Below are positions 1 to 64,000 of a stretch of DNA of 64,000 nt, one piece after another (positions within the stretch are counted from its first letter, which is position 1; each line of letters begins with the position of its first letter). Where the stretch lies: assembly GCF_022968795.1 (NCBI RefSeq), contig NZ_JALJRB010000002.1:124001-188000 (forward strand), read 5' to 3'. This DNA is from Desulfatitalea alkaliphila (GTDB taxonomy: Bacteria > Desulfobacterota > Desulfobacteria > Desulfobacterales > Desulfosarcinaceae). The notes below the pieces were generated by a model. It did no database searches. It was not told where the DNA came from and saw only the letters and a program-made list of their open reading frames with translations. The translations under genes and the position numbers were made by a program.

Positions 1-266
1 CGCCCGTGGCGGATGCCGCGACGCCGGACGAAGCGGCGGTACTTTTTCTGGCGGACAAATTGGTGGTGGGCGACCGTCCCGCCGACCTGCACACCCGCTT
101 CGAACGCAAGATGGCCAAATACGGCAACGATCCCCGGATCGCGAAGGCCATCGCATCGCGCCGGCAGGCCGCCGAGGCCCTTCTGGCCACCGTGGAACGG
201 TGCATCGGCCGCCCGGTGGCCGCCTTGACGGCCGACCTGCCGTTAAAAGGCGAACAGCCCGGATGA
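1..266 (+). CDS. C-terminal fragment, HD-domain-like / NTP-transferase-associated protein
   Basis: This is the 3' end of a gene that starts upstream of the window; the frame is open from the first bases. About 86 residues are visible. They are helical and charged, with a segment ADKLVVGDRP followed by HTRFERKMAKYG that resembles the C-terminal helices of bacterial HD-domain phosphohydrolases. In deltaproteobacteria such domains are often fused behind a MobA-like nucleotidyltransferase, which would fit the molybdoenzymes downstream, but that part is not visible. The stop TGA overlaps the next gene's ATG (ATGA), so the two are translationally coupled. The family call is inference. Confidence 0.5.
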   Translation, partial: PVADAATPDEAAVLFLADKLVVGDRPADLHTRFERKMAKYGNDPRIAKAIASRRQAAEALLATVERCIGRPVAALTADLPLKGEQPG

Positions 267-925
267 CCGCCGACGCCGCCAATGGCCCAACGGTGCGCAC
301 CCTTTATCTGTTGCGCCACTGCGCGCCGGTCCAAGCCTCCGGCGGCAAGCGGTACCTGGGGCAAGCAGATCCGCCCCTTTCGCCCGAGGGCATTCAGCAG
401 GCGCACCGGTGGCGGTACTGGTTCCGCACCATCGCCCTGAGCGCCGTTTATTGCAGCGATCTGCAGCGCGCCCGCCACACCGCCGCGATCGTCTTCGCCG
501 ATCACCCCTTGTCCATCCACCCCCTTGGCGCCCTGCGGGAGGTGCACCTGGGCGAATGGGAGGGCCTTCCCTTCGCGGAAGTGCGACAGCGCGATCCCAT
601 CGCCTATGCCGAACGCGGCCGAGACCCGGCCGCCCATCGGCCGCCCGGCGGCGAGTCGTTCCAGGATCTGCGCGAGCGCGTGGTGCCCACCTTTACCCGC
701 ATCGTCGCCGAGACCCGCGGCGACATCGCCCTGGTGGGCCATGCGGGGGTACTTCGGGTGCTGCTGTGCCACTTGCTGGGCCTGCCCTTGGCCCACCTTT
801 TTCGCATTGGCCAGGACCCCGGCGGCTTGAGTGTCGTCCTGGCGCGGGCCGACAGTTACCGGGTACAATCCGTCAACATTCCCCCTCCCTGCCTGGATTC
901 AGGCCATCGGTTGGTTCAAAATTGA
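263..925 (+). CDS. Histidine phosphatase family protein (CobC/GpmB-like)
   Basis: The protein is 220 aa and cytoplasmic. The phosphohistidine motif is LLRHCAPV with His19. The usual RHG is RHC here. The second catalytic His lies in GHAGV (about residue 160), and ExxLGxWEG is present near residue 95. These are hallmarks of the branch of histidine phosphatases that includes alpha-ribazole and phosphoglycerate-type phosphatases; the substrate cannot be assigned. The ATG at 263 is chosen because it overlaps the upstream stop (ATGA) and gives a normal family length. The stop codon lies inside the -35 box of a promoter for the next operon. Coupling to the upstream gene suggests a shared role, possibly in cofactor nucleotide metabolism. 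Confidence 0.85.
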   Translation: MTADAANGPTVRTLYLLRHCAPVQASGGKRYLGQADPPLSPEGIQQAHRWRYWFRTIALSAVYCSDLQRARHTAAIVFADHPLSIHPLGALREVHLGEWEGLPFAEVRQRDPIAYAERGRDPAAHRPPGGESFQDLRERVVPTFTRIVAETRGDIALVGHAGVLRVLLCHLLGLPLAHLFRIGQDPGGLSVVLARADSYRVQSVNIPPPCLDSGHRLVQN

Positions 926-950
926 CATAACCCTTGGCGTGTGCTATCGA
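922..950 (+). promoter_or_regulatory. Sigma70-type promoter, extended -10
   Basis: TTGACA at 922-927 is followed by a 17-nt spacer and TATCGA at 945-950. A TGn extension precedes the -10 at 942-944. The site lies 59 nt upstream of the ATG of the molybdopterin enzyme and overlaps the stop codon of the preceding gene. It probably drives the two-gene molybdoenzyme unit. This is sequence inspection only. Confidence 0.6.
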
Positions 951-1008
951 CCCTGCATCCATTTCCGGACCCGAACACAGTTGACCTGGAAAAAACGCAG
1001 GAGTGAGC

Positions 1009-3108
1009 ATGGAATCGATCTATACGGTGTGCGGTATGTGCACGGTGCGCTGTCCGATCATGGCGCGGGTGGATAGTGGCCGCGTGGTGGATCTGCAAGG
1101 CAACCCCCATGTACCGACCATGGCGGGCGGTCTGTGTCCGCGTGGAGCGGCCGGCAGGGCCCTGTTGACCGATACGGAACGGCCCAGGACACCGTTGCTG
1201 CGCGATGGCGCGCGCGGTGAAGGGCGTTGGCGCAAAGTGAGCTGGGACGAGGCCCTGGACCATGTGGCGCAGCGGCTCCAGTCCGTGATGGCGGCGCACG
1301 GCGCGCGGGGCGTCGCCTTGTCCGACCGGGGCGGACCCTTTCGGGACATGCACCGCGCCCTGTTGCGCGGACTGGGATCGCCCAACTATTGCAACCACGA
1401 CGCCTCCTGTGCCCGCAACGTCCATCATGCCCACCTGTCGTTGACCGGGCTGGGGCGCAAGGATGTGGCATACGACTTTGCCAACGCGCGTCACGTGGTG
1501 TTGCAGTTGCGCAACATCTTCGAGTCGGTGGACGTGCAGGAGGTGCACCAGCTCACCGGGGCCCTGGAAAAAGGGTGCCGCTTGTCGGTGATCGACATCC
1601 GCGCCAATGTGCCCGCCACCAAGGCACATGACTTTTTCATGGTCCGACCGAGCAGCGATTACGCCTTCAATCTGGCGGTGATCCACACCTTGATCCAGGA
1701 GCGCTGGTACGACCGCGACTATGTCCAACGCTACTTCAAGGATTTCGATCAACTCGAGGCGTTCATCGTGCCCTACACGCCCGAATGGGCCGCGGCGCAT
1801 ACCGGCATCGAGGCGGGTCGGCTGCGCCGCTTCGTGCAACAACTGGCCCAGGCCGCACCGGCGGTGATCTGGCATCCCGGTTGGATGGCGGCCCGATACC
1901 GCAATTCATTCCACGTGTGCCGTTCCATCTACATCATCAACGCCCTGCTGGGCGCCATCGGAAGCCGGGGCGGTCTGCCGCTGGTCAACAAACCCAAGGA
2001 TGTGGGCCGCAAGGGGTTGAAAACCTTCGTCGACATCTTTCCGGCCCCCGAGGAGAAACGAGCCGACGGCGTGGGGTGGCGCCACACCCATATCGAAAAG
2101 GGACCGGGCCTGGCCCACCTGCTCTACAAGGCCATGGAAACCGACGATCCCTACCCGGTCAAGGCCTACATCGCCTACCGCCACGATCCCTTGATGGGAT
2201 TTCCCGACCCGGAGCGACTCAAACGGATCTTCGATCGCCTCGACCTGCTGGTGGCGGTCACCTTCAGCTGGTCCGACACCGCCTGGTACGCCGATGTGGT
2301 CCTGCCCCTCTCCACCTACCTGGAACGGGACAGCCTGATCGCTTGCAAAAACACGCTGCGCCCTTTCTTCTTTCGCCGCCGCCGGGCCGTCGCGCCCTGC
2401 TACGAAACCCGCGCCGATTGGCAGATCGTCGGTGGCTTGGCCCGCCGCCTGGGGCTGCCGCAATTGGATTTTCATTCCATCGAGGACATCTGGCGCTACC
2501 AGCTGGAAGGCACGGGCGTTCAACCGGAGGATTTCGAAGCCACCGGCATGGTGCCCCTGGTCGAGGCGCCGATCTACCGCGACCGGAACGATCTCGCCTT
2601 CAAGACCCCCAGTGGCCGCATAGAGATCGTATCGGAGAAATTGACCCAAAGCGACCTCCCGTCCCTGCTCCCTTATACGCCGGTGCCGGGACCACCAGAA
2701 GGCCGTTTCAGACTCACCTTCGGCCGCTGCGCACTGCACACCCAGGGACACACCGTCGACAACCCGTTGCTCTTCGAACAGATGCCGGAAAACCGCCTCT
2801 GGATCAACACAACGGCCGCCCGCTCCCTGGGCATCGCCGACGGCGACCGGGTGCAGGTGACCCAAAACGGCTATGCGGAAACCATCATCGCCAAGGTGAC
2901 CGATCTGATTCACCCCGAGGCGGTTTTCGTGGTGCACGGCTTCGGCCACACCTTGCCGGTGGAGCGCTTCGCCCAAGGCCGCGGCCTGGCGGACCAGAAA
3001 TTCATGAAAGGGGGACTGGATCTGTGGGACCCCGCCGGGGGCGCCTTGGCCCTGCAGGAGCATTTCGTGGCGGTGAGCAAGGCCGCCGAGGAGAACGATC
3101 ACAAATAG
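1009..3108 (+). CDS. Molybdopterin oxidoreductase, PsrA/PhsA-like catalytic subunit
   Basis: The 699-aa protein has the bis-MGD oxidoreductase layout. An N-terminal [4Fe-4S] site uses Cys8, Cys11, Cys15 and Cys43 (GGLCPRG). The molybdopterin domain follows, and a C-terminal dinucleotide-binding domain contains NRLWINTTAARSLGI and GDRVQV. A Cys at about 134 in DASCARN is a candidate Mo ligand in place of Sec. There is no Tat signal, so the protein is probably cytoplasmic, unlike classical periplasmic polysulfide/thiosulfate reductases. The ATG at 1009 is preferred over an in-frame GTG at 1003 because GCAGGAG sits 5 nt upstream. No FeS or membrane partner subunit is adjacent; the neighbour is a Sec formate dehydrogenase. 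The substrate is unknown. Confidence 0.8.
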   Translation: MESIYTVCGMCTVRCPIMARVDSGRVVDLQGNPHVPTMAGGLCPRGAAGRALLTDTERPRTPLLRDGARGEGRWRKVSWDEALDHVAQRLQSVMAAHGARGVALSDRGGPFRDMHRALLRGLGSPNYCNHDASCARNVHHAHLSLTGLGRKDVAYDFANARHVVLQLRNIFESVDVQEVHQLTGALEKGCRLSVIDIRANVPATKAHDFFMVRPSSDYAFNLAVIHTLIQERWYDRDYVQRYFKDFDQLEAFIVPYTPEWAAAHTGIEAGRLRRFVQQLAQAAPAVIWHPGWMAARYRNSFHVCRSIYIINALLGAIGSRGGLPLVNKPKDVGRKGLKTFVDIFPAPEEKRADGVGWRHTHIEKGPGLAHLLYKAMETDDPYPVKAYIAYRHDPLMGFPDPERLKRIFDRLDLLVAVTFSWSDTAWYADVVLPLSTYLERDSLIACKNTLRPFFFRRRRAVAPCYETRADWQIVGGLARRLGLPQLDFHSIEDIWRYQLEGTGVQPEDFEATGMVPLVEAPIYRDRNDLAFKTPSGRIEIVSEKLTQSDLPSLLPYTPVPGPPEGRFRLTFGRCALHTQGHTVDNPLLFEQMPENRLWINTTAARSLGIADGDRVQVTQNGYAETIIAKVTDLIHPEAVFVVHGFGHTLPVERFAQGRGLADQKFMKGGLDLWDPAGGALALQEHFVAVSKAAEENDHK

Positions 3109-3182
3109 GCTACAATCCGCAATCCGGTCCCGGGAACGGTTGGCGTGGGGCCGGAGCGGCAACGAGGGAGAACGAACCGAAA

Positions 3183-5963
3183 ATGGCGGTAACATTGACG
3201 ATCAACGGCCACGCGGTGGCCTTCCGTCCGGGACAGACCATCCTGGCGGCGGCCGAGGCGGTGGGCATCTCCATTCCCACCCTGTGCCATCTCAAAGGGG
3301 CCACGCCCACCGGCGCCTGCCGTATCTGCGTGGTGGAGGTGGCCGGCGCGCGCACCTTGCTGCCGGCCTGCAGCACGCCGGCGACGGCCGGCATGCAGGT
3401 CCAAACCGAATCGCCGCGGGTGGTGGAAGCCCGGCGCCTGGTGCTGGAGCTGCTGCTCTCCTCGGGCCACCACAACTGCTCCGTGCCCCGAGACCGGGAC
3501 GCGGATTGGACCGATTTCCAACTGACGGTGCAGGCAGAGGACGGGACGGACCGGTTGTGCCCGGTGTGGGGCGACTGCCGCCTGCAGGAGCTGGCCTTCC
3601 GCTACCAGGTGGACGGTTCACGATTCCCCGCCACCGCCACCATCTATCCCACCGAGATGGCCAATCCGCTGATCGTAAGGGATTTTTCCCGCTGCATCCT
3701 GTGCGGCCGCTGTGTACAGGCGTGCAACGAAGTCCAGGTGAACCGGGCCATCAGCCACGGCTACCGGGGCGCCCACAGCAAAATCGTGGCCGCCGGCGAC
3801 CGGCCCCTGGCCGATTCCGAGTGCGTCTTTTGCGGTGAGTGCGTCCAGGCCTGTCCGGTGGGCGCCCTGGTGGAAAAAAAGGCCCGATATCAGTGGCGGC
3901 CATGGCTGTCGGAAAAGATCCGCACCACCTGCCCCTACTGCGGCGTGGGCTGCCAGCAGTGGCTGCATGTACAGGACGGACGCATCGTCAAGGTGACCGG
4001 CGTCGAGGAGGCCGAACCCAATCAAGGCCGATTGTGCGTCAAGGGCCGTTTCGGCTACGACTTCATCTACTCGGAAGAGCGCCTGAAAAACCCGCTGATC
4101 CGCGAGGAGGACGGCTTCCGGGAAGCTTCCTGGGACGAGGCCCTGGATCTGGTGGCGAACAAGTTCAAGCAGATCATCGCCGAAAGCGGCGCGGACGCCC
4201 TGGCCGGGGTGAGTTGCGCGCGCAGCATCAACGAGGATTCCTACAACATGCAGAAGCTGTTCCGGGCGGTGTTCAAGACCAACAACATCGACCATTGCGC
4301 CCGCACTTGACATGCCCCCACGGTCGCCGGGCTGGCGACCACGTTCGGTTCCGGGGCGATGACCAACTCCTTCAACGAGATGGCCCGGGCCAAGATGCTC
4401 ATGGTGATCGGCTCCAATATGACCGAAGCCCATCCGGTGGCCGCCACCTTTGTCAAGAACGCCGTGCTCAAGGGCGCCGAGCTGATCGTGGTGGATCCCC
4501 GGCGCCACAAACTGGCGGAAATGGCGGCCTTGCACGTACCCATCCGGGTGGGCAGCGACATCGCCTTCCTGAACGCCTTGATGCATGTCATTATCGCCGA
4601 GGGTTGGCAGGACAAGCGGTTCGTCGACTCCTGCACCGTGGATTTCGATAAGCTGGCCGCCACCGTGATGCGCTACACGCCGGAGTATGCCGCCGACATC
4701 TGCGGTGTCCCGGCCGACATGATCCGCGATACGGCCCGGCGCATCTCGTCGGTCCAGCCAATGATGCTGTGCTACACGCTGGGCATCACCGAGCACACCT
4801 GCGGCACCCACAACGTGATGAGCATCGCCAACCTGCAGATGCTGCTGGGCAACATGGGCGTCGAGTGCGGCGGGGTCAACCCCTTGCGGGGGCAGAACAA
4901 CGTGCAGGGCGCCTGCGACATGGGCGCCCTGCCCAATGTCTTTCCCGGCTACCAGAAGGTGACCGAAGCGGCCGCCCGGGAGAAATTCCAACGCGCCTGG
5001 GGGGTGGACGGCCTGCCCGAGGCCAACGGCCTGATGATCCCCCGAATGATGGAGGGACTGGTCGACGGCAAGATCCGCGGCTTCTACATCTTCGGCGAGA
5101 ACCTGGCCAATACCGAGCCGGACATCCGCAAGGTGGAACATGAACTGGCATCGGCCGAGTTCCTGGTGGTGCAGGACATCTTCCTCAACGAGACGACCCG
5201 TTTCGGCCATGTGGTGCTGCCCGCGGCGGCCTGGAGCGAAAACGACGGCACCTTCACCAACAGCGAACGCCGCGTCAATCGCGTGCGCACGGCCGGCCCT
5301 CCGCCCGGGGATGCCAGGCCCAATTGGTGGATTTTCCAGCAGATCGCCAAGCGCTTCGGCCAGGAGTGGGCATCGAACAGCGCCCGGGAGATCTGGGACA
5401 ACGAAGTGTCGGTGCTGGCGCCCCAGTTGTGCGGCATCAAGTACCACCGGCTGGAGGGGGACGGGCTGCAGTGGCCCTGCCCGGATGAAAATCACCCCGG
5501 CACCTGTATTCTGCACCGCGACGGTCAGTTCACCTGCGGTCTGGGGATATTCAACCCGGCGGAATGGACCCCGCCGGCCGAGGTGCCCGACGACCAGTAC
5601 CCGCTGGTACTGAGCACCGGCCGCCGCCTGACCCATTACCACACCCGCACCCAGACCGGCCGCTGCGAGGGGCTCAACGACCTGCTGGGCGAAGAGACCG
5701 CCGACATCTCCATGCCGGACGCGCGCGCCCTGGGCATCGCCGACGGGGAGACCATCCGCGTCAGTTCCCGCCGCGGCACCGTCACGGTCAAGGCCAGGGT
5801 CACCGGCGAAGTGCCGGCAGGCATGGTCTGGATGGCTTTTCACTTCCGGGAGGCCAACGCCAATTGGCTCACCAACGCGGCCTTCGACAACATCACCATG
5901 ACGGCCGAATACAAGGCTTGTGCGGTGCGGATCGATAAATTGACCGAAAAGGCATTGGGATGA
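3183..5963 (+). CDS. fdhA: Formate dehydrogenase alpha subunit, selenocysteine-containing (UGA at 4308-4310)
   Basis: This is one 926-residue reading frame in which UGA at 4308-4310 encodes Sec376. The residues around it, HCART-Sec-HAPTVAGL, match the active-site context of Sec formate dehydrogenases. Domain order: [2Fe-2S] ferredoxin domain (Cys35, 46, 49, 63); a His/Cys cluster region (His96, Cys99, Cys126, Cys132); two [4Fe-4S] motifs (CILCGRC from Cys171, and CVFCGEC); the catalytic-domain cluster CPYCGVGC; and bis-MGD domains ending with a formate-dehydrogenase C-terminal fold. This is the cytoplasmic NAD/ferredoxin/hydrogenase-linked class that interconverts formate and CO2. GAGGGAG lies upstream of the start. 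A conventional caller would split it at the UGA into about 375 aa and about 534 aa. No NuoF-like diaphorase is adjacent. Confidence 0.95.
4308..4340 (+). promoter_or_regulatory. Bacterial SECIS element of fdhA (UGA plus hairpin)
   Basis: The UGA at 4308-4310 is followed after 11 nt by a perfect 7-bp stem, GGTCGCC (4322-4328) and GGCGACC (4334-4340), around the loop GGGCT. The loop starts with G and lies 18 nt from the UGA. This fits the published bacterial SECIS model, with a G in the first apical-loop positions about 16-37 nt after UGA. It would recruit SelB-tRNA(Sec). selA, selB and selC are not in this window. Confidence 0.85.
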
Positions 5964-6042
5964 CCTGGTAACTGCAAAATACCGCGCGTCGGCGTTCCTG
6001 CCGAAAAATCGGCCGGGCGCCGCCGGCGGCGGCAATCCGGTG

Positions 6043-6085
6043 CCGGGGCGATGGCATGCAGCGTCCACACCACGCCATCGCCCGG
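6043..6085. repeat. GC-rich hairpin downstream of fdhA
   Basis: GGGCGATGGC (6046-6055) pairs perfectly with GCCATCGCCC (6074-6083), extended by CC/GG with one bulge. It lies in the 147-nt gap between fdhA and a convergent small gene. There is no T-run, so it is not a canonical terminator, but it may protect or end the transcripts converging here. Confidence 0.4.
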
Positions 6086-6110
6086 CCGGAACCCTCAGGG
6101 CCACGTACGG

Positions 6111-6362
6111 TCAGTGGGTCGCAACGCGACTGATGGGATGGTTGCACTTGGGACAGCGGGTGCCGAACTTGCTGACATGGCCTTCCCAATCGCAATTCTC
6201 GCAGACAAAATAGACGGTGTGCGCCAAAACCGGTTTTTTCTTAAAAAAAAGCCGCTTCACGATGCGCAGGGCCAACAGGGCGCCGACCACCGCGGCGGCC
6301 ACATACAAGGCCTGCCGCAGGCTGGTTTCGCCAAACAGGATCATGTCCAAATCCAAATCCAT
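6111..6362 (-). CDS. Small membrane protein with C-terminal zinc ribbon
   Basis: The product is 83 aa. One transmembrane helix (LYVAAAVVGALLALRIV) is followed by basic residues KRLFFKKK and a zinc-ribbon with CENCDWEGH and CPKCNHPI (CxxC...CxxC). The start MDLDLD is chosen because AAGGAG lies about 7 nt upstream on the minus strand; a longer frame has no ribosome site. It is convergent with fdhA and divergent from the DUF350 gene. Function is unknown. A single helix plus a cytosolic zinc ribbon suggests a scaffold or membrane-tethered sensor, but this is inference. Confidence 0.65.
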   Translation of the reverse strand: MDLDLDMILFGETSLRQALYVAAAVVGALLALRIVKRLFFKKKPVLAHTVYFVCENCDWEGHVSKFGTRCPKCNHPISRVATH

Positions 6363-6536
6363 TGCGCGCTCCTTTCGCCACAACCTGACACAAACCAACC
6401 CTTTGCCGGTCCCCTCGCCTTGCCAAGCGCGGGCCCGCGCCTATTGAAAAACGCCGCCTAGTCCGGTAAGGACCGGGCTTCGGTGGTTTCAATCCACACG
6501 CATCATACATGAAGTACACCTCAGAGGGGAACAATT

Positions 6537-6767
6537 ATGGGAACGGGCTTTCTTAGCGTAACGCTGTTCAACCTGGGCATCAACCTGGTTTACACCCTGG
6601 TGGCCTTGCTCGTGGGCATGGCGGCCCTGATCTTCGTCGACAAGCAGCTCTTCAAGAAGATCTGCTTTCAGGAAGAGTTGCGCAAAGGGAACATGGCCAT
6701 CGCCTTGTTCGCCTCGGCGATTCTATTGTTCGTGGCGCTGATCGTCACCTTCGGGTTCAAAGGCTGA
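6537..6767 (+). CDS. DUF350-family two-helix membrane protein
   Basis: The 76-aa protein has two transmembrane helices. Between them lies FVDKQLFKKICFQEELRKGN, which matches the DUF350 pattern of a charged loop followed by KGNxAxA before helix two. An AGAGGGG ribosome site precedes the ATG. The stop overlaps the following ATG (TGATG), so it is translationally coupled to the transglutaminase-like gene. DUF350 proteins are poorly characterised membrane proteins; the coupling is the best functional hint. Confidence 0.7.
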   Translation: MGTGFLSVTLFNLGINLVYTLVALLVGMAALIFVDKQLFKKICFQEELRKGNMAIALFASAILLFVALIVTFGFKG

Positions 6768-7597
6768 TGCTCGGCTGGTCCGGCCTCAAGGCCACGGCCC
6801 TGGCGCTGGCCCTGGTGCTGCTGTTGATGTACGGCTACCATTCGCTGATGTGGCACTGGGAATTCGGTGGCCCGGTGAAAAACGCTCTCGTCGCCCTGAC
6901 CGCCGCGGAGCTGGAAATGCCCCATCTCGACGGCACGGTGGAGGTGATCGCCACGCGGCAGCGCATCGGCAGCCGGGAAATCGCCGCCATGCTGCCCATG
7001 GAGCGGATGGAGAGCAGCTTCTTGGTTTGGCGCCTGGGCGGCGTGGCCAATGCGGCGGCCACCGCCATGGGCGTGGACCGGCGTCACCATGTGGCCAATG
7101 CCTTTCTTGAAGGCTATGTCCCTTTTCCAGTGACCAGCCCATGGATGGCCTGGCACGTCATCGCCCAACGCAAGAAATACATGTTCGATCATGTGCAGTA
7201 TGCCGGCCTGCGGGATGTGTGGCAAACCAGCAAGCAGGCCTTCCACTTCACCCGCGGCGACTGCGAGGACCACGCCATCTTGTTGGCCGACTGGCTGATC
7301 GGCGAGGGGTACGACGCCTGGGTCGCGGTGGGCACGGTGCAGGGGCAAGGCCATGCCTGGGTGGTGCTGTTCGATGCGAACGGCACCGAATACCTCCTGG
7401 AAGCCACCCGCAAGCGGCGCCTGCGCGGCCTCCACCGGCTGCCGCTGACCCTCTCGCACACCGAATACCACCCCCGGATGCGTTTCAACCGCGACCAATT
7501 CTGGTACAACACCGGCCTGCCCCTCACCACTGCCTACCGGTCCTCCCAATGGCGCATGCAAAGCCGCTTCCACCGGGCCCTTGCGGGCCAGTTTTAG
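6767..7597 (+). CDS. Membrane-anchored transglutaminase-like cysteine peptidase
   Basis: The protein is 276 aa. A single N-terminal hydrophobic segment (residues about 8-22) anchors it, with the remainder probably periplasmic. The catalytic triad of the transglutaminase-like fold is visible: Cys166 in GDCEDHA, His196 in GHAWVV, and Asp203 in FDANG. GDCEDHA is typical of bacterial transglutaminase-like cysteine proteinases. These are usually linked to envelope or peptide processing; the target is unknown. The TAG stop lies inside the first copy of a 13-bp direct repeat (7584-7596 and 7606-7618). Confidence 0.75.
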   Translation: MLGWSGLKATALALALVLLLMYGYHSLMWHWEFGGPVKNALVALTAAELEMPHLDGTVEVIATRQRIGSREIAAMLPMERMESSFLVWRLGGVANAAATAMGVDRRHHVANAFLEGYVPFPVTSPWMAWHVIAQRKKYMFDHVQYAGLRDVWQTSKQAFHFTRGDCEDHAILLADWLIGEGYDAWVAVGTVQGQGHAWVVLFDANGTEYLLEATRKRRLRGLHRLPLTLSHTEYHPRMRFNRDQFWYNTGLPLTTAYRSSQWRMQSRFHRALAGQF

Positions 7598-8175
7598 GGC
7601 CCTGTCGGGCCAGTTTTAAGTTTAAAGTTTTAAGTTTTAAGTTGAAGGAATTCTGTCGGTTAGATGTGTGTGTAGGGGGAGTCGGGTGTTTCGGGGGTGT
7701 CGGGAGCGGCAGCGCTGAAACGGCCCTGGCGGTGTTGTGCCCTGGTAGCCGAACCAGCGGCAGCCGGATTGTTTGTGCATGTGGCGTGAACGCTATCCGC
7801 CAAAGACGCTTGCCGCCACACCATGGTGAAAAAAGGTTGCGGGATTGGCCGAACCTTGCTATTTGCAGCACTGGTTAGGCTTCGTTGTTGGTTGGTTCAG
7901 GCTTCAATCCGACACAACAAACACCATCCGGACCGCCCGTGCACCCCGTACGGGGGGCGGCAAAGCGGCATGCTTTTCAATGCCGCCTCGAATACCTGCA
8001 GGCAATGCCCCCGCTCTGCTGTTTTTCTTCCAACTGCTCCGTCCTGCTGTCTGTAATGTCTGCAATCCCGTCATCCGTGGTTGGTGTCTCATATAGCAGG
8101 CTTCACTGTTTTGCAGGCTTCATCGTGGCCGAAAATGGTATCGGCAAACCTTTTGAAACGTACAGGAGAGGAAGA
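7598..8175. other. Long intergenic region with short repeats upstream of the cellulase gene
   Basis: No convincing gene is visible in these 578 nt. CGGGCCAGTTTTA is duplicated at 7584-7596 and 7606-7618. An AT-rich run of TTTAAG/TTTTAAG units occupies about 7614-7642. The rest is of ordinary composition. The cellulase start is preceded by GGAGAGGAAG (8165-8174). The promoter for the cellulase should lie here, but no clear -35/-10 pair stands out. Confidence 0.5.
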
Positions 8176-10152
8176 ATGAGACGAAAAACCCCGATTTTCA
8201 AAATGTTCTATCTGCTCATGGTGCTTGCCATGGTGGCTTTCGTCGCCGTGGCGTGCGAGGTCGACACGGGCAGCGGCAATGAAGGTTGCGGTGCGACCAC
8301 GGATCCCGATCCCGGACCCGGTCCCGGGCCGGACCCCGATCCCACGCCGGACCCCGATCCCACGCCGGACCCCGATCCGACACCGGACCCGGATCCGACA
8401 CCCGATCCCGACCCCACACCGCCAAACGCCTGCCGGGTCGATTATGTGATGAACCAGTGGAACACCGGCTTCACCGCTGAAGTGACCGTTGCCAACAATG
8501 GGCGGCAGGCGATCAGCGGATGGCAACTGGCCTGGACATTCGCCGATGGTCAACAGCTGTCCGGATCCTGGAACGCCGATGTCGCCCAGGCCGGAAACCG
8601 GGTCACGGCATCCAACCCGGCCGGTCACTGGAACGGAACCCTTGACCCCAACGGCGGCCGCGCAAGCTTTGGTTTCCAGGCGACCCATTCAGGCACCAAT
8701 CGCGTGCCGTCGGATTTCACCTTGAACGGCATCGCGTGCAACGGCGGACCGGCCCCCGATCCGGATCCCGAACCGGACCCCGATCCCGGCCCCGACCCCG
8801 ATCCTGTCACACCGGCCACCTTTCGCGTCAACGAAGCCGGCCGAATCACCAAGAACGGCGATGAAATCCCCATTCGCTGCGGCGCCTGGTTCGGCCTGGA
8901 AGGCCAATATGAGCCGCACTATTCCGAGAACAATCCCGGCGGAGCACCCATGGAACTTTATGTGGGCAACATGTGGTGGGACAACACCGGCCGCACCATT
9001 CAGCAGACCATGACCGAAATCAAGCAAATGGGCATCAAAATCGTCCGACTGCCCATCGCACCGCAGACCCTGGATCCCAACGATCCCCAGGGGATCGGCG
9101 ACATTCGCCAAGGCGGTGTTCTGAAAAACCACGAATCGGTCCGGCAGACCAATGCCCGCCAGGCGCTGGAAGATTTCATCAAACTGGCCGCCCGCAACGA
9201 CATCCAGGTGATCGTGGACATCCACAGCTGCTCCAACTATGTGGGATGGCGCGCCGGCCGTCTCGATGCCATGCCGCCCTATGCGGATGCCACCCGGGAC
9301 AACTACGAATTCACCAGGGAAGACCACCATTGTCTCAACTACGGTGAAGCGCGCTGGCTCGATGATTTGCGGGATATTGCAAGCCTGCCGCAGAAACTGG
9401 GGGTGAACAACCTGCTTGCCATCGACATTTTCAATGAACCCTGGGATTACACCTGGGCGGAGTGGAAGCGACTGGCCGAGAAAGCGTTCGAGATCATCGA
9501 TGCCGTCAACCAAGATGTCTTGATCATGGTGGAAGGTGTCGGTTCGGCAAAGGCCGACGGCACCCAAGTGCCCCATGGCGATCCGGATTCCAACCCCAAC
9601 TGGGGTGAGAATTTCTACGGCGCCGCAACCGACCCCCTGAACATTCCCAAAGAGCGGCTGATCATTTCTCCCCACACCTACGGACCTTCGGTTTTTGTGC
9701 AACGGCAATTCATGGATCCGTCACAACCCCATTGTACCGGTTTGGAAGGCGACGCGGCCGGGGATGCCAAGTGCAACATCGTCATCGATGCAGCTAAACT
9801 CAGGGAGGGTTGGGAAGAGCATTTCGGCTTCCTCCGGGATCAAGGCTATGCCGTTCTGATCGGTGAATTCGGCGGGCATTTGAACTGGCCCCGGGAGACA
9901 TCCGAACAGCGCGATCGCGACCGCTGGGGCTATATCACCACCACACCCGACAGGGAGTGGCAAAATGCCTTTGTGGACTACCTGATTGAAAAGGATATCG
10001 ACGCTTGCTACTGGTCCATCAACCCGGAATCGGGCGACACCGGCGGTTTGTACCAACATGCTTACGACCCCTACTCCAAACAGGGTTGGGGCCGGTGGCT
10101 GGGGTTCGATGCGGAAAAGGTCGAGCTGTTGCAAAGATTGTGGGATAAATAG
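8176..10152 (+). CDS. Lipoprotein endoglucanase, CBM2 plus GH5 cellulase
   Basis: The 658-aa protein is exported and lipid-anchored, with lipobox AVAC at Cys27. Order: signal, Asp-Pro-Thr linker with (DPDPTP)n, family 2 cellulose-binding module bounded by Cys86 and Cys188, a second DPDP linker, and a glycoside hydrolase family 5 domain (about 215-658). The catalytic acid/base is Glu421 in NEPW and the nucleophile is Glu564 in IGEFGG. GH5 enzymes cleave beta-1,4-glucans. The ATG at 8176 has GGAGAGG upstream and begins a clean signal peptide. It is monocistronic, followed by a strong terminator. The CBM2/GH5 pairing is common in Actinobacteria and Xanthomonas-type bacteria and is unexpected beside this anaerobic respiratory gene set, so transfer is suspected. 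Confidence 0.92.
   Translation: MRRKTPIFKMFYLLMVLAMVAFVAVACEVDTGSGNEGCGATTDPDPGPGPGPDPDPTPDPDPTPDPDPTPDPDPTPDPDPTPPNACRVDYVMNQWNTGFTAEVTVANNGRQAISGWQLAWTFADGQQLSGSWNADVAQAGNRVTASNPAGHWNGTLDPNGGRASFGFQATHSGTNRVPSDFTLNGIACNGGPAPDPDPEPDPDPGPDPDPVTPATFRVNEAGRITKNGDEIPIRCGAWFGLEGQYEPHYSENNPGGAPMELYVGNMWWDNTGRTIQQTMTEIKQMGIKIVRLPIAPQTLDPNDPQGIGDIRQGGVLKNHESVRQTNARQALEDFIKLAARNDIQVIVDIHSCSNYVGWRAGRLDAMPPYADATRDNYEFTREDHHCLNYGEARWLDDLRDIASLPQKLGVNNLLAIDIFNEPWDYTWAEWKRLAEKAFEIIDAVNQDVLIMVEGVGSAKADGTQVPHGDPDSNPNWGENFYGAATDPLNIPKERLIISPHTYGPSVFVQRQFMDPSQPHCTGLEGDAAGDAKCNIVIDAAKLREGWEEHFGFLRDQGYAVLIGEFGGHLNWPRETSEQRDRDRWGYITTTPDREWQNAFVDYLIEKDIDACYWSINPESGDTGGLYQHAYDPYSKQGWGRWLGFDAEKVELLQRLWDK
8332..8421 (+). 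repeat. 18-bp tandem repeat encoding DPDPTP linker
   Basis: Five 18-nt units (8332-8349, 8350-8367, 8368-8385, 8386-8403, 8404-8421) begin GACCCCGATCC or a close variant. The first two are identical and the last three diverge mainly at third positions. They encode the Asp-Pro-rich linker between the lipid anchor and CBM2. Unit number could vary by slippage. Confidence 0.85.
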
Positions 10153-10208
10153 CCCGACCGTTTGACATAACGTCTCACCCGGTACCGCTCGCGTGGCGGT
10201 GCCGCACC

Positions 10209-10247
10209 GAGGCGTCCCCGGCCGTTGCCGGGGGCGCCTCGCTTTTT
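10209..10247 (+). terminator. Rho-independent terminator after the cellulase gene
   Basis: A 14-bp stem, GAGGCGTCCCCGGC (10209-10222) with GCCGGGGGCGCCTC (10227-10240), has one G-T wobble and a CGTT loop. It is followed by TTTTT (10243-10247). It lies 57 nt after the cellulase stop on the same strand. Confidence 0.9.
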
Positions 10248-10282
10248 GGCTCGATGTCTCCGCCGCTTTTATAAGTGTTGAT

Positions 10283-10313
10283 GTGGGATATTTCCAGCTG
10301 TCCTATATCCCAC
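10283..10313. repeat. Perfect 9-bp inverted repeat upstream of the TPR-like gene
   Basis: GTGGGATAT (10283-10291) is exactly mirrored by ATATCCCAC (10305-10313) across 13 nt. It lies just upstream of an AT-rich stretch with promoter-like TTGACA (10342-10347) and TATAAT (10353-10358), which are too close together to act as one pair. TTGACA could instead pair with TAAGAA (10365-10370) at 17 nt. This could be an operator or hairpin for the gene at 10469. Confidence 0.4.
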
Positions 10314-10468
10314 TGTGTTCAGTTAGAAATGCTGTTGCACATTGACATTTCCTATAATTTTCAATAAGAATCCCCTTACCCCGCAACCAGATTGAGCCCC
10401 GTCGGCGCAGCGACGGTATCATACGGACGACGGATTCCGGCACATTCAGAGCAGGGGAAACATCCAAG

Positions 10469-11191
10469 ATGGGTAAACTGACCACGGTTTTGGCCAAAAA
10501 GGAAGCGGAGGCCTATCTTTCCCAGGGGTTGCACCAAGAGGCCATCAAACTCTACGATCAACTGCTGGACGCCTCCCCCCACATCGATCCCGCCATCAAA
10601 GCGGCCATCGAGAACCACCGGCAAAAAATCGAGGTGGCCTTTCAAGAGAACACGGCACGGAAAACCCGCCCGTTGACCGCCGCGGAGATCGGCCGCATCC
10701 GGGAGGGCTGGGGAACGCAAGCCAATGAAAGCGACATCCTGGTCTGCGCCCAGGCCTTTTTGCAGATCGGCGCCCACGCGGAGGCCTTGGCGGAGTTGCG
10801 CACCTTGGTGGCGCAAGCGGGTCCCAAAAAAATCTATGTGCACGCCATGGCCGACTGCCTCGCCGGCCTCCACCCGCCCGATGAAATCGGCGCCGCGGTC
10901 CGCAGCCTGGCCCGGGCATCGGTCGACGACCCCAAAACCGTTCTGGCCATGCAAGTGGCCATGGCGGAAAGGCTTGCCGAACGGGGCCATCCGGATCATG
11001 CTCGGGCTCTGTTCCTGCACCTGGCCGAGATGCCGGCCTTGGCGGCGGCCATGCAAAACCGGCTCGCGGCATTGGCGGCAGCATCCGCCGCCCCGTGCGC
11101 CGCGGCAAACACCGAACAGCGTGGGGCCGCCTGCGCCCGGTCTCCCCGGCGTTTCGGCCTGGAACGGCTGCGCCGCCTTTTCGGTCGTTGA
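10469..11191 (+). CDS. TPR-like helical repeat protein, function unknown
   Basis: The protein is 240 aa, soluble and helix-rich. Residues about 8-40 (EAEAYLSQGLHQEAIKLYDQ) have the tetratricopeptide pattern, and AQAFLQIGAHAEALAELRTL near 90-110 is a second such unit. An Ala-rich segment and a basic tail (RSPRRFGLERLRRLF) follow. There is no signal peptide. Such proteins usually act as adaptors, but no partner is identifiable. It stands alone behind a possible promoter and inverted repeat. Confidence 0.6.
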   Translation: MGKLTTVLAKKEAEAYLSQGLHQEAIKLYDQLLDASPHIDPAIKAAIENHRQKIEVAFQENTARKTRPLTAAEIGRIREGWGTQANESDILVCAQAFLQIGAHAEALAELRTLVAQAGPKKIYVHAMADCLAGLHPPDEIGAAVRSLARASVDDPKTVLAMQVAMAERLAERGHPDHARALFLHLAEMPALAAAMQNRLAALAAASAAPCAAANTEQRGAACARSPRRFGLERLRRLFGR

Positions 11192-11271
11192 TGATCGGCT
11201 TTGTAACCTTGGCGGACCCCTGGGCTCATTAAGGCAGAAAGCCCATAAAAACGAATCGGAGGCTGCCCGCC

Positions 11272-11457
11272 ATGTCCTGCTGCGATCCCAATGACGAAAA
11301 TGAAACGGTCTACGAATGCATGAAACACCAGATCAAGGTGTGTGCGGCCTGCGCCAAGTGCAAAGACCCGCAACTGTACTGTAAATTTCGCCCTTCCTGC
11401 ATGATCCATTTCATGGAAAAGGAGCTGGCGCGGGAAAAAAAACAGGGCGCCCTCTAA
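11272..11457 (+). CDS. Small cysteine-rich protein
   Basis: The 61-aa protein has nine cysteines in pairs: CC at 3-4, CMKH, CAACAKC, YCKF and SCMIHF. A charged helical tail EKELAREKKQ follows. The Cys spacing suggests metal or iron-sulfur binding rather than disulfides, since there is no signal peptide. GGAGG lies about 9 nt upstream of the ATG. Function is unknown. It is convergent with the beta-CASP nuclease gene, 43 nt away. Confidence 0.65.
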   Translation: MSCCDPNDENETVYECMKHQIKVCAACAKCKDPQLYCKFRPSCMIHFMEKELAREKKQGAL

Positions 11458-11500
11458 CGCAGGACGCCCTCTTGAACTTGTAACTGCCTGATCTCTTCCG

Positions 11501-13078
11501 CTATTCCAGTTCGAAGGTCTGTCCCTCCCTGGGCACCCGGGCGTTATAGCCCTTTTCCCGCAACAGCTCGGCGAAGGCCAGGCTCTGACTCTCCTCTCCG
11601 TGCACCACGGCGATACGCTTGATATCGAGGTTGGCGTCCTTGAGAAACTGGATCATCTCGTTGCGGTCGGCGTGGGCCGAAAAGCCGTTGAGTTTGACCA
11701 CCCGTGCCTTGAGGGGGTACTCCTTGTTCAAGATCCGCACGATGGGCGGATCGCCTGTGCGGCCGGCGGCTTCATAGACCTGGCCTTGCTCCAGAATACG
11801 CCGCCCCAGGGTGTGCTGGGCCATGAAGCCCACCAGCAGGATGGTGTGGATGGGGTTGTGAATCTTGTTCCGCAAATGGTGCAGGATACGGCCCGCTTCA
11901 CACATGCCCGAGGCCGAAATGACGATGTGGGGCTTGGTCTGGCGCATCAAGGCCATGGACTCTTCCACCGATTGGGTGAAGTGCACCTGGGGGAAATCGA
12001 AGGGGTTTTTGCCCTTGGACAGAAAGGTGGCATGGGTGTCCCGGTCGTAGGTTTCGGGATGCTCGCCGAAGACGCTGGTGATGCGGGTGGCCAGGGGGCT
12101 GTCGACAAAGACCGGTTTGCGCGGCACGGCGCCTTCATTATATAGCTCGTGGATCACGTAGAGCAGCTCCTGGGTGCGACCGAAGGCAAAGGCCGGAATC
12201 AGCACGCAGCCGCCCCGGTCGAAGGTTTCGTTGAGTGCCTGTTTGAGATGGGGTTTGAGCTGCTGGGTCGGTTCGTGATCGCGGTCGCCGTAGGTGCTCT
12301 CCATGATCAGCAGGTCGATGTGGCGATCTTCTTCTGCAAAATCAAGGCAGGGATTGCGAACGATGGGTTTATCGAAACGGCCCAGATCCCCGGTGTAGCC
12401 GATGGTGCGCGTGCGGCCGCCTTCGGTGTAGCGCAGGATGGTGATGGCCGAGCCCAGAATGTGGCCCGCCTCGTAAAAGGTGCAGGTCATATTTTTGCCG
12501 ATGGTCACCGGTGTGCGGTAGGGCACGCCTTCCATGAGCCCCAGGGCGTTCTCGGCGTCGGCGGTGGTGTAGAGCGGATCGACGCGCTCCAGGTGGTAGC
12601 GGGCCATCAACTGCTGGATCGTTTCCCGATTAAGCTCGCTGCGGCCCTTTTTGAGCATTTTCTTGAGCTGCTCGTATTTGCGGGGACCGATGGGCTTGCC
12701 GTTGATGGTGGGGCCTTGGGAGAGGGCGCCGCGAACGGTTTTGTAGTTGAGGTAGTCGGCGTCCTGCTCCTGGATCCGTGCCGAATCGGCCAGCAGATAG
12801 TTGCAGATACTGGCCGTGCCCCGCGTGCACACCACGCGCCCGCGAAAGCCGCCCTTGACCAGCAGGGGGATACGCCCCGAGTGGTCGATGTGGGCGTGGG
12901 AGAGCACCATATTGGTCACCAGGTCCGCATCGAAGGGCAGCACCCGGTTCTTTTCGGCCGCCTCCTTGCGGCGACCCTGGTGCAGGCCGCAATCAAGCAG
13001 CACATGGTCGTGGTCCGTGCCGATCAGGTGCATGGAACCGGTGACTTCCCTTACCGCGCCGTGAAAGGTGACGTGCAT
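11501..13078 (-). CDS. MBL-fold beta-CASP RNA-processing nuclease
   Basis: The 525-aa protein has the metallo-beta-lactamase motif LSHAHIDHSG and an N-terminal LDCGLHQG Asp motif. C-terminal beta-CASP features include DSPLATRIT, SASGMCEAGRI and NGFSAHADR. This is the YSH1/CPSF-73-like RNA specificity family, in which zinc-dependent endo- or exoribonuclease activity is expected. It is the last gene of a long minus-strand run of translation and RNA genes, three nt after the preceding stop. AAGGAT lies upstream of the start. The target RNA is not known. Confidence 0.88.
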   Translation of the reverse strand: MHVTFHGAVREVTGSMHLIGTDHDHVLLDCGLHQGRRKEAAEKNRVLPFDADLVTNMVLSHAHIDHSGRIPLLVKGGFRGRVVCTRGTASICNYLLADSARIQEQDADYLNYKTVRGALSQGPTINGKPIGPRKYEQLKKMLKKGRSELNRETIQQLMARYHLERVDPLYTTADAENALGLMEGVPYRTPVTIGKNMTCTFYEAGHILGSAITILRYTEGGRTRTIGYTGDLGRFDKPIVRNPCLDFAEEDRHIDLLIMESTYGDRDHEPTQQLKPHLKQALNETFDRGGCVLIPAFAFGRTQELLYVIHELYNEGAVPRKPVFVDSPLATRITSVFGEHPETYDRDTHATFLSKGKNPFDFPQVHFTQSVEESMALMRQTKPHIVISASGMCEAGRILHHLRNKIHNPIHTILLVGFMAQHTLGRRILEQGQVYEAAGRTGDPPIVRILNKEYPLKARVVKLNGFSAHADRNEMIQFLKDANLDIKRIAVVHGEESQSLAFAELLREKGYNARVPREGQTFELE

Positions 13079-13081
13079 TTT

Positions 13082-13693
13082 TCAATCCTTTTGCTGTAGC
13101 TGTGTCGTTATATGCCAAACGATGGGCGCCCCGTCCGTGGTGACGGCCACCAGGTGATCGGTGTCGACCCATCGCTGGCGGACCGTGAAAACCCGCCCGC
13201 CATGGTGCAGCAGCAGCGTATCGGCCGCTGAGACTTGCGCAATACGGCATTGGGACAACTCCACCAGCCCTGTGCCGACCGCCTTGAGCACCGCCTCCTT
13301 GGCGGTCCAGAAGCGAAAAAAAGTGTGCTGCTCTTCGGCGGGCGCCAGGGCCCACTCTTCGGCCTCGGCGATACGCCGCCGCAAACCTTCGCTCACCGGC
13401 TTGATCCGTTCCACATCGATGCCCACGGGCCGCATGGCCGCCACGGCCGCCACGTAGGCCGACTTGTGGCTCAAGGACCAGTACACGCCATCGCTGGGCA
13501 ACGGTGCGCCATTGTCATCCTTGGCCAACGGGCCCAGGCGCAAACCGGCATAACCGGCCGACAGCGCCAGGGCGTCGCGGGCCCGCGCGCGCAGCGCCGC
13601 CACCTTTTCGCGGCCGCGCAAACGCTGCTGATCCACCGACACCGGCAGCACCACAGGGTGCAAGGCGACGGATCGATCGCCGACGCCGACCAT
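13082..13693 (-). CDS. 4'-phosphopantetheinyl transferase superfamily protein
   Basis: The 203-aa protein belongs to the Sfp/AcpT-type family that attaches phosphopantetheine from CoA to a Ser of carrier proteins. The magnesium and CoA-binding motif GIDVERI and the catalytic FWTAKEAVLKA are both present, and SLSHKSAYV matches the conserved WSLSH block. It is encoded directly after rsmI with almost no gap. No carrier-protein cluster is visible in the window, so the substrate (fatty acid ACP or another carrier) is open. Confidence 0.88.
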   Translation of the reverse strand: MVGVGDRSVALHPVVLPVSVDQQRLRGREKVAALRARARDALALSAGYAGLRLGPLAKDDNGAPLPSDGVYWSLSHKSAYVAAVAAMRPVGIDVERIKPVSEGLRRRIAEAEEWALAPAEEQHTFFRFWTAKEAVLKAVGTGLVELSQCRIAQVSAADTLLLHHGGRVFTVRQRWVDTDHLVAVTTDGAPIVWHITTQLQQKD

Positions 13694-13694
13694 A

Positions 13695-14567
13695 TCAGCG
13701 ACGCCCCTTCAATTCCAGGGCCCGGTCATAGATCTGCTTTTTACCGACCTTGAAACGGGCCGCCAGCGCCTTGGCGATGTCGTTGAGGGAACGATCCCCG
13801 GACGCCAGCGCCTGCTGCAGGGCATTGTCCACATCTTCCACGGCGGCCGGCGGCGGCGCGGTGACGCCGGCCACCAACAGGGTGCACTCCCCTTTGACGG
13901 CATCCCGCTGGTCCAATGCGGCGCCGATGACCGACAGGGAACCACGCAAAAACTCCTCGTGCAGCTTGGTCATCTCCCGCCCCAGGACGGCTTCCCGATC
14001 ACCCAGGGCCTCTATCAACTCCTGCACGAAAGCCGCCAAGCGCAGGGGCGATTGGTAGAACACCAGGGTGTGGGGCAGCGCTGCGAGGGCCGCGAGCTGT
14101 TGCGCCCGCTTGCTCTTTTTGCGCGCGGGAAAGCCGATGAAGGTGAACTGGTCCGTTGGCAGGCCAGCGGCGCAAAGGGCTGTGATCACCGCAGACACAC
14201 CGGGCACCGGCACCACGGGGATGCCGTCGGCCGCTGCCGCCTGCACCAGGCGGTAGCCCGGATCGGAGACCGTGGGGGTGCCGGCATTGCTCACCAGGGC
14301 GATGGCCGCACCTTCCCGCAACTGGTCGCGCAGTTGGACGCTGCGTTGGATTTCGTTGTGCTCGTGGTAAGAGATCAGGGGGCGCTCGATGCCGTGGGCT
14401 GCCAGCAGGCGGCGCGTGTGGCGGGTGTCCTCGGCGGCGATCAGGTCCGCCCGGGCCAGCACGGACAGGGCCCGCAGGGTAATGTCGGCCAGATTGCCGA
14501 TAGGCGTGCCCACCACGTAGAGCCCCGCTGCCAGGGGGGTGTCAGGCGTAAGCGAGTTCGAAGGCAT
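13695..14567 (-). CDS. rsmI: 16S rRNA (cytidine1402-2'-O)-methyltransferase
   Basis: The 290-aa protein is a tetrapyrrole-methylase-fold enzyme. It carries the RsmI signature VGTPIGNLADITLRAL near residue 18, AAEDTRHTRRLL, the SAM loop LVSNAGTPTVSDPG, and FYQSPLRL. It 2'-O-methylates C1402 in the decoding centre of 16S rRNA. A C-terminal helical extension (about residues 235-290) is present as in full-length RsmI. Its start overlaps the end of yraN by 26 nt, which indicates co-translation. Confidence 0.95.
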   Translation of the reverse strand: MPSNSLTPDTPLAAGLYVVGTPIGNLADITLRALSVLARADLIAAEDTRHTRRLLAAHGIERPLISYHEHNEIQRSVQLRDQLREGAAIALVSNAGTPTVSDPGYRLVQAAAADGIPVVPVPGVSAVITALCAAGLPTDQFTFIGFPARKKSKRAQQLAALAALPHTLVFYQSPLRLAAFVQELIEALGDREAVLGREMTKLHEEFLRGSLSVIGAALDQRDAVKGECTLLVAGVTAPPPAAVEDVDNALQQALASGDRSLNDIAKALAARFKVGKKQIYDRALELKGRR

Positions 14568-14913
14568 TGGGAATCAGCTCCACCTGCGTCCGGCCGCCCA
14601 GCTGCTGCACGGTCACCACGTCGAACCGGGCGCGCACCTGGGTCCCGCCGTGCCGTTTGAGCCAGGTCAGGGCGGCCATGGAGATTTTGCGTTGTTTGGT
14701 CGGCGTGACGGCCCACTTGGGATCGCCATGGCGTCGCGAACGGCGGGCCTTGACCTCGACGAACACCAACACCCCCTTGTGCCGGGCGATGATGTCGATT
14801 TCCGCGAAACGGGTGCGGAAATTGCGCTCCAGAATGGTGTACCCCCGGGATTCCAGAAAGGCGACGGCCGCCGTCTCGCCGGTTTGCCCGTAGGCATGGC
14901 GGTCATCCACCAT
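14542..14913 (-). CDS. YraN/UPF0102 family endonuclease-like protein
   Basis: The 123-aa protein has the restriction-endonuclease-like UPF0102 fold: GETAAVAFLESRGY, RFAEIDIIARH (catalytic Glu-Ile-Asp) and FVEVKARRS (EVK). Its role is uncertain; the family is often encoded beside rnhB and rsmI, as here. The start MVDDRHAYGQ is preferred because it matches the usual length. A longer upstream frame overlaps rnhB extensively. It overlaps rnhB by 11 nt and rsmI by 26 nt. Confidence 0.9.
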   Translation of the reverse strand: MVDDRHAYGQTGETAAVAFLESRGYTILERNFRTRFAEIDIIARHKGVLVFVEVKARRSRRHGDPKWAVTPTKQRKISMAALTWLKRHGGTQVRARFDVVTVQQLGGRTQVELIPNAFELAYA

Positions 14914-15568
14914 GGGCGATGATCTCGTCTGCGAAAGGCAGAGGGCTTTGCTCCGGCGCACGCACCCCGCACACGCCGCGAAAAGAGCGACGGTGCAGCG
15001 GACACGGCCCGTGGCGGGCGATGGCCGTTTTGTGCGCCAAGGTGGGATAGCCCTTGTGGCGGTCGAAGCCGAAGAGAGGATAGCGGCAATGGTGCGCCAG
15101 CATCAGCCGGTCACGGTGCACCTTGGCCACGATGGAAGCGGCGGCCACGGAGATGCTGCGCGCATCCCCTTTGACCAGGGCGGTCTGGGGCAGATCGCGG
15201 TCAATGGTGCAATTGCCGTCGATGAGCAAAAAGTCGGGCACCGGGTCCAGGGCGGCCACGGCGTCGGCCATGGCCTTGCGGGCCGCTTGCAGAATGTTGA
15301 TGCGGTCAATCTCGGGCGCTTCCACGATGCCGATGCCCACAGCCAGCGCATGGGCGTGGATCCGGTCGAAGAGCCGGTCGCGCCGGCGCGCCGTGAGCTG
15401 CTTGGAGTCGTTGACCCCCGCAACGGCGAAATCCGGCGGCAGCAGCACTGCCGCGGCCACCACGGGGCCGGCCAAAGGGCCGCGGCCGGCCTCGTCCACC
15501 CCGGCGATGCGGGTGTATCCCCGGGCCTGGAGGGCCTTTTCAAAGGCCCACAGATCGGTTTCGACCAT
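14903..15568 (-). CDS. rnhB: Ribonuclease HII
   Basis: The 221-aa protein removes ribonucleotides from DNA and RNA-DNA hybrids. The catalytic motif GVDEAGRGPLAGPVVAAAV, LIDGN and SIVAKVHRDR define RNase HII, as does the block GYPTLAHKTAI. The ATG at 15568 is used. An in-frame TTG at 15580 would add four residues; neither has a strong ribosome site. It lies 18 nt after rplS in the same direction, a common neighbourhood. Confidence 0.94.
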   Translation of the reverse strand: MVETDLWAFEKALQARGYTRIAGVDEAGRGPLAGPVVAAAVLLPPDFAVAGVNDSKQLTARRRDRLFDRIHAHALAVGIGIVEAPEIDRINILQAARKAMADAVAALDPVPDFLLIDGNCTIDRDLPQTALVKGDARSISVAAASIVAKVHRDRLMLAHHCRYPLFGFDRHKGYPTLAHKTAIARHGPCPLHRRSFRGVCGVRAPEQSPLPFADEIIAHGG

Positions 15569-15586
15569 GATCCGCGCCAAGGCGGT

Positions 15587-15934
15587 CTAGTTCATCCGCT
15601 TCTCGCGGATACGGGCCGCCTTGCCGCGCAGCTTGCGCAGGTAGTAGATCTTGGCGCGCCGCACGCGGCCGCGGGAGACCAGCTCCACTTTGTCGATGAT
15701 GGGGGAATGGTAGGGGAAAATACGCTCCACGCCGACGCCGTAGGACACCTTGCGCACGGTGAAGGTGGCGCTGATGCCGCCCTTGCGCTTGGAAATCACC
15801 ACGCCCTGGAACACCTGGATGCGCTCCTTGTCCCCTTCCTTGATCTTCACATGCACGCGCACCGTGTCGCCCGGCAAAAAGTCGAGCACATCCATGCGCA
15901 TCTGTTCCCGTTCCAACTGCTTGATGACTTCCAT
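15587..15934 (-). CDS. rplS: 50S ribosomal protein L19
   Basis: The 115-aa protein is standard L19. It shows [42 protein letters not shown] and [18 protein letters not shown] precedes the ATG at good spacing. It sits between the SPOUT methyltransferase/trmD genes and rnhB, as in many bacteria (rpsP-rimM-trmD-rplS). Nothing is unusual. Confidence 0.98.
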
Positions 15935-16005
15935 GATCGGGTCTCCTCTGAAATAAAAGGCAATGTTCTATGTTAATTATAAGCTGCGAATTTAAAATCA
16001 CATTC

Positions 16006-16575
16006 TCATTCAGCAACCGCTGTCGACCGGTCTTCTCCCAGTATACGATCCAAAAGGATCGCCACCGCACTGCGCACCGACAGATGGTTGTAATCGCCGG
16101 CACCCTGGATGGGGGTCAAGCGATGGTCGGCCTGCTCAAGCACTTCGTCGGCCAACCCCCAGGCCGTGCCGAAGAGCAGCAGCAGGGGGCGTCGGCCGCG
16201 GGCCTTTTGCCGCAGGTCCGCACAGCTCAAATCGTCGACGCGCATGCGCGCGCTGGTGGCCACCGTCAGGGGCGCCATGCCGTGGCGCGCGGCCATGTCC
16301 GTCACTGCGGCCGCCAGGGTGGGCACCGTTTTTATCAGTGCCAGGGCCGCCTTGCGATCCGGGTTGTAATGCGCCCCGGCACCGTGCACCCAGTGTTCCA
16401 GAATTTCATCCACCAGGGCCTGCTGGTCCGCCAGGGGCGTGACCACGTAAAACGGTGCCGCGCCGTAGGTCCGGGCCGCGCGCGCGATGTCGTGCAGATC
16501 CAGGGCCGTCACGGCCGCCGTAATGGGTGCGCCGTTTTTATCCACCACCGGGTGGTGTATCAAGGCCACCGCCAC
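16006..16575 (-). CDS. SPOUT-type RNA methyltransferase (PF09936-like)
   Basis: The protein is about 189 aa. LLLLFGTAWGLADEVLEQAD, followed by YNHLSVRSAVAILLDR, gives the deep-knot SAM site of the SPOUT superfamily. The block ALIHHPVVDKNG near the N terminus, together with ALDLHDIARAARTYG, fits the bacterial RNA methyltransferase family often found next to trmD. The start is probably GTG at 16575 or 16569, overlapping the end of trmD; an upstream ATG would read far into trmD. The RNA target is unknown. Confidence 0.8.
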   Translation of the reverse strand: MAVALIHHPVVDKNGAPITAAVTALDLHDIARAARTYGAAPFYVVTPLADQQALVDEILEHWVHGAGAHYNPDRKAALALIKTVPTLAAAVTDMAARHGMAPLTVATSARMRVDDLSCADLRQKARGRRPLLLLFGTAWGLADEVLEQADHRLTPIQGAGDYNHLSVRSAVAILLDRILGEDRSTAVAE

Positions 16576-17326
16576 CGCGGGCGCGTATGATGCGTTGGAT
16601 CTCACGATACCATGCGCCCAGCAGGGCCGTCTCCTCATCACTCGGAGGCCCCTTGTACAACAAGTCGGGCCGTTTTACCAGCGTGCGCCACAAGGCATCG
16701 GCCTGTCGCCATCGGGCAATACGGTCGTGGTGCCCCGAAAGCAGTACCTCGGGCACCTCCCGACCCTCGAAAACCGGCGGCCGGGTGTAGTGGGCATGGT
16801 CCAGCCGCTGGTGCCGGAACGAGTCCTGTTCGGCCGAAACTTCGTTGCCCAACACACCGGGCAACAGCCGGGTAACGGCGTCCATCACCGCCATGGCGGC
16901 CACCTCGCCGCCCGTTAAAACAACATCGCCGATGGAGAGCTCCAGTTCGATGAACTGTTCGCTGATCCGCTCGTCGATGCCTTCGTAGCGCCCGCACACC
17001 AGTATCAGCCCCGCCTGTTGGGCCAGCCGGCCGGCCATGTCCTGGTCGAAAGGCGCCCCTTGCGGGCTGAGCAGCACCGTGAGCGCTTCGGGCGCTTTTA
17101 CGCGTGCCGCCCGCAACGCCCCGGCCAGGGGCTCCGGCTTCATCACCATGCCGCAGCCGCCGCCGTAGGGGCGATCATCGGTGACCCGATGGCGGCCGGC
17201 GGCGTGATCGCGGATGGCGATCGCCTCGGTTGTGATGGCGCCGCCGGCGATGGCCCGCCGTAAAATGCCGTTGTCCCAGAACGCCTGAATCAATTCCGGG
17301 AAGAGGGTCAGGACCACGAATTGCAT
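16538..17326 (-). CDS. trmD: tRNA (guanine37-N1)-methyltransferase
   Basis: The 262-aa protein methylates G37 of tRNAs reading CNN codons and so prevents frameshifting. The motifs are complete: VLTLFPE at the N terminus, DDRPYGGGCGMVMKPEPL, the knot CGRYEGIDERI, SIGDVVLTGGE and ARLLPGV-like TRLLPGVLGN. The C-terminal helical domain has PPVFEGREVPEVLLSGHH. The tail GGGGLDTPPGGG is low complexity and overlaps the following methyltransferase start. Confidence 0.97.
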   Translation of the reverse strand: MQFVVLTLFPELIQAFWDNGILRRAIAGGAITTEAIAIRDHAAGRHRVTDDRPYGGGCGMVMKPEPLAGALRAARVKAPEALTVLLSPQGAPFDQDMAGRLAQQAGLILVCGRYEGIDERISEQFIELELSIGDVVLTGGEVAAMAVMDAVTRLLPGVLGNEVSAEQDSFRHQRLDHAHYTRPPVFEGREVPEVLLSGHHDRIARWRQADALWRTLVKRPDLLYKGPPSDEETALLGAWYREIQRIIRARGGGGLDTPPGGG

Positions 17327-17335
17327 GACCGGTGC

Positions 17336-17881
17336 CTATATCAACCCTTCGGGCAAGTCCACCCGCATGCGGCGTGTTGCGATATCGATGTCCAGCACCA
17401 CCGAGGCGATGGCCGGCACCAGGATCTCATCCACCGGCTGCCCGTCCGGGGTCCGGACCGCATACACATCGTTGGCCCCCGTGGGGATGATCTGCACCAC
17501 TTCGCCCAGATAGCGACCTGTCAGGTCATGAACCGCCATGCCGATCAGATCGCTCCAGTAGTAGGTGTCGGGCGCCAGCGGCGGCAATCCTTGCCGCTGT
17601 ATGCAGACCCGGCAACCGCTCAGTCCCCCGGCCGCATCCCGCGTTTCCACACCGCCGAGCGTCAAACGCACCACTTGCTTGTGTGGCTTGGCCGCGACAA
17701 TGCGATAGACGGTTGTGCCGCCCGCCGCATCGATCAGGTGCACTTCGTCCCGGGGCGCGAAAATGGCGGGCGATTCGGCGTAGGAGTAGACCCGCACGGC
17801 ACCATGGATGCCGTGGGCACCGATCACTTTGCCGACCAGAATCAATCCGTCCGGGATCTCAGGGTTACTCAAGGATTTCAA
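17336..17881 (-). CDS. rimM: 16S rRNA processing protein RimM
   Basis: The 181-aa protein has the RimM N-terminal barrel ([21 protein letters not shown]) and the C-terminal PRC barrel ([37 protein letters not shown]). It assists late 30S assembly with S19. Its start overlaps the KH-domain gene by 17 nt, and it ends 9 nt before trmD. Confidence 0.96.
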
Positions 17882-18095
17882 GGACCGTTCGTTTTTTCAG
17901 TTTGGCCGATGCCGCGCTGAGCAGGGTTCGGATGGCACGCGCGGTGCGGCCCTGCTTTCCGATGATCTTGCCCAAATCGTCCTTGGCCACCTTCAGTTCC
18001 AACACCGATGTTTGGTTGCCTTGAATCTCCGTCACCGAAACCTGTTCCGGATGGTCCACCAAAGCCTGTGCAATCTGCAAAATCAGGTCTTTCAT
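17865..18095 (-). CDS. khpA: KH-domain RNA-binding protein (KhpA type)
   Basis: The 76-aa protein is a single type II KH domain with the GxxG loop in [19 protein letters not shown]. It matches the KhpA/YlqC family, conserved between rpsP and rimM, which binds RNA broadly. The start MKDLIL is chosen because GGGGAGGGGTG lies upstream at proper spacing and the family usually begins this way. It overlaps rimM by 17 nt. Confidence 0.93.
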
Positions 18096-18140
18096 AGCAC
18101 CCCTCCCCGGATCGGCGATGCTCACATGGCGGTGCGTTGC

Positions 18141-18398
18141 CTACTGCGCGGGCTGGGCGAAGACGCCTTGCTTCTTCAGCAGGTTCTTCACGGTGTCCGT
18201 AGGTGTGGCACCCTGTTGCAACCAGTATTGCACCCGATCAGTATTCAGAGTCACTTCAGCTGGATCCAGCAGCGGGTTGTACGTTCCCACCTTCTCGAGA
18301 AATCGTCCGTCACGCGGACTTTCACTGTCTGCCACCACAATGCGGTAATAGGGTCGTTTTTTGGCGCCGTGCCGGGCCAATCGGATCTTCACTGCCAT
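18141..18398 (-). CDS. rpsP: 30S ribosomal protein S16
   Basis: The 85-aa protein begins [16 protein letters not shown] and contains [19 protein letters not shown] and GTYNPL, the S16 signature. AAGGAG lies upstream of the ATG. It lies 22 nt after ffh in the classic ffh-rpsP-khpA-rimM-trmD order. Confidence 0.98.
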
Positions 18399-18420
18399 TT
18401 TCGGACATTCTCCTTTTGTC

Positions 18421-19752
18421 TCAAAAAGGCAACATGCCGCGCCCCAGTCCGCGCATGCCGCCCTTATTGATTTTCTTCATCATTTTCATAATCTGGGTAT
18501 AGTTTTTCAGCAATCGGTTCACATCCTGCACCGTGGTGCCGCTGCCCTTGGCGATGCGCCGTCGCCGACTGCCGTTGATAATGTTGTATTGGTAGCGCTC
18601 CTGGGGGGTCATGGAGTTGATGATCGCTTCGATCCGCACCAGCTCCGACTCGTCCACATCCAGGTTCTTCATCTGCTTGTGCTTGCCCATGCCGGGAATC
18701 ATGCCGATCAGGTCGGTCAGCGAACCCATCTTGCGCACTTGCACCAGTTGATCCCGAAAATCCTCCAAGGTGAACTGGTTCTTGCGCAACTTCTTTTCCA
18801 GGGCGGCGGCCTGTTCCGTGTCCACCACGGCCTGGGCCTTCTCGATCATGGTCAGCACATCGCCCATGCCGAGAATGCGGGAGGCCATGCGGTCCGGGTG
18901 GAACGCCTCCAGGTCCGCCAGCTTCTCCCCCACGCCGATGAACTTGATGGGCTTGCCGGTGATGGACCGGATGGAGAGGGCCGCACCGCCGCGGGCATCG
19001 CCGTCCATCTTGCTGAGCACCACGCCGCCGATATGCAACGCATCGTCGAAGGCCTTGGCCATGTTGACCGCATCCTGACCGGTCATGGCATCGGCCACCA
19101 GCAGCACATCGGCGGGCTGGAGCGCTTCGCGGATCGCCTGAAGTTCCGCCATCAAGGTCTCGTCGATGTGCAATCGACCGGCGGTATCCAGCAAGACGGT
19201 GTCACAACCCGCCTTGTGGGCCGCCACCCGCGCCTGCCGGCAAATATCCACCGGGTCCATGTCGGTGCGCGATTCGAACACCGGCACATCGATCTGGGCG
19301 CCCACTTTCTTGAGCTGATCGATGGCTGCCGGCCGGTAAACGTCGGCCGGCACCAGATAGGGCTTGCGGCCCTCCTTGCGCAACTTCAAGGCCAGCTTGC
19401 CGGCGGTGGTGGTTTTACCGGAACCTTGCAGCCCCACCAGCATGATGGGCACCGGGTGAGTGCCGGACAGGTCGAGGGCCTCGTGGGCGCCGCCCATCAG
19501 ATCGGTCAACGTCTCGTTGACGATCTTGACCACCTGCTGGCCGGGGGTCAGGCTGCGCATCACCTCCTGGCCCAGGGAACGCTCCTTGACGTCGGCGATG
19601 AACTGTTTGGCCACCTTGAAATGGACGTCCGCCTCCAGCAGGGCCAGGCGCACCTCACGCAACCCGTCGGAAATGTTTTTTTCCGTCAGGGTACCGTGTC
19701 CCTTGAGGCGTTTGAAGACCCCGTCCAGTTTTTCGCTCAGGCTCTCGAACAT
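18421..19752 (-). CDS. ffh: Signal recognition particle protein Ffh
   Basis: The 443-aa GTPase directs inner-membrane proteins cotranslationally. An N domain is followed by G-domain motifs [25 protein letters not shown] and [10 protein letters not shown]. The Met-rich M domain contains [16 protein letters not shown] and the RNA-binding [13 protein letters not shown]. The start [10 protein letters not shown] is used, with GGGCAAG upstream; the longer frame has no family support. It is the first gene of the minus-strand run ending at 11501. A promoter is visible at 19789-19817. Confidence 0.97.
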
Positions 19753-19788
19753 CGCTTGCCCGTCGTCGGCTGTAGTAATAAAACCTTG

Positions 19789-19817
19789 AAAATAAACTGA
19801 GATAAATGATAAGTCAA
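19789..19817 (-). promoter_or_regulatory. Sigma70-type promoter for the ffh operon
   Basis: On the minus strand TTGACT (19817-19812) is followed by 17 nt and TATTTT (19794-19789), 36 nt before the ffh start. The region is clearly AT-rich compared with its surroundings. Immediately upstream, 19828-19836 (ACGGCAACA) and 19841-19849 form a perfect 9-bp hairpin between this promoter and the divergent rlmN gene. Confidence 0.6.
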
Positions 19818-19827
19818 GCAAAACGAA

Positions 19828-19849
19828 ACGGCAACAACAATGTTGCCGT
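19828..19849. repeat. Perfect 9-bp hairpin between ffh and rlmN
   Basis: ACGGCAACA (19828-19836) and TGTTGCCGT (19841-19849) pair around a 4-nt loop in the 181-nt divergent region. On the minus strand it is followed by a T-rich stretch, so it could stop leftward transcription before the ffh promoter. It could also be an operator. Confidence 0.45.
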
Positions 19850-19933
19850 CCGGATCACAAACCATCACCCAGCCGCCGTGCTATAGCACCAACCCGGTGC
19901 AGGAGCAACAAAGAATCGGCGCAGGTCGTGACA

Positions 19934-20974
19934 ATGGTTGCAGACTTGAAAAACATGGACCGCGAAGCGTTGCTGGCCTGGCTGGAAAGCCAAGGCGAGC
20001 GGCCTTTTCGAGCGGATCAGATGCTCAAATGGCTCTATCTGCGCCTGGCCGACGACTTCGACCAGATGACCGATTTGAGCAAGGATTTCCGCATTTTGCT
20101 GGCCCGCCACTTCACCATCGGGCGCTTGGCGGTGGACCAGGTGCGCACGGCCGTTGACGGCACGCGCAAATTCCTGTTCCGCCTGGCCGACGGCCAGACC
20201 ATCGAGAGCGTGCTGATGCCCGAGCGCAGCCACGACACCCTCTGCGTCTCCAGCCAGGTGGGCTGTGCCCTGGGCTGCCGCTTCTGCTTGACCGGGCAGG
20301 GCGGCCTGGTACGCAACCTGACCCCCGCCGAGATCATCGGCCAGGTGTGGGAGGTGCGCAAGCAGATGGCCGATCCGGCCCGGCTGACCAACCTGGTTTT
20401 CATGGGCATGGGCGAACCCCTGGCCAATTACGATGCGCTGGTGCAGGCCATCACGGTGTTGACCGACAGCGATTGGGGCATGAAATTCGCCTCCCGGCGA
20501 GTGACCGTCTCCACCGCCGGCATCGTGCCGCGCATCCTGGATCTGGGCCGCGACACGCGGGTCAACCTGGCCGTCTCCCTCAACGAAGTGGACGATACGG
20601 CCCGCAGCCGGCTGATGCCCGTCAACCGAACATATCCCCTGGCGCAACTGCTGGACGCCTGCCGCCACTACCCCTTGCCCAAGGGCCGCAAGATCACCTT
20701 CGAGTACATCCTGTTCAACAATCTCAACGACACCCCGGACCATGCCCGCGCCCTGGCCCGTTTGCTGGGTCCCCTGAAGGCCAAGATCAACCTGATCCCT
20801 TTCAACCCCCACCCCGGCAGCCCCTTCGAAAGACCCTCGGAGGCGCGCATCCAGGCATTCCAGAGCCTGCTCATCGACAAACACTTCACCAGCGTGGTGC
20901 GCTACAGCAAGGGGCTGGACATTATGGCGGCCTGCGGCCAGTTGCGGGTGGCGGCGCGCGAACAAGCCGTTTGA
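19934..20974 (+). CDS. rlmN: Dual-specificity 23S rRNA/tRNA (adenine-C2)-methyltransferase RlmN
   Basis: The 346-aa radical SAM enzyme makes 2-methyladenosine at A2503 of 23S rRNA and A37 of tRNAs. The radical SAM motif is CALGCRFC (CxxxCxxC). VFMGMGEPLANYD, RVTVSTAGIVPRI and LNPHPGSPFE-like FNPHPGSPFE are family marks, and the C-terminal resolving Cys is in MAACGQLR. The ATG at 19934 is chosen; a GTG two codons upstream is also possible. It is divergent from ffh. Confidence 0.96.
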   Translation: MVADLKNMDREALLAWLESQGERPFRADQMLKWLYLRLADDFDQMTDLSKDFRILLARHFTIGRLAVDQVRTAVDGTRKFLFRLADGQTIESVLMPERSHDTLCVSSQVGCALGCRFCLTGQGGLVRNLTPAEIIGQVWEVRKQMADPARLTNLVFMGMGEPLANYDALVQAITVLTDSDWGMKFASRRVTVSTAGIVPRILDLGRDTRVNLAVSLNEVDDTARSRLMPVNRTYPLAQLLDACRHYPLPKGRKITFEYILFNNLNDTPDHARALARLLGPLKAKINLIPFNPHPGSPFERPSEARIQAFQSLLIDKHFTSVVRYSKGLDIMAACGQLRVAAREQAV

Positions 20975-20987
20975 ATCAAATCAATTT

Positions 20988-21090
20988 CAAATCGAAATCG
21001 AAATCGGGATCGCTATCGAAATCGCGTCGAACCGGGGCGCAAATCTGAACTGAATCGATTTCGCTCCCGATTTCGATCCCGATCCCGATG
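20988..21090. repeat. Intergenic ATCGAAATCG / CGATTTCGAT simple-repeat hairpin region
   Basis: The gap between rlmN and thiM holds many ATCGAAATCG-type units (about 20990-21023). A complementary block of CGATTTCGATCCCGATCC-type units follows at about 21055-21090. The two blocks can form a long imperfect hairpin. No gene is present. It may terminate both convergent transcripts, or represent a low-complexity intergenic repeat family. Confidence 0.6.
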
Positions 21091-21161
21091 CTGCTTTCGC
21101 CCCGCTTCCAATCATAGACGGGCTTTGTGCATAACCGCATTGCTTTTGAAGGCCGGTCAGC

Positions 21162-21980
21162 TCAGGCGGCGCGCACCTTGAGCATCGCCCGAATCGTTTC
21201 GGGGCCGGTGTCGTAGAGGCGGTCGAGAAATACGGGGAAAAAGGTACCGGGCTTGTCGCTGGTTTGAATGGCCCGGTCGCCGCAGATGCCGTAGTAGGCG
21301 AAGGCCGCGGTGGCGGCGGCCAAATGGTCGCCGGCGCCGGGTCCGGCCACGGCGCAAAAAGCGGCGGTGATGGCGCTCAGGCCGCAGCCGATGCCCGTGA
21401 CCTTGGTCATCAGCGGTTGGCCGTTGGCCACGCGGTACACTTGACCTCCATCGGTGATGCAATCCTCGGCCCCCGACACCGCCACGATGCAGCCGGCCTC
21501 CAGGGCCAGGGCCTTAACGGCCGCCACACCGTCATCGGACAACGCCAGGCTGCTGTCCACCCCCTTGGTGCGCACATCTGCGGACACCAGGGAGAGCACT
21601 TCCGAGGCGTTGCCGCGCAGGACCGCGATGCGGCAGCGCGCCATGATGGTACGCACGGCGCGGGTGCGCAGGGTGGTGGCGCCGGCGCCCACCGGATCCA
21701 GGATCACCGGCTTGCCCAGGGCATTGGCCTTCTCGCCGGCCACGCACATGGCTTCCACCCAATCCTCCTGCAAGGTGCCGATGTTGAGCACCAGGGCGCC
21801 GGCCAGGGCGACCATCTCCTCCACCTCGGCGCGGCAGTGGGCCATCACCGGCGAGGCCCCGGCGGCCAGCAGGATGTTGGCCGTGGTCTCCATCACCACG
21901 AAGTTGGTGATGTTGTGCACCAGGGGCGCCCGGTCGCGCAGTTGCGCCAGCGCATCGACGGTATAGGCCGCCATTTCCAT
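21162..21980 (-). CDS. thiM: Hydroxyethylthiazole kinase
   Basis: The 272-aa ribokinase-fold enzyme phosphorylates the thiazole alcohol in thiamine salvage. Features: PLVHNITNFVVMETTANILLAAGASPVMAH-type N terminus (residues about 19-48), NIGTL, PVILDPVGAGAT, LRGNASEV, SGAEDCITDG and VTGIGCGLSAITAAF with the catalytic Cys in place. The ATG overlaps the hdrA stop (TGATG), so it is translated as the last gene of the hdr operon, an unusual location. No TPP riboswitch was seen. Alternative start: ATG at 21974. Confidence 0.93.
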   Translation of the reverse strand: MEMAAYTVDALAQLRDRAPLVHNITNFVVMETTANILLAAGASPVMAHCRAEVEEMVALAGALVLNIGTLQEDWVEAMCVAGEKANALGKPVILDPVGAGATTLRTRAVRTIMARCRIAVLRGNASEVLSLVSADVRTKGVDSSLALSDDGVAAVKALALEAGCIVAVSGAEDCITDGGQVYRVANGQPLMTKVTGIGCGLSAITAAFCAVAGPGAGDHLAAATAAFAYYGICGDRAIQTSDKPGTFFPVFLDRLYDTGPETIRAMLKVRAA

Positions 21981-24900
21981 CAGCCGACCTCTTCGTTGAG
22001 GGCGAAGATCTGGGCGAAGATCTGGTCGTTGTCGAAACCCTTCAAGCGGATGGCGCCGCTGCGGCAGGAGGCCACGCAGAGGCCGCACCCCTTGCACAGC
22101 ACGGGGTTGATTTGCGCCTTGCCGGTGAAAGGGCCTTTCTCGATGAAACTGGGCGCCGAGTAGGGGCAGATGGCCACGCACACCCCGCAGGCGCTGCAGT
22201 CGGCCGGACGGGTTTCGGCCACGGTGCCCGCCATGCGGATGGTCTGCTTGGCCAGCAGGGTGACCGCCCGGGTGGCCGCCGCCTGGGCCTGGGTGATGGA
22301 CTCGTCCAACGGTTTGGGCGCATGGGCCAGGCCGCAGATGAACACACCGTCGGTGGCGCAATCCACGGGGCGCAATTTGACGTGGGCCTCCATGTAGAAG
22401 CCGTCGTCGTTGAGGGTGGCCTTGTACATCTGGGCCACCGGGTTGTCCGCCGGCGGGACGATGGCGGTGGCCAGCACCAGCAGGTCGGGCCGCGCCACCA
22501 TCTTGCGGCGCAGGGCGGTGTCGGTGAAGCGCACCGCCAGGTCCTCGCCTTCGGGTTGCACCTCCAGGCCGACGGCCTCGTCGTATTTGATGAACACCAC
22601 CCCCGCCTGCCGCGCCTCGCGGTAGAGATCCTCGCGCAAGCCATAGCTGCGCATGTCCCTATAGAGCACCATCACATCCATCTCCGGACGCAGGGCTTTG
22701 AGGGCCAGGGCGCTCTTGATGGAGTGGGTGCAGCACACCTTGGAACAGTAGGGGCGGGTTTCGTTGCGCGAACCCACGCACTGAATGAACATGGCACTCT
22801 TGCAGGCCGGCAGGGTCTCATCGCCCGCGATCAACCGCCGGTCCAGTTCCAGGGCGGTCAACACCCGGGGATCCCGGCCGTAGGCGTGCAGTCCCTCGGG
22901 TTTGAACTCCGAGGCGCCCGAGGCGATGACGGTCACGCCGTGGTCCAGCACCTCCTGCTCCCCTTGACGGTCGATGGTGGTCTTGAAGTTGCCCACGAAG
23001 CCGTCCACATGGGTGATGCGGGCATTGAGGCGCACCTCGATCTTGTGGTCGGCGGCCACCTGTTGCACCATCTCGTGCACATGGGCCTGCACGTCGCCAC
23101 CATCCCAGGTCCGGTGCAGGTTGAGGGCTTGGCCGCCCAGGCGGTCGGTCTGCTCCACCAGGTAGCTCTCATAGCCTTGGGCCGACAGGGCCAGGGCGGT
23201 CGCCATGCCGGCCACGCCGCCGCCGACGATCAGGGCCCTGGGATCGATGGAGAGCTCCGGCTCCTCGAGCGGTTGCAACAGGGCCACCTTGGCCACCGCC
23301 ATGCGGGTCAGGTCCTTGGCCTTGGTGGTGGCCTCTTCCTTTGTCTGGTTGTGCACCCAGGAACACTGGTTGCGGATGTTGGCCATCTCGAAAAGGTATT
23401 TGTTGATGCCGGCGCTGGTCACCGTTTCCTGGAAAAGGGGCTCGTGGGTCTTGGGAGTGCAGGCCGAGACCACCACCCGGTTGAGCCGCTTTTCGCGGAT
23501 CACCTTGGCCATCGCCTCCTGGGTGTCCTGGCTGCAGGAGAACATGCTCTCTTCGGCATGGGCCACGTAAGGCAGCGTGCGGGCGTATTCAACGACCTGG
23601 GGCACATCCACCACCGAGGCGATGTTGGTGCCGCAACGGCAGATGAACACCCCGATGCGGGGCGCTTCGCCGCGAATGTCGGTTTCCAGCGGCGCTTCCT
23701 TGGTCAAGGTGCGGCTCCAGCGGGCCTCCACCAATCCACTGCCGGCGGCGCCGGCGGCTGCCGAGGACTCCACCACCGAAGAGGGAATGTCCATGGGCGC
23801 TTCCAAGGCGCCACAGACGTAGATCCCCGGTACCGAGGTGCGCACCGGATCGAAGCCGGGCGTGCGGGCGAAACCGTAAGCATCGACCGCGATGCCCAAC
23901 CGTTGGGTCAGGGCGCGCGCCTCGGCGCCGATGCCCAGTCCCACGGAAAGCACCACGATGTCGAAGGCCTCTTCAACCCGCCGGCCGGACGCATCCACGT
24001 AACGCAGCAGCAGATTGCCATCGGCATCGGGCACCACGTTGGTGATGCGGGACTTGACGAAGCGAACGCCGGAGGCGTCCCGGCCCCGGTTGTAATACCG
24101 TTCGAAGTCCTTGCCGTGGGTGCGAATGTCCATGTAGAAAATGGCCGTATCCAGCGGCTCGTGGCTGTGCTCCTTGGCCAGCATGGCCTCTTTGATGGCA
24201 TAGGTGCAGCACACCGAAGAGCAGTAGCCACGGGCGCCGATGTGCACGTCGCGGGAACCGACACATTGCAGCCAGGCGATCTTTTTGGGCTCCTTCTTGT
24301 CCGACGGCCTTACGAGATGGCCGCCGTAGGGGCCCGAGGCGGACAGAATGCGTTCGAACTCCAGGCTGGTGACCACATTGGGCGAGCGCTGGTAACCGTA
24401 CACATCGTGAGTGGCCGGATCGTAGGTTTCGCAACCAGCGGCCATCACCACCGAACCCACGTTCAAGATCAGCTCTTTTTCCTTGTCGTCGTACACAATC
24501 GCCCCGGTGGGGCACACCTTTGCGCAGTTGCCGCACTTGCCCTTCTGCAGATAGATGCACTGCTCCTGGTCGATGGCGTACTTGAGCGGCACCGCCTGGG
24601 CGTAACGCACATAGATCGCCTTGCGCTTTTGCAGCCCGCCGTTGTAGGTATCCACCACTTTCTTGGGGCACTTTTCGGCGCACAAGCCGCAGGCGATGCA
24701 CTTGTCCAAGTCCACAAAACGTGGATGCTGCTTGATCCGGACCTGAAAATTGCCCGCTTCTCCCGAAATCCCCTGGACTTCCGCCAGGGTCAACAACTCA
24801 ACATTTTGATGCCGGCCGACCTCGACCAGTTTGGGAGAGATAATTCAAAGCGCGCAGTCGTTGGTGGGGAACGTCTTGTCCAGCTGGGACATGATCCCGC

Positions 24901-25021
24901 CGATGGAGGTCCCGCGTTCCACCAGATAGACGTAATACCCTGAATCGGCGGCGTCCAGGGCGGCCTGCATTCCGGCGATCCCGCCGCCGACGACCATTAT
25001 GGATCCGATTTTCTCTGACAT
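21980..25021 (-). CDS. hdrA: HdrA-like heterodisulfide reductase subunit, selenocysteine-containing (UGA at 24847-24845)
   Basis: The protein is 1013 aa when UGA at 24847-24845 is read as Sec59. The N terminus has the FAD motif [17 protein letters not shown], then [11 protein letters not shown][13 protein letters not shown], where HdrA proteins normally carry Cys or Sec. Next come [4Fe-4S] motifs [11 protein letters not shown] and CGNCAKVC, then CRCGTNI. A second FAD domain begins [17 protein letters not shown], and C-terminal ferredoxin motifs are [11 protein letters not shown] and [11 protein letters not shown]. HdrA is the flavin, potentially bifurcating, subunit. AGGTGA precedes the ATG at 25021. 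A conventional caller would start it at about 24796 and lose 75 residues including the active site. It lies 8 nt from hdrB. Confidence 0.93.
24812..24847 (-). promoter_or_regulatory. Bacterial SECIS element of hdrA (UGA plus hairpin)
   Basis: On the minus strand UGA (24847-24845) is followed after 15 nt by CTGGTC (24829-24824), loop GAGGTC (24823-24818), and GGCCGG (24817-24812). This is a 6-bp stem with two G-U pairs. The loop begins with G and lies 21 nt from the UGA, within the bacterial SECIS range. The pairing is weaker than that of fdhA. Confidence 0.7.
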
Positions 25022-25029
25022 CATTTCAC

Positions 25030-25902
25030 CTATTGGGCAATGAACGCATTCACACCGCGTATCTCTTTTTTATTCTCGGCCAATCCCAACGCCTTCTCGG
25101 ACAACCCCATGGCCAACCCCAGCAGTTGCGGATAGAGGATGGAAGGCAGATCCACATCGCTCAGCCCTTCGCGCTCCATCTGCTGCTGTACCGTATCGAA
25201 TTGGATCTGGCACCAGGGGCAGGCCACGCTCAGGTAATCGGCGCCGGCGGCCTTGGCATCGGCCAACTTGCCGGCCGTCAGCTTTTTGGACAAAGCGTCG
25301 TTGACCCCCATCAGCGGGGCGCCGCAACATTCCAGCTTTTGCGACCAGTCGACACTCTTGGCCCCGGTCAGGGCCACCAGGTCATCCAATACCCGCGGCG
25401 CCACCGGATCGTCGAACTGCATCACGTCGCTGGGCCGCAGCACATGGCAGCCGTAATGGGCGGCGATCTTCAAATTCTTGAAGGGCGCCTTCACCCGCTC
25501 CTTGATGGCCGCCGTGCCGATGTCCTTGTGCAGCAAGGAAAGCAGGTGCTTGACCTCGCTCTTGCCTTCATAGGCGAGCCCCCTGCGGGCAAGGAAGCGG
25601 TTGGCCTCGGCCTTGGCGGCCGCGTCGTTGGCCAGTTGATGGGCGGCCTTTTTCAAGGTGCCGTAGCAGCACTGGCACAGGGTCAGCAAATCGACCCCTT
25701 CCGCTTCGGCCAAAGCCAGGTTACGGGCCGCAAAAAGCAGGGCGGTCTGCATATCGATGTTGCGCAGCGGGTAGCCGCAGCAATTGAAACGGCGGACATC
25801 CACCAGATCCACCTGGAGCTCCGCCAACACCACCCGGGCGGCCCGTTCGAAATGGGGCACCCGTGCCGGTATGTTACATCCTATAAAAAGCGCAAATTTC
25901 AT
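25030..25902 (-). CDS. hdrB: HdrB-like heterodisulfide reductase subunit (CCG domains)
   Basis: The 290-aa soluble protein has two cysteine-rich CCG domains: FNCCGYP and LCQCCYG, then ECCGAPL and ACPWCQ. In HdrB these bind the noncubane [4Fe-4S] clusters that cleave disulfides. It begins [14 protein letters not shown]. The start overlaps the upstream membrane subunit stop (4 nt) and the stop is 8 nt before hdrA. It is therefore the middle subunit of a membrane-HdrC/HdrB/HdrA complex. The true substrate in this organism (a thiol/disulfide, DsrC, or a ferredoxin relay) is not known. Confidence 0.92.
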
Positions 25903-27680
25903 TCGTTCACCCGCAGTCCGTCGTTGTTGTTAACACAGGACGCTTCCCGCACCGCTTGGTTTTTGAGTTCATAGAGCACATCGGTCACCTTGACCCCTTG
26001 GGGACAGTGCTCCTGGCACTGGTAACAGGTCAGGCAATTCCAGAGCATGGGCGCGCCCAGGGCCAGATCCTTGAGGCCCAACCCCAGGGAGCGCATGATC
26101 TGATGGGGCAGCAGCCCGACCGCCGCCTGGGGATCGTCGAAGGCCTGCACCACGGGACAGACGGTGGTGCAATTCTCGCAAGCGAAACAGTTGACGAAGG
26201 TGTCGGTCCGATCGGCCGCATTGCCGGTCCCCGCCTTGAATGCCGTATCAATGGGCGACACGGCGATCTCCGCCGCCGTGTCGCGCACCAGCGGAAATTT
26301 GGCCGCCATGGTTTCCAGGGCTTCGTTCACCGGCCGCTCATACCCTTCGGCCGGCAGCCGGTGGCGGTTGAGGCCACGGAACAGGGAAAAGGGCGACAAG
26401 GTATGAAAGGTGGGGCCCTCGGTGGCCAGCAGGGGCTCCCGCACGCTGAGCCACAATTCGCGCAGGTTGATGCCCGCCGGGCACACCACGGTGCAGCGGT
26501 CGCAATTGGTGCACAGATAAAACCCTTCATGCACCGCCCGCAGGTCCTCCCGTGACAGGCCCCCTCCGCGGACATACTCCCGCAGGAAGGCGAGCTTTTG
26601 CGCCGGCAGCACCAGCCGGTTGCCCTTGGCCTCGAAGGCCACCGAGACGGAGCAGCGCAGGTTGCAAGTGCCGCAGCGGGTGCAGGCATCCAGTTCCAGC
26701 ACCTGGCGCGTGGCGATATTGGCCGGCAGGGAGTGTTCGGGGTCCATCACCGCATTGGCCAGCAAGGTCAGCGTGCTGCTGAACATGTGGAGCATCTTGC
26801 TGAAGGGCAGATAGGCCAGCCCGATGAAACAGGCGAGGATATGCACATACCATAAGATGCCCACCGCGTTGACCCGGTCCAGGAACAGGGCCACCGGCGC
26901 GATGGCCTTGGCCGTGGCGTAGCTCACGAAGGCCGTCTTGTTGGGCGAGTGGCAATCGGCGCAGTTGGCCAGATGGGATTCATATCCCATCTCCAACACC
27001 TCGGGCGCAAATGGGCGCTTGAGGGTGGGCGAGACGGTGCCGAACTTCTGGACCCAGTAACTCTCCAGGGCCTCCAGCTCTTCGTCGTCCCAGATCGCGG
27101 CGTAATCCTCCACCATGTAGGTGAACTCCGTGTGGGAGCTCATCTTGGCCCCTTCCAGCAGGAAGCCGGACAGGATGATCACCCCCACGATCACGATGGT
27201 GGTCTTGTCCATGAAACCGCTCATCAAACGGGGCACCTTGATAATGAAGCGGCGGTAAATGGCGATACCCACGCCGACAATCACCATCAACCCGAAAAGG
27301 TTGCGCAGAAAGAGAAAGGGGTTGAGGGTGGAGTAGTAGTGGGGAAACAGGTTCATGGTGATGTGCTTTTCCATGGCGTGCATGAAAAACAGCATCATGA
27401 ACCCGCTGAAGATCAGCATGTGCATGCTCCAGCGCAGGCGGTCCTCCTTGAAAATCCGCGCGTGCAGCAGGACATCCAGAATCAAGGCGCGTATGAGGGC
27501 GAACAACTTGGCGCTGAACAACACGCCGACCAAACCCCGCAAAAAGGCGCTGAACCGCTGCCAGGCGGTGAACTGCCGGCCCCGGAAACCCACCTTGCGG
27601 GTGAACCAAGTGGTGATCTTGTACAACATGCCGATGGCGAAAATGGCCAAGGACGTATACAAGGCGACGGTAAAGAACAT
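25899..27680 (-). CDS. Membrane cytochrome b/c-HdrC fusion (NarI-like helices plus two ferredoxin-like modules)
   Basis: The 593-aa protein has about six transmembrane helices in the first 320 residues, with His-rich helices (HMLIFSGFMMLFFMH, WYVHILACFIGLAYL) resembling NarI/DsrM heme-b subunits. An extracytoplasmic loop carries one c-type heme motif CADCH (Cys240-His244). The C-terminal half has four Cys motifs starting at Cys333 (CTRCGTCNLRC), Cys390, Cys498 and Cys549. These form two HdrC-like pairs. This would connect the quinone pool to HdrB/HdrA. MFFTVALYTS is the start because GGAGG lies 7 nt upstream. It is distinct from EMO-type proteins because the CCG domain is separate (hdrB). Confidence 0.85.
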   Translation of the reverse strand: MFFTVALYTSLAIFAIGMLYKITTWFTRKVGFRGRQFTAWQRFSAFLRGLVGVLFSAKLFALIRALILDVLLHARIFKEDRLRWSMHMLIFSGFMMLFFMHAMEKHITMNLFPHYYSTLNPFLFLRNLFGLMVIVGVGIAIYRRFIIKVPRLMSGFMDKTTIVIVGVIILSGFLLEGAKMSSHTEFTYMVEDYAAIWDDEELEALESYWVQKFGTVSPTLKRPFAPEVLEMGYESHLANCADCHSPNKTAFVSYATAKAIAPVALFLDRVNAVGILWYVHILACFIGLAYLPFSKMLHMFSSTLTLLANAVMDPEHSLPANIATRQVLELDACTRCGTCNLRCSVSVAFEAKGNRLVLPAQKLAFLREYVRGGGLSREDLRAVHEGFYLCTNCDRCTVVCPAGINLRELWLSVREPLLATEGPTFHTLSPFSLFRGLNRHRLPAEGYERPVNEALETMAAKFPLVRDTAAEIAVSPIDTAFKAGTGNAADRTDTFVNCFACENCTTVCPVVQAFDDPQAAVGLLPHQIMRSLGLGLKDLALGAPMLWNCLTCYQCQEHCPQGVKVTDVLYELKNQAVREASCVNNNDGLRVNE

Positions 27681-27869
27681 GGAAACAGCCTCCTGCGGCA
27701 CCCCCGATGGGCGTCGGCCCCTTATTGTGGTTTACCGAACGCACCAGTTCATGGTTCCGGGTCGATTACAAGGTAACCGCAAGCCTTAGCCCTTCAACCA
27801 ACGAAAATCAAGACCTTTGTCACCCGCCCCGCAACACGCCATACTTCCGGCAAAGCCGCGCCGAAATTG

Positions 27870-27887
27870 CTTTAACACCTGTTAAAG
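27870..27887. promoter_or_regulatory. Perfect palindrome in the hdr/nfn divergent region
   Basis: CTTTAACA-CC-TGTTAAAG is an exact inverted repeat (8-bp arms, 2-nt spacer). It is flanked by weaker symmetry (CCGAAATTG on the left, AAATTTTCGG on the right). It lies 83 nt upstream of nfnA and 190 nt upstream of the membrane-HdrC start. A shared redox regulator site is plausible. It does not match the usual TTGTGA-N6-TCACAA sites of Rex/HcpR-type regulators. Confidence 0.55.
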
Positions 27888-27969
27888 ACAAATTTTCGGC
27901 CCGCCCCTTTCCTTTTGTTACCGAAAGCAGTATGGACATCGAATGACCATTCTCTTGCAAGGAGGTGTT

Positions 27970-28803
27970 ATGTTTACCATCGTAAAACGGGAGGAAATGG
28001 CGCAGGGCACGGTGATTCTGAACGAGATCGAAGCGCCCCTGATCGCCCGCAAGGCCCAACCCGGACAGTTCGTGATTCTCAAGGCCAACGAAGAGGGAGA
28101 GCGCATCCCGTTGACCATGGCGGAAACCGATGCCGCCAAAGGCACCATCACCATCATCTACATGGTAGTGGGCAAATCCACCGCCGTGTTTCGCGACCTG
28201 CAGGTGGGCGATGCCTACCAGGACGTGATCGGCCCCTTGGGCAAACCCACCCATGTGGAAAAGGTCGGCAAGGTGCTCTGCGTGGGCGGCGGCACCGGCG
28301 TGGCCGTGCTGCACCCCATCACGCGGGCCTTCAAGGAGGCCGGCAACGACGTCACCTGCATCATCGGCGCGCGCAGCAAGGATCTGCTGATCCTGGAGGA
28401 CAAGATGAAGGCCGCCTCCAATGACCTGCGGGTCTGCACCGACGACGGCTCCTACGGCCATCACGGTTTCGTGACCGATGTGGTCAAGGCGGTTCTGGAC
28501 AAAGAGAAGGTGGATCAGGCCGTGGCCATCGGGCCGGTGCCCATGATGAAGGCGGTGTGCGCCATCACCAAGCAATACGATGTGCCCACCCTGGTGAGCC
28601 TCAACCCGATCATGATCGACGGCACGGGCATGTGCGGCGGCTGCCGGGTGACGGTGGGCGACAAAACCAAGTTCGCCTGCGTGGACGGCCCGGAGTTCGA
28701 CGGCCACCAGGTCAATTTCGACGAGCTGCAGACCCGCTTGCGGGCTTACATGGAAGAAGAGAAAGCGTGTTACGATTCGCACTGCCGACTGGTCGGGGCG
28801 TGA
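27970..28803 (+). CDS. nfnA: NfnA: NAD(H)-dependent ferredoxin:NADP oxidoreductase, small subunit
   Basis: The 277-aa FAD/NAD-binding protein resembles dihydroorotate dehydrogenase electron-transfer subunits. The FAD domain is PGQFVILKANEEGERIPLT, the nucleotide-binding motif is CVGGGTGVAVLHP, and the C-terminal [2Fe-2S] cysteines are in MCGGCRV and FACVDG. With NfnB it forms a flavin-based electron-bifurcating complex that couples NADH and ferredoxin to NADP. The start follows AAGGAGG at 7 nt. It lies 21 nt before nfnB and is divergent from the hdr operon. Confidence 0.93.
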   Translation: MFTIVKREEMAQGTVILNEIEAPLIARKAQPGQFVILKANEEGERIPLTMAETDAAKGTITIIYMVVGKSTAVFRDLQVGDAYQDVIGPLGKPTHVEKVGKVLCVGGGTGVAVLHPITRAFKEAGNDVTCIIGARSKDLLILEDKMKAASNDLRVCTDDGSYGHHGFVTDVVKAVLDKEKVDQAVAIGPVPMMKAVCAITKQYDVPTLVSLNPIMIDGTGMCGGCRVTVGDKTKFACVDGPEFDGHQVNFDELQTRLRAYMEEEKACYDSHCRLVGA

Positions 28804-28824
28804 AGTTATAAAGGAGGAAAGATC

Positions 28825-30228
28825 ATGGCAAAGAACAAGGAAAAGGCCGGCCGCGTGGCCATGCCCGAACAGCCGCCGGAGGTGCGCAAGCGCAATTTCG
28901 ATGAGGTGCCGTTGGGCTATACGGTGGCCATGGCCCAGGAAGAGGCGGCCCGCTGCATCCAATGCAAAAAACCGGGATGCGTGACCGGTTGTCCGGTGCA
29001 GGTGGACATCCCCGGGTTCATCCGAATGGTCACCGAAGGGGATTTCACCGGCGCCATCCGCTACATCTGGTCCCAGAACGCCTTGCCGGCGGTCTGCGGC
29101 CGGGTCTGCCCCCAGGAGATCCAGTGCGAGGGCGAGTGCGTCCTGGGCAAAAAGGGAGAACCCATCGCCATCGGCAACCTGGAGCGTTTCTGCGCCGACT
29201 ATGAACGCGAGCACGGCACCGGCGCGCTGCCGCCCCAGGCGCAATCCACCGGCAAGCGCATCGCCGTGGTGGGCTCGGGCCCCTCGGGCCTGACCGTGGC
29301 CGGCGACCTGATCCGCAAGGGCCACGATGTGACGGTCATGGAGGCGTTTCACAAACCCGGCGGCGTGCTGGCCTACGGCATTCCCGAATTCCGCCTGCCC
29401 AAGGCCATCGTGGCCCAGGAGGTCAACTTCCTGGAACGCCAGGGCGTCAAGCTGGAGTGCAACATGGTGGTGGGCCGCACCGTCACCCTGGACGAACTGT
29501 TCGAGCAGGGATACGACGCCATCTATCTGAGCGTGGGGGCGGGCCTGCCCCGTTTCATGAACATACCGGGCGAAAACCTGATCGGCATCCTGTCGGCCAA
29601 CGAGTACCTGACCCGCGCCAACTTGATGAAGGCCTACAAGTTCCCCGATGTGGACACCCCGATTCCCAAGGGGAAAAACGTCATCGTGCTGGGCGCCGGC
29701 AACGTGGCCATGGACTCGGCCCGCACCGCAATGCGCCTGGGCGCCGAGACGGTGCGCATCGTCTACCGCCGTTCGCGGGAAGAGATGCCGGCACGGGCGG
29801 CCGAAATCCACCATGCCGAGGAAGAGGGCATCGAACTGTTCCTGTTGAGCAACCCGGTACGCTACCTGGGCGACGACAAAGGCCGCCTGACCGGCATGGA
29901 GTGCCTCAAGATGGAACTGGGCGAACCCGACGATTCCGGCCGGCGCCGTCCGGTACCGGTCAAGGGGTCGGAGTTCACCCTGGACGCCGATCTGGTAGTG
30001 GTGGCCGTGGGTTCGGGCGCCAATCCGCTGCTGACCCAATCCACCCCCGACCTGGGACTGAACCAGTGGGGCTACATCCTGGCCGATCCGCAGACGGGCA
30101 AGACCACCAAAAAAGGTGTCTGGGCCGGTGGCGACATCGTCACCGGCGCCGCCACGGTGATTCTGGCCATGGGCGCCGGACGCAGCGCGGCCGATGATAT
30201 TCACAAGTACCTGGAGTGGGGCTGGTAG
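28825..30228 (+). CDS. nfnB: NfnB: NADPH-binding large subunit (GltA-type)
   Basis: The 467-aa protein has N-terminal iron-sulfur cysteines CIQCKKPGCVTGC and CGRVCPQEIQCEGEC. Two Rossmann motifs follow, VVGSGPSGLTVAGDL and VLGAGNVAMDSARTA, with YRRSREEMPARAAE. It ends with GGDIVTGAATVILAMGAG. This is the glutamate-synthase small-subunit-like fold of NfnB; the adjacent NfnA makes the bifurcating transhydrogenase assignment stronger than glutamate synthase. AAGGAGG is upstream. A terminator follows at 30239-30269. Confidence 0.93.
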   Translation: MAKNKEKAGRVAMPEQPPEVRKRNFDEVPLGYTVAMAQEEAARCIQCKKPGCVTGCPVQVDIPGFIRMVTEGDFTGAIRYIWSQNALPAVCGRVCPQEIQCEGECVLGKKGEPIAIGNLERFCADYEREHGTGALPPQAQSTGKRIAVVGSGPSGLTVAGDLIRKGHDVTVMEAFHKPGGVLAYGIPEFRLPKAIVAQEVNFLERQGVKLECNMVVGRTVTLDELFEQGYDAIYLSVGAGLPRFMNIPGENLIGILSANEYLTRANLMKAYKFPDVDTPIPKGKNVIVLGAGNVAMDSARTAMRLGAETVRIVYRRSREEMPARAAEIHHAEEEGIELFLLSNPVRYLGDDKGRLTGMECLKMELGEPDDSGRRRPVPVKGSEFTLDADLVVVAVGSGANPLLTQSTPDLGLNQWGYILADPQTGKTTKKGVWAGGDIVTGAATVILAMGAGRSAADDIHKYLEWGW

Positions 30229-30238
30229 CAAAGTACAG

Positions 30239-30269
30239 GGGGGCGACCCGATGGGTCAGCCCCCTTTTT
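30239..30269 (+). terminator. Rho-independent terminator after nfnB
   Basis: GGGGGCGACCC (30239-30249) pairs with GGGTCAGCCCCC (30253-30264) with one bulged base around a GAT loop. TTTTT follows at 30265-30269. It lies 10 nt after the nfnB stop. Confidence 0.88.
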
Positions 30270-30354
30270 CTGCACGATCCCGCAACGCTTTTCCCGCCTT
30301 TTCACAGGGCCGAAACGCCCTGGGCGCACCACCGGCAACGGTTTCAGCGACGTT

Positions 30355-32067
30355 TCAATTGGCGGCCGGCCGCTCGGCAAGCATTTCCCGGGCATGGGCC
30401 AGGGTGGTGGCGGTGGCAGCGTCGCCGCTGAGCATGCGGGCGATCTCGGCCACGCGCTCTTCCGCGTTCAGCGGGGTGATGGTGGTGTGGGTGCGCCCCT
30501 TGGCCACCTTTTTGACGATCTGCATGTGGTGGTCGGCGTAGCGGGCGATCTGGGGCAGGTGGGTGATGCACAACACCTGGTGGTGGCGCGCCAGTGCGGC
30601 CAGCTTGCGCCCCACGCCGTCGGCCGTTCCGCCGCCGATGCCGGCGTCCACCTCGTCGAACACCACCGTGTCCAGTGCCTCGCCATGGGCCAGGATGGCC
30701 TTGAGGGCCAGCACCACCCGTGAAAGTTCGCCGCCCGAGGCGATGGCCGCCAAGGGCTTCAAATCCTCGCCCACGTTGGGTGCGATCATGAAGACGGCCC
30801 GGTCGGCGCCGGTTTCGGTCACCGCCCGCCCGTCGCAGAGCAAATGGGGCGACCCTTCCCGCGGCGCCGGCAAAGGCTGCAAATCCACGGCAAAACGGGT
30901 GCCCGCCATTTTCAGATCCGCCAGCTCCGCCTCCACCCGCCCGGCCAAGGCCTCGGCCGCCGACCCGCGCCGTTTTGTAAGCTCGGCGGCGCTCCGGCAC
31001 AGTGCCTGTTGCCCCTTTTGCAAATCGTCCCGCACCCGCTCGATGGCCTCGTCCAGGGTCTCGAAGGCGGCCAACTGCTCGGCGATGGTGTCGGCCCGCT
31101 CCAAAACCGCGGCCAGGCTGCCGCCATATTTGCGCTTGAGCTTGTTCAGGGTGTCCAGACGCGCCTCCACCGCCTCCAGCCGCTGGGGGTCGAGATCGAC
31201 CTGTTTGAGGTCGTCGCGCAGCCGCTCGGTCAGATCCTCCACCTGGTAGATGAACGATTCCAATTGGCCAGCCCGTTCACCCAGCCGCTCGTCCACCCGT
31301 GTCATTTGGCCCAAGGTCTTGGCCATGGCCCCCAACTGCTCCACCACGGCGCCGTCGGCGCTGTACAATCCATGAATGCACTGCTCCAGGGCCTGGTAAA
31401 GAGCGGTGCCGTTTTTCAGGCGCAAGCGCTCCTTTTCCAGTTCATCGTCCTCGCCGGGCGCCGGGCGGGCGGCGGCCAGCTCCTGCTGCTGAAACTGCAG
31501 CAGGGCCACCTGTTCGTGCTGGCGTTCACGGCGGCGCAACAATTCCTGCTCCTCCCGGATCAGGGGCAGCAGATGGTCATATTGGTCGCCGCACTGCCGC
31601 CGCGCGTCCATCAGACCGCCGAACTGATCCAGCACCAGCAGGTGCGCCTCTTCCTTGAGCAATCCCTGGTGGGCATGCTGCCCGGAGATACTGGCCAGAT
31701 GGGCGGTGATCTCCCCCAGGGCCTGCATGGTGGCCAAGCGACCGTTGATGTAAACCCGGTGCCGATCGGCGTTGGAAATGATGCGCCGCACCAGCAGCCC
31801 TTCCGCCGGATCGTAACCCGCCGCATCCATCAGCCGGGCCACCCGGCTTTGCTGCGGCACCTCGAACAGCGCCTCCAACTCCGCATTTTCGGCGCCGGTG
31901 CGGATCAGGGTCGCTGAAGCCCGGCTGCCCAGCAGCAGATTGACCGCATTGATGATGATCGATTTGCCCGCGCCGGTCTCACCGCTGAGCACGGTCAGGC
32001 CCCTGCCGAACCGGATGTTCAAATCGGCAATGATGGCGAAATTGCGAATGGAGAGTTCCAGCAGCAT
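30355..32067 (-). CDS. recN: DNA repair protein RecN
   Basis: The 570-aa SMC-like ATPase has Walker A SGETGAGKSIIINAV near the N terminus and a long coiled-coil centre. The ABC signature is in SGGELSRVVLALK, and Walker B is in VVFDEVDAGIGG. RecN helps tether broken DNA ends for recombination. It is convergent with nfnB and follows the large envelope-protein gene with a 23-nt gap on the same strand; the functional link is not obvious. Confidence 0.95.
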   Translation of the reverse strand: MLLELSIRNFAIIADLNIRFGRGLTVLSGETGAGKSIIINAVNLLLGSRASATLIRTGAENAELEALFEVPQQSRVARLMDAAGYDPAEGLLVRRIISNADRHRVYINGRLATMQALGEITAHLASISGQHAHQGLLKEEAHLLVLDQFGGLMDARRQCGDQYDHLLPLIREEQELLRRRERQHEQVALLQFQQQELAAARPAPGEDDELEKERLRLKNGTALYQALEQCIHGLYSADGAVVEQLGAMAKTLGQMTRVDERLGERAGQLESFIYQVEDLTERLRDDLKQVDLDPQRLEAVEARLDTLNKLKRKYGGSLAAVLERADTIAEQLAAFETLDEAIERVRDDLQKGQQALCRSAAELTKRRGSAAEALAGRVEAELADLKMAGTRFAVDLQPLPAPREGSPHLLCDGRAVTETGADRAVFMIAPNVGEDLKPLAAIASGGELSRVVLALKAILAHGEALDTVVFDEVDAGIGGGTADGVGRKLAALARHHQVLCITHLPQIARYADHHMQIVKKVAKGRTHTTITPLNAEERVAEIARMLSGDAATATTLAHAREMLAERPAAN

Positions 32068-32090
32068 AGGGTCACGTCACCGTCTGAACC

Positions 32091-35000
32091 TTAACGGTCG
32101 CCACCGGGCGCCGAGGGTTGTTCTTTCCCGGCACGGCGCAGGGTCACCTTGCGCCACAAGCCGTCCTGATTGATGCACTGCCATCCCCACTTGAGCCAAC
32201 GCAGCAAGGCCAGGGCCAGCCACAGGGACCAGGCGAGCATCAGCAGACGGTAGGCCCAGACCGGCAGGCTCACCACCCAGGGACGGGGCAACGGACCGTC
32301 GATGTGGTCCCGGGTCCAGTGCAACACGGTGGCGCTGGAACCGTTGCCCACGATCTGCATGGCCGGGTCGCCCAGCAATCCGGCCTTGACCGCCGCGAAA
32401 AGGGCCGCCAGGGCCGCCACGGTCCAGAGCACCAGGAGCGCCTGGGCGGCATTGAAGGGCAGCCAGTGAGCGGGCATGGCGCGGCGCTGCCGCACCCCCA
32501 GCACCACCAGCCAGCCGGCGATGATCAGGGCCATGAACACCGGCACCTGGGTCAACCCCAACCCCAGCAATGCCCATTGCCACCAGCGCAGGGGCGTGGG
32601 CGCCACGCGGCCCAGGACGCCGGCCAGCAACAGAATAACTACCAGATAACTCCAGAACAGCACCGCGGGCCCCCAACGCGGGCCGCCGGTGAGCAGGATC
32701 CACCGGTTTTGCGGCACTTCGATGGAGATGTGGGCGTTGACCGCCGCTTGCCCGGCGTCCACCGCCGGCGCCCGGAACAGCGTGGCAAAGGGCGCCAATG
32801 CGTGCCAGGTCACGCCGACCCGCCGGCTGTCCGGTTGCACCGGCACCGTCACCTGGTCGCCTTCCTGGCGCACCGGCAGGGTTTGACCGTTGACCGTCAC
32901 CTGCTGCAAATTGGCGTCCGGGGGCAGGGTCAGGGTGTATTGGCCACCGCGGTGGGTCCGCAGCGCCAGATCCAGCGTTCCCCGGCTGAACCGCTGGCCG
33001 GGACTCAGCACCATGCGCACGCTGTCGATGGTGCGGGTTTGTCCGGGCAGCGCCGGCGGCCGCCGTACCTTGATGGTCACCGATTCGCCGGGCCACGGCT
33101 GCCAGCGGGGCTGCCACTGGCCGCCGTCGTCCTGGTGGTGAACGGCCGCGATCCCCTCGAAGGTGCACTCCCAGACGGCGGCCGCATCCAAGACCCAGGT
33201 TTCGGACCAGGGCACCCCCCGCGGCGCGGTCAAGGCGATGGTGTCGCCCATTTCCAGGGCGCCGGCATAGGAGAGGGCGCGCTGTTCGGGCCCCATGTGG
33301 ATCAGCGCCTGGCCCTCTTCCACCGCGATGCCCTCGGTCACCACCGCCTCACCGGGTATCAAGGGCACGGTCAGGACGATGGGCGTTCCGACGGGGGTGA
33401 GGCGGGCGATGGTGGTGGTCGCCTCCCAGGTGAGACCCAAACGCAAATGGCGGGTCACCTGCACGAAGGGCGGCAGGCCGCCTGCGGGTCGGCCGCTGTC
33501 CGGCGGAGACGTGTCGGTCAGGCGGGAGAGCTGCACCGTGGCGCCGACCCGGCCATCGGGTTGAATCCCTTCCAGACGCCACCCCTCCACGCGATAAGAG
33601 GCGCTGCGCGGTCGCAGCGGCAGGGGCAGTTGGATGACCATCTCCCCTTGGGTGGTGCCCTGCAGCACCAGGGTGTTCAAGCCGCTGGGCACCAGGGCCC
33701 ACAGACGACCCTGTTCGTCCCGCGCCAGCCCTTCGATGGGGGCGTTGTTCAACAACACCTGCTCGGGGGACCAGGCACGCTGCGCCACCGGCAGGGGCAC
33801 GGCCACCCGCGCGGCGGCATTGATCTTAAGCAGCACCTGCAGGTCGTCGCCCACCGCGGTCAGCTCCATGCGGGAAATATCGGCACAGTGGGGCAAACAA
33901 TCGGGCGGGGCCAACAGCCGTTGGCGCAACTCCTCCAGCAGCTCGGGCGGTGGGTAGCCCGTCGTTGCCGCCCGCGCCGTGCCGCCGGGCAGTCCCGCCG
34001 CGGCGAGGCAGGCCAGCACCATCAATGCGCTACCGGCCGCCCGCGGGGCCAACCAGGACCGTGCGGCGCGCCAATCCACCAGCAGGCCGACCAGGCCGGC
34101 CAGCAGCAGTACCCGTGCCAGGCACAGCACCAGGTTGACCGTGGGGGAAAGGAGGTAGAGTCGCAGGCGCTGGCCCTTGGCCACCGGGCCGCGCCACTCC
34201 AAGGCCACCGATTGCCATTGCCAGTCCGGCAGACCGGGACCGGTGGGAATCAAGGCGTCGGGATCGTAGGGTTTCGGCGCTGCCTTTTCCGCCGGTGGCG
34301 CCGCCGGCAGGTCGGCCCGACGGTCCTCGGCCATTTTGGCGGGCAACGCTTCCCGGGCCATCATGGTCCGGGCGACAGCCGCCTCCTCCACCCGCCGGGC
34401 GCCGCTGCCGGCCAAGGGCCGTACCACCGAATCGCGGGGCGCCAACTGGGGATAGAGCCCCCAGCGCACCTGGTCCACGGCAAAGGGCACGACCGTCACC
34501 AGCAGCACCACCGTGGCGCCGATGCCCCAAAGGGCCACCAGGCGCCGGAACCAGCCGGCGGGCAGCAAGGGCAACAGCGCCAGGACGGCCAACAGGTGCA
34601 ACCAGACCAAGCGCGGGGCAGCCGGCTCATGGTAGATCAGCGCCATGGCCGCCAGCGCCAGCAAGCCCTGCCACCCGCCCCGCAGCTTGAGCACCGCCAG
34701 GGCGATGATCAGCACCAGGAACAGATCGAGCAAGGACCAGTTTTGCAACCAGGTGCTCGTCACCTTGTCCACGCCACCGGCCGCCAGCAGACGCCATCCG
34801 GGCGGCAGGTGCAGCACGCCGGCGACGCTTTGAAAATCGTGGTCCCACCCCACCGCCGGCAGGATGCCGCCGGACCAGGGCAAACGGGCATCGGCGGTCA
34901 ACGACAAGCGGCCGTGGCGCAGCTGCACGCCCTGTTTGCCGTCGGGCCCCTGGGCGGTGATCACCTGGTCCTCTCCCGCCACGGCCACCCGCCCCAGCTT

Positions 35001-36155
35001 CTGGGGCGGATTCATGGCCATGTGCCACCTGCGATGGACCGAACCGCTGATCACATCCTGAACCGTGAATCCGCCGCCGTCGAAATCAAGCCACAGGGTG
35101 CGCTGCAAAGAGAGTTGATCGGGCGGCGGATCGGGATCGCCCCGATGGATCTGCCGCAGGCGCAGCTCTGTACCGGCGACCACCAGATAGGCGGGAAAAC
35201 GGCGCCAATCCGACGGCATCTCGGTCTGCTCGGGGGCCACCGCCGGCACACCTTCGATCTCCACCAGGCGCAGATCGTGGCGCGCCCGGAAAGACCAGAT
35301 CTCTTCGCCGAAGGGCGCCGCACCGGCAGCGATCCGTTCCAGGGGGCCCGGCATGCGGGCCTGCACGCGCACTTCCCAGCGCCCGGCCCGGACCTGCACC
35401 GTCAAACGGCCGTCGCCGTCCAGGTGCACCGGCAAGGAACTCTCCAGGGCCATGGGAAGGGTGCCGGGGATCAAGGCGCCGTCCAGCACCACCTCGCGAT
35501 CGGCGCCGGCCGCCTCGAGTCGCAGCACACTGGTCACTTGCATGGGAATGGTGTCGTCCAGCAGACGGAACACCCGCACCTGCAAAGTGCCCTGCCCCGG
35601 CTGGGTCGGCGTTTCACCTTCCCCGCGCAACCAGAGCCGGTGCCGGGCGTCGATCAGCGGCGTGGCCACCGGCCGGCCGTCGACGGTCAGGGCCAGCAAT
35701 CCCGCGGCCGGCGGCACCGCCAGGGTTTCGGGCATCCGCTGCCAGAAAAAACGCCCTTCGATGCGATGCTCGCCGGGGCTCAAACGGACCACCGGTGCGC
35801 CGTTGCGGCCGACCACCGCCGTGGGACGGCCATTGACCACCACGCTTTCCGGCCAAGCCCCGGCATTGCCCGGCAAGGCGGCCCAGCCGTCGGCGAACGC
35901 CCGCCAGCGCTGTTCGAACCGGCCGCCGGTTTCCGACAAATCCAGGATCAAGCGGGAGGGCCAGTGGCAGCGCACCGTTTGTCCGTCGTTGTAGGCGCCG
36001 GGGCACAGGGCCTCCTCATGCCCGTGGAGCACCCAGGACTGCCAGGGCGACAGCGCGGGGGGCAAAGACCCCTCGGGCAAAGTGGCCGCCGCCGGCCCGG
36101 CCTGACCCAAAATCATCAAAACCAGCACCAGTCCAACGCCGATTGCTTTTTGCAT
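32091..36155 (-). CDS. Giant envelope/inner-membrane protein of unknown function (1354 aa)
   Basis: I do not recognise the family. The start MQKAIGVGLVLVLMI gives a signal peptide ending near AAATLPEG. Residues about 30-465 are a beta-rich, Trp-rich extracytoplasmic region. A first helix cluster lies at about 470-570, a second at about 670-720, a second large extracytoplasmic region at about 725-1160, and a final cluster of about six helices at 1160-1325. The final part contains GPRWGPAVLFWSYL and PWVVSLPVWAYRLLMLAW, loosely reminiscent of CreD-type membrane proteins. It ends in a basic tail. The repeated architecture suggests internal duplication. It precedes recN on the same strand. The antisense frame is open throughout but has Gln/His/Gly-rich shadow composition. 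Confidence 0.75.
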   Translation of the reverse strand: MQKAIGVGLVLVLMILGQAGPAAATLPEGSLPPALSPWQSWVLHGHEEALCPGAYNDGQTVRCHWPSRLILDLSETGGRFEQRWRAFADGWAALPGNAGAWPESVVVNGRPTAVVGRNGAPVVRLSPGEHRIEGRFFWQRMPETLAVPPAAGLLALTVDGRPVATPLIDARHRLWLRGEGETPTQPGQGTLQVRVFRLLDDTIPMQVTSVLRLEAAGADREVVLDGALIPGTLPMALESSLPVHLDGDGRLTVQVRAGRWEVRVQARMPGPLERIAAGAAPFGEEIWSFRARHDLRLVEIEGVPAVAPEQTEMPSDWRRFPAYLVVAGTELRLRQIHRGDPDPPPDQLSLQRTLWLDFDGGGFTVQDVISGSVHRRWHMAMNPPQKLGRVAVAGEDQVITAQGPDGKQGVQLRHGRLSLTADARLPWSGGILPAVGWDHDFQSVAGVLHLPPGWRLLAAGGVDKVTSTWLQNWSLLDLFLVLIIALAVLKLRGGWQGLLALAAMALIYHEPAAPRLVWLHLLAVLALLPLLPAGWFRRLVALWGIGATVVLLVTVVPFAVDQVRWGLYPQLAPRDSVVRPLAGSGARRVEEAAVARTMMAREALPAKMAEDRRADLPAAPPAEKAAPKPYDPDALIPTGPGLPDWQWQSVALEWRGPVAKGQRLRLYLLSPTVNLVLCLARVLLLAGLVGLLVDWRAARSWLAPRAAGSALMVLACLAAAGLPGGTARAATTGYPPPELLEELRQRLLAPPDCLPHCADISRMELTAVGDDLQVLLKINAAARVAVPLPVAQRAWSPEQVLLNNAPIEGLARDEQGRLWALVPSGLNTLVLQGTTQGEMVIQLPLPLRPRSASYRVEGWRLEGIQPDGRVGATVQLSRLTDTSPPDSGRPAGGLPPFVQVTRHLRLGLTWEATTTIARLTPVGTPIVLTVPLIPGEAVVTEGIAVEEGQALIHMGPEQRALSYAGALEMGDTIALTAPRGVPWSETWVLDAAAVWECTFEGIAAVHHQDDGGQWQPRWQPWPGESVTIKVRRPPALPGQTRTIDSVRMVLSPGQRFSRGTLDLALRTHRGGQYTLTLPPDANLQQVTVNGQTLPVRQEGDQVTVPVQPDSRRVGVTWHALAPFATLFRAPAVDAGQAAVNAHISIEVPQNRWILLTGGPRWGPAVLFWSYLVVILLLAGVLGRVAPTPLRWWQWALLGLGLTQVPVFMALIIAGWLVVLGVRQRRAMPAHWLPFNAAQALLVLWTVAALAALFAAVKAGLLGDPAMQIVGNGSSATVLHWTRDHIDGPLPRPWVVSLPVWAYRLLMLAWSLWLALALLRWLKWGWQCINQDGLWRKVTLRRAGKEQPSAPGGDR

Positions 36156-36298
36156 GGTGGAAAACCCTCTGTTGCGGTTTGTGGCGATGCCTCTCAAGGG
36201 CGTGATGGCAGGCCCACTATAGAAGGAGGGTACGGCGGGTGTCAATGTGGTGGTCATAATTACTGGAACCCCCCCGTTTTTTTTGATAAACTCCCCCC

Positions 36299-37330
36299 AT
36301 GACCATTTCGACCAAAGAACGCTTGCGCCGCTTTCATGCCCGTTTCAAGGGCGATGACCACGTGCTGCTGCCCATTGTCGCCGACCCTGACGCCATTGCC
36401 TGCGCCATGGCGATCAAGCGTCTATTGTGGCGCAAGGTGGCCGGGGTCACCATCGCCCACGTCAACGAGATCCGGCGGGCCGACAACCTGGTCTTGATCC
36501 GACTGGTCGGCGTGGCCCTGGTGCCCTTCGAGAAGGTCGATCCCCGGGCATTTTCGCGCATCGTGCTGGTGGACGCCCAGCCGGACCACCATCCCGTCTT
36601 GAAAGCGCTGCAACCCGACATCATCATCGATCACCACCCCACCGGTGAATCCGCCAAGGCGCCGGTGAGCGACATCCGTCCCACCTACGGCGCCACCGCC
36701 TCCATACTGGTGGAGTATTTGCGCGCCGCGGGCATCAAACCGTCCACAAAGCTGGCCACGGCCCTCTACTATGCCATCAAAACCGACACGGCCAATTTCG
36801 AGCGCCACACCCGCATGGAAGACCTCAATGCGTTCCAGTTCGTCTTCCGCCACGCCAACATCGCCCTGGCGCGACGCATCGAGACGGCCGAAATCCGGCG
36901 CGATTTCCTCAAGTTCTTCAAAATGGCCCTGGACGGGCTGCGCATCCGCAAGGGGCGCGCCTTCGTCCACCTGGGACCGGTCACCCACCCCGACGCCTCG
37001 GTGCAGGTGGCCGATTTCCTGATGCGCATCGACACGGTCAACTGGAGCATCGTATCGGGGGTGTACCAGCGCAAGCTGACCATCATCTTTCGCAACGACG
37101 GCATCCGCAAGGACGCGGGCCGCCTGGCCAAAGGCCGTTTCGGCCGCTGGGGTTCGGCCGGCGGGCACAAAAGCGCCGCCCGCGCCGAGATCGGCCTGGA
37201 GGCCCTGGAAGGGGTCGTCGACACCAGGGACCATGGCGAGCTGGCCCGCTGGATCGCGCAAATCATCGAAAAAGGGCCCGGCAAGAGCGCCAAGACGGAT
37301 CCGCCGGCAAACGCCCCGGAGCAGGGGTGA
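36299..37330 (+). CDS. DHH-family phosphoesterase (NrnA-like)
   Basis: The 343-aa protein has DHH motifs: ADPDAIACAM (Asp29, Asp31), VLVDAQPDHH, and IIDHHPTG (Asp111-His112-His113). The C-terminal DHHA1 signature is GSAGGHKSAARAE. These hydrolyse nano-RNA, pAp or cyclic dinucleotide products. There is no ribosome-binding site; CCCCCC directly precedes the ATG. GATAAACT at 36285-36292 could be a -10 element placing transcription start at the ATG, so a leaderless mRNA is possible. It is followed after 6 nt by the MBL gene. Confidence 0.88.
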   Translation: MTISTKERLRRFHARFKGDDHVLLPIVADPDAIACAMAIKRLLWRKVAGVTIAHVNEIRRADNLVLIRLVGVALVPFEKVDPRAFSRIVLVDAQPDHHPVLKALQPDIIIDHHPTGESAKAPVSDIRPTYGATASILVEYLRAAGIKPSTKLATALYYAIKTDTANFERHTRMEDLNAFQFVFRHANIALARRIETAEIRRDFLKFFKMALDGLRIRKGRAFVHLGPVTHPDASVQVADFLMRIDTVNWSIVSGVYQRKLTIIFRNDGIRKDAGRLAKGRFGRWGSAGGHKSAARAEIGLEALEGVVDTRDHGELARWIAQIIEKGPGKSAKTDPPANAPEQG

Positions 37331-37336
37331 GGCGCC

Positions 37337-38128
37337 ATGCGGATCACCATCCTGGGATCGGGCACCTGCACCCCGCGTCTGGATCGCAGTGCCGCCGCGG
37401 TACTGGTGAGCACCGACCGGTCCAACCTTTTGCTGGACATCGGCCCCGGCACCATGCGCCGACTGCTGGAGGCCGGCCACGCCATCGGCGATCTGACCCA
37501 TATCGCCATCACCCACTTTCACCCGGATCACACCGCTGAGCTGGTGCCCTTGCTCTTCGCCACCCGATACGCCGAGGCGCCGCCCCGCACGCGCCCCCTG
37601 ACCGTGCTGGGCGGTCCCGGGTTGAAGGCCTTTTTCAGCGGCTTGCAGGCCGTGTACGGCCATTGGATCGTCCTGCCCGACGATCTGTTGCAGATGCGGG
37701 AGATCGACGACCCGGCGGGTGCCGCCCAGGCCTTCGCCGACTTCACCCTGAGCGCCTTTCCGGTGGACCACCGCCCGGAAAGCCTGGCTTACCGCATCGC
37801 CGATGCCGGCGGGCGCACCGTGGCCTGTTCCGGCGACAGCGACGTGTGCGACGGACTGGTGGCCGCGGCCCGCGGCGCCGATCTGTTCATATGCGAAGCA
37901 TCCAAGCCGGACGACCTGAAAACGGCCGGCCACCTGACCCCCTCCCTGGCCGGCCGCATGGCCGCCCGGGCCGGGGCCAAACGCCTGGTGCTCACCCACC
38001 TGTACCCCTCCTGCGATGCGGTGGATATTGTCAAACAAGCCGCCGCCACGTATAAAGGGCCCGTGGTCGCGGCGACGGACCTGATGCGGTTCACACTGGA
38101 TCAACCCGACGGGGGAAAGTCGAAATGA
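37337..38128 (+). CDS. MBL-fold metal-dependent hydrolase, RNase Z-like
   Basis: The 263-aa protein begins MRITILGSGTCTPRLDRS, the typical opening of RNase Z/phosphodiesterase-type metallo-beta-lactamase proteins. Zinc ligands include THFHPDHTAE (His60, His62, Asp64, His65), SGDSDVCD and the terminal LTHLYPSC. It lacks the RNase Z exosite arm, so tRNA 3' processing is uncertain. The stop overlaps the next start (ATGA), coupling it to the siroheme gene. Confidence 0.82.
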   Translation: MRITILGSGTCTPRLDRSAAAVLVSTDRSNLLLDIGPGTMRRLLEAGHAIGDLTHIAITHFHPDHTAELVPLLFATRYAEAPPRTRPLTVLGGPGLKAFFSGLQAVYGHWIVLPDDLLQMREIDDPAGAAQAFADFTLSAFPVDHRPESLAYRIADAGGRTVACSGDSDVCDGLVAAARGADLFICEASKPDDLKTAGHLTPSLAGRMAARAGAKRLVLTHLYPSCDAVDIVKQAAATYKGPVVAATDLMRFTLDQPDGGKSK

Positions 38129-38787
38129 TGCGTTATTATCCTGTTTGCCTGGACATCCGCAACCGCGCCTGCCTGGTGGTGGGCGGCGGCCAAGTGGGCA
38201 CCCGCAAGGTAACGACCCTGCTGCTGTGCGGCGCGCGGGTGACCCTGGTCAGCCCGGAAGCCGGCGAGGAGCTGACCGAACTGGCCCGCGCGGGCACCAT
38301 TCAATGGCATGCCCGCAACTATGAAAGCGGCGATCAGGCGGGCGCCTTCCTGGTCATCGGCGCCACCGACCAGGAGGCCCTCAACCGCCGCATCCACGCC
38401 GACGCCGAAAAAGACGGCCGGCTGTGCAACATCGCCGACCAGCCCAAGCTGTGCAATTTCGTGCTGCCCTCCATCGTGCAGCAGGGCGATCTGATGATCG
38501 CCATCTCCACCGGCGGCCAGAGCCCGGCCTTCGCCAAATACCTGCGGCGCCAGATGCAACGGCAATTCGGACCGGAATACGCCCACCTGCTCAAACTGAT
38601 GGGCGCCGTGCGCAAACACCTGCTCCAGCAGGCCCACGCCCCTGAAGAGCACAAGCCGATCTTCGAACGGCTGATCGCCAAGGGGCTGCTGGAGTTGATC
38701 CGACGCGACGACCGGGCGACCATCAACGCGCTTTTGGCCGAGGTGGTCGGCCCGGATGTCAGCCTCGAAACCTTAAGAACACGGTAA
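38125..38787 (+). CDS. Precorrin-2 dehydrogenase/sirohydrochlorin ferrochelatase-like protein
   Basis: The 220-aa protein is the Met8p/CysG N-terminal type. It has YPVCLDIRNRACLVVGGGQVGTRKV (NAD-binding; residues about 5-29), NIADQPKLCNFVLPS and ISTGGQSPAFAKYLR. It oxidises precorrin-2 and may insert iron to make siroheme, the cofactor of dissimilatory sulfite reductase. It is coupled by ATGA to the upstream MBL gene and sits 10 nt before ccsA and upstream of hemA, forming a tetrapyrrole cluster. Confidence 0.93.
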   Translation: MMRYYPVCLDIRNRACLVVGGGQVGTRKVTTLLLCGARVTLVSPEAGEELTELARAGTIQWHARNYESGDQAGAFLVIGATDQEALNRRIHADAEKDGRLCNIADQPKLCNFVLPSIVQQGDLMIAISTGGQSPAFAKYLRRQMQRQFGPEYAHLLKLMGAVRKHLLQQAHAPEEHKPIFERLIAKGLLELIRRDDRATINALLAEVVGPDVSLETLRTR

Positions 38788-38797
38788 GGACGCCGCC

Positions 38798-39619
38798 ATG
38801 CAGACTGCCTTCGTCGCGGCCCTGCTGATTTACATGCTCAGCGCGGCCGCCTATTGCGCCTACCTCTTTTTGCAACGCAACCCGTTGCAGCAAGCGGGCA
38901 ACCTCCTGCTGGTGACGGGCTTCACCGCCCACACCCTGGCCATCGGCTGGGCATTCGCCGCCACGGGCCACTTTCCGGCGGGCAACCTGCACGAGACCCT
39001 CTCCGTGACGGCTTGGTCCATCGCCGGCGCCTACCTGCTGCTGGGCCTCAAGTTCCACTTGAAAATCCTGGGCGCCTACGTGGCGCCGCTGACCGTTTTC
39101 ATTCTCCTGGCCGCATTCCAGTTCCCGCGCACGCCGACCCAACCGGAGAACCTGCTCCAGGGGGTGTGGCTCACCACCCACATCGTCACCATTTTCCTGG
39201 GCTATGCGGCCTTCATCCTGGCCGCCGGCACGGGGGTGCTCTACCTGCTGCAGGAACGCAACATCAAAGCCAAAACCCGCGGTTTTTTTTTCAAACGGCT
39301 GCCCTCTCTCGATATGCTTGACACCACCGGATATGCGTGTATTGTGTTCGGTTTTACCATGCTCACCATCGGCCTGATCACCGGCATGGTTTACGCCAAG
39401 GCCGTTTGGGGCCGCTTCTGGGCCTGGGACCCCAAGGAGGCGTGGTCGGCGGTGGTCTGGATCTTTTACGCGGTTCTGCTGCACGAACGGTTGGCGGTGG
39501 GGTGGCGCGGCCGCCGCACCGCCATCATGGCCATAGCGGGGGTGGGCGTGTTGTTGTTCGCCTTCCTGGGCGTCAATTTTCTGCTCAAAGGGCATCACGG
39601 CCAGTTCACCCAGTGGTGA
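38798..39619 (+). CDS. Cytochrome c biogenesis protein CcsA/HemX family
   Basis: The 273-aa integral membrane protein has about eight helices. The heme-handling WWD-type motif is WGRFWAWDPKEAWS near residue 203, with flanking conserved His residues (TTHIVTIFLGY, LLHERLAVG). CcsA with CcsB attaches heme to apocytochromes c; a HemX role in regulating HemA is the alternative, since hemA follows 42 nt later. AAGGA is upstream. A T9 run at 39292-39300 within the gene encodes Gly-Phe-Phe-Phe and could be prone to slippage. Confidence 0.9.
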   Translation: MQTAFVAALLIYMLSAAAYCAYLFLQRNPLQQAGNLLLVTGFTAHTLAIGWAFAATGHFPAGNLHETLSVTAWSIAGAYLLLGLKFHLKILGAYVAPLTVFILLAAFQFPRTPTQPENLLQGVWLTTHIVTIFLGYAAFILAAGTGVLYLLQERNIKAKTRGFFFKRLPSLDMLDTTGYACIVFGFTMLTIGLITGMVYAKAVWGRFWAWDPKEAWSAVVWIFYAVLLHERLAVGWRGRRTAIMAIAGVGVLLFAFLGVNFLLKGHHGQFTQW

Positions 39620-39661
39620 AACGCCGCCGATCCTCCCCCGCGGACAAAGTGTTGGAGCACC

Positions 39662-40987
39662 ATGGACAGGATCATCCTGATCGGCTTGAATCATAAATCC
39701 GCCCCCATCGAAATCCGGGAGTGCCTGGCCTTCGACGAGCCGGACACGCGCGCCGGCCTGGGCATGCTGCGGGATGATCCGGCCATCGACGAAGCGATGA
39801 TCTTCTCCACCTGCAACCGGGTGGAAGTGCTGCTCAGCGCCCACCGGCCCGACGCGGCCATCGCCGCCGCCAAGCGCTTTCTGTCCACCACCAAGCAGGT
39901 GCCCTTGGCGGTCTTCGAATCCTCCCTTTACCTGCACCGGGGCGAAGCGGCGGTGCGCCACCTGTTCCGCGTGGCCGCCAGCCTCGACTCCATGGTACTG
40001 GGCGAACCCCAGATCCTGGGGCAGGTCAAGGGGGCCTACCGCCTGGCCACCGAACAAAAAAGCGCGGGCGTGATCCTCAACCGCCTGCTGCACCGCACCT
40101 TTTTCGTGGCCAAGCGCATCCGCAGCGAAACCGGCATCGGCGACCACGCCGTCTCCATCAGCTACGCGGCCATCGAACTGGGACGCAAGATTTTCGGCCG
40201 CCTGGAAGGCAAGCAGGTGCTGCTCATCGGTGCCGGCGAAATGGCCGAACTGGCCGTGGACCACCTGGTTCGCCACCGCACCGGCCGCGTCTATGTGGCC
40301 AACCGCACCTTCGAGCGGGGCGTGGCCCTGGCGGCCAAATACCAGGGTACTCCCATTCGCTTCGAGGAGATCGGCGCGCACCTGGGCAAGGTGGACATCA
40401 TCATCACCTCCACCGGCGCCCCGGGCTATGTGATCCGGCAGGCCGATGTGAAAGGGATCATGCGCCACCGCCGCAACCGCCCGCTCTTCTTCATCGACAT
40501 CGCCGTGCCGCGGGATATCGATCCCCTGGTCAACCAAGTCAACAATGCCTATGTTTACGACATCGACGATCTGCAAGAGGTGGTGGACGACAATATCGAG
40601 GACCGCCGCCGCGAAGCGGTCAAGGCGGATCGCATCGTCGACGAAGCGGTGGTGCAGTTCCGCCGCTGGTACGACAGCCAGGGGGTGGTCCCCACCATCA
40701 AGGCCTTGAACGCCAAGCTGCGCGAGGTGGCCGCCGCCGAGTTGCAGAAAACCCTGGGGCACCTGCCCCACCTGTCTGCCGAGGACCAGCAGGCCATCAG
40801 CCGCATGAGCGAAGCCATGGTCAAGAAGATCCTGCACGATCCCACCCGCTTCCTCAAGGGCAACGGCTGCCACGGGGACCGGGCCGTCTACCTTGAAGTG
40901 GCGCGGCGTCTGTTCAAGTTGGATGAGCAGATGGAACAGCGCGCGAACCAGGACCCGGATCGGCCGACCGAACCGTCGGAACCGTAA
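39662..40987 (+). CDS. hemA: Glutamyl-tRNA reductase
   Basis: The 441-aa enzyme makes glutamate-1-semialdehyde, the first committed step of tetrapyrrole synthesis in the C5 pathway. The N terminus is ILIGLNHKSAPIEIRE, the catalytic Cys is in FSTCNRVEV, and the NADPH domain is VLLIGAGEMAELAVDHL. The dimerisation helix lies near the C terminus. The neighbours (siroheme, CcsA) fit a shared heme/siroheme operon. Several GAACCA-type short repeats follow in the 71-nt gap to fabD. Confidence 0.96.
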   Translation: MDRIILIGLNHKSAPIEIRECLAFDEPDTRAGLGMLRDDPAIDEAMIFSTCNRVEVLLSAHRPDAAIAAAKRFLSTTKQVPLAVFESSLYLHRGEAAVRHLFRVAASLDSMVLGEPQILGQVKGAYRLATEQKSAGVILNRLLHRTFFVAKRIRSETGIGDHAVSISYAAIELGRKIFGRLEGKQVLLIGAGEMAELAVDHLVRHRTGRVYVANRTFERGVALAAKYQGTPIRFEEIGAHLGKVDIIITSTGAPGYVIRQADVKGIMRHRRNRPLFFIDIAVPRDIDPLVNQVNNAYVYDIDDLQEVVDDNIEDRRREAVKADRIVDEAVVQFRRWYDSQGVVPTIKALNAKLREVAAAELQKTLGHLPHLSAEDQQAISRMSEAMVKKILHDPTRFLKGNGCHGDRAVYLEVARRLFKLDEQMEQRANQDPDRPTEPSEP

Positions 40988-41058
40988 ACGACCTGCCGAT
41001 CACATCGCCGAACCATCGAACCACTGAACCACCGACTCACCGCGACAAGGAGTGCACC

Positions 41059-41997
41059 GTGAAAAAAATCGCCTTTCTCTTTCCAGGCCAGGGATCCCAG
41101 AAGGTGGGCATGGGCCGTGATCTTTACGAGGCCCACGAAGAAGCCAAGGCCGTTTTCGCCACCGCCGACGCGGCCACCGGCCTGCCCGTCACCCAGCTTT
41201 GCTTCGAAGGCCCCATGGAGACCCTCACCGAGACCGTCAACCTGCAACCGGCCATCACCGCCGTCAACCTGGCCTGCCTGGCGCTGCTGGAAAAGGCCGA
41301 TCTGCGCCCCGCGCTGTGCGCCGGCCACAGTCTCGGGGAGTACAGCGCGCTGTACGCCGCCGGCGTGATCTCCGCCGCGGACTGCATCAAGCTGGTCCAC
41401 AAACGGGGCGCGTTGATGCACCGCGAAGCCACCCAACACTCGGGCGCCATGAGCGCCGTCGTGGGACTGACCATCGACCAGGTCAACGCCATCGTCTCGC
41501 GGCACGCCGAGAATGCCGTGGTGGCCGTGGCCAACCACAACAGCGCCGAGCAGATCGTCATCACCGGCGCCCCTGAAGCGGTGCAAGCCGCCGGCGCCGA
41601 AGCCGCCGAACAGGGCGCCCGGGCCATCCCGCTGCAAGTCAGCGGCGCCTGGCACAGCCCATTGATCCAGGGCGCCGAAGCCGAGTTCGCCGCCTTCCTG
41701 GACGAAATCCCCTTTGCCGCGCCCCGCTGCCCGGTGATTCACAACGTCACCGCCGACACCACCGACGACCCGCGGCAGATCCGCACCCTGATGGCCCGCC
41801 AGTTGTGCAGCCCGGTGCGCTGGTACGATTCGGTCAACCGCATGGCCGCGGCCGGCATCGAGGTGTATGTGGAAATCGGGCCCGGCCGGGTACTGGCCGG
41901 CCTGCTCAAAAAGATCCTGCCGGCAGGCCACGGCGCCCGCGTCTACAACGTGTCCGACCTGAAAACGGCCGAGAAATTCCTCCAGGCGGAGATTTGA
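41059..41997 (+). CDS. fabD: Malonyl-CoA:ACP transacylase
   Basis: The 312-aa enzyme has the N-terminal signature FLFPGQGSQKVGMG, catalytic Ser91 in GHSLGEYSAL, and the second catalytic His in SGAWHSPLI. QPAITAVNLA and EIGPGRVLAGL are also conserved. It loads malonate onto ACP for fatty acid synthesis. AAGGAG precedes the GTG-adjacent ATG region. No other fab genes are nearby; the gene ends 22 nt before a promoter for dksA. Confidence 0.96.
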   Translation: MKKIAFLFPGQGSQKVGMGRDLYEAHEEAKAVFATADAATGLPVTQLCFEGPMETLTETVNLQPAITAVNLACLALLEKADLRPALCAGHSLGEYSALYAAGVISAADCIKLVHKRGALMHREATQHSGAMSAVVGLTIDQVNAIVSRHAENAVVAVANHNSAEQIVITGAPEAVQAAGAEAAEQGARAIPLQVSGAWHSPLIQGAEAEFAAFLDEIPFAAPRCPVIHNVTADTTDDPRQIRTLMARQLCSPVRWYDSVNRMAAAGIEVYVEIGPGRVLAGLLKKILPAGHGARVYNVSDLKTAEKFLQAEI

Positions 41998-42019
41998 TAC
42001 ACCCGCCGCCCGGGCCGCA

Positions 42020-42048
42020 TTGTCGCTTTACATGGACTGTGCTATTGT
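42020..42048 (+). promoter_or_regulatory. Sigma70-type promoter, extended -10, upstream of dksA
   Basis: TTGTCG (42020-42025), 17-nt spacer, TATTGT (42043-42048) with TGC directly before the -10. Start would be about 55-60 nt upstream of the dksA ATG, followed by an AT-rich leader with a T7 run at 42063-42069. Confidence 0.55.
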
Positions 42049-42112
42049 GGTAACGATTAATCTTTTTTTGTTGAATGGTTTGCCTTAAACCTGTGCTCAA
42101 AGAGAGTTGCCC

Positions 42113-42475
42113 ATGAAAAAGAAAGATATCAAATTTTTCGAAGATCTTCTGCGCAACCGACTCCAGGAGCTGCTCAGCCAGGCCGACGACACCGTTTCGG
42201 ACATGACCGAGCAAAAGGAAAATTTCCCCGACCCCACCGACCGCGCCACACTGGAATCGGACCGCAATTTCATGCTGCGCATCCGGGACCGGGAGCATAA
42301 GCTGATCAAGAAAATCAAAAAGGCGCTGGAGCGGATCGAAAACGGCACCTTCGGCATTTGCGAATCGTGCGGCGAGGAAATTACCATCGAACGGCTCAAG
42401 GCACGGCCGGTCACCACTCAGTGCATCGAATGCAAGACCAAAGAGGAGGCCTTTGAAAAAGCCCTTGGACTCTAA
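42113..42475 (+). CDS. dksA: DksA/TraR-family RNA polymerase-binding protein
   Basis: The 120-aa protein has an N-terminal coiled coil (residues about 5-70) with DPTDRATLESDR. A zinc finger follows, CESCGEEI...CIEC, with GTFGICESCG, the DksA signature. It binds the polymerase secondary channel and works with ppGpp. The ATG at 42113 follows AGAGAG. The 3' end overlaps the PHP gene by 23 nt and contains that gene's ribosome site. Confidence 0.93.
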   Translation: MKKKDIKFFEDLLRNRLQELLSQADDTVSDMTEQKENFPDPTDRATLESDRNFMLRIRDREHKLIKKIKKALERIENGTFGICESCGEEITIERLKARPVTTQCIECKTKEEAFEKALGL

Positions 42476-43406
42476 ACTTCAAGGGGGCATCGATCTCCAT
42501 TTGCACTCAACGGCCTCGGACGGCAGCTGCACGCCGGGGCAACTTATGCGCATGGCCTCCGACATGGGTCTGGAGGCCATCGCCATAACGGACCACGACA
42601 CCCTCCAGGGGATCCACGATCTGCTCAACGGCCCCATTGCGCGCCGACCACGCCTGCTGACCGGCGTTGAAATCAGCACCCGGGCACCCGACGGTTTCAA
42701 GGTGGGCGGCAGTCTGCACATTCTCGGCTACGGTGTGAACGTGGGCGACGGCCCCTTGCAAGCCGCCCTTCTGGAACTGCAGGCGGCGCGGGACCAGCGC
42801 ATCCCGCGAATCGTGAAGCAGCTCAACGCCGCCGGCATCCCTGTATCCATGGACCAGGTAATGGCCCACGCCGGCACCGGCAGCCCAGGCCGCCCCCATG
42901 TGGCCCAGGCCCTGATCCGCATGGGCTTGGTCGCCAATGTGGACGAGGCCTTCGACCGGCTGCTCTCCCGGGGCCGCCCCGGCTACGTGGACAAATACCG
43001 CGTGCCCTGCGATCGGGCCATCCAGTGCATCCGCCAGGCCGGCGGGGTGGCGGTGCTGGCCCACCCCTACCTCGTGCCGGGGGGCGACCGGGACGACACC
43101 CTGACGCCCTTGCTGCGCGCCCTGTGCGACCTGGGACTGACGGGCATCGAAGTGCACTATCCCGAACACCCGCCCGAAGCCGTGGCGCTCTACCTGGAAA
43201 TGGCCCGCCGCTTCGACCTGCTGGTCACCGGCGGTACCGATTTCCACGGCGAGCTGACCCCCGACATCCAAATGGGGCGCGGCCGGGGAGGGATGCACAT
43301 TCCGATGGCCCTTTTCGAAACGCTGATCGCGCATGTCGGCCCCCAGGGGCTGATCACCGGCAATCCGGAGCTTCCCGGCGGCCCACCGCCGGCCTCCGAC
43401 CATTGA
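42453..43406 (+). CDS. PHP-domain phosphoesterase (RNase AM/YciV-like)
   Basis: The 317-aa protein has PHP motifs DLHLHSTASDGS, ITDHDTLQG, VAVLAHPYL and GTDFHGE, which coordinate metals. Relatives are 3',5'-nucleotide bisphosphate phosphatases or 5'-3' exoribonucleases that mature rRNA 5' ends. The start is TTG at 42453, supported by GAGGAGG at 42442-42449 inside dksA and by the position of the PHP fold near the N terminus. It is cotranslated with dksA and followed 12 nt later by rnc, suggesting an RNA role. Confidence 0.88.
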   Translation: MKKPLDSKLQGGIDLHLHSTASDGSCTPGQLMRMASDMGLEAIAITDHDTLQGIHDLLNGPIARRPRLLTGVEISTRAPDGFKVGGSLHILGYGVNVGDGPLQAALLELQAARDQRIPRIVKQLNAAGIPVSMDQVMAHAGTGSPGRPHVAQALIRMGLVANVDEAFDRLLSRGRPGYVDKYRVPCDRAIQCIRQAGGVAVLAHPYLVPGGDRDDTLTPLLRALCDLGLTGIEVHYPEHPPEAVALYLEMARRFDLLVTGGTDFHGELTPDIQMGRGRGGMHIPMALFETLIAHVGPQGLITGNPELPGGPPPASDH

Positions 43407-43418
43407 CGCGGAAACGCC

Positions 43419-44141
43419 ATGGCACCACCCGCCACATACGATCTGCTGCAAACCCAACTGGGCCATCGCTTCAAAGACCCGGACCTGCTCCAGGAATCGC
43501 TGCGCCACAGCTCCTTTGTCAACGAACAGTTCGAGCCCTCCCTGCGCGACAACGAGCGGCTGGAGTTTCTGGGCGATGCGGTGCTCAACCTGGTCATCGG
43601 CCACCTGTTGATGAACGCCTACCCGGAGCTGCGCGAAGGGGACCTGTCGCGCATCCGGTCCCACATGGTCAACGAATCCCAGTTGGCCGACATCGCCCGC
43701 ACCATCGACCTGGGCCGTTTCCTGCAACTGGGCAAGGGGGAAATCCTCTCCCAGGGCTTCAGCAAAAGCTCCATCCTGGCCAACGCCCTGGAAGCGGTGA
43801 TCGCGGCCGTCTACCTGGACGGCGGTTTTCAGGCCGCCTTCGCCATGATCCAACACCATTTCAGACACCTCGTCGCCGACGCCCTGGATCTGACCGCGGG
43901 CCAGGATTACAAAAGCCGCCTGCAAGAGGCCATCCAGGGCCGCACCCGTGAAGTGCCCCAATATCAAGTGGTGGCGGAGAGCGGCCCGGACCACGACAAA
44001 ACCTTTTCCGTCCAAGTGACCGTGGGCCGATGCCAAGCCGTCGGCAGCGGCAAAAGCAAAAAACTGGCCGAACAGGACGCCGCGCGCCAGGCCCTGGCGC
44101 GATTGGCCGCCAACCCATGCAGCCGCCCCGCCGATCAGTGA
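43419..44141 (+). CDS. rnc: Ribonuclease III
   Basis: The 240-aa double-strand-specific endonuclease has the signature NERLEFLGDAVLNLVI and the second acidic block LANALEAVIAAVYLDGG. A C-terminal dsRNA-binding domain has DYKSRLQEAIQG and GKSKKLAEQDAARQAL. It processes rRNA precursors and mRNAs. It overlaps the next gene by 25 nt. Confidence 0.97.
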   Translation: MAPPATYDLLQTQLGHRFKDPDLLQESLRHSSFVNEQFEPSLRDNERLEFLGDAVLNLVIGHLLMNAYPELREGDLSRIRSHMVNESQLADIARTIDLGRFLQLGKGEILSQGFSKSSILANALEAVIAAVYLDGGFQAAFAMIQHHFRHLVADALDLTAGQDYKSRLQEAIQGRTREVPQYQVVAESGPDHDKTFSVQVTVGRCQAVGSGKSKKLAEQDAARQALARLAANPCSRPADQ

Positions 44142-45175
44142 CCAAACCCTTCGTGGTGCCGGTCTTCATCCCCCACGCCGGCTGCCCCCATCGTTGCGTC
44201 TTTTGCAACCAGCACAACACCACCGGCCGGGAGGCCCAAACGCCCACGGCAGCGGCCGTGAAAGCCGCCATCGAGGAATTCCTGGCCTACCGGCGCGATG
44301 ACCGGCGCCCAACGGAAATCGCCTTTTACGGCGGCAACCTGCTGGGCCTGCCCCGGGAACAAGTGCAGTTGCTGTTGGCCACCGCGGCACATTTCGTGCG
44401 CCGGGGGCGGGCCCACGGCATCCGCTTTTCCACCCGCCCGGACACCATCGACCCGCAGCGCCTGGGGTGGCTGGCCCCCTTTCCGGTCAGCACGGTGGAA
44501 CTGGGGGTGCAATCCATGAACGACACCGTTCTGGCCGCCGCCGACCGCGGCCACACGGCCGCGGACACCGTCCGCGCCGTCACCCTGCTGCACGCTTCGC
44601 CCTACCGCCTGGGGGTGCAGATGATGGTGGGGTTGCCCGCGGACACCCCGGCCACCGCCCGCGCCACGGCCCGCCAACTCGTTTCCCTGGCGCCGGACTT
44701 CGCCCGCATCTACCCCACCCTGGTGCTCCGGGGCAGCCGCCTGGCGCGCCAACATTTCCACGGCCGCTACACTCCCCTGAAGCTGGACGAAGCCGTGACC
44801 CTGACCGCTTCCCTTTTCCAAATCTTCGCCCGTCACCACATCCCCGTCATCCGGATGGGCCTGCAAGCCACTTCCCATTTGACCAGCGGCGACCGGATCG
44901 TGGCCGGCCCCTTCCACCCCGCCTTCGGCGAGCTGGTGCAATCGGCCGTCTGGCTGGACGCCATGGACCGCCACCTGGAGCGGGAAGCATTGCAAGGCAC
45001 CGAAATCCGTATCGACGCGCCCTCCCGTTACCTTTCCCAGATCAAAGGCGCCCATGACGCCAACATCCTCGCGCTCATCAACCGCCACCAGCTCACCGGC
45101 ATAACCGTGCGCGGCGATGACGCCCTGGCGCCGGATCAAGTGACGATCAACGGGGTGATTTGCACGAAATTGTAG
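44117..45175 (+). CDS. Radical SAM protein, Elp3-like
   Basis: The 352-aa protein has the 4Fe-4S/SAM motif CPHRCVFC (Cys23, Cys27, Cys30), EIAFYGGNLLGLP and STVELGVQSMND, typical of the Elp3/YhcC-like branch. It lacks an acetyltransferase domain. The C-terminal block has PDQVTINGVI. The substrate is unknown, though Elp3-type enzymes modify tRNA wobble uridines. The ATG at 44117 overlaps rnc by 25 nt; a GTG at 44138 overlapping the rnc stop (GTGA) is an alternative. Confidence 0.85.
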   Translation: MQPPRRSVTKPFVVPVFIPHAGCPHRCVFCNQHNTTGREAQTPTAAAVKAAIEEFLAYRRDDRRPTEIAFYGGNLLGLPREQVQLLLATAAHFVRRGRAHGIRFSTRPDTIDPQRLGWLAPFPVSTVELGVQSMNDTVLAAADRGHTAADTVRAVTLLHASPYRLGVQMMVGLPADTPATARATARQLVSLAPDFARIYPTLVLRGSRLARQHFHGRYTPLKLDEAVTLTASLFQIFARHHIPVIRMGLQATSHLTSGDRIVAGPFHPAFGELVQSAVWLDAMDRHLEREALQGTEIRIDAPSRYLSQIKGAHDANILALINRHQLTGITVRGDDALAPDQVTINGVICTKL

Positions 45176-45177
45176 AA

Positions 45178-45203
45178 AAGGCGGAAAAAAGCGTAGGTAC
45201 CGC
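45178..45203 (-). terminator. Possible weak terminator between converging genes
   Basis: On the minus strand AAGCG-GTACCTA-CGCTT is followed by TTTT (six T counting the stem end), directly after the PP2C stop. The stem is only 5 bp. It lies in the 28-nt gap between the radical SAM gene and the PP2C gene. Confidence 0.35.
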
Positions 45204-47159
45204 TTACACGCCGGCCGGCCCTTTGTACTGCATGGCCAGCACGGTGATATCATCCGACTGCGGTGCGTCGGCGGCGTGGGCGTGGACGGCGGCGAACAGT
45301 CGCTCCACCACCGGTTGCGGTGCCCGTGACGGCATGGCGCCCATCTCGTCCAGCAGCCGCTCATCGGAAAAGAGGCGGCCGGCATCGTCCATGGCCTCGG
45401 TGACCCCGTCGGTGTACAGCAGCAGCAGATCCCCCGCTTGCAACCGCACGGTGCTGTCGGCGAAAGCGGCATCTTCCATCACCCCCAACACCATCCCCGG
45501 CGGCAGGGACAACATCTCCGGGGTGCCGCCGGCACGCAGCAGCACCGGTGGGTTGTGGCCGGCGTTGGAGTAAACCAGCTCGCCCGTGGTTAGGTCCAGG
45601 ATGCCGCAGAACACGGTGACGAACATGGCCGAATCATTGCCCGGGCACAGTTCGGCGTTGACACGGGCCAGGATTTCCGCCGGCGACGCCGCCAATTCGG
45701 CGATGCCCTTCATCAGGGTTTTGCTCACCGCCATGAACAGCGCCGCGGGCACCCCCTTGTCCGACACATCGCCCACGGAGAAGAACAGACGACCATCGGC
45801 CAGCATGAAGAAGTCGTACAGATCACCGCCCACCGCCTTGGCCGGTTCCAGCGCGGCGAACAGATCGAAGGCCGCCTGATCGGCAAAAGGCGGAAAATGC
45901 TTGGGCAAAAAACTCATCTGGATGGCGCGGGCGATCTTCAGCTCGCTTTCGATGCGTTCCTTGGCCTTGGTGGTCTCCGTCAGATCGGCGATATAGGCCT
46001 TGAGCGCCAGGCGCATCTCGTCCACCGAATGGGTCAGCAACTGCACCTCGTCGCCGGTGCGCACCGCCGGCAGGGCCGCATCCAGGTTGCCCCGGGCGAT
46101 CTCCGTCGTGGTGCGCATCAGCCGGTGCAGCGGACGCGTGATCGAGCGGGAGATGCCCACCACCACCAGAAACAGCACCGTGAACCCCAGCGCGCCGATG
46201 GCCAGCACAGTGTGGTTGAGGCCACGGATATCGGCCAGCAACTCTTCTTCCGGAATCATCACACCCACCGCCCAATCGGCGGCCGGCACCGGCGCATAGG
46301 CCAACAGCGAGCGCAGACCCGTGTGGACGCTGGTGACGGCGGCAAACCCCGAACGGCCCTGCGCCATCTCCCGGCCCACAGCCCGCAGTTCCGGGATGCC
46401 CCGCTCCTCCGCCACGCTGAAAATGCTGTGGCGCATGATCAAATCCCGGTCCGGATGGGCCAGAAAAGCGCCATTGCGACTGATGACAAAAGCATAGCCT
46501 GTTTCGTAAATGGAAATGGCGCCGATCTCCGCCACCAAGTCTTCCAGAGAGATATCCGCCGTGACCACCCCATGAAACACCCGCTCGCCCGCCGACAGAT
46601 CATAAAACGGGTGGGCATAGGTGGCCATCAAAATGCCGCCGCCCCCATCATCGAAATAGGGCTCGCTCCACACCGGGCGCTCCAGCTCCCGCGGCACCTG
46701 GTACCAATCCTGCAAGAAGTAGTCGTAGGCGCCGCCCAGACGGGTGAACCCCACCCGGCCCTCCTCGGTGTGGAAAAAGTACGGGGCATAGTAGCGGTGC
46801 GCCGGATCGAAACCATGGGGCTCGAAGGCCGCCGCCCCGCCGTAAATCTCCGGCGACCCGGCCACCATGTCGTGCATCAGCGTCAGCAGCGCAATGCTGC
46901 TCAGCGACCGCGCCTGCAAATGACCGGCCACCATGCGCGGCGGCGCCTCCACGGCCCGCAGCTTGCTCTCGATGCGCAGCACGGCGGCCTGGGCCAATTG
47001 CGCCGCCGTGGCACGCACATTCTTGATCACCACCTGCCGCGAGCAGTAGTAGTTGTAGCCGAACGCCACCAGATAAATCAGGGTGGTGCTGGTCAAAATG
47101 AACAGGGCCAGGCGAAAGGCCAGGCCCCGGCGCCTAGCGGTTGGCAGGTCGCGGGTCAT
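45204..47159 (-). CDS. Membrane sensor phosphatase: Cache domain, HAMP, SpoIIE/PP2C
   Basis: The 651-aa protein has TM1 at about 15-37, an extracytoplasmic double-Cache-like sensor (about 40-310; YYAPYFFHTEEG, PVWSEPYFDDGGGG, ETGYAFVISRNGAFLAHP), and TM2 at about 320-340. HAMP follows (SRSITRPLHRLMRTTTEIARGNL), then a coiled linker and a SpoIIE phosphatase (AVGGDLYDFF, DVSDKGVPAALFMA, NAGHNPPVLL, DGVTEAMDD, SDDITVL). All PP2C metal motifs are present. It should control an anti-anti-sigma or similar phosphoprotein; none is adjacent. Its start overlaps the upstream binding-protein gene by 26 nt, pointing to a joint sensory unit. Confidence 0.93.
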   Translation of the reverse strand: MTRDLPTARRRGLAFRLALFILTSTTLIYLVAFGYNYYCSRQVVIKNVRATAAQLAQAAVLRIESKLRAVEAPPRMVAGHLQARSLSSIALLTLMHDMVAGSPEIYGGAAAFEPHGFDPAHRYYAPYFFHTEEGRVGFTRLGGAYDYFLQDWYQVPRELERPVWSEPYFDDGGGGILMATYAHPFYDLSAGERVFHGVVTADISLEDLVAEIGAISIYETGYAFVISRNGAFLAHPDRDLIMRHSIFSVAEERGIPELRAVGREMAQGRSGFAAVTSVHTGLRSLLAYAPVPAADWAVGVMIPEEELLADIRGLNHTVLAIGALGFTVLFLVVVGISRSITRPLHRLMRTTTEIARGNLDAALPAVRTGDEVQLLTHSVDEMRLALKAYIADLTETTKAKERIESELKIARAIQMSFLPKHFPPFADQAAFDLFAALEPAKAVGGDLYDFFMLADGRLFFSVGDVSDKGVPAALFMAVSKTLMKGIAELAASPAEILARVNAELCPGNDSAMFVTVFCGILDLTTGELVYSNAGHNPPVLLRAGGTPEMLSLPPGMVLGVMEDAAFADSTVRLQAGDLLLLYTDGVTEAMDDAGRLFSDERLLDEMGAMPSRAPQPVVERLFAAVHAHAADAPQSDDITVLAMQYKGPAGV

Positions 47160-48129
47160 GGAACTCCAAATAACCGGGAAGGGTTTGCAGCATGCCGCTT
47201 TGATGCAGCGCTTCCGTCACCAAACGGAAATCGGACTCGACCAGCACGCCCATGGGGCGGTCGTGCCCGGGGGGGCGAATGATATCGGCCATGCGCGCCA
47301 GCATCCAGCGCTGATGCCCCCGATTGGTGGGCAAATTGGCCGCCTCCACCTGCGCCATGACGATCTCCAGCGCCTCCTCGGGATGCGCCAGGGCGTAGCG
47401 CCACCCATCGAGGGACGCCTGCACGAAAGCCCGCACACCCGCCGGATCCCGGCGCAACGTCTCCTCCCGGCAGTAAATGCCGTCCTCGGGAAAGTTCAAC
47501 CCGTAATCGGCCAGAAAAAAGGTGACCAACTCCTCGGCATCGATACCCGCATTGCGGATGGTGAAGTACTCATTGTACCACATGGCCGAAGCCGCATCCA
47601 CACCACCCATCAAAAACAGGTTCACCGTGTACCCCTGGGGCACCACGCGCACCGCCAACCCGTGACGGCGGAAAAAAGCCCGTGGCTGCACCTGAAACGA
47701 ATCCCACACGCTCACCCGCCGGCCGGCCAGATCGTCGGGCGTACGAATACCGCTCTCCGTGCGCGCCACCAACATCAACGCCGACCGCTGCACCAACTGC
47801 CCCACATTGACCAACGGAATCCCCTGGTCGCGCAAAACCAGCCCCTCGGTCAAAAACAAAGTACCGAAATCCACCATCCCCGCCGCCAACTGAGCCCCCG
47901 ACGGCCGCTCCGGTCCCCCGCGCAAAACGGTCACCGCCAACCCGCGCTGCGCGTAAAACCCCTTGGCCGCCGCAACATAATACCCGGCAAACTGCGCCTG
48001 GGGAGACCACTGCGGCAAAAAATCAAAGGCCTTCAACGCCTCGGCCCGCCCCACCGAAACACCCTGCCCCAAAATGCACAGCATGCCCCCAAGCAACGCA
48101 ACCAGCACCATCGCCCGCAACCTGCTCAC
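47134..48129 (-). CDS. NMT1/THI5-like periplasmic substrate-binding protein (orphan)
   Basis: The protein is about 331 aa with a signal peptide ([16 protein letters not shown]...GRAEA). The NMT1/THI5 fold is supported by FLPQWSPQAQFAGYYVAAAKGFY, GGPERPSGAQLAAG, GRRVSVWDSF, YNEYFTIRNAG and FPEDGIYCREE. In this family such proteins bind thiamine-pyrimidine precursors or other aromatics. GTG at 48129 is the start since GGGAGG lies 9 nt upstream; TTG at 48147 overlaps that site. No ABC permease or ATPase gene is adjacent. Instead it overlaps the Cache-PP2C gene, so it may feed ligand information to that sensor. Confidence 0.88.
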   Translation of the reverse strand: MSRLRAMVLVALLGGMLCILGQGVSVGRAEALKAFDFLPQWSPQAQFAGYYVAAAKGFYAQRGLAVTVLRGGPERPSGAQLAAGMVDFGTLFLTEGLVLRDQGIPLVNVGQLVQRSALMLVARTESGIRTPDDLAGRRVSVWDSFQVQPRAFFRRHGLAVRVVPQGYTVNLFLMGGVDAASAMWYNEYFTIRNAGIDAEELVTFFLADYGLNFPEDGIYCREETLRRDPAGVRAFVQASLDGWRYALAHPEEALEIVMAQVEAANLPTNRGHQRWMLARMADIIRPPGHDRPMGVLVESDFRLVTEALHQSGMLQTLPGYLEFHDPRPANR

Positions 48130-48405
48130 AATCGCACAACCTCCCAAGAAACCAATGAAAGCGACAAATGATGGCCGCTTCGCACACCCACCACCATCTC
48201 CGGCACCCTTTCAACACCTATCATCGGCCATTTCACGCTAAACTTTATCTCCTTCTATGAACCGCTCGCCCCTCAAATTTACATCCAACGGCCATTGGAA
48301 ACATTCAATTGGAATCGCTGCCACGGCAGCTGCGCTCTTGCCATTCCGAAAAAAAACCGCTATCGGTCGCTTTTCGACAACCGCCACCCGGACGGATCAA
48401 ATCTT

Positions 48406-49581
48406 ATGAACAGCGCCCCCCCGCCTCGCCCCATCCTGCTGCTGCTGGCCCTGCTGACGGCCTTTCCGGCACTCTCCACCGACATGTATCTGCCGGCGCT
48501 GCCTTACCTAGGCGCCTTGTGGGATGTACCACTGGTGGTGGTCAATTTTACCCTGATCGGCTTTTTTCTCAGCTACTGCGTCATGATGCTGGTGTACGGC
48601 CCGTTGTCCGACCGTTTCGGACGGCGTCGGCCGTTGCTGGTTGGCGTCGGCATCTTCATCGCTGCCAGCGGGATGTGCGCCCTGGCACCCGACATCCACG
48701 TGCTGATTGCAGCACGGGTGTTACAGGCCGCCGGGGCGGCGGCCGCTTCGGCCCTGGCTCTGGCCATCAGCAAGGACTTGTTCGAATCGGCGCAGCGGGC
48801 CCGCATAATGTCCTACATTGCGGTCATTGTGGCATTGGCGCCCATGCTGGCGCCCATCATCGGCGGCTGGGTCATCCACTATGTCGGCTGGCGCTGGGTG
48901 TTCATATGCCAGGGTGGCATGGGCATGATCGCCTGGGTGGGTGTCTTTCGCATGACCGAATCCTTGCAGCGATTCCAAGCCGTGTCGGCCCGGGAGGCGG
49001 TACGGGTGTACTTCCGGCTGTTCCGCAACCGGCGGTACACCGGTCTGCTGCTGGCCATGTCCTTGCTGGTGTTTCCCTTTTTCGCCTTCATCGCCGGTTC
49101 GCCGGACATCTACATGACCCGTTTCGGCATGGACGAGCGGCAATTCGGCCTTTTTTTCGGGTTCAACGCCTTTGCCTTCATGTGCGGGCCGATGGCCTTC
49201 TCCCGGCTCTCCCGAAGGGTGTCCACCGCCTCGCTGCTGACCGTCGCCTTTGCGGGGATCGCCATATCCAGTCTGTTGATGTTGATCTGGCCATACGATT
49301 CGCCTTGGCGCCTGGCCCTGCCCATGTGGGGCATCACCTTTTTCCTCGGCATGAGCCGCCCCCCGAGCAACAACCTGATCCTGGACCAGGTGGACCGGGA
49401 TGTGGGCGCCGCCTCCGCCCTGATCATCTTTACTTTCATGACCTGCGGCGCCATCAGCATGGGCCTCATCTCTTTGCAATGGACGGACAAAATCAGGGTG
49501 CTCAGTTCAATGGGCGCCATCGGCGGTACCGCCGCCTTTTTGTTCTGGCACAAATACGGCAAGCGGTATTTTGTCGCTTGA
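48406..49581 (+). CDS. Bcr/CflA-family MFS efflux transporter
   Basis: The 391-aa protein has 12 predicted helices. The first loop has STDMYLPALPYLGALW, motif A is GPLSDRFGRRRPLL, and motif C-like ALAPMLAPIIGGW is present. These are marks of the drug:H+ antiporter subfamily (Bcr/CflA/sulfonamide resistance). The start MNSAPPPRPILLLL is preferred because the longer frame adds a non-membrane, low-quality tail. It is divergent from the binding-protein gene across about 275 nt in which I see no clear promoter. Substrate unknown. Confidence 0.88.
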   Translation: MNSAPPPRPILLLLALLTAFPALSTDMYLPALPYLGALWDVPLVVVNFTLIGFFLSYCVMMLVYGPLSDRFGRRRPLLVGVGIFIAASGMCALAPDIHVLIAARVLQAAGAAAASALALAISKDLFESAQRARIMSYIAVIVALAPMLAPIIGGWVIHYVGWRWVFICQGGMGMIAWVGVFRMTESLQRFQAVSAREAVRVYFRLFRNRRYTGLLLAMSLLVFPFFAFIAGSPDIYMTRFGMDERQFGLFFGFNAFAFMCGPMAFSRLSRRVSTASLLTVAFAGIAISSLLMLIWPYDSPWRLALPMWGITFFLGMSRPPSNNLILDQVDRDVGAASALIIFTFMTCGAISMGLISLQWTDKIRVLSSMGAIGGTAAFLFWHKYGKRYFVA

Positions 49582-49705
49582 ACAACGAAGGCGTCCTGTT
49601 GCCATGCGGGGCGTGTGGAAGAAAAAGCGGGGTGGGTCGACATCCAGGCACCCGGGGCGTCGTGCGGGAGTGGGGTGCCGTCCCCGGGCGAGCGCCTGAA
49701 TGTTT

Positions 49706-49886
49706 AGGGCTCGCGAAAAAAGAACTTCCCCTTTTATGCATCCCTGCTTCAGGTCGTCTTGGCCCGATCAGCGGATTCAAAATCCTCGGAATAGCTCGCT
49801 ATGCCTCCGGTTTTGAATCCGCTGATCAAACCAATCCGACCCAAATCCAGGCGCCTAAAATGCGAATTTATTTTTTCGCGAACCCT
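49706..49886. mobile_element. About 180-bp imperfect palindromic (hairpin) element, MITE/REP-like
   Basis: The gap after the exporter contains nested inverted repeats. Outer arms are AGGGCTCGCGAAAAAA (49706-49721) and TTTTTTCGCGAACCCT (49871-49886), 15/16 complementary. Inner perfect 17-bp arms are GATCAGCGGATTCAAAA (49766-49782) and its complement at 49811-49827. Sequence between outer and inner arms is also largely complementary, so the whole unit can fold as one long hairpin. It encodes no credible protein. Its right arm is repeated at 52007-52074. Non-autonomous transposition or a decayed repeat family is inferred. Confidence 0.7.
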
Positions 49887-49907
49887 TAGGTTGCGGGCAG
49901 AGTGGCT

Positions 49908-50747
49908 TCAGTTGGCCCGGCCGGCCGCCTTCTGGGCGGCGATCCGCCGCTTGAAGTTCTCGAACACCAGCTGGACGGCCACGGGGCTGGAGAAACTGGA
50001 CCGCGGCGAAAACTCCCTGAGCGCGATGATCTCCTCATCCGTGGGTACCGGAAAAACACCCAATTGGTCGGCCACCTTCAGATCCCAGGGAATATCGGCC
50101 TTGACGCGCTCCACGGTGCTGCCGGGAAACAGGGTGTCCAGATACATCTCCTTGGTCTCTTTGTCGAACTTGAAGATCCCCTTGGGGGTCAGCAATACAG
50201 CCGGTCCCGAGCCGGGAGTGTAACGGCCGGACGCTTCTCGCTCGTCGCCGCCACCCAAAAAGCCGGGGGAGGTGAGATAGGGCAGTTTTTCTACAAATTC
50301 GCCGCCTTTCATGGTTAAAATGCTCTGTTTGGCGTAGGCGTAGAATTCGGGGGCGCCACCGGCGGCGGTGATGCGCTGGGCGTCGGGGGGCGTTCCCAGA
50401 TAGGAGGTGTTGATGTTGCCGAAGCGGTCGATCTGGCCCACGCCCAAGAAAGCCTTGTCCAGATAGCCGGCATGGGTGATGGTGGTGAATACGCTGAACA
50501 GGTCGATGGCGTATCCATAGCCCCGGGTGGCGCTGGCATCGGCCACGTGCATGGGCAAAATGCGGGGCTCGAAATCGCAAATGCCCGACTCCATCATCAG
50601 CACCGCTTCCGGTGCATGGGTCTTCTTGGCCACGGCGCCGGCAATGATGGGCAGGCCGATGCCCAGAATGGTGACATCCCCGTTTTGAATCTGGCGCGCG
50701 GCCGCAATGATCAGCAGTTCCTGGCGGGTGACCTTTTTAGTTAACAT
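49908..50747 (-). CDS. Acyl-CoA transferase beta subunit (glutaconate CoA-transferase B-like)
   Basis: The 279-aa protein is a family I CoA-transferase subunit. The catalytic Glu is expected at residue 53 in MMESGICDF, as in the GctB family. LGIGLPIIAGAVAKKT, GQIDRFGNINTSYLG and GGGDEREASG are typical. It pairs with the overlapping upstream alpha subunit (11 nt overlap). It transfers CoA between carboxylic acids, probably in aromatic, steroid-like or short dicarboxylate degradation; no other catabolic gene is adjacent. Confidence 0.88.
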   Translation of the reverse strand: MLTKKVTRQELLIIAAARQIQNGDVTILGIGLPIIAGAVAKKTHAPEAVLMMESGICDFEPRILPMHVADASATRGYGYAIDLFSVFTTITHAGYLDKAFLGVGQIDRFGNINTSYLGTPPDAQRITAAGGAPEFYAYAKQSILTMKGGEFVEKLPYLTSPGFLGGGDEREASGRYTPGSGPAVLLTPKGIFKFDKETKEMYLDTLFPGSTVERVKADIPWDLKVADQLGVFPVPTDEEIIALREFSPRSSFSSPVAVQLVFENFKRRIAAQKAAGRAN

Positions 50748-51792
50748 CGATCACGTCTCCTTTCTCTTCAATCAATTTCTCCAACCCTTCCATGTCCACG
50801 CCCAGATCGTTGGAGATGCCGTCGACATCCCATCCGGACTGGAACGGAATGCCGTAGTTGGCCGGGGCCGAGTAGTAGGAGCGGGCGTTGTAGCGGTTGA
50901 GCATCTCCTGGCCGAACACCTCGATGTAGTGCTTGATGTAGGCATTGCGGTCCGGCAGGTTGTAGATCCATTCGTCAAAAAAGGCGGTCAGCCCGCCGTC
51001 GGCCTTGAAGGCTTGGTTCATCAGGCTGAACATGGCGGTATCCAGACCGCGGTAGCCCACCAACTCGAAGGGGTGGCAACCGAAAGGCTCTTCGATCACG
51101 GCGCTGACCCGGAAACCCGGCACAATGGTGTGGTGGGGGCTGGAACGAATCACATCGGGCTCCACGATCTCTTCGCAGGTCACGAGAATCGTGCGGCTGG
51201 CCAGGCAGGCGTGCACCGTGGAACCCAAGCCGCCCCAGTGCTGGGCGTTACCGAACTGATCGGCCCGTTGCACGTGGAGCATGCACACATCGGGATTGGC
51301 CGCCGGCACCACGGGGATGGTCTTGCCGGTGAAGGGACAGGTGGTGGTGCCGAACTTCTTGTCGCCCATGAAGCTGCTGTATTTGAAGACATCCGAATCC
51401 ATGATGGCCGGCAGCACCGGCATATAGGAATAACCGTAAGCACCCGCGGCCAGGCGCGCATTGTAGGTGAAGTTGGAATAGTCCTCGATCAGCAATTGGC
51501 CTTTGCGCTGGTATTGTTCGATGATCCCGCCGCGCCCCTTGCCGCCCCATTTGTATAGGAAGGCGGAGACCATTTTTTCCACGCAGCCGCCGTACACCAG
51601 GAACTCGGCATCGAACGATCCCGACTGGCTGTAGTAGGTCATGCCTTTCTTGCGCTGGCGGATGATCTCGTAAATCAGGCTGATGGGCATGCTTTCGTTG
51701 TAGTTGCCGGTGATGAGACTGTCGCCGTCCTTGACGAAACGGCTGACCGCCTCCCGGGTGGTCATGATTTTGGAACCCCCTTTGTCGCTCAT
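50737..51792 (-). CDS. Acyl-CoA transferase alpha subunit (glutaconate CoA-transferase A-like)
   Basis: The 351-aa protein has MTTREAVSRFVKDGDSLITGN, IYEIIRQRKKGMTYYSQSGSFDAEFLVYGGCVEKM (residues about 41-75), HVQRADQFGNAQHWG and VEPDVIRSSPHHTIVPGF. These match the alpha chain of glutaconate-type CoA-transferases. The start MSDKGGSK follows GAAGGAG at about 10 nt. It is the first gene of a two-gene operon. The set is bracketed by two copies of a repeat (49812-49878 and 52007-52074), which hints at insertion as a unit. Confidence 0.88.
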   Translation of the reverse strand: MSDKGGSKIMTTREAVSRFVKDGDSLITGNYNESMPISLIYEIIRQRKKGMTYYSQSGSFDAEFLVYGGCVEKMVSAFLYKWGGKGRGGIIEQYQRKGQLLIEDYSNFTYNARLAAGAYGYSYMPVLPAIMDSDVFKYSSFMGDKKFGTTTCPFTGKTIPVVPAANPDVCMLHVQRADQFGNAQHWGGLGSTVHACLASRTILVTCEEIVEPDVIRSSPHHTIVPGFRVSAVIEEPFGCHPFELVGYRGLDTAMFSLMNQAFKADGGLTAFFDEWIYNLPDRNAYIKHYIEVFGQEMLNRYNARSYYSAPANYGIPFQSGWDVDGISNDLGVDMEGLEKLIEEKGDVIDVN

Positions 51793-52228
51793 ATCAACTG
51801 ACTCCTTCCGTACCCGATACCCTCTGAATCGGAAATAGAATAAGGTGCGACGGCCCTGACCCGATAAGGTCTCAACCCGAACCGTTCGACCATGATACAC
51901 AATGACCCTATTGTTTCAAAAGGAACATTCTATAATCTTTCTCAAGAAAATATACAATACCTGCATCTGCATTTCGGCATCGCGCCGGGGGGGGGATTCG
52001 CTGGTATTTGAATCCGATGGTCAACCCCATCCGACTCGAATCCGGTCGCCTGAAAGGGGAATTTATATTATCGCTATCCTTAAGGCGACTTGTAGGCGTT
52101 GCCGCAAAGTCGGCCAGGATGTGCTATGCTCCTTGCGGCGGCAAAAAGCGGTACTGCCGCGTTTGGAATGTGAACCCGATCCGTTCGGTTGCCCGGCCCA
52201 TGCCCGCGCCGATGCACTGTTGAGAAAA
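51793..52228. other. 436-nt divergent region with G9 tract and decayed repeat
   Basis: Between the CoA-transferase and hrpB starts I see no gene. An AT-rich stretch (51900-51970) probably carries promoters. A run of nine G occurs at 51987-51995, and a repeat copy at 52007-52074. An upstream extension of the hrpB frame exists but has no family similarity. Confidence 0.5.
52007..52074 (+). repeat. Diverged copy of the right arm of the 49706-49886 element
   Basis: Aligned without gaps to 49812-49878 plus one base, 55 of 68 positions match by my count (starting TTTGAATCCG and ending TCGC). Both copies are on the same strand. The matching left arm is not recognisable here, so this copy is partial or decayed. 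Confidence 0.7.
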
Positions 52229-54775
52229 ATGCAACCCCACCTTCCCGAATTACCGGTCACCACCGTCCTGCCCGAACTGGCGGCGGCTCTGGCGCGCCAT
52301 GGCAGCGCCGTGTTGGTGGCCCCGCCGGGGGCCGGCAAGACCACCACCGTGCCCGTGGCCCTGCTGGATGCCCCCTGGTTGGCCGGGCAACGAATAGTGC
52401 TGCTGGCGCCCCGCCGCCTGGCAGCGCGAGCGGCGGCGGCGCGCATGGCCGCCCTTCTCAACCAAACGGTGGGCGAGACGGTGGGCTATCGCATCCGCAT
52501 GGACAGCCGCACCGGCCCCGGCACCCGCATCGTGGTGATGACCGAAGGGGTGTTGACCCGCATGGTCCAGACCGATCCGGCCCTGGAGGGGGTGGGGCTG
52601 GTGATCTTCGATGAATTTCACGAGCGCAGCCTGGAGGCCGACCTGGGACTGGCGCTCTGCCGGGAGATCCAGGGGGTGCTCAACGAGGAGTTGCGCCTGC
52701 TGGTCATGTCGGCCACCCTGGACCCGGCCCCGGTGACGGCGCTGTTGCATGATGCCCCCCTGGTGGCTTGCGCGGGCCGCCTTTTCCCGGTGGCGACGCG
52801 ATATGTGCCGCCGCCCCGCTCCCAACCGCTGGAGCGGGCGGTGGCCGACAGGGTGTTGCGAACGGTTGCCGCCGGGGAAGGAAGCGTGCTGGTGTTTCTG
52901 CCCGGCGCGCCGGAGATTCGGCGCGTGGCGCGCCTGCTGGCCGCAGGCGGTCTGCCTGCCGACTGGTCGGTGGCCCCTTTGTACGGCAACCTGAGCCGCA
53001 CGGCGCAGGATACGGCCATCGCGCCGCCGCCGGCGGGCCGGCACAAGATCGTTCTGGCCACGGCCATCGCCGAAACCAGTTTGACCATCGAGGGTATCGC
53101 GGTGGTGGTGGACGGCGGGCTGCAGCGGGTACCGCGCTTCGATGCACGCAGCGGTATGACCCGACTGGTCACCGTGCCGGTGTCGCAGGCGGCGGCGGAC
53201 CAGCGCCGGGGGCGAGCGGGCCGACTGGGGCCGGGAATCTGTTACCGCATGTGGTCCCAAGCGGCGCACGCCGGACTGCCGGCCCGCAACCGACCGGAAA
53301 TCCTGAATACGGACCTGGCCGCCTTGGCCCTGGAGTTGGCTTGGTGGGGTGAGGCGGATGCCGGTGCCTTGGCCTGGCTCGACCCGCCGCCGCAAGGCCC
53401 GTTGCAACAGGCCCGCACCTTGCTGACCGAGTTGGGCGCGCTGGATGAGAACGGTCGCATCACCGCCCACGGTCGCCGCCTGGCACAGTTGCCCCTTCAT
53501 CCGCGCCTGGCCCACATGGTGGTCGCCGCCGGGCAGGCGGGGATGGGAGGGACGGCCTGCGATATGGCGGCGATTTTGAGCGAGCGGGATCCATTGCGCG
53601 CCGGCGGCGCTCACAAGGATACGGACCTGCGCCGGCGCCTCGAACTGCTGCACGCTTTCCGGAGCCGCGCGACACTACCCCGAACCGATGAGCGAACCGA
53701 TTGGACGGCGGTGCGCCGCATCGTCAAGGTGGCGGCATTGTTGCGGCAGCGGTTGCATTTAAGCGCAAACGACAGGGGCGTTATGGAACCGGGCCGCCTG
53801 CTTGCCTGGGCCTACCCGGACCGCATCGCCGGCCGCAGACCCGGCAGCGTGGACCGCTATGTCATGACCAGCGGCCTGGGCGCTTTTTTCGACACGCCCG
53901 ACCCCCTGGGGGGCCACGACTACCTGGTGATCGCCCACCTGGACGGCGAACGGCGCGAAGCCCGCATTTACCTGGCCGCGGCCTATGACCGCGACACCTT
54001 GATGCACCAATGGACCCATCGCCTGAAATGGCAAGAGACGGTGACCTGGGATGACCAGCGGCAATGCGTATCGGCCGAACGGCGCCTCACCCTGGGCGCC
54101 TTGGTCCTGCGCCGCGAGCCTCAGACCGATCCCGATCCGCAGGCCGTGGCCGACACCCTGACCGCCGCCATTCGCGCCCGGGGCATCGAAGTGCTGCCCT
54201 GGACACCCGCACGGCGCACCTTTCAGACCCGAACGCTGCTGCTGCGCCGAATGGCGACGGAAACGGAGAGCGACGCACCCCCATGGCCCGACCTGTCCGA
54301 TGCGGGCCTGATGGCGGCCCTGGACACCTGGCTGGCACCTTGGCTGACCGGTATTGCGGGCTTCAAAGCCTTGGCATGCCTGGACCTGACCGGCGCATTG
54401 CGCAGCCGCCTCTCCCGCCAACAACTGCAGCAGCTCGACACCTGGGCACCCACCCACATCACAGTGCCCAGCGGCCGCCGCCATCCCATCGACTACAACA
54501 ACGACCCGCCCGCGCTGGCGGTGCGTCTGCAGGAAATGTTCGGCACCGACCGCACCCCGGCCATCGCCGGGGGCCGCCTGCCGCTGCAACTGCACCTGCT
54601 CTCGCCCGCCGGGCGCCCGGCCCAGATCACCCAGGACCTGGCCGGTTTCTGGCGCAACAGTTACGGGCAAGTGAAAAAGGCGCTCAAGGGACGCTATCCC
54701 AAGCACTTCTGGCCCGACGATCCCCTAGCGAGTGCGCCCACCGCGCAGGCCAAGCCGCGCGGCGGCAAACGATAG
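52229..54775 (+). CDS. hrpB: ATP-dependent helicase HrpB
   Basis: The 848-aa DEAH-box helicase has Walker A PPGAGKTTTVP (Lys37), motif Ia APRRLAARAAA, motif II DEFHER, motif III SATLD, motif V ATAIAETSLTIEGI and motif VI DQRRGRAGR. The HrpB-specific C-terminal domain includes DYNNDPPALAVRLQEMFG. The ATG at 52229 gives the usual HrpB length; the longer upstream frame is not conserved. The cellular role of HrpB is poorly defined. It ends with TAG inside a palindrome shared with the convergent arsM stop. Confidence 0.95.
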   Translation: MQPHLPELPVTTVLPELAAALARHGSAVLVAPPGAGKTTTVPVALLDAPWLAGQRIVLLAPRRLAARAAAARMAALLNQTVGETVGYRIRMDSRTGPGTRIVVMTEGVLTRMVQTDPALEGVGLVIFDEFHERSLEADLGLALCREIQGVLNEELRLLVMSATLDPAPVTALLHDAPLVACAGRLFPVATRYVPPPRSQPLERAVADRVLRTVAAGEGSVLVFLPGAPEIRRVARLLAAGGLPADWSVAPLYGNLSRTAQDTAIAPPPAGRHKIVLATAIAETSLTIEGIAVVVDGGLQRVPRFDARSGMTRLVTVPVSQAAADQRRGRAGRLGPGICYRMWSQAAHAGLPARNRPEILNTDLAALALELAWWGEADAGALAWLDPPPQGPLQQARTLLTELGALDENGRITAHGRRLAQLPLHPRLAHMVVAAGQAGMGGTACDMAAILSERDPLRAGGAHKDTDLRRRLELLHAFRSRATLPRTDERTDWTAVRRIVKVAALLRQRLHLSANDRGVMEPGRLLAWAYPDRIAGRRPGSVDRYVMTSGLGAFFDTPDPLGGHDYLVIAHLDGERREARIYLAAAYDRDTLMHQWTHRLKWQETVTWDDQRQCVSAERRLTLGALVLRREPQTDPDPQAVADTLTAAIRARGIEVLPWTPARRTFQTRTLLLRRMATETESDAPPWPDLSDAGLMAALDTWLAPWLTGIAGFKALACLDLTGALRSRLSRQQLQQLDTWAPTHITVPSGRRHPIDYNNDPPALAVRLQEMFGTDRTPAIAGGRLPLQLHLLSPAGRPAQITQDLAGFWRNSYGQVKKALKGRYPKHFWPDDPLASAPTAQAKPRGGKR

Positions 54776-54789
54776 GGGCTCGCGAGCCC
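54776..54789. repeat. Palindrome GGGCTCGCGAGCCC supplying both convergent stop codons
   Basis: The 14-nt perfect palindrome fills the gap between hrpB (TAG 54773-54775, plus) and arsM (TAG 54791-54789, minus). There is no T-run, so simple Rho-independent termination is unlikely. The same core (AGGGCTCGC) recurs right after stop codons at 60134 (plus) and 61086 (minus). Confidence 0.55.
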
Positions 54790-55583
54790 TAAGGTTTGAC
54801 CGCCTCGATGGCGGCCGAAACGATGTAATCTTCGATCTTGCGGCCGGGGACCCACTGGCGGATCACCTCGCGGCTCTCGTCCTTGGGTTGAATGCGGATC
54901 CGCGAAAAGCCCGCCGCCGTCAGGATCTCCGTCAACCGCGGGATGGTCTCCGCGCCCGCCACGCAGGCCGTTAAAAGCGCCATTTCCTGATGCAGCACTT
55001 CCGGCAGGGCAGCGGTGGCCACCACGTCCGAGATAGCCAGCCGACCGCCCGGTTTGAGCACCCGGAAGGCTTCCCGGTACACTTGCGGTTTGTCCGGCGA
55101 CAAATTGATCACGCAGTTGGAGAGAATCACATCCACGCTGTTGTCCGCCACCGGTAAATGCTCGATTTCGCCCAATCGGAAAGTGACGTTCAGGGCACCG
55201 ATCCGCGCGGCGCTGGCCCGGGCCTTGCTCAACATCTCGGGGGTCATGTCCACGCCGATCACCCGCCCCTCGGGGCCCACCTCCCGCGCGGCCAGAAAGC
55301 AGTCGAAGCCGCCGCCGCTGCCCAGATCGAGCACCGTTTCGCCCGGCTTGAGGGCGGCGATGGCCTTGGGATTGCCGCAACTCAACCCCATGTTGGCGCC
55401 TTCGGGCAGGGCGGCCAGATCGGCGGCCGAATAGCCCAGGGCCAGGGCGATCTGATCGGGGGACACTTCTTTGAGCGGGTCGCCGCAACAAGAGGGACCG
55501 CAGTCACAGCCGTCGGCGGCGGCGATTTGGCCATAGCGGCTGCGCACCGCCTGGCGGATGATTTCAAACTGTTCTTTTTCCAT
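54789..55583 (-). CDS. arsM: Arsenite S-adenosylmethionine methyltransferase
   Basis: The 264-aa enzyme methylates As(III) to volatile or less retained forms. The N terminus is Cys-rich (Cys26, 28, 32, 33). The SAM motif is VLDLGSGGGFDCFLAA, and the three conserved catalytic cysteines are placed at Cys69 (GLSCGNP), Cys157 (SNCVINL) and Cys207 (TACVAG). MEKEQFE is the start, with GAGGTG upstream. It lies 55 nt after arsR in the same operon, so expression should be arsenic-inducible. Confidence 0.94.
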   Translation of the reverse strand: MEKEQFEIIRQAVRSRYGQIAAADGCDCGPSCCGDPLKEVSPDQIALALGYSAADLAALPEGANMGLSCGNPKAIAALKPGETVLDLGSGGGFDCFLAAREVGPEGRVIGVDMTPEMLSKARASAARIGALNVTFRLGEIEHLPVADNSVDVILSNCVINLSPDKPQVYREAFRVLKPGGRLAISDVVATAALPEVLHQEMALLTACVAGAETIPRLTEILTAAGFSRIRIQPKDESREVIRQWVPGRKIEDYIVSAAIEAVKP

Positions 55584-55638
55584 GGGATTCACCTCGTTCA
55601 AATGCATGCAAGCGGTCAAGGGCGCAAAGCACCGGCGT

Positions 55639-55956
55639 TCATCGGTTGAAAAACCGCACCAGGGCTTGGACCGCTGCGGGGTCCACCCAGCACACGATCT
55701 GTTTGCCCCGGCGCCGCATTTTGATCAAACCCGCTTGGCGCAGCGCCTTCATGTGATGGGAAACGGTGGATGGCACAATTTCCAGAACGCGGGTCAGATC
55801 GCCGACAAAGGCGCAGCATTCGCCATCCTGTTGCCAAAGGGTGCCGGGCGGGCAGCAGTCGATCAGCTCCAGGAATATTCTGAGGCGATTGGGGTTGGAC
55901 AGCGCCTTGAACATCTCGGCCAGCTGGTCGATGGTATCGGTATCATAGTTCGACAT
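55639..55956 (-). CDS. arsR: ArsR-family metalloregulator
   Basis: The 105-aa winged-helix repressor has the recognition helix IVPSTVSHHMKALRQAGLI and the wing RRRGKQIVCWV. Vicinal cysteines DCC (about 33-34) and ECC (about 46-47) are candidate As(III) ligands, placed differently from the classic ELCVCDL motif. A perfect palindromic operator overlaps its start codon, so autoregulation is expected. arsM follows in the operon. Confidence 0.93.
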   Translation of the reverse strand: MSNYDTDTIDQLAEMFKALSNPNRLRIFLELIDCCPPGTLWQQDGECCAFVGDLTRVLEIVPSTVSHHMKALRQAGLIKMRRRGKQIVCWVDPAAVQALVRFFNR

Positions 55957-55968
55957 GTGTCGAACTAT
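55945..55968 (-). promoter_or_regulatory. ArsR operator overlapping the arsR start codon
   Basis: ATAGTTCGACA (55945-55955), TG spacer, TGTCGAACTAT (55958-55968) form a perfect 11-bp inverted repeat. The arsR ATG (minus strand 55956-55954) lies within it. Repressor binding here would block both transcription elongation and access to the start. Confidence 0.85.
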
Positions 55969-56059
55969 CTAATTGTTATCGGACCACTTGTCAAGGGCTG
56001 CAATGATACCGGCAACCGACCGCAGGGGCGCCACCCGGAAATAAGGGTGTGAGCGCTGA

Positions 56060-57688
56060 TCAATGGGTCGGTTGTGCGCCGTCCTGGTGCAGCTGGCGGT
56101 ACTGGATGGCCAAAACCAGCTGGTTGCGCAGCATGCTCAGGTGGCGATGTTCGGCTTCGTTGATGGGCGCGCCGATCTCTGGACGATCGGCATAGAGCGC
56201 GCCGATGGCCACGTTCTGCACCATGATGGGCAGGAAGATGAAGGCCGGCGCATCGATGTGGCGACGATACCAGAGGGGAATGAGATGGCGTATCTTGTCG
56301 TCCCCGGCATCGGCCATGACAAGGTCCTTGCCCACCCGAAGGGAAAGATTGAACAGGTCCTTGGCCGCTTCGGCCACCTTGAAGCCCGCATTTTGCACCA
56401 GGTTCCGAGCCTGCCGGCCATAACCGAAGCGCACGTTCATCCATTGGGTGTCGCTGTCGCGGATGAACATCAGGGCCCGCTGAACGCCGAGGGACCGATA
56501 GAGGATTTCCAGTCCCATCGGGGCGATATCGTTGAATGCGTGATCGGCCATCATGGCCTGGGAGATTTCCTGCACGCCTTCCAGGATCATTTCGGCGGGG
56601 CTGGCGGCGGCATCGGAACCGCCGGTTTTCAGATCCATGCTGTCCGTCAGCTTGAAACTGCCGGATGCGGGCAGCGCCGCCGACGGTTTGGACACCGCGG
56701 CCGACCCTTCCGGCGCCGATGCGAAAGCGGCCGTCAGGTCGTTGAAAAAAGGACTGTCGGCGACACTGAAATCCATGGCCCGGGCGTGTTGCCGCACCTT
56801 GGCCAAGGAGTCTTCGATCAGTCGCTCGAGCTGTTTCTTGGAGATGGACACCACCGGCTGGAATTGCTCAAGCAATTTCTGGACCGCCTCCTCATTTTTC
56901 TGTTGGCCGTCCATGCCGATCAACTTGCTCAATGCCTGCACAAAACCGCTCAAGGCAGCCAGTTTGGAGGCTCCGGTGTCCCTGTGTTTCCAGTTGTGTA
57001 TGGCAATGGGGCGCAAGCCGTCGCAAATCCGGGGCGGGAAATTCCATTGCCGGGCAACGGCCCGGCCGAGCTCCTGGTAGGTGATGCCGCAGCAGGCCTT
57101 GACCGCAATGGTCTCGCTGCAGTCGTGGCGGGCCATCCAGTTGAGCACTTTGCGGTATTCCCCCGGCAGGTATCGGATCATCACCAGCTTGCCGAAGCGG
57201 CTCAACATGGCGCATAGAAAAGCCTCTTCAGGGTCGATATCTTTTTCCGCGGCCGCCAGATCCCGCGCCAGGATGCCGGACCAGAAGGAGCGGATCACCT
57301 CCTCTTTGAGCTCTTGCTCGAAGGCGTTGTTTTTAAAATGTTCGAACAGCGACAGACCGATGGCGGTCATGCGCACATATTTGAAACCCAGCACCACCAC
57401 CGCCCGGGTCACAGTGGTGACATTGCCCGATGCAAAGGCGTAGTTGACGGAGTTGGCCAGCTTGAGCAGTTTGCTGGTCAACCCGTAATCGTGTAGGATG
57501 ATGTCGGCCAGTTCGGAAGCGTCGCAATCGGCCGAAGAAGCGGCCAACTTCCGGTTGATCTCGACGACGTATTTGGAAATACTTGGAAATTCATCGCTAT
57601 GGCGAATCCGTCCCAGCATGCGCGCCAGGGGCGACTGAGGTTTGCGGGGCCGGGGCGTCAGCAATTCAGGGGGCTCGCCCAAGGGCAT
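56060..57688 (-). CDS. HDOD-domain signalling protein with C-terminal GAF-like domain
   Basis: The 542-aa soluble protein starts with an HDOD domain (about 25-235): FPSISKYVVEINRKLA, ILHDYGLTSKLLKLANSVNYA, AVVVLGFKYVRMTAIGLSLF and FLCAMLSRFGKLVMI. HDOD proteins lack most HD metal ligands and act in signalling. A low-complexity linker (about 320-365) follows, then a GAF-like region (about 385-525) with ALMFIRD, APAFIFLPIMVQNVAIGALYADRP. The ligand is unknown. It is divergent from the cupin gene. Confidence 0.85.
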   Translation of the reverse strand: MPLGEPPELLTPRPRKPQSPLARMLGRIRHSDEFPSISKYVVEINRKLAASSADCDASELADIILHDYGLTSKLLKLANSVNYAFASGNVTTVTRAVVVLGFKYVRMTAIGLSLFEHFKNNAFEQELKEEVIRSFWSGILARDLAAAEKDIDPEEAFLCAMLSRFGKLVMIRYLPGEYRKVLNWMARHDCSETIAVKACCGITYQELGRAVARQWNFPPRICDGLRPIAIHNWKHRDTGASKLAALSGFVQALSKLIGMDGQQKNEEAVQKLLEQFQPVVSISKKQLERLIEDSLAKVRQHARAMDFSVADSPFFNDLTAAFASAPEGSAAVSKPSAALPASGSFKLTDSMDLKTGGSDAAASPAEMILEGVQEISQAMMADHAFNDIAPMGLEILYRSLGVQRALMFIRDSDTQWMNVRFGYGRQARNLVQNAGFKVAEAAKDLFNLSLRVGKDLVMADAGDDKIRHLIPLWYRRHIDAPAFIFLPIMVQNVAIGALYADRPEIGAPINEAEHRHLSMLRNQLVLAIQYRQLHQDGAQPTH

Positions 57689-57712
57689 GGTGCATCCTTC
57701 CGGTAGTGCATA

Positions 57713-57740
57713 TGACGACCCCGCGGATGCGGGGATCGAT
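57713..57740. repeat. Solitary hairpin resembling a type I-E CRISPR repeat
   Basis: CCCCGC (57719-57724), GGAT, GCGGGG (57729-57734), followed by ATCGA, resembles the core of type I-E CRISPR repeats. Only one copy is present in the 265-nt gap between the HDOD and cupin genes, and no cas genes are nearby. It could simply be a hairpin. Confidence 0.4.
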
Positions 57741-57953
57741 ATTTATAAGCAAGCAAGATCCATCGTGATGGCGTATCGCGAACACAGCTCCGGCGCCTGC
57801 GGAAAGTTCCTTCCGCCAAGGCGGCGCGGCGGGCTGCGATGCCCCATCCTTGTTGTTATCGACCGATGCGATGAAAAATTGAGGACCCGTCCATCCAAAA
57901 CACCTGTGCCGCAGGAGAACCGGTCGCAGGCTGAAACAAAAAAAGGAGGACCC

Positions 57954-58286
57954 GTGTTTTACAAAGCCAATGCATCCGGTTACCACGCAGCCATGCCGGG
58001 GATCACGCTCAAGACCCTGGCCCACGGCGCAAAGACCCTGCTGGCGGAGTTCCGCCTGGCGGCGGGCAGCTTGCTGCCCCGGCACAGCCACCCCCATGAA
58101 CAGACCGGCTATTTGGTCAGCGGCCGGATCCGGCTGACCATCGGCGAAACGACCCATGAGGCCGGGCCGGGGGATGGCTGGTCCATCCCGGGCGACACCG
58201 AACACAGCGCCGAAGTGCTGGAAGACACCGTGGCGGTGGAGGTGTTCGCGCCGGTACGCGAGGATTACCTGCGATTGAATGAATAG
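57954..58286 (+). CDS. Cupin-domain protein
   Basis: The 110-aa protein is a single cupin barrel with metal-binding motif 1 HSHPHEQTGYLVSGRIRLTIG and motif 2 PGDGWSIPGDTEHSAEV. The start is GTG at 57954, clearly marked by AAAGGAGGA at 57942-57950. The function could be sensory or enzymatic (for example a small dioxygenase or isomerase), and cannot be narrowed from sequence. It is monocistronic and convergent with the beta-helix lipoprotein gene. Confidence 0.85.
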   Translation: MFYKANASGYHAAMPGITLKTLAHGAKTLLAEFRLAAGSLLPRHSHPHEQTGYLVSGRIRLTIGETTHEAGPGDGWSIPGDTEHSAEVLEDTVAVEVFAPVREDYLRLNE

Positions 58287-58311
58287 GACCGGCGCATAAC
58301 CGCAGGTGCTG

Positions 58312-59448
<1,137 letters not shown>

Positions 59449-59679
59449 AACGTGACCCCGCGGAACAGGTCCCCGCGGTGGGCCTGTTCATATGCGATTC
59501 GATTTACTGAAGATTGCAGCCGTAAACCGCGGGCACCTCCTTGGCGGGTGCGGGAGTCGCCTGCGATAATGATGGTATTTTAAAGCATGGCCGCGTCGAA
59601 TACAATGAGCGGTTTGCTTTTGGCGCCATTGAGGATTAGATTTTGATATTGGAAATCCTGAGGAGGAAGGGAAAATGCC

Positions 59680-60135
59680 ATGAGGAAGAAGATCCGAACG
59701 CTATTCGTGATGGTGCTGATGTTGGCCATGGGCGCCATGGGCGTGCCGGCGACGGCCGCCACCGATTCTGCGGAGCAGGTCAAAAAGGAAACCCGGGAAC
59801 TGATCGAGGCTTTGAAGAGCTATGGTGCCGATCAACGGGATGAAGCGGCGCGCAAAACGGAAGAGGCCATGGCGCGCGCGGACCGACGACTCGAGGCGCT
59901 GCAAAAGGAGATGGATGCGAAATGGGAACAGATGGACAAGACGGCCCGCGAAAGGGCCCGGGAAACCCGTGACGCCCTGCAACGTCAGCGCAAGGAGCTG
60001 GGCCAGTGGTACGAGAAAATGAAATCGGGTTCCGCCGAGGCCTGGGAACAGCTGAAAAAGGGCTTCTCCGATGCCTATGAAGCGTTCTACGACGCCTGGA
60101 ACAAAGCCGACAAAGATATGGGTGGCGCTGATTAG
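59680..60135 (+). CDS. Exported coiled-coil protein
   Basis: The 151-aa protein has a signal peptide (LFVMVLMLAMGAMGVPATAA). A long, highly charged helix follows, with heptad spacing from about 30 to 140 (EALQKEMDAKWEQMDKTARE and similar). GAGGAAGGG precedes the ATG. The composition resembles periplasmic stress-related coiled-coil proteins, but no specific family is certain. Its TAG stop is followed by the AGGGCTCGCCC motif. Confidence 0.65.
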   Translation: MRKKIRTLFVMVLMLAMGAMGVPATAATDSAEQVKKETRELIEALKSYGADQRDEAARKTEEAMARADRRLEALQKEMDAKWEQMDKTARERARETRDALQRQRKELGQWYEKMKSGSAEAWEQLKKGFSDAYEAFYDAWNKADKDMGGAD

Positions 60136-60254
60136 GGCTCGCCCATTGCCCCATCCAATCAGATGGAATATAGCTTGCGCCGCGGGGCCTTGAAGCCCCC
60201 CGTGCCCGCTGCCTTATTGACAACCCCTTGAGAATTCAAAAAATGGGAGCTTGC

Positions 60255-60980
60255 ATGCGCCTGCTGACAGTTACCATCGCTTTGCTCTTGATCACGGCCA
60301 CGGCCCCGGCACAAGCCGGCTTTTTCGACACCTTCAAACGCCTGCTCACATCGGAAAGCGCGGACACCGGCGCCCCACCCGATGAGAACACCACCATCGC
60401 CGCCCTGCGGGAGGCGTTGACCGTCGGCACCCGCAACGCGGTGCACAACGTCGCCCGGGTGGACGGCTACCTGGGCAATGAATGGATCAAAATCGTGCTG
60501 CCCGAACGCGTTCAGCGGTTGGCCGACATGGCCGCGGCCGTCGGTTTTCAAGAGCAGGTGGACCATCTGGTGGTCACCATGAACCGGGCGGCGGAAACCG
60601 CGGCGCCCGCCGCCGCCGACCTTTTCGTGACGGCCATCGGCGAGATGACTTTCGAGGATGCCCGGGGCATACTGGAGGGCGGCGAAACCTCGGCCACCGA
60701 CTTTTTCCGGCGTAAAACCACCACCCGGCTTTATGCGGCTTTCAAACCGGTGGTCACCACGAGCATGGAGCAGGTGGGGGTCGCCCGGGCCTACAAAGAG
60801 GTGGTGGCCCCCTTGTCATCGGTGCCCATGCTGCAAACCGAAGGGTTGGACCTGGACCACTACGTGACCAATGAAGCCCTGGATGGTTTGTTTCTCATGG
60901 TGGCGGAGGAAGAGCGCAAGATCCGCTCCGATCCCGCCGCGCGGGTGACGGATCTGTTGCGCCGGGTCTTCGGCCAATAG
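60255..60980 (+). CDS. DUF4197 family exported protein
   Basis: The 241-aa protein has a signal peptide (LLTVTIALLLITATAPAQA) and matches DUF4197. Conserved blocks are NAVHNVARVDGYLGNEWIKI, VLPERVQRLADMA, MNRAAETAAPAAADLF, AIGEMTFEDARGIL, TSATDFFRRKTTTRLYAAFKPVV and a late DLDHYVTNEALDGLFLMVAEEE. Function of the family is unknown. The ATG at 60255 has GGGAG 6 nt upstream; in-frame earlier starts lack a site and would extend the signal peptide. Confidence 0.82.
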   Translation: MRLLTVTIALLLITATAPAQAGFFDTFKRLLTSESADTGAPPDENTTIAALREALTVGTRNAVHNVARVDGYLGNEWIKIVLPERVQRLADMAAAVGFQEQVDHLVVTMNRAAETAAPAAADLFVTAIGEMTFEDARGILEGGETSATDFFRRKTTTRLYAAFKPVVTTSMEQVGVARAYKEVVAPLSSVPMLQTEGLDLDHYVTNEALDGLFLMVAEEERKIRSDPAARVTDLLRRVFGQ

Positions 60981-61063
60981 CGCCGAACGGGGTATCCATG
61001 GTGTGCGACGATCACAATGATCGGTGCGTCACTGCCGATTATGCCAACAGCCGCTGTGGACCC

Positions 61064-61087
61064 GCGCAAAAATAAGGGCGAGCCCTC
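61064..61087 (-). terminator. Possible terminator after the cyclase-FHA gene
   Basis: On the minus strand AGGG-CTCG-CCCT directly follows the stop and is followed by TTATTTTT. The stem is short (4 bp, tight loop), so strength is uncertain. It shares the AGGGCTCGC core with other gene ends in this region. Confidence 0.4.
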
Positions 61088-62003
61088 AAATGTGTTGGAA
61101 GCGGATTTCCATGGGGGTGGCGAGAAAGCCGGCGTGCCCCAGGGAAATGGCGCCGGCGGCGGGCAGGACGATTTCATCCCGGCGCATCAGGACCGTTTCC
61201 TGGTCGGCGGGCAGGATGTAAGTGCCATTGGTGCTCTGGTCCACCAGCACGAATTTATCGCGCCGCAGTTCGATGCGCGCGTGCAGCCGGGAGACGCGGG
61301 GTTCGTTGACCACCAGGTGATTGATGGCATCCCTGCCGATGGTGACCACCGGCGTTTGCGCATCCACCACGACCTCCCGGTTCTGAAAACGCAGCCGCAG
61401 CCGTAATTCGGCTTTGGCCTTGCCCTTCGCCGCTGCGCCCATGGCGCCGCTGATCATGGTCATCTCTTCCGGGTGGCCCCAGGGGATTTCATAAATCGTC
61501 AGCAGTGCCTGCTTGCCCTTGATGCGGGTCTCGTCCACCAGCCGGGTGGTGCGGTGATGCCGGGGCGCCATCTGCTGCAGGGTGGCGTGATTGGTGATGA
61601 TTTGTCCCGCTTTGGCCTGCTGCACCATGCGTGCCGCCACATTGACGGCATCCCCGTAAACATCGCCGCTTTCGCAAATCACCGGGCCGTAGTGAAAACC
61701 GATGCGCAAGCGAATCCTATAGGCCACCATGGTTTCGTCATCGCTGATGGTTTCCTGCATGCCGACGGCCGCGGCCATCGCTTGATCCGGCTGGGCGAAA
61801 CGGCACATCACCTCGTCACCGATGGTTTTGACCACTTGGCCGTGGTTGGCCAAGGTGACCTTTTCAACCAGTGACAGGCAGCTGGTGACCAATTCCAGGG
61901 CACGGGCGTCCCCGAGTTGTTCGTAGAGCCGGGTGCTGTTGGCAATGTCTGCGAAAAGGATGGCTTGGGTCTGATGTGTGTCGTCCGCCATTGCCGTTTC
62001 CAT
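61086..62003 (-). CDS. Class III adenylate cyclase with C-terminal FHA domain
   Basis: The protein is about 305 aa. The cyclase domain (about 12-175) has metal-binding Asp19 (LFADIANSTRL) and Asp63 (TIGDEVMCRF), and the purine-specifying Lys59. DVYGDAVNVAARM carries the substrate Asp and the transition-state Asn/Arg, so ATP is the likely substrate. The FHA domain (about 215-300) has TIGRDAINH, SRLHARIEL and STNGTYI, intact for phosphothreonine binding. The combination suggests cAMP synthesis targeted or controlled by a Ser/Thr phosphoprotein. The stop is followed by AGGGCTCGCCCT then TTATTTTT, a possible weak terminator. Start choices: ATG 62003 or 61991. Confidence 0.9.
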   Translation of the reverse strand: METAMADDTHQTQAILFADIANSTRLYEQLGDARALELVTSCLSLVEKVTLANHGQVVKTIGDEVMCRFAQPDQAMAAAVGMQETISDDETMVAYRIRLRIGFHYGPVICESGDVYGDAVNVAARMVQQAKAGQIITNHATLQQMAPRHHRTTRLVDETRIKGKQALLTIYEIPWGHPEEMTMISGAMGAAAKGKAKAELRLRLRFQNREVVVDAQTPVVTIGRDAINHLVVNEPRVSRLHARIELRRDKFVLVDQSTNGTYILPADQETVLMRRDEIVLPAAGAISLGHAGFLATPMEIRFQHI

Positions 62004-62176
62004 CCCTTGTGCGTCGTCTGAAGTTGCAAGCAAACCGTTTTTCCGTGCTGGATACCCTTCGCATGCAGCATCGACCCTGTCAAGCCGATGCCGGCCTCAC
62101 GGCACCCGTTGATAAGGCCGTTTGATCGTTCTTCTGTTCGCGCAGAAGGCGGCATGGCACTCGGCCCTTGCTACGG

Positions 62177-64000
62177 CTACCGGCCCCACGCGGACGCCAT
62201 CGATTGGACAAAGCAACCCCCGCCGCCCCCACCGCCGCCGCCGCCGGAGCCCCCTTCGGCACGAACGATGTGGCCGCTGGCGACCAGCGCATAAGGCTGG
62301 GGGCCGTAGGGGGTATTGTAGCCACTGACCCGCAGGGTGTAACGGCCGACCTCCGGTCTCTGCAAGGTGATGCTTTCGTTGTTGTTGACCCGGTCGCAGT
62401 CGGTGGACCAGTCGGGCGTGTAACGCACATTGGCGCGGATGAGCGCGGTGTTGTCCGAAGGCGCCCAGGCATCGTCGTCCGTAGTTGTGTCGCGCACCAT
62501 GGTACGCCCCTCCGGATTGCCCGCCTCCAAAACAATGCGAAGCAGAGCGGCGTCCCCTCGTTCGAGGGCGATGTAAAAATCCCCGTCGCCCAAGACCACA
62601 TCCAGCGGGATGGTGTGATAGCCCCATGGCATGAATTGCAGCGTACGGCGCAGTAATACCCGATCCGGGTCCGGCATCCCTGCGAGATCGGCATAGACCA
62701 CCACCTCCACGGGCGCGACGGACAGGTCGTCCGGGTCGTCTGCGTTGGCATAAGCAAAGGTGACACTCTCCAGGTAGGCGGGCGTGCGTTCGGGGGTGAA
62801 CCGAACGGCATAGCTACGGGTATCGTAGACGATGCCCCCTTGGCCCCCATGATCATAGGCGATGGAGCTGACCGCGGAGGACTGCAAGGCGCCGTCCGGA
62901 TAATGGACCGCACCCGACGGGGCGATCAACTGCAGGTCCAGATCGTTGACCAGGGCGCCGTGGGCCGACGGCAGCCCCGGATAGTCGGTCCAGGAAAGGG
63001 TCACCCGCAGCGGCGCATCGCCATCGGTGACCTTGATCGTGTGATCCTGGCGGCCGCCGGTTTCCAGGCCCGTGTTTTCATCATAAAAGAGGATATGGAA
63101 GGGCGCTTCCGGAAATACGCCGTCGCCCAGGTTCAAGCGCCCCCAGCCGGTCACGTTGTTGGGTCCCGGCCCGTAGGGGATCTCCTGGTGGTCGCCCGCG
63201 CCGTACTGCCCCGGTGAAATATCCTCCGCGCTGTTGAGCAGGGCCGCCTTGATCAGAGCCGCCGAAGGCGGATCGAAATCCGCCTCGGTCATCAAATACT
63301 CACGCATCAGGGCGGCGGCGCCGGCCACCAGGGGCGTGGCCATGCTGGTGCCGCCCATCCAGACGTAGTGATCGTTGTAGTTGCCCCAACCGATGTCTGC
63401 TTCCGCCGCCGCGGCCCGGGTGCGGGCGGAGAGGATGTTGGTGCCGGGGGCCACGATATCGGGCTTGTAGCGCCCGTCCAGCACGGGTCCCCGGGAGCTG
63501 AAGGCCGCCAGCCCGCGGTCATTGTTGGACATATGGTCCTCCCGGATGGGGTCGGCATGGTACAAGGGCCCCCACCCGCTCCCCCAAGCGAAGTCATAAC
63601 CCGCCCCCCTGGGCCGATCCCCCTCGGTGGCGCCCACCGCCAGGCAATTCTTGGCCGTGGCCGGCGCGCCGATGCTGTAACCGTCGATCACCCCGTCCCG
63701 GTCCCGGTCCACACCGTCGTTGCTGGCGGAGAAAAGAATCAAAAAAAAGGGGTTGTGCCACATGTAGGCATCCACATCGCGGGAGAATATCGAATAGGCA
63801 CTGGCCAGGGAAGATCCCCAACTGTTGGTGTGCAAATGGGCGCCCGCCAGGCGGGCCTCTTCGAACACCTCGCCCAGATCCGGTGGAAGCCCCTCCAGGC
63901 TGTTGGTGCCGTTCCGGTTGAGCGCCTGTAACACCAGTCCGGCTTTGGGGGCCATGCCGGCGTTGGTGCGCACGGGAAAGTGATCCGTGGCCGGATCGCT
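62177..64000 (-). CDS. Subtilisin-like S8 serine protease, C-terminal part (partial)
   Basis: The gene runs off the right edge; about 607 residues are visible. The oxyanion Asn is in LFSASNDG and the catalytic Ser in GGTSMATPLVAGAAALM. Asp and His of the triad lie outside the window. After the protease domain come GWGRLNLGDG and two beta-sandwich regions (P-proprotein/CARDB-like, with LSWTDYPG and NDLDLQLIAPSG). The protein ends with a run of ten Gly, then CFVQSMASAWGR. A poly-Gly-Cys-Phe ending resembles CFI-box-type C-terminal tails of secreted proteins. It is expected to be extracellular or surface bound. Confidence 0.88.
   Translation of the reverse strand, partial: SDPATDHFPVRTNAGMAPKAGLVLQALNRNGTNSLEGLPPDLGEVFEEARLAGAHLHTNSWGSSLASAYSIFSRDVDAYMWHNPFFLILFSASNDGVDRDRDGVIDGYSIGAPATAKNCLAVGATEGDRPRGAGYDFAWGSGWGPLYHADPIREDHMSNNDRGLAAFSSRGPVLDGRYKPDIVAPGTNILSARTRAAAAEADIGWGNYNDHYVWMGGTSMATPLVAGAAALMREYLMTEADFDPPSAALIKAALLNSAEDISPGQYGAGDHQEIPYGPGPNNVTGWGRLNLGDGVFPEAPFHILFYDENTGLETGGRQDHTIKVTDGDAPLRVTLSWTDYPGLPSAHGALVNDLDLQLIAPSGAVHYPDGALQSSAVSSIAYDHGGQGGIVYDTRSYAVRFTPERTPAYLESVTFAYANADDPDDLSVAPVEVVVYADLAGMPDPDRVLLRRTLQFMPWGYHTIPLDVVLGDGDFYIALERGDAALLRIVLEAGNPEGRTMVRDTTTDDDAWAPSDNTALIRANVRYTPDWSTDCDRVNNNESITLQRPEVGRYTLRVSGYNTPYGPQPYALVASGHIVRAEGGSGGGGGGGGGGCFVQSMASAWGR

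Follow-up and report, generated by a model that had tools for sequence, protein, structure and literature searches.

A three-gene operon of Desulfatitalea alkaliphila probably encodes a membrane complex built of tandem HdrA, HdrB and a cytochrome b/c-HdrC fusion

Three adjacent genes of this sulfate reducer probably encode a membrane complex moving electrons between intracellular energy carriers and the respiratory membrane. The genes lie in the order MEM-HdrB-HdrA on the minus strand at positions 27680-21980 of the window (the whole stretch of 64,000 nucleotides that was analysed), MEM being the membrane subunit. On balance, their products most likely form a membrane-anchored HdrABC that connects the flavin chemistry of NAD(P)H and ferredoxin with quinone and/or cytochrome c, with probable bi- or confurcation. 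Flavin-based bifurcation by HdrA is best known from soluble complexes, and FixABCX couples bifurcation to the respiratory membrane with an unrelated flavoprotein; a conserved membrane version would couple HdrA bifurcation directly to that membrane. In relatives the same core is joined to other fuel enzymes, a possible explanation of the way in which several anaerobic pathways are linked to respiration.

Operon organization and recurrence of the gene order

All three ORFs were confirmed in position, and their spacing and family matches bear out the preliminary description of overlapping or tightly spaced genes for HdrA, HdrB and a membrane subunit. MEM starts at ATG 27680 and its stop (25899-25901) overlaps the HdrB start (ATGA), HdrB occupies 25902-25030, and the HdrA ATG at 25024 lies 5 nt past the HdrB stop, the gene ending at 21980. 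The genes are as follows:

25899..27680, minus strand: MEM, a fusion of a NarI-like cytochrome b with two dicluster Fe-S domains of HdrC type; one c-type heme motif
25030..25902, minus strand: HdrB, two CCG domains; TIGR03288 at E 9e-76, PF02754 in two stretches
21980..25024, minus strand: tandem HdrA, predicted selenoprotein, 1014 aa
27943..30228, plus strand: divergent NfnAB-like pair (27943-28803 and 28825-30228), by family matches

A GTG at 27701 is a possible alternative start of MEM, and homologues mostly align from about M8.

MEM-like genes are widespread (54 of 395 genomes of the phylum) and the order MEM-HdrB-HdrA recurs more than chance. HdrB was present in 75/80 loci and HdrA, or its Sec-bearing N-part, in 62/80, these per-locus counts including related genomes and many contigs that end inside the operon; where enough downstream sequence was available, the figures were 67/70 and 56/67 respectively. 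In strain NaphS2, a cultivable relative, contig L082 contains MEM and the first part of HdrB. The immediate neighbours of the trio in the window are ThiM-like and NfnAB-like genes, with no adjacent ETF partner genes. The NfnAB-like pair is likely a metabolic neighbour and not a subunit; NfnAB is absent from the 8 kb upstream of the close relative L009 and is found upstream on the same strand in L010, also a close relative, and near L075.

The membrane subunit MEM

MEM matched Nitrate_red_gam (E 2e-6) together with HdrC/Fer4 families, and it contains CADCH (residues 247-251) and the CX2CX2CX3C motif four times, in agreement with the NarI-like helices, single CxxCH and two pairs of HdrC-like Cys motifs noted earlier. 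Its main features are:

26949..26963, minus strand: CADCH c-heme loop, residues 247-251, ahead of the last TM helix; CxxCH in 105/105 full-length rows
26469..26696, minus strand: first HdrC-like Fe-S domain (Cys 340-350 and 397-407); Fer4_8; 8 Cys in 105/105
25944..26192, minus strand: second HdrC-like Fe-S domain (Cys 505-515 and 556-566); TIGR03290 at E 2.5e-19; 8 Cys in 105/105

Across the 105 full-length rows, which include the window and some duplicate loci (3 of 108 rows having been dropped for stops), C247, C250, H251, H94, H108, H305 and all 16 Fe-S Cys were invariant and H287 was kept in 104. Lack of conserved heme and Cys ligands in homologues, named in the preliminary description as an argument against its reading, was thus not observed. 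These data support MEM as a membrane Hdr subunit with candidate b-heme histidines and a conserved c-heme motif. Since the row set demanded one continuous match, it leaves out a sister class of MEM without the heme loop (CxxCH), found in the same genus (L092, L094 and L095/L169), of which L169 adjoins a 16-heme cytochrome c.

The loop at residues 188-277 contains 6 K+R vs 14 D+E and that at 30-90 contains 12 vs 3, and the CADCH loop, judged from the sequence, probably faces the periplasm. Residues 50-85 form a further hydrophobic stretch that, if membrane-spanning, would possibly alter the topology. In the predicted structure (mean pLDDT 77), the closest fold was that of M. smegmatis EtfD (PDB 9ojn; VIA Z 21.4, 330 aligned, rmsd 3.7), with residues 1-319 resembling NarI (Z ~11) and residues 467-581 HdrC (Z ~11-12), Foldseek alone giving a single match with E < 0.001 and the NarI and HdrC fold matches coming from the VIA second look.

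The invariant CxxCH also raises the possibility that the true partner is the c-heme, with the complex joining cytoplasmic carriers to periplasmic or extracellular cytochromes with quinone not used. Consistent with this are the heme-less sister beside the 16-heme cytochrome, the 6- and 7-CxxCH proteins at L171 and a TmcA-like c3 at L192 (78 bits, cut-off 114). The NarI-type fold with four conserved His argues against it, however, as do the EtfD-like relatives, which act as quinone enzymes, and this explanation is considered quite improbable.

HdrB and the question of a disulfide substrate

The full-length HdrB is homologous to the HdrB of soluble HdrABC and has two CCG domains, the cysteines of which are kept in 109/109 rows except for C78 (108) and C79 (101), the rows including the window itself and duplicate loci; it also matches SdhE (E 8e-54). 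With both CCG sites intact, HdrB might act as in a DsrMK/HdrDE-like thiol-disulfide enzyme, using quinol or cytochrome c as electron source to reduce (or oxidise) a disulfide of the DsrC type, and dsrA is indeed present in the own genome and in 19 of the 24 trio-bearing genomes. In the remaining five (93-98% complete), on the other hand, dsrA was not found, which weakens an obligatory tie of the trio to sulfite reduction. Moreover, GlpA is found with the MEM-HdrB pair as well (L164, L165 and L170), and GlpC, SdhE and similar CCG proteins are not known to require a disulfide as substrate. Consequently, the thiol-disulfide role suggested earlier for HdrB is not favoured and such an enzyme appears distinctly unlikely, even though a related complex of HotSeep-1, made of HdrA and a heme c/CCG protein, has been proposed to act on DsrC or ferredoxin, as described in PMC10553843.

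Tandem HdrA and its selenocysteine

The preliminary description presented HdrA without its tandem nature; domain analysis shows two halves, the first having the FAD domain and an inserted Fd domain but no N-terminal domain, and the second having all three of N-terminal, FAD and C-terminal Fd domains:

23735..25003, minus strand: half 1, FAD domain with inserted Fd domain, Sec60, E224/K278
24845..24847, minus strand: TGA codon of Sec60, the residue that aligns with Cys197 in M. thermolithotrophicus HdrA (5odc_A)
24812..24829, minus strand: SECIS-like hairpin, 15 nt downstream of the UGA; CTGGTCGAGGTCGGCCGG matched exactly by 70/74 TGA rows and by 0/16 Cys rows
22001..23668, minus strand: half 2, N-terminal cluster domain, second FAD domain, C-terminal Fd domain

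Selenocysteine at residue 60 (the Sec59 of the preliminary description, when counted from the second ATG) is well supported by sequence comparison. Rows that share the FPTN motif have TGA at codon 60 in 74 cases and TGT/TGC in 16, a count that takes in the row of the window, duplicate loci and a few HdrA genes that do not adjoin MEM. By alifold, the hairpin reached -9.95 kcal/mol in TGA rows (70 unique) vs about 0 kcal/mol in Cys rows (15 unique), and the tRNA-Sec and SelB models exceed their curated cut-offs in the own genome. A frameshift, pseudogene or true stop at TGA60 was ruled out by more than 900 conserved residues downstream, the TGA/Cys swap and the hairpin. The final TGA (residue 1015) was likewise rejected as a second Sec, 34/37 rows having a gap there and the thiM start overlapping it.

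The bifurcation pair, E356/K409 of Mt HdrA as cited in PMC9430772, is kept in half 1 as E224/K278 in all of 37 rows (the window and duplicate loci included), which speaks for bifurcation at the half-1 flavin; at the E site of half 2, D/Q stands in 36 of the 37. That related enzymes from S. ovata (PMC9430772) and M. thermoacetica (PMC8578096) are described as showing no bifurcation in vitro counts against it.

Genomic contexts in relatives

In relatives, MEM-HdrB(-HdrA) is accompanied by Flx or NuoEF (NADH), MvhD-MetVF (methylene-THF reductase), formate dehydrogenase or GlpA, neighbouring ORFs having been predicted mechanically and assigned by BLAST against selected references, with Pfam/NCBIfam on representatives only. 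Among the 34 loci for which 7.98 kb or more of downstream sequence exists, the Flx set was found in 12, including the close relative L012 (MvhD-cl4-FlxB-FlxA downstream of HdrA), and NuoE/F in 4; MEM-HdrB occurred without HdrA in 5 and neither HdrB nor HdrA in 2. MetVF, FdhA or GlpA take the place of the Flx/Nuo modules at other loci. No MvhD, Flx or Nuo gene was found in the window operon or in the sequence that the L009 contig contains. Elsewhere in the own genome lies a set HdrA(N)-NuoE-NuoF-HdrA-MvhD-cl4-FlxB-FlxA; the own-genome search found no other full-length MEM, but this set begins 628 bases from the end of its contig, so that a neighbouring MEM might have escaped detection.

In a quick MEM tree of 60 of 109 distinct rows (those with enough flank, the close L009, L011 and L014 being outside it and the Glp rows long-branched), the window, L010 and L012 formed a supported set (SH-aLRT 100). 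The contexts needed 22 changes on this tree against a possible minimum of 10 and a shuffled mean of 39.1, and are therefore clustered yet repeatedly switched. This modularity of the MEM-HdrB(-HdrA) core looks new.

The GlpA loci bear on another explanation, a non-bifurcating conduit whereby MEM-HdrB, like GlpC, SdhE or EMO, does no more than pass electrons from a flavoprotein of the cytoplasm to quinone, HdrA being a relay or a simple ferredoxin:quinone oxidoreductase. At L164, L165 and L170, the first two of which also have a glycerol kinase-like gene, no HdrA was found within the 14-15 kb fetched, and the SdhE match of HdrB and EtfD as top fold match of MEM point the same way. The conserved E224/K278 with an intact inserted Fd domain and the presence at HdrA of Flx, Nuo, MetVF and Fdh modules, which are those of known HdrA hubs, speak against a mere conduit, which is rated as rather unlikely.

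Comparison with known systems

MEM scored 68.3 bits against the 300-bit cut-off of the QmoC model NF038018 (the genome's own QmoC scores 508) and 30.5 bits against the 400-bit cut-off of the DsrK model NF045796, for which HdrB had no listed match. With these scores, and with HdrB separate unlike in the one-chain EMO, the stated distinctness from QmoABC, DsrMK and EMO holds. As in MEM, NarI-like helices are followed by an HdrC-like Fe-S domain in EMO/EtfD (PDB 9ojn), where the CCG domain is fused in the same polypeptide; the trio differs by its separate HdrB, its CxxCH loop and HdrA instead of ETF as partner. From the structural model, MEM+HdrB resembles a split EMO/EtfD. HdrDE consists of an HdrC-HdrB fusion (HdrD) beside a separate HdrE cytochrome b, whereas the trio has a cytochrome b-HdrC fusion and a separate HdrB. 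Soluble HdrABC-MvhAGD and FlxABCD-HdrABC share with the trio the HdrA modules and a homologous HdrB, and with its relatives the same input modules, but in the trio a membrane cytochrome b with c-heme carries HdrC in the same chain (no separate soluble HdrC of ~185 aa), HdrA is tandem, and the window operon has no Flx-like or MvhD genes.

By description, the HdrF type named in Desulfobacterium autotrophicum HRM2 in 2009 (PMC2702500) also joins membrane helices to HdrC and HdrB domains, one of three (HdrF1) being encoded by two genes, and adjoins GlpAB or EtfBA; the accessible text of that report describes no HdrA operon with it and mentions no c-heme. In HotSeep-1 (AMM42179-42180), a sulfate reducer's HdrA is similarly paired with CCG and heme c, there reported in one protein (PMC10553843). 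The literature searched contained no characterised complex of the exact trio form, a finding that would have refuted the preliminary description, and no biochemistry on it, but with HdrF and EtfD as known relatives the term "undescribed" in that description was too strong.

Proposed mechanism

We infer that the three products assemble, MEM supplying the HdrE/NarI-like cytochrome b plus HdrC, and HdrB being a separate subunit. Tandem HdrA would act as a pseudo-dimer within one chain, the N-terminal Fe-S cluster of half 2 being completed by Sec60 from half 1. Electron exchange with ferredoxin would take place at the inserted Fd domain. The C-terminal Fd domain would exchange electrons with a module of the NAD(P)H type, through MvhD/Flx or Nuo parts whose genes lie at another site of the genome, and the half-1 flavin probably bifurcates or confurcates (NADH with ferredoxin and quinone). 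Electrons would then pass from HdrA through the HdrC clusters and HdrB/b-hemes to quinone and/or the periplasmic c-heme.

This membrane-anchored HdrABC is suggested by the conserved trio and its ligands, the Flx set of L012, the own-genome Nuo/Flx set, the swapping of contexts, the heme-less MEM beside the 16-heme cytochrome, and QmoC and CcsB over cut-off in the own genome. Against it stand the lack of such modules in the operon of the window and, as far as its contig reaches, at L009, the HdrA-less loci, and menD and mqnC models, sought as markers of a menaquinone route, that fell below cut-off in the own genome.

A possible membrane partner of MetFV-Hdr enzymes

The operons L184/L186 combine with MEM the same parts as the Type IV MetFV-HdrABC-MvhD enzymes of Moorella and Sporomusa (PMC9430772, PMC8578096, PMC13040438). 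According to the accessible text of these reports, the acetogen clusters have no known membrane subunit, the partner of Sporomusa MetFV-HdrCBA-MvhD could not be identified and quinone is suspected for Moorella; L184/L186 do encode such a subunit, while the window locus has no MetVF. A MEM-type subunit is thus possibly the missing partner. More broadly, it is tentatively proposed that the trio is a modular quinone-/cytochrome-coupled bifurcating HdrABC, the membrane equivalent of the soluble hub of methanogens, which in Desulfobacterota takes NADH (Flx, Nuo), formate, glycerol-3-phosphate or methylene-THF modules, and is the sought membrane partner of the MetFV-Hdr methylene-THF reductase. The direction to be tested would be methyl-THF oxidation, as used by acetate-oxidising anaerobes. 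The question becomes testable because a cytochrome b/c-HdrC gene stands at the MetFV-Hdr position: L186, up to MetV where its contig stops, is identical in order to L184, which reads MetF-MEM-HdrB-HdrA-MvhD-MetV-MetF.

Operon layout and architecture of the membrane subunit

The three genes, described beforehand as overlapping or tightly spaced, lie on the minus strand at 27680-21980 and encode a membrane subunit (MEM), HdrB and HdrA. They are listed here with two further genes of the window:

27680-25899, minus strand, MEM, its end overlapping the HdrB start
25902-25030, minus strand, HdrB, carrying both CCG domains
25024-21980, minus strand, HdrA, a tandem protein
21162-21980, minus strand, ThiM-like hydroxyethylthiazole kinase, its start overlapping the HdrA stop (TGATG)
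38798-39619, plus strand, CcsB-type cytochrome c biogenesis gene (TIGR03144 above cut-off), 11 kb from the operon

From the TGATG overlap, the ThiM-like gene, which belongs to thiamine salvage, may be co-translated with HdrA. Since CcsB scored over cut-off, the c-heme attachment machinery is at least partly present.

MEM gave a single full-length match in its own genome, and its profile matches run from nitrate reductase gamma to HdrC and dicluster Fe-S families. In comparisons of its AlphaFold model (44 sequences, mean pLDDT 77), the closest fold was that of EtfD from M. smegmatis (Z 21.4, rmsd 3.7 over 330 aligned residues); the membrane part gave Z about 11 against NarI, and residues 467-581 about 11-12 against HdrC. 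Hydropathy and charge fit a predicted topology in which five helices separate an external CADCH loop from internal Fe-S domains; an extra hydrophobic stretch (50-85), modelled as short helices, is assumed to lie along the membrane surface. An alignment of 108 rows (homologues), from which 3 were dropped for stops and in which duplicates were retained, left 105 full-length rows, all of which retain the CxxCH and the 16 Fe-S cysteines; histidines 94, 108, 287 and 305 occur in 104-105. The preliminary description of MEM as NarI-like helices, one CxxCH and HdrC-like Cys motifs is borne out by families, fold and motif, and its heme and Cys ligands are kept in these homologues.

Because a single continuous match was demanded, this row set omits a sister class without CxxCH found in the window's genus (loci L092, L094, L095/L169). 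At L169 (5457-8595), the only heme-less locus with flank long enough to read, a gene for a 16-CxxCH class III cytochrome c stands directly upstream of MEM, an apparent swap in which a separately encoded multiheme protein takes the place of MEM's own single heme.

Selenocysteine and cluster ligands of HdrA

Aligned to 5odc, half 1 of HdrA (the first of its two units) comprises FAD and inserted Fd domains and misses the N-terminal domain, and half 2 comprises N-terminal, FAD and C-terminal Fd domains. The selenocysteine proposed from the first reading, numbered residue 60 here, is well supported. Codon 60 is TGA in 74 rows, the window's own counted, and TGT/TGC in 16. It is followed by an 18-nt hairpin that 70 of the 74 TGA rows, and none of the 16 Cys rows, carry unchanged, and consensus folding gives -9.95 kcal/mol for 70 unique TGA contexts versus about 0 kcal/mol for 15 unique Cys contexts. 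In the genome, tRNA-Sec and SelB each score over cut-off. By alignment, residue 60 occupies the position of Cys197 in M. thermolithotrophicus HdrA; in the dimer, that cysteine serves as a ligand for the N-terminal cluster of the partner HdrA (PMC9012536). As no equivalent residue was found in the sequence of half 2, Sec60 probably completes the N-terminal cluster of half 2 within a single chain, a complementarity described for tandem or fused HdrA of ANME archaea in PMC9012536. Each predicted Fe-S cysteine is retained in 36-37 of 37 HdrA rows. E224/K278 of half 1, the published bifurcation pair by the criterion cited in PMC9430772, is present in 37/37 rows, while the E site of half 2 is D/Q in 36/37.

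Distribution and partner modules

A sample of 395 genomes of the phylum contained 54, the window's own counted, with a MEM-like gene at E <= 1e-60 (split forms included). The gene order recurs, with HdrB downstream of MEM at 75 of 80 named loci and HdrA, or its Sec-bearing N-part, at 62. Downstream sequence of 7.98 kb or more is available for 34 loci, of which 12 have MvhD and a Flx-like set (Flx being our reading of MvhD, AsrA/HydB-like and HydG-like families), 4 NuoE/NuoF with HdrA, 11 HdrA without either module, 5 HdrB only and 2 neither HdrB nor HdrA; Pfam and NCBIfam results for representative loci are consistent with these labels. In a quick tree limited to the 60 rows with sufficient flank, the window, where NfnAB is divergent from the operon, fell together with L010, whose co-oriented NfnAB lies upstream, and L012, which has the Flx set downstream (SH-aLRT 100). 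At L009, an equally close relative whose contig stops soon past HdrA, NfnAB is absent from the 8 kb upstream.

Methylene-THF reductase genes accompany several loci: MetF-MEM-HdrB-HdrA-MvhD-MetV-MetF (L184; L186 likewise as far as MetV, at a contig end), MEM-HdrB-HdrA-MetV-MetF (L185), and split MEM joined to HdrA-MvhD-MetV-MetF (L171, also with multiheme proteins, L181, L182). MetF also occurs at 4 of 29 loci with at most 1.5 kb of flank per side (L122, L124, L126 and L129 among L108-L136; three families), for which chance expectation is roughly 0.1-0.2 from 88 MetF-like matches in ~67.5 Mb of 19 genomes, these being partly picked for having MetF and searched with fewer MetF queries. CODH or CODH/ACS clusters house L085 and L058, and a formate dehydrogenase-like gene accompanies L188 (a fragment just below the TIGR01591 cut-off), L191 and, by BLAST, L180 and L059. 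MEM-HdrB is paired with GlpA at L164, L165 and L170, TIGR03377 being above cut-off at L164, the sole one of the three scanned. This variety of partners (MetVF, formate dehydrogenase, GlpA, others) suggests that MEM-HdrB acts as a common outlet at the membrane, and that HdrA is a hub, like HdrA of soluble methanogen complexes.

At L164 and L165, a glycerol kinase-like gene, HdrB, MEM and GlpA are clustered, which by gene content is a predicted GlpABC-like glycerol-3-phosphate dehydrogenase anchored by a cytochrome b/c-HdrC protein. At L176 (G426:C43), HdrA-MvhD-cl4-FlxB-FlxA is divergent from the adjoining MEM-HdrB-HdrA(N)-NuoE, as if the paired operons were caught mid module exchange.

Proposed electron route

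In the most likely scheme, HdrA would be the site where ferredoxin and an NAD(P)H-type module exchange electrons. One branch would pass via its inserted Fd domain; the other would run from HdrC via HdrB to the b-hemes, ending at quinone and/or the c-heme. Menaquinone has a potential near -75 mV. Those of methyl-THF/methylene-THF, NADH and ferredoxin are near -200 mV, -320 mV and about -450 mV (PMC6295475). At these potentials, either direction is feasible: electrons from NADH could bifurcate, or those of quinol and ferredoxin could confurcate to give NADH. The quinone/cytochrome route of the preliminary description is retained as a candidate, its direction, quinone and coupling being putative. 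In the genome, profile searches gave no menD or mqnC over cut-off, and QmoC was over cut-off. A role of DsrC is possible and not required, because dsrA is missing from 5 of the 24 genomes selected for MEM-HdrB followed by at least the HdrA start (3 of the 24 with heme-less MEM), those 5 being 93-98% complete.

Related systems

The nearest known systems are HRM2 HdrF (PMC2702500), EMO/EtfD, the HotSeep-1 HdrA with a heme c/CCG protein (PMC10553843), Flx-Hdr, and MetFV-Hdr enzymes whose membrane partner is not yet named (PMC9430772, PMC8578096, PMC13040438). No description of MEM-HdrB-HdrA as such was found in the main article texts searched; the Appel 2021 review, outside that set, may contain one. 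With such close relatives, the "undescribed" of the preliminary description overstates the case, and the trio is filed as a variant within known Hdr-type systems.

The genome holds further Hdr-type loci. Near a contig end, HdrA N-part (Sec)-NuoE-NuoF-HdrA-MvhD-cl4-FlxB-FlxA was read, MEM not being seen there, and L160 carries HdrA-MvhD-MetV-MetF. A second membrane complex (L162 6730-10226; G000:C12, about 313-316 kb) comprises a protein of 490 aa that combines a NarI-like domain with seven CxxCH motifs, adjoining a 654-aa Fe-S/CCG protein. Two ORFs of ~1480 aa (L158 2811-7238, L159 1795-6255), whose last 850 residues match HdrA (50-51%), recall HdrL fusions described for HRM2.
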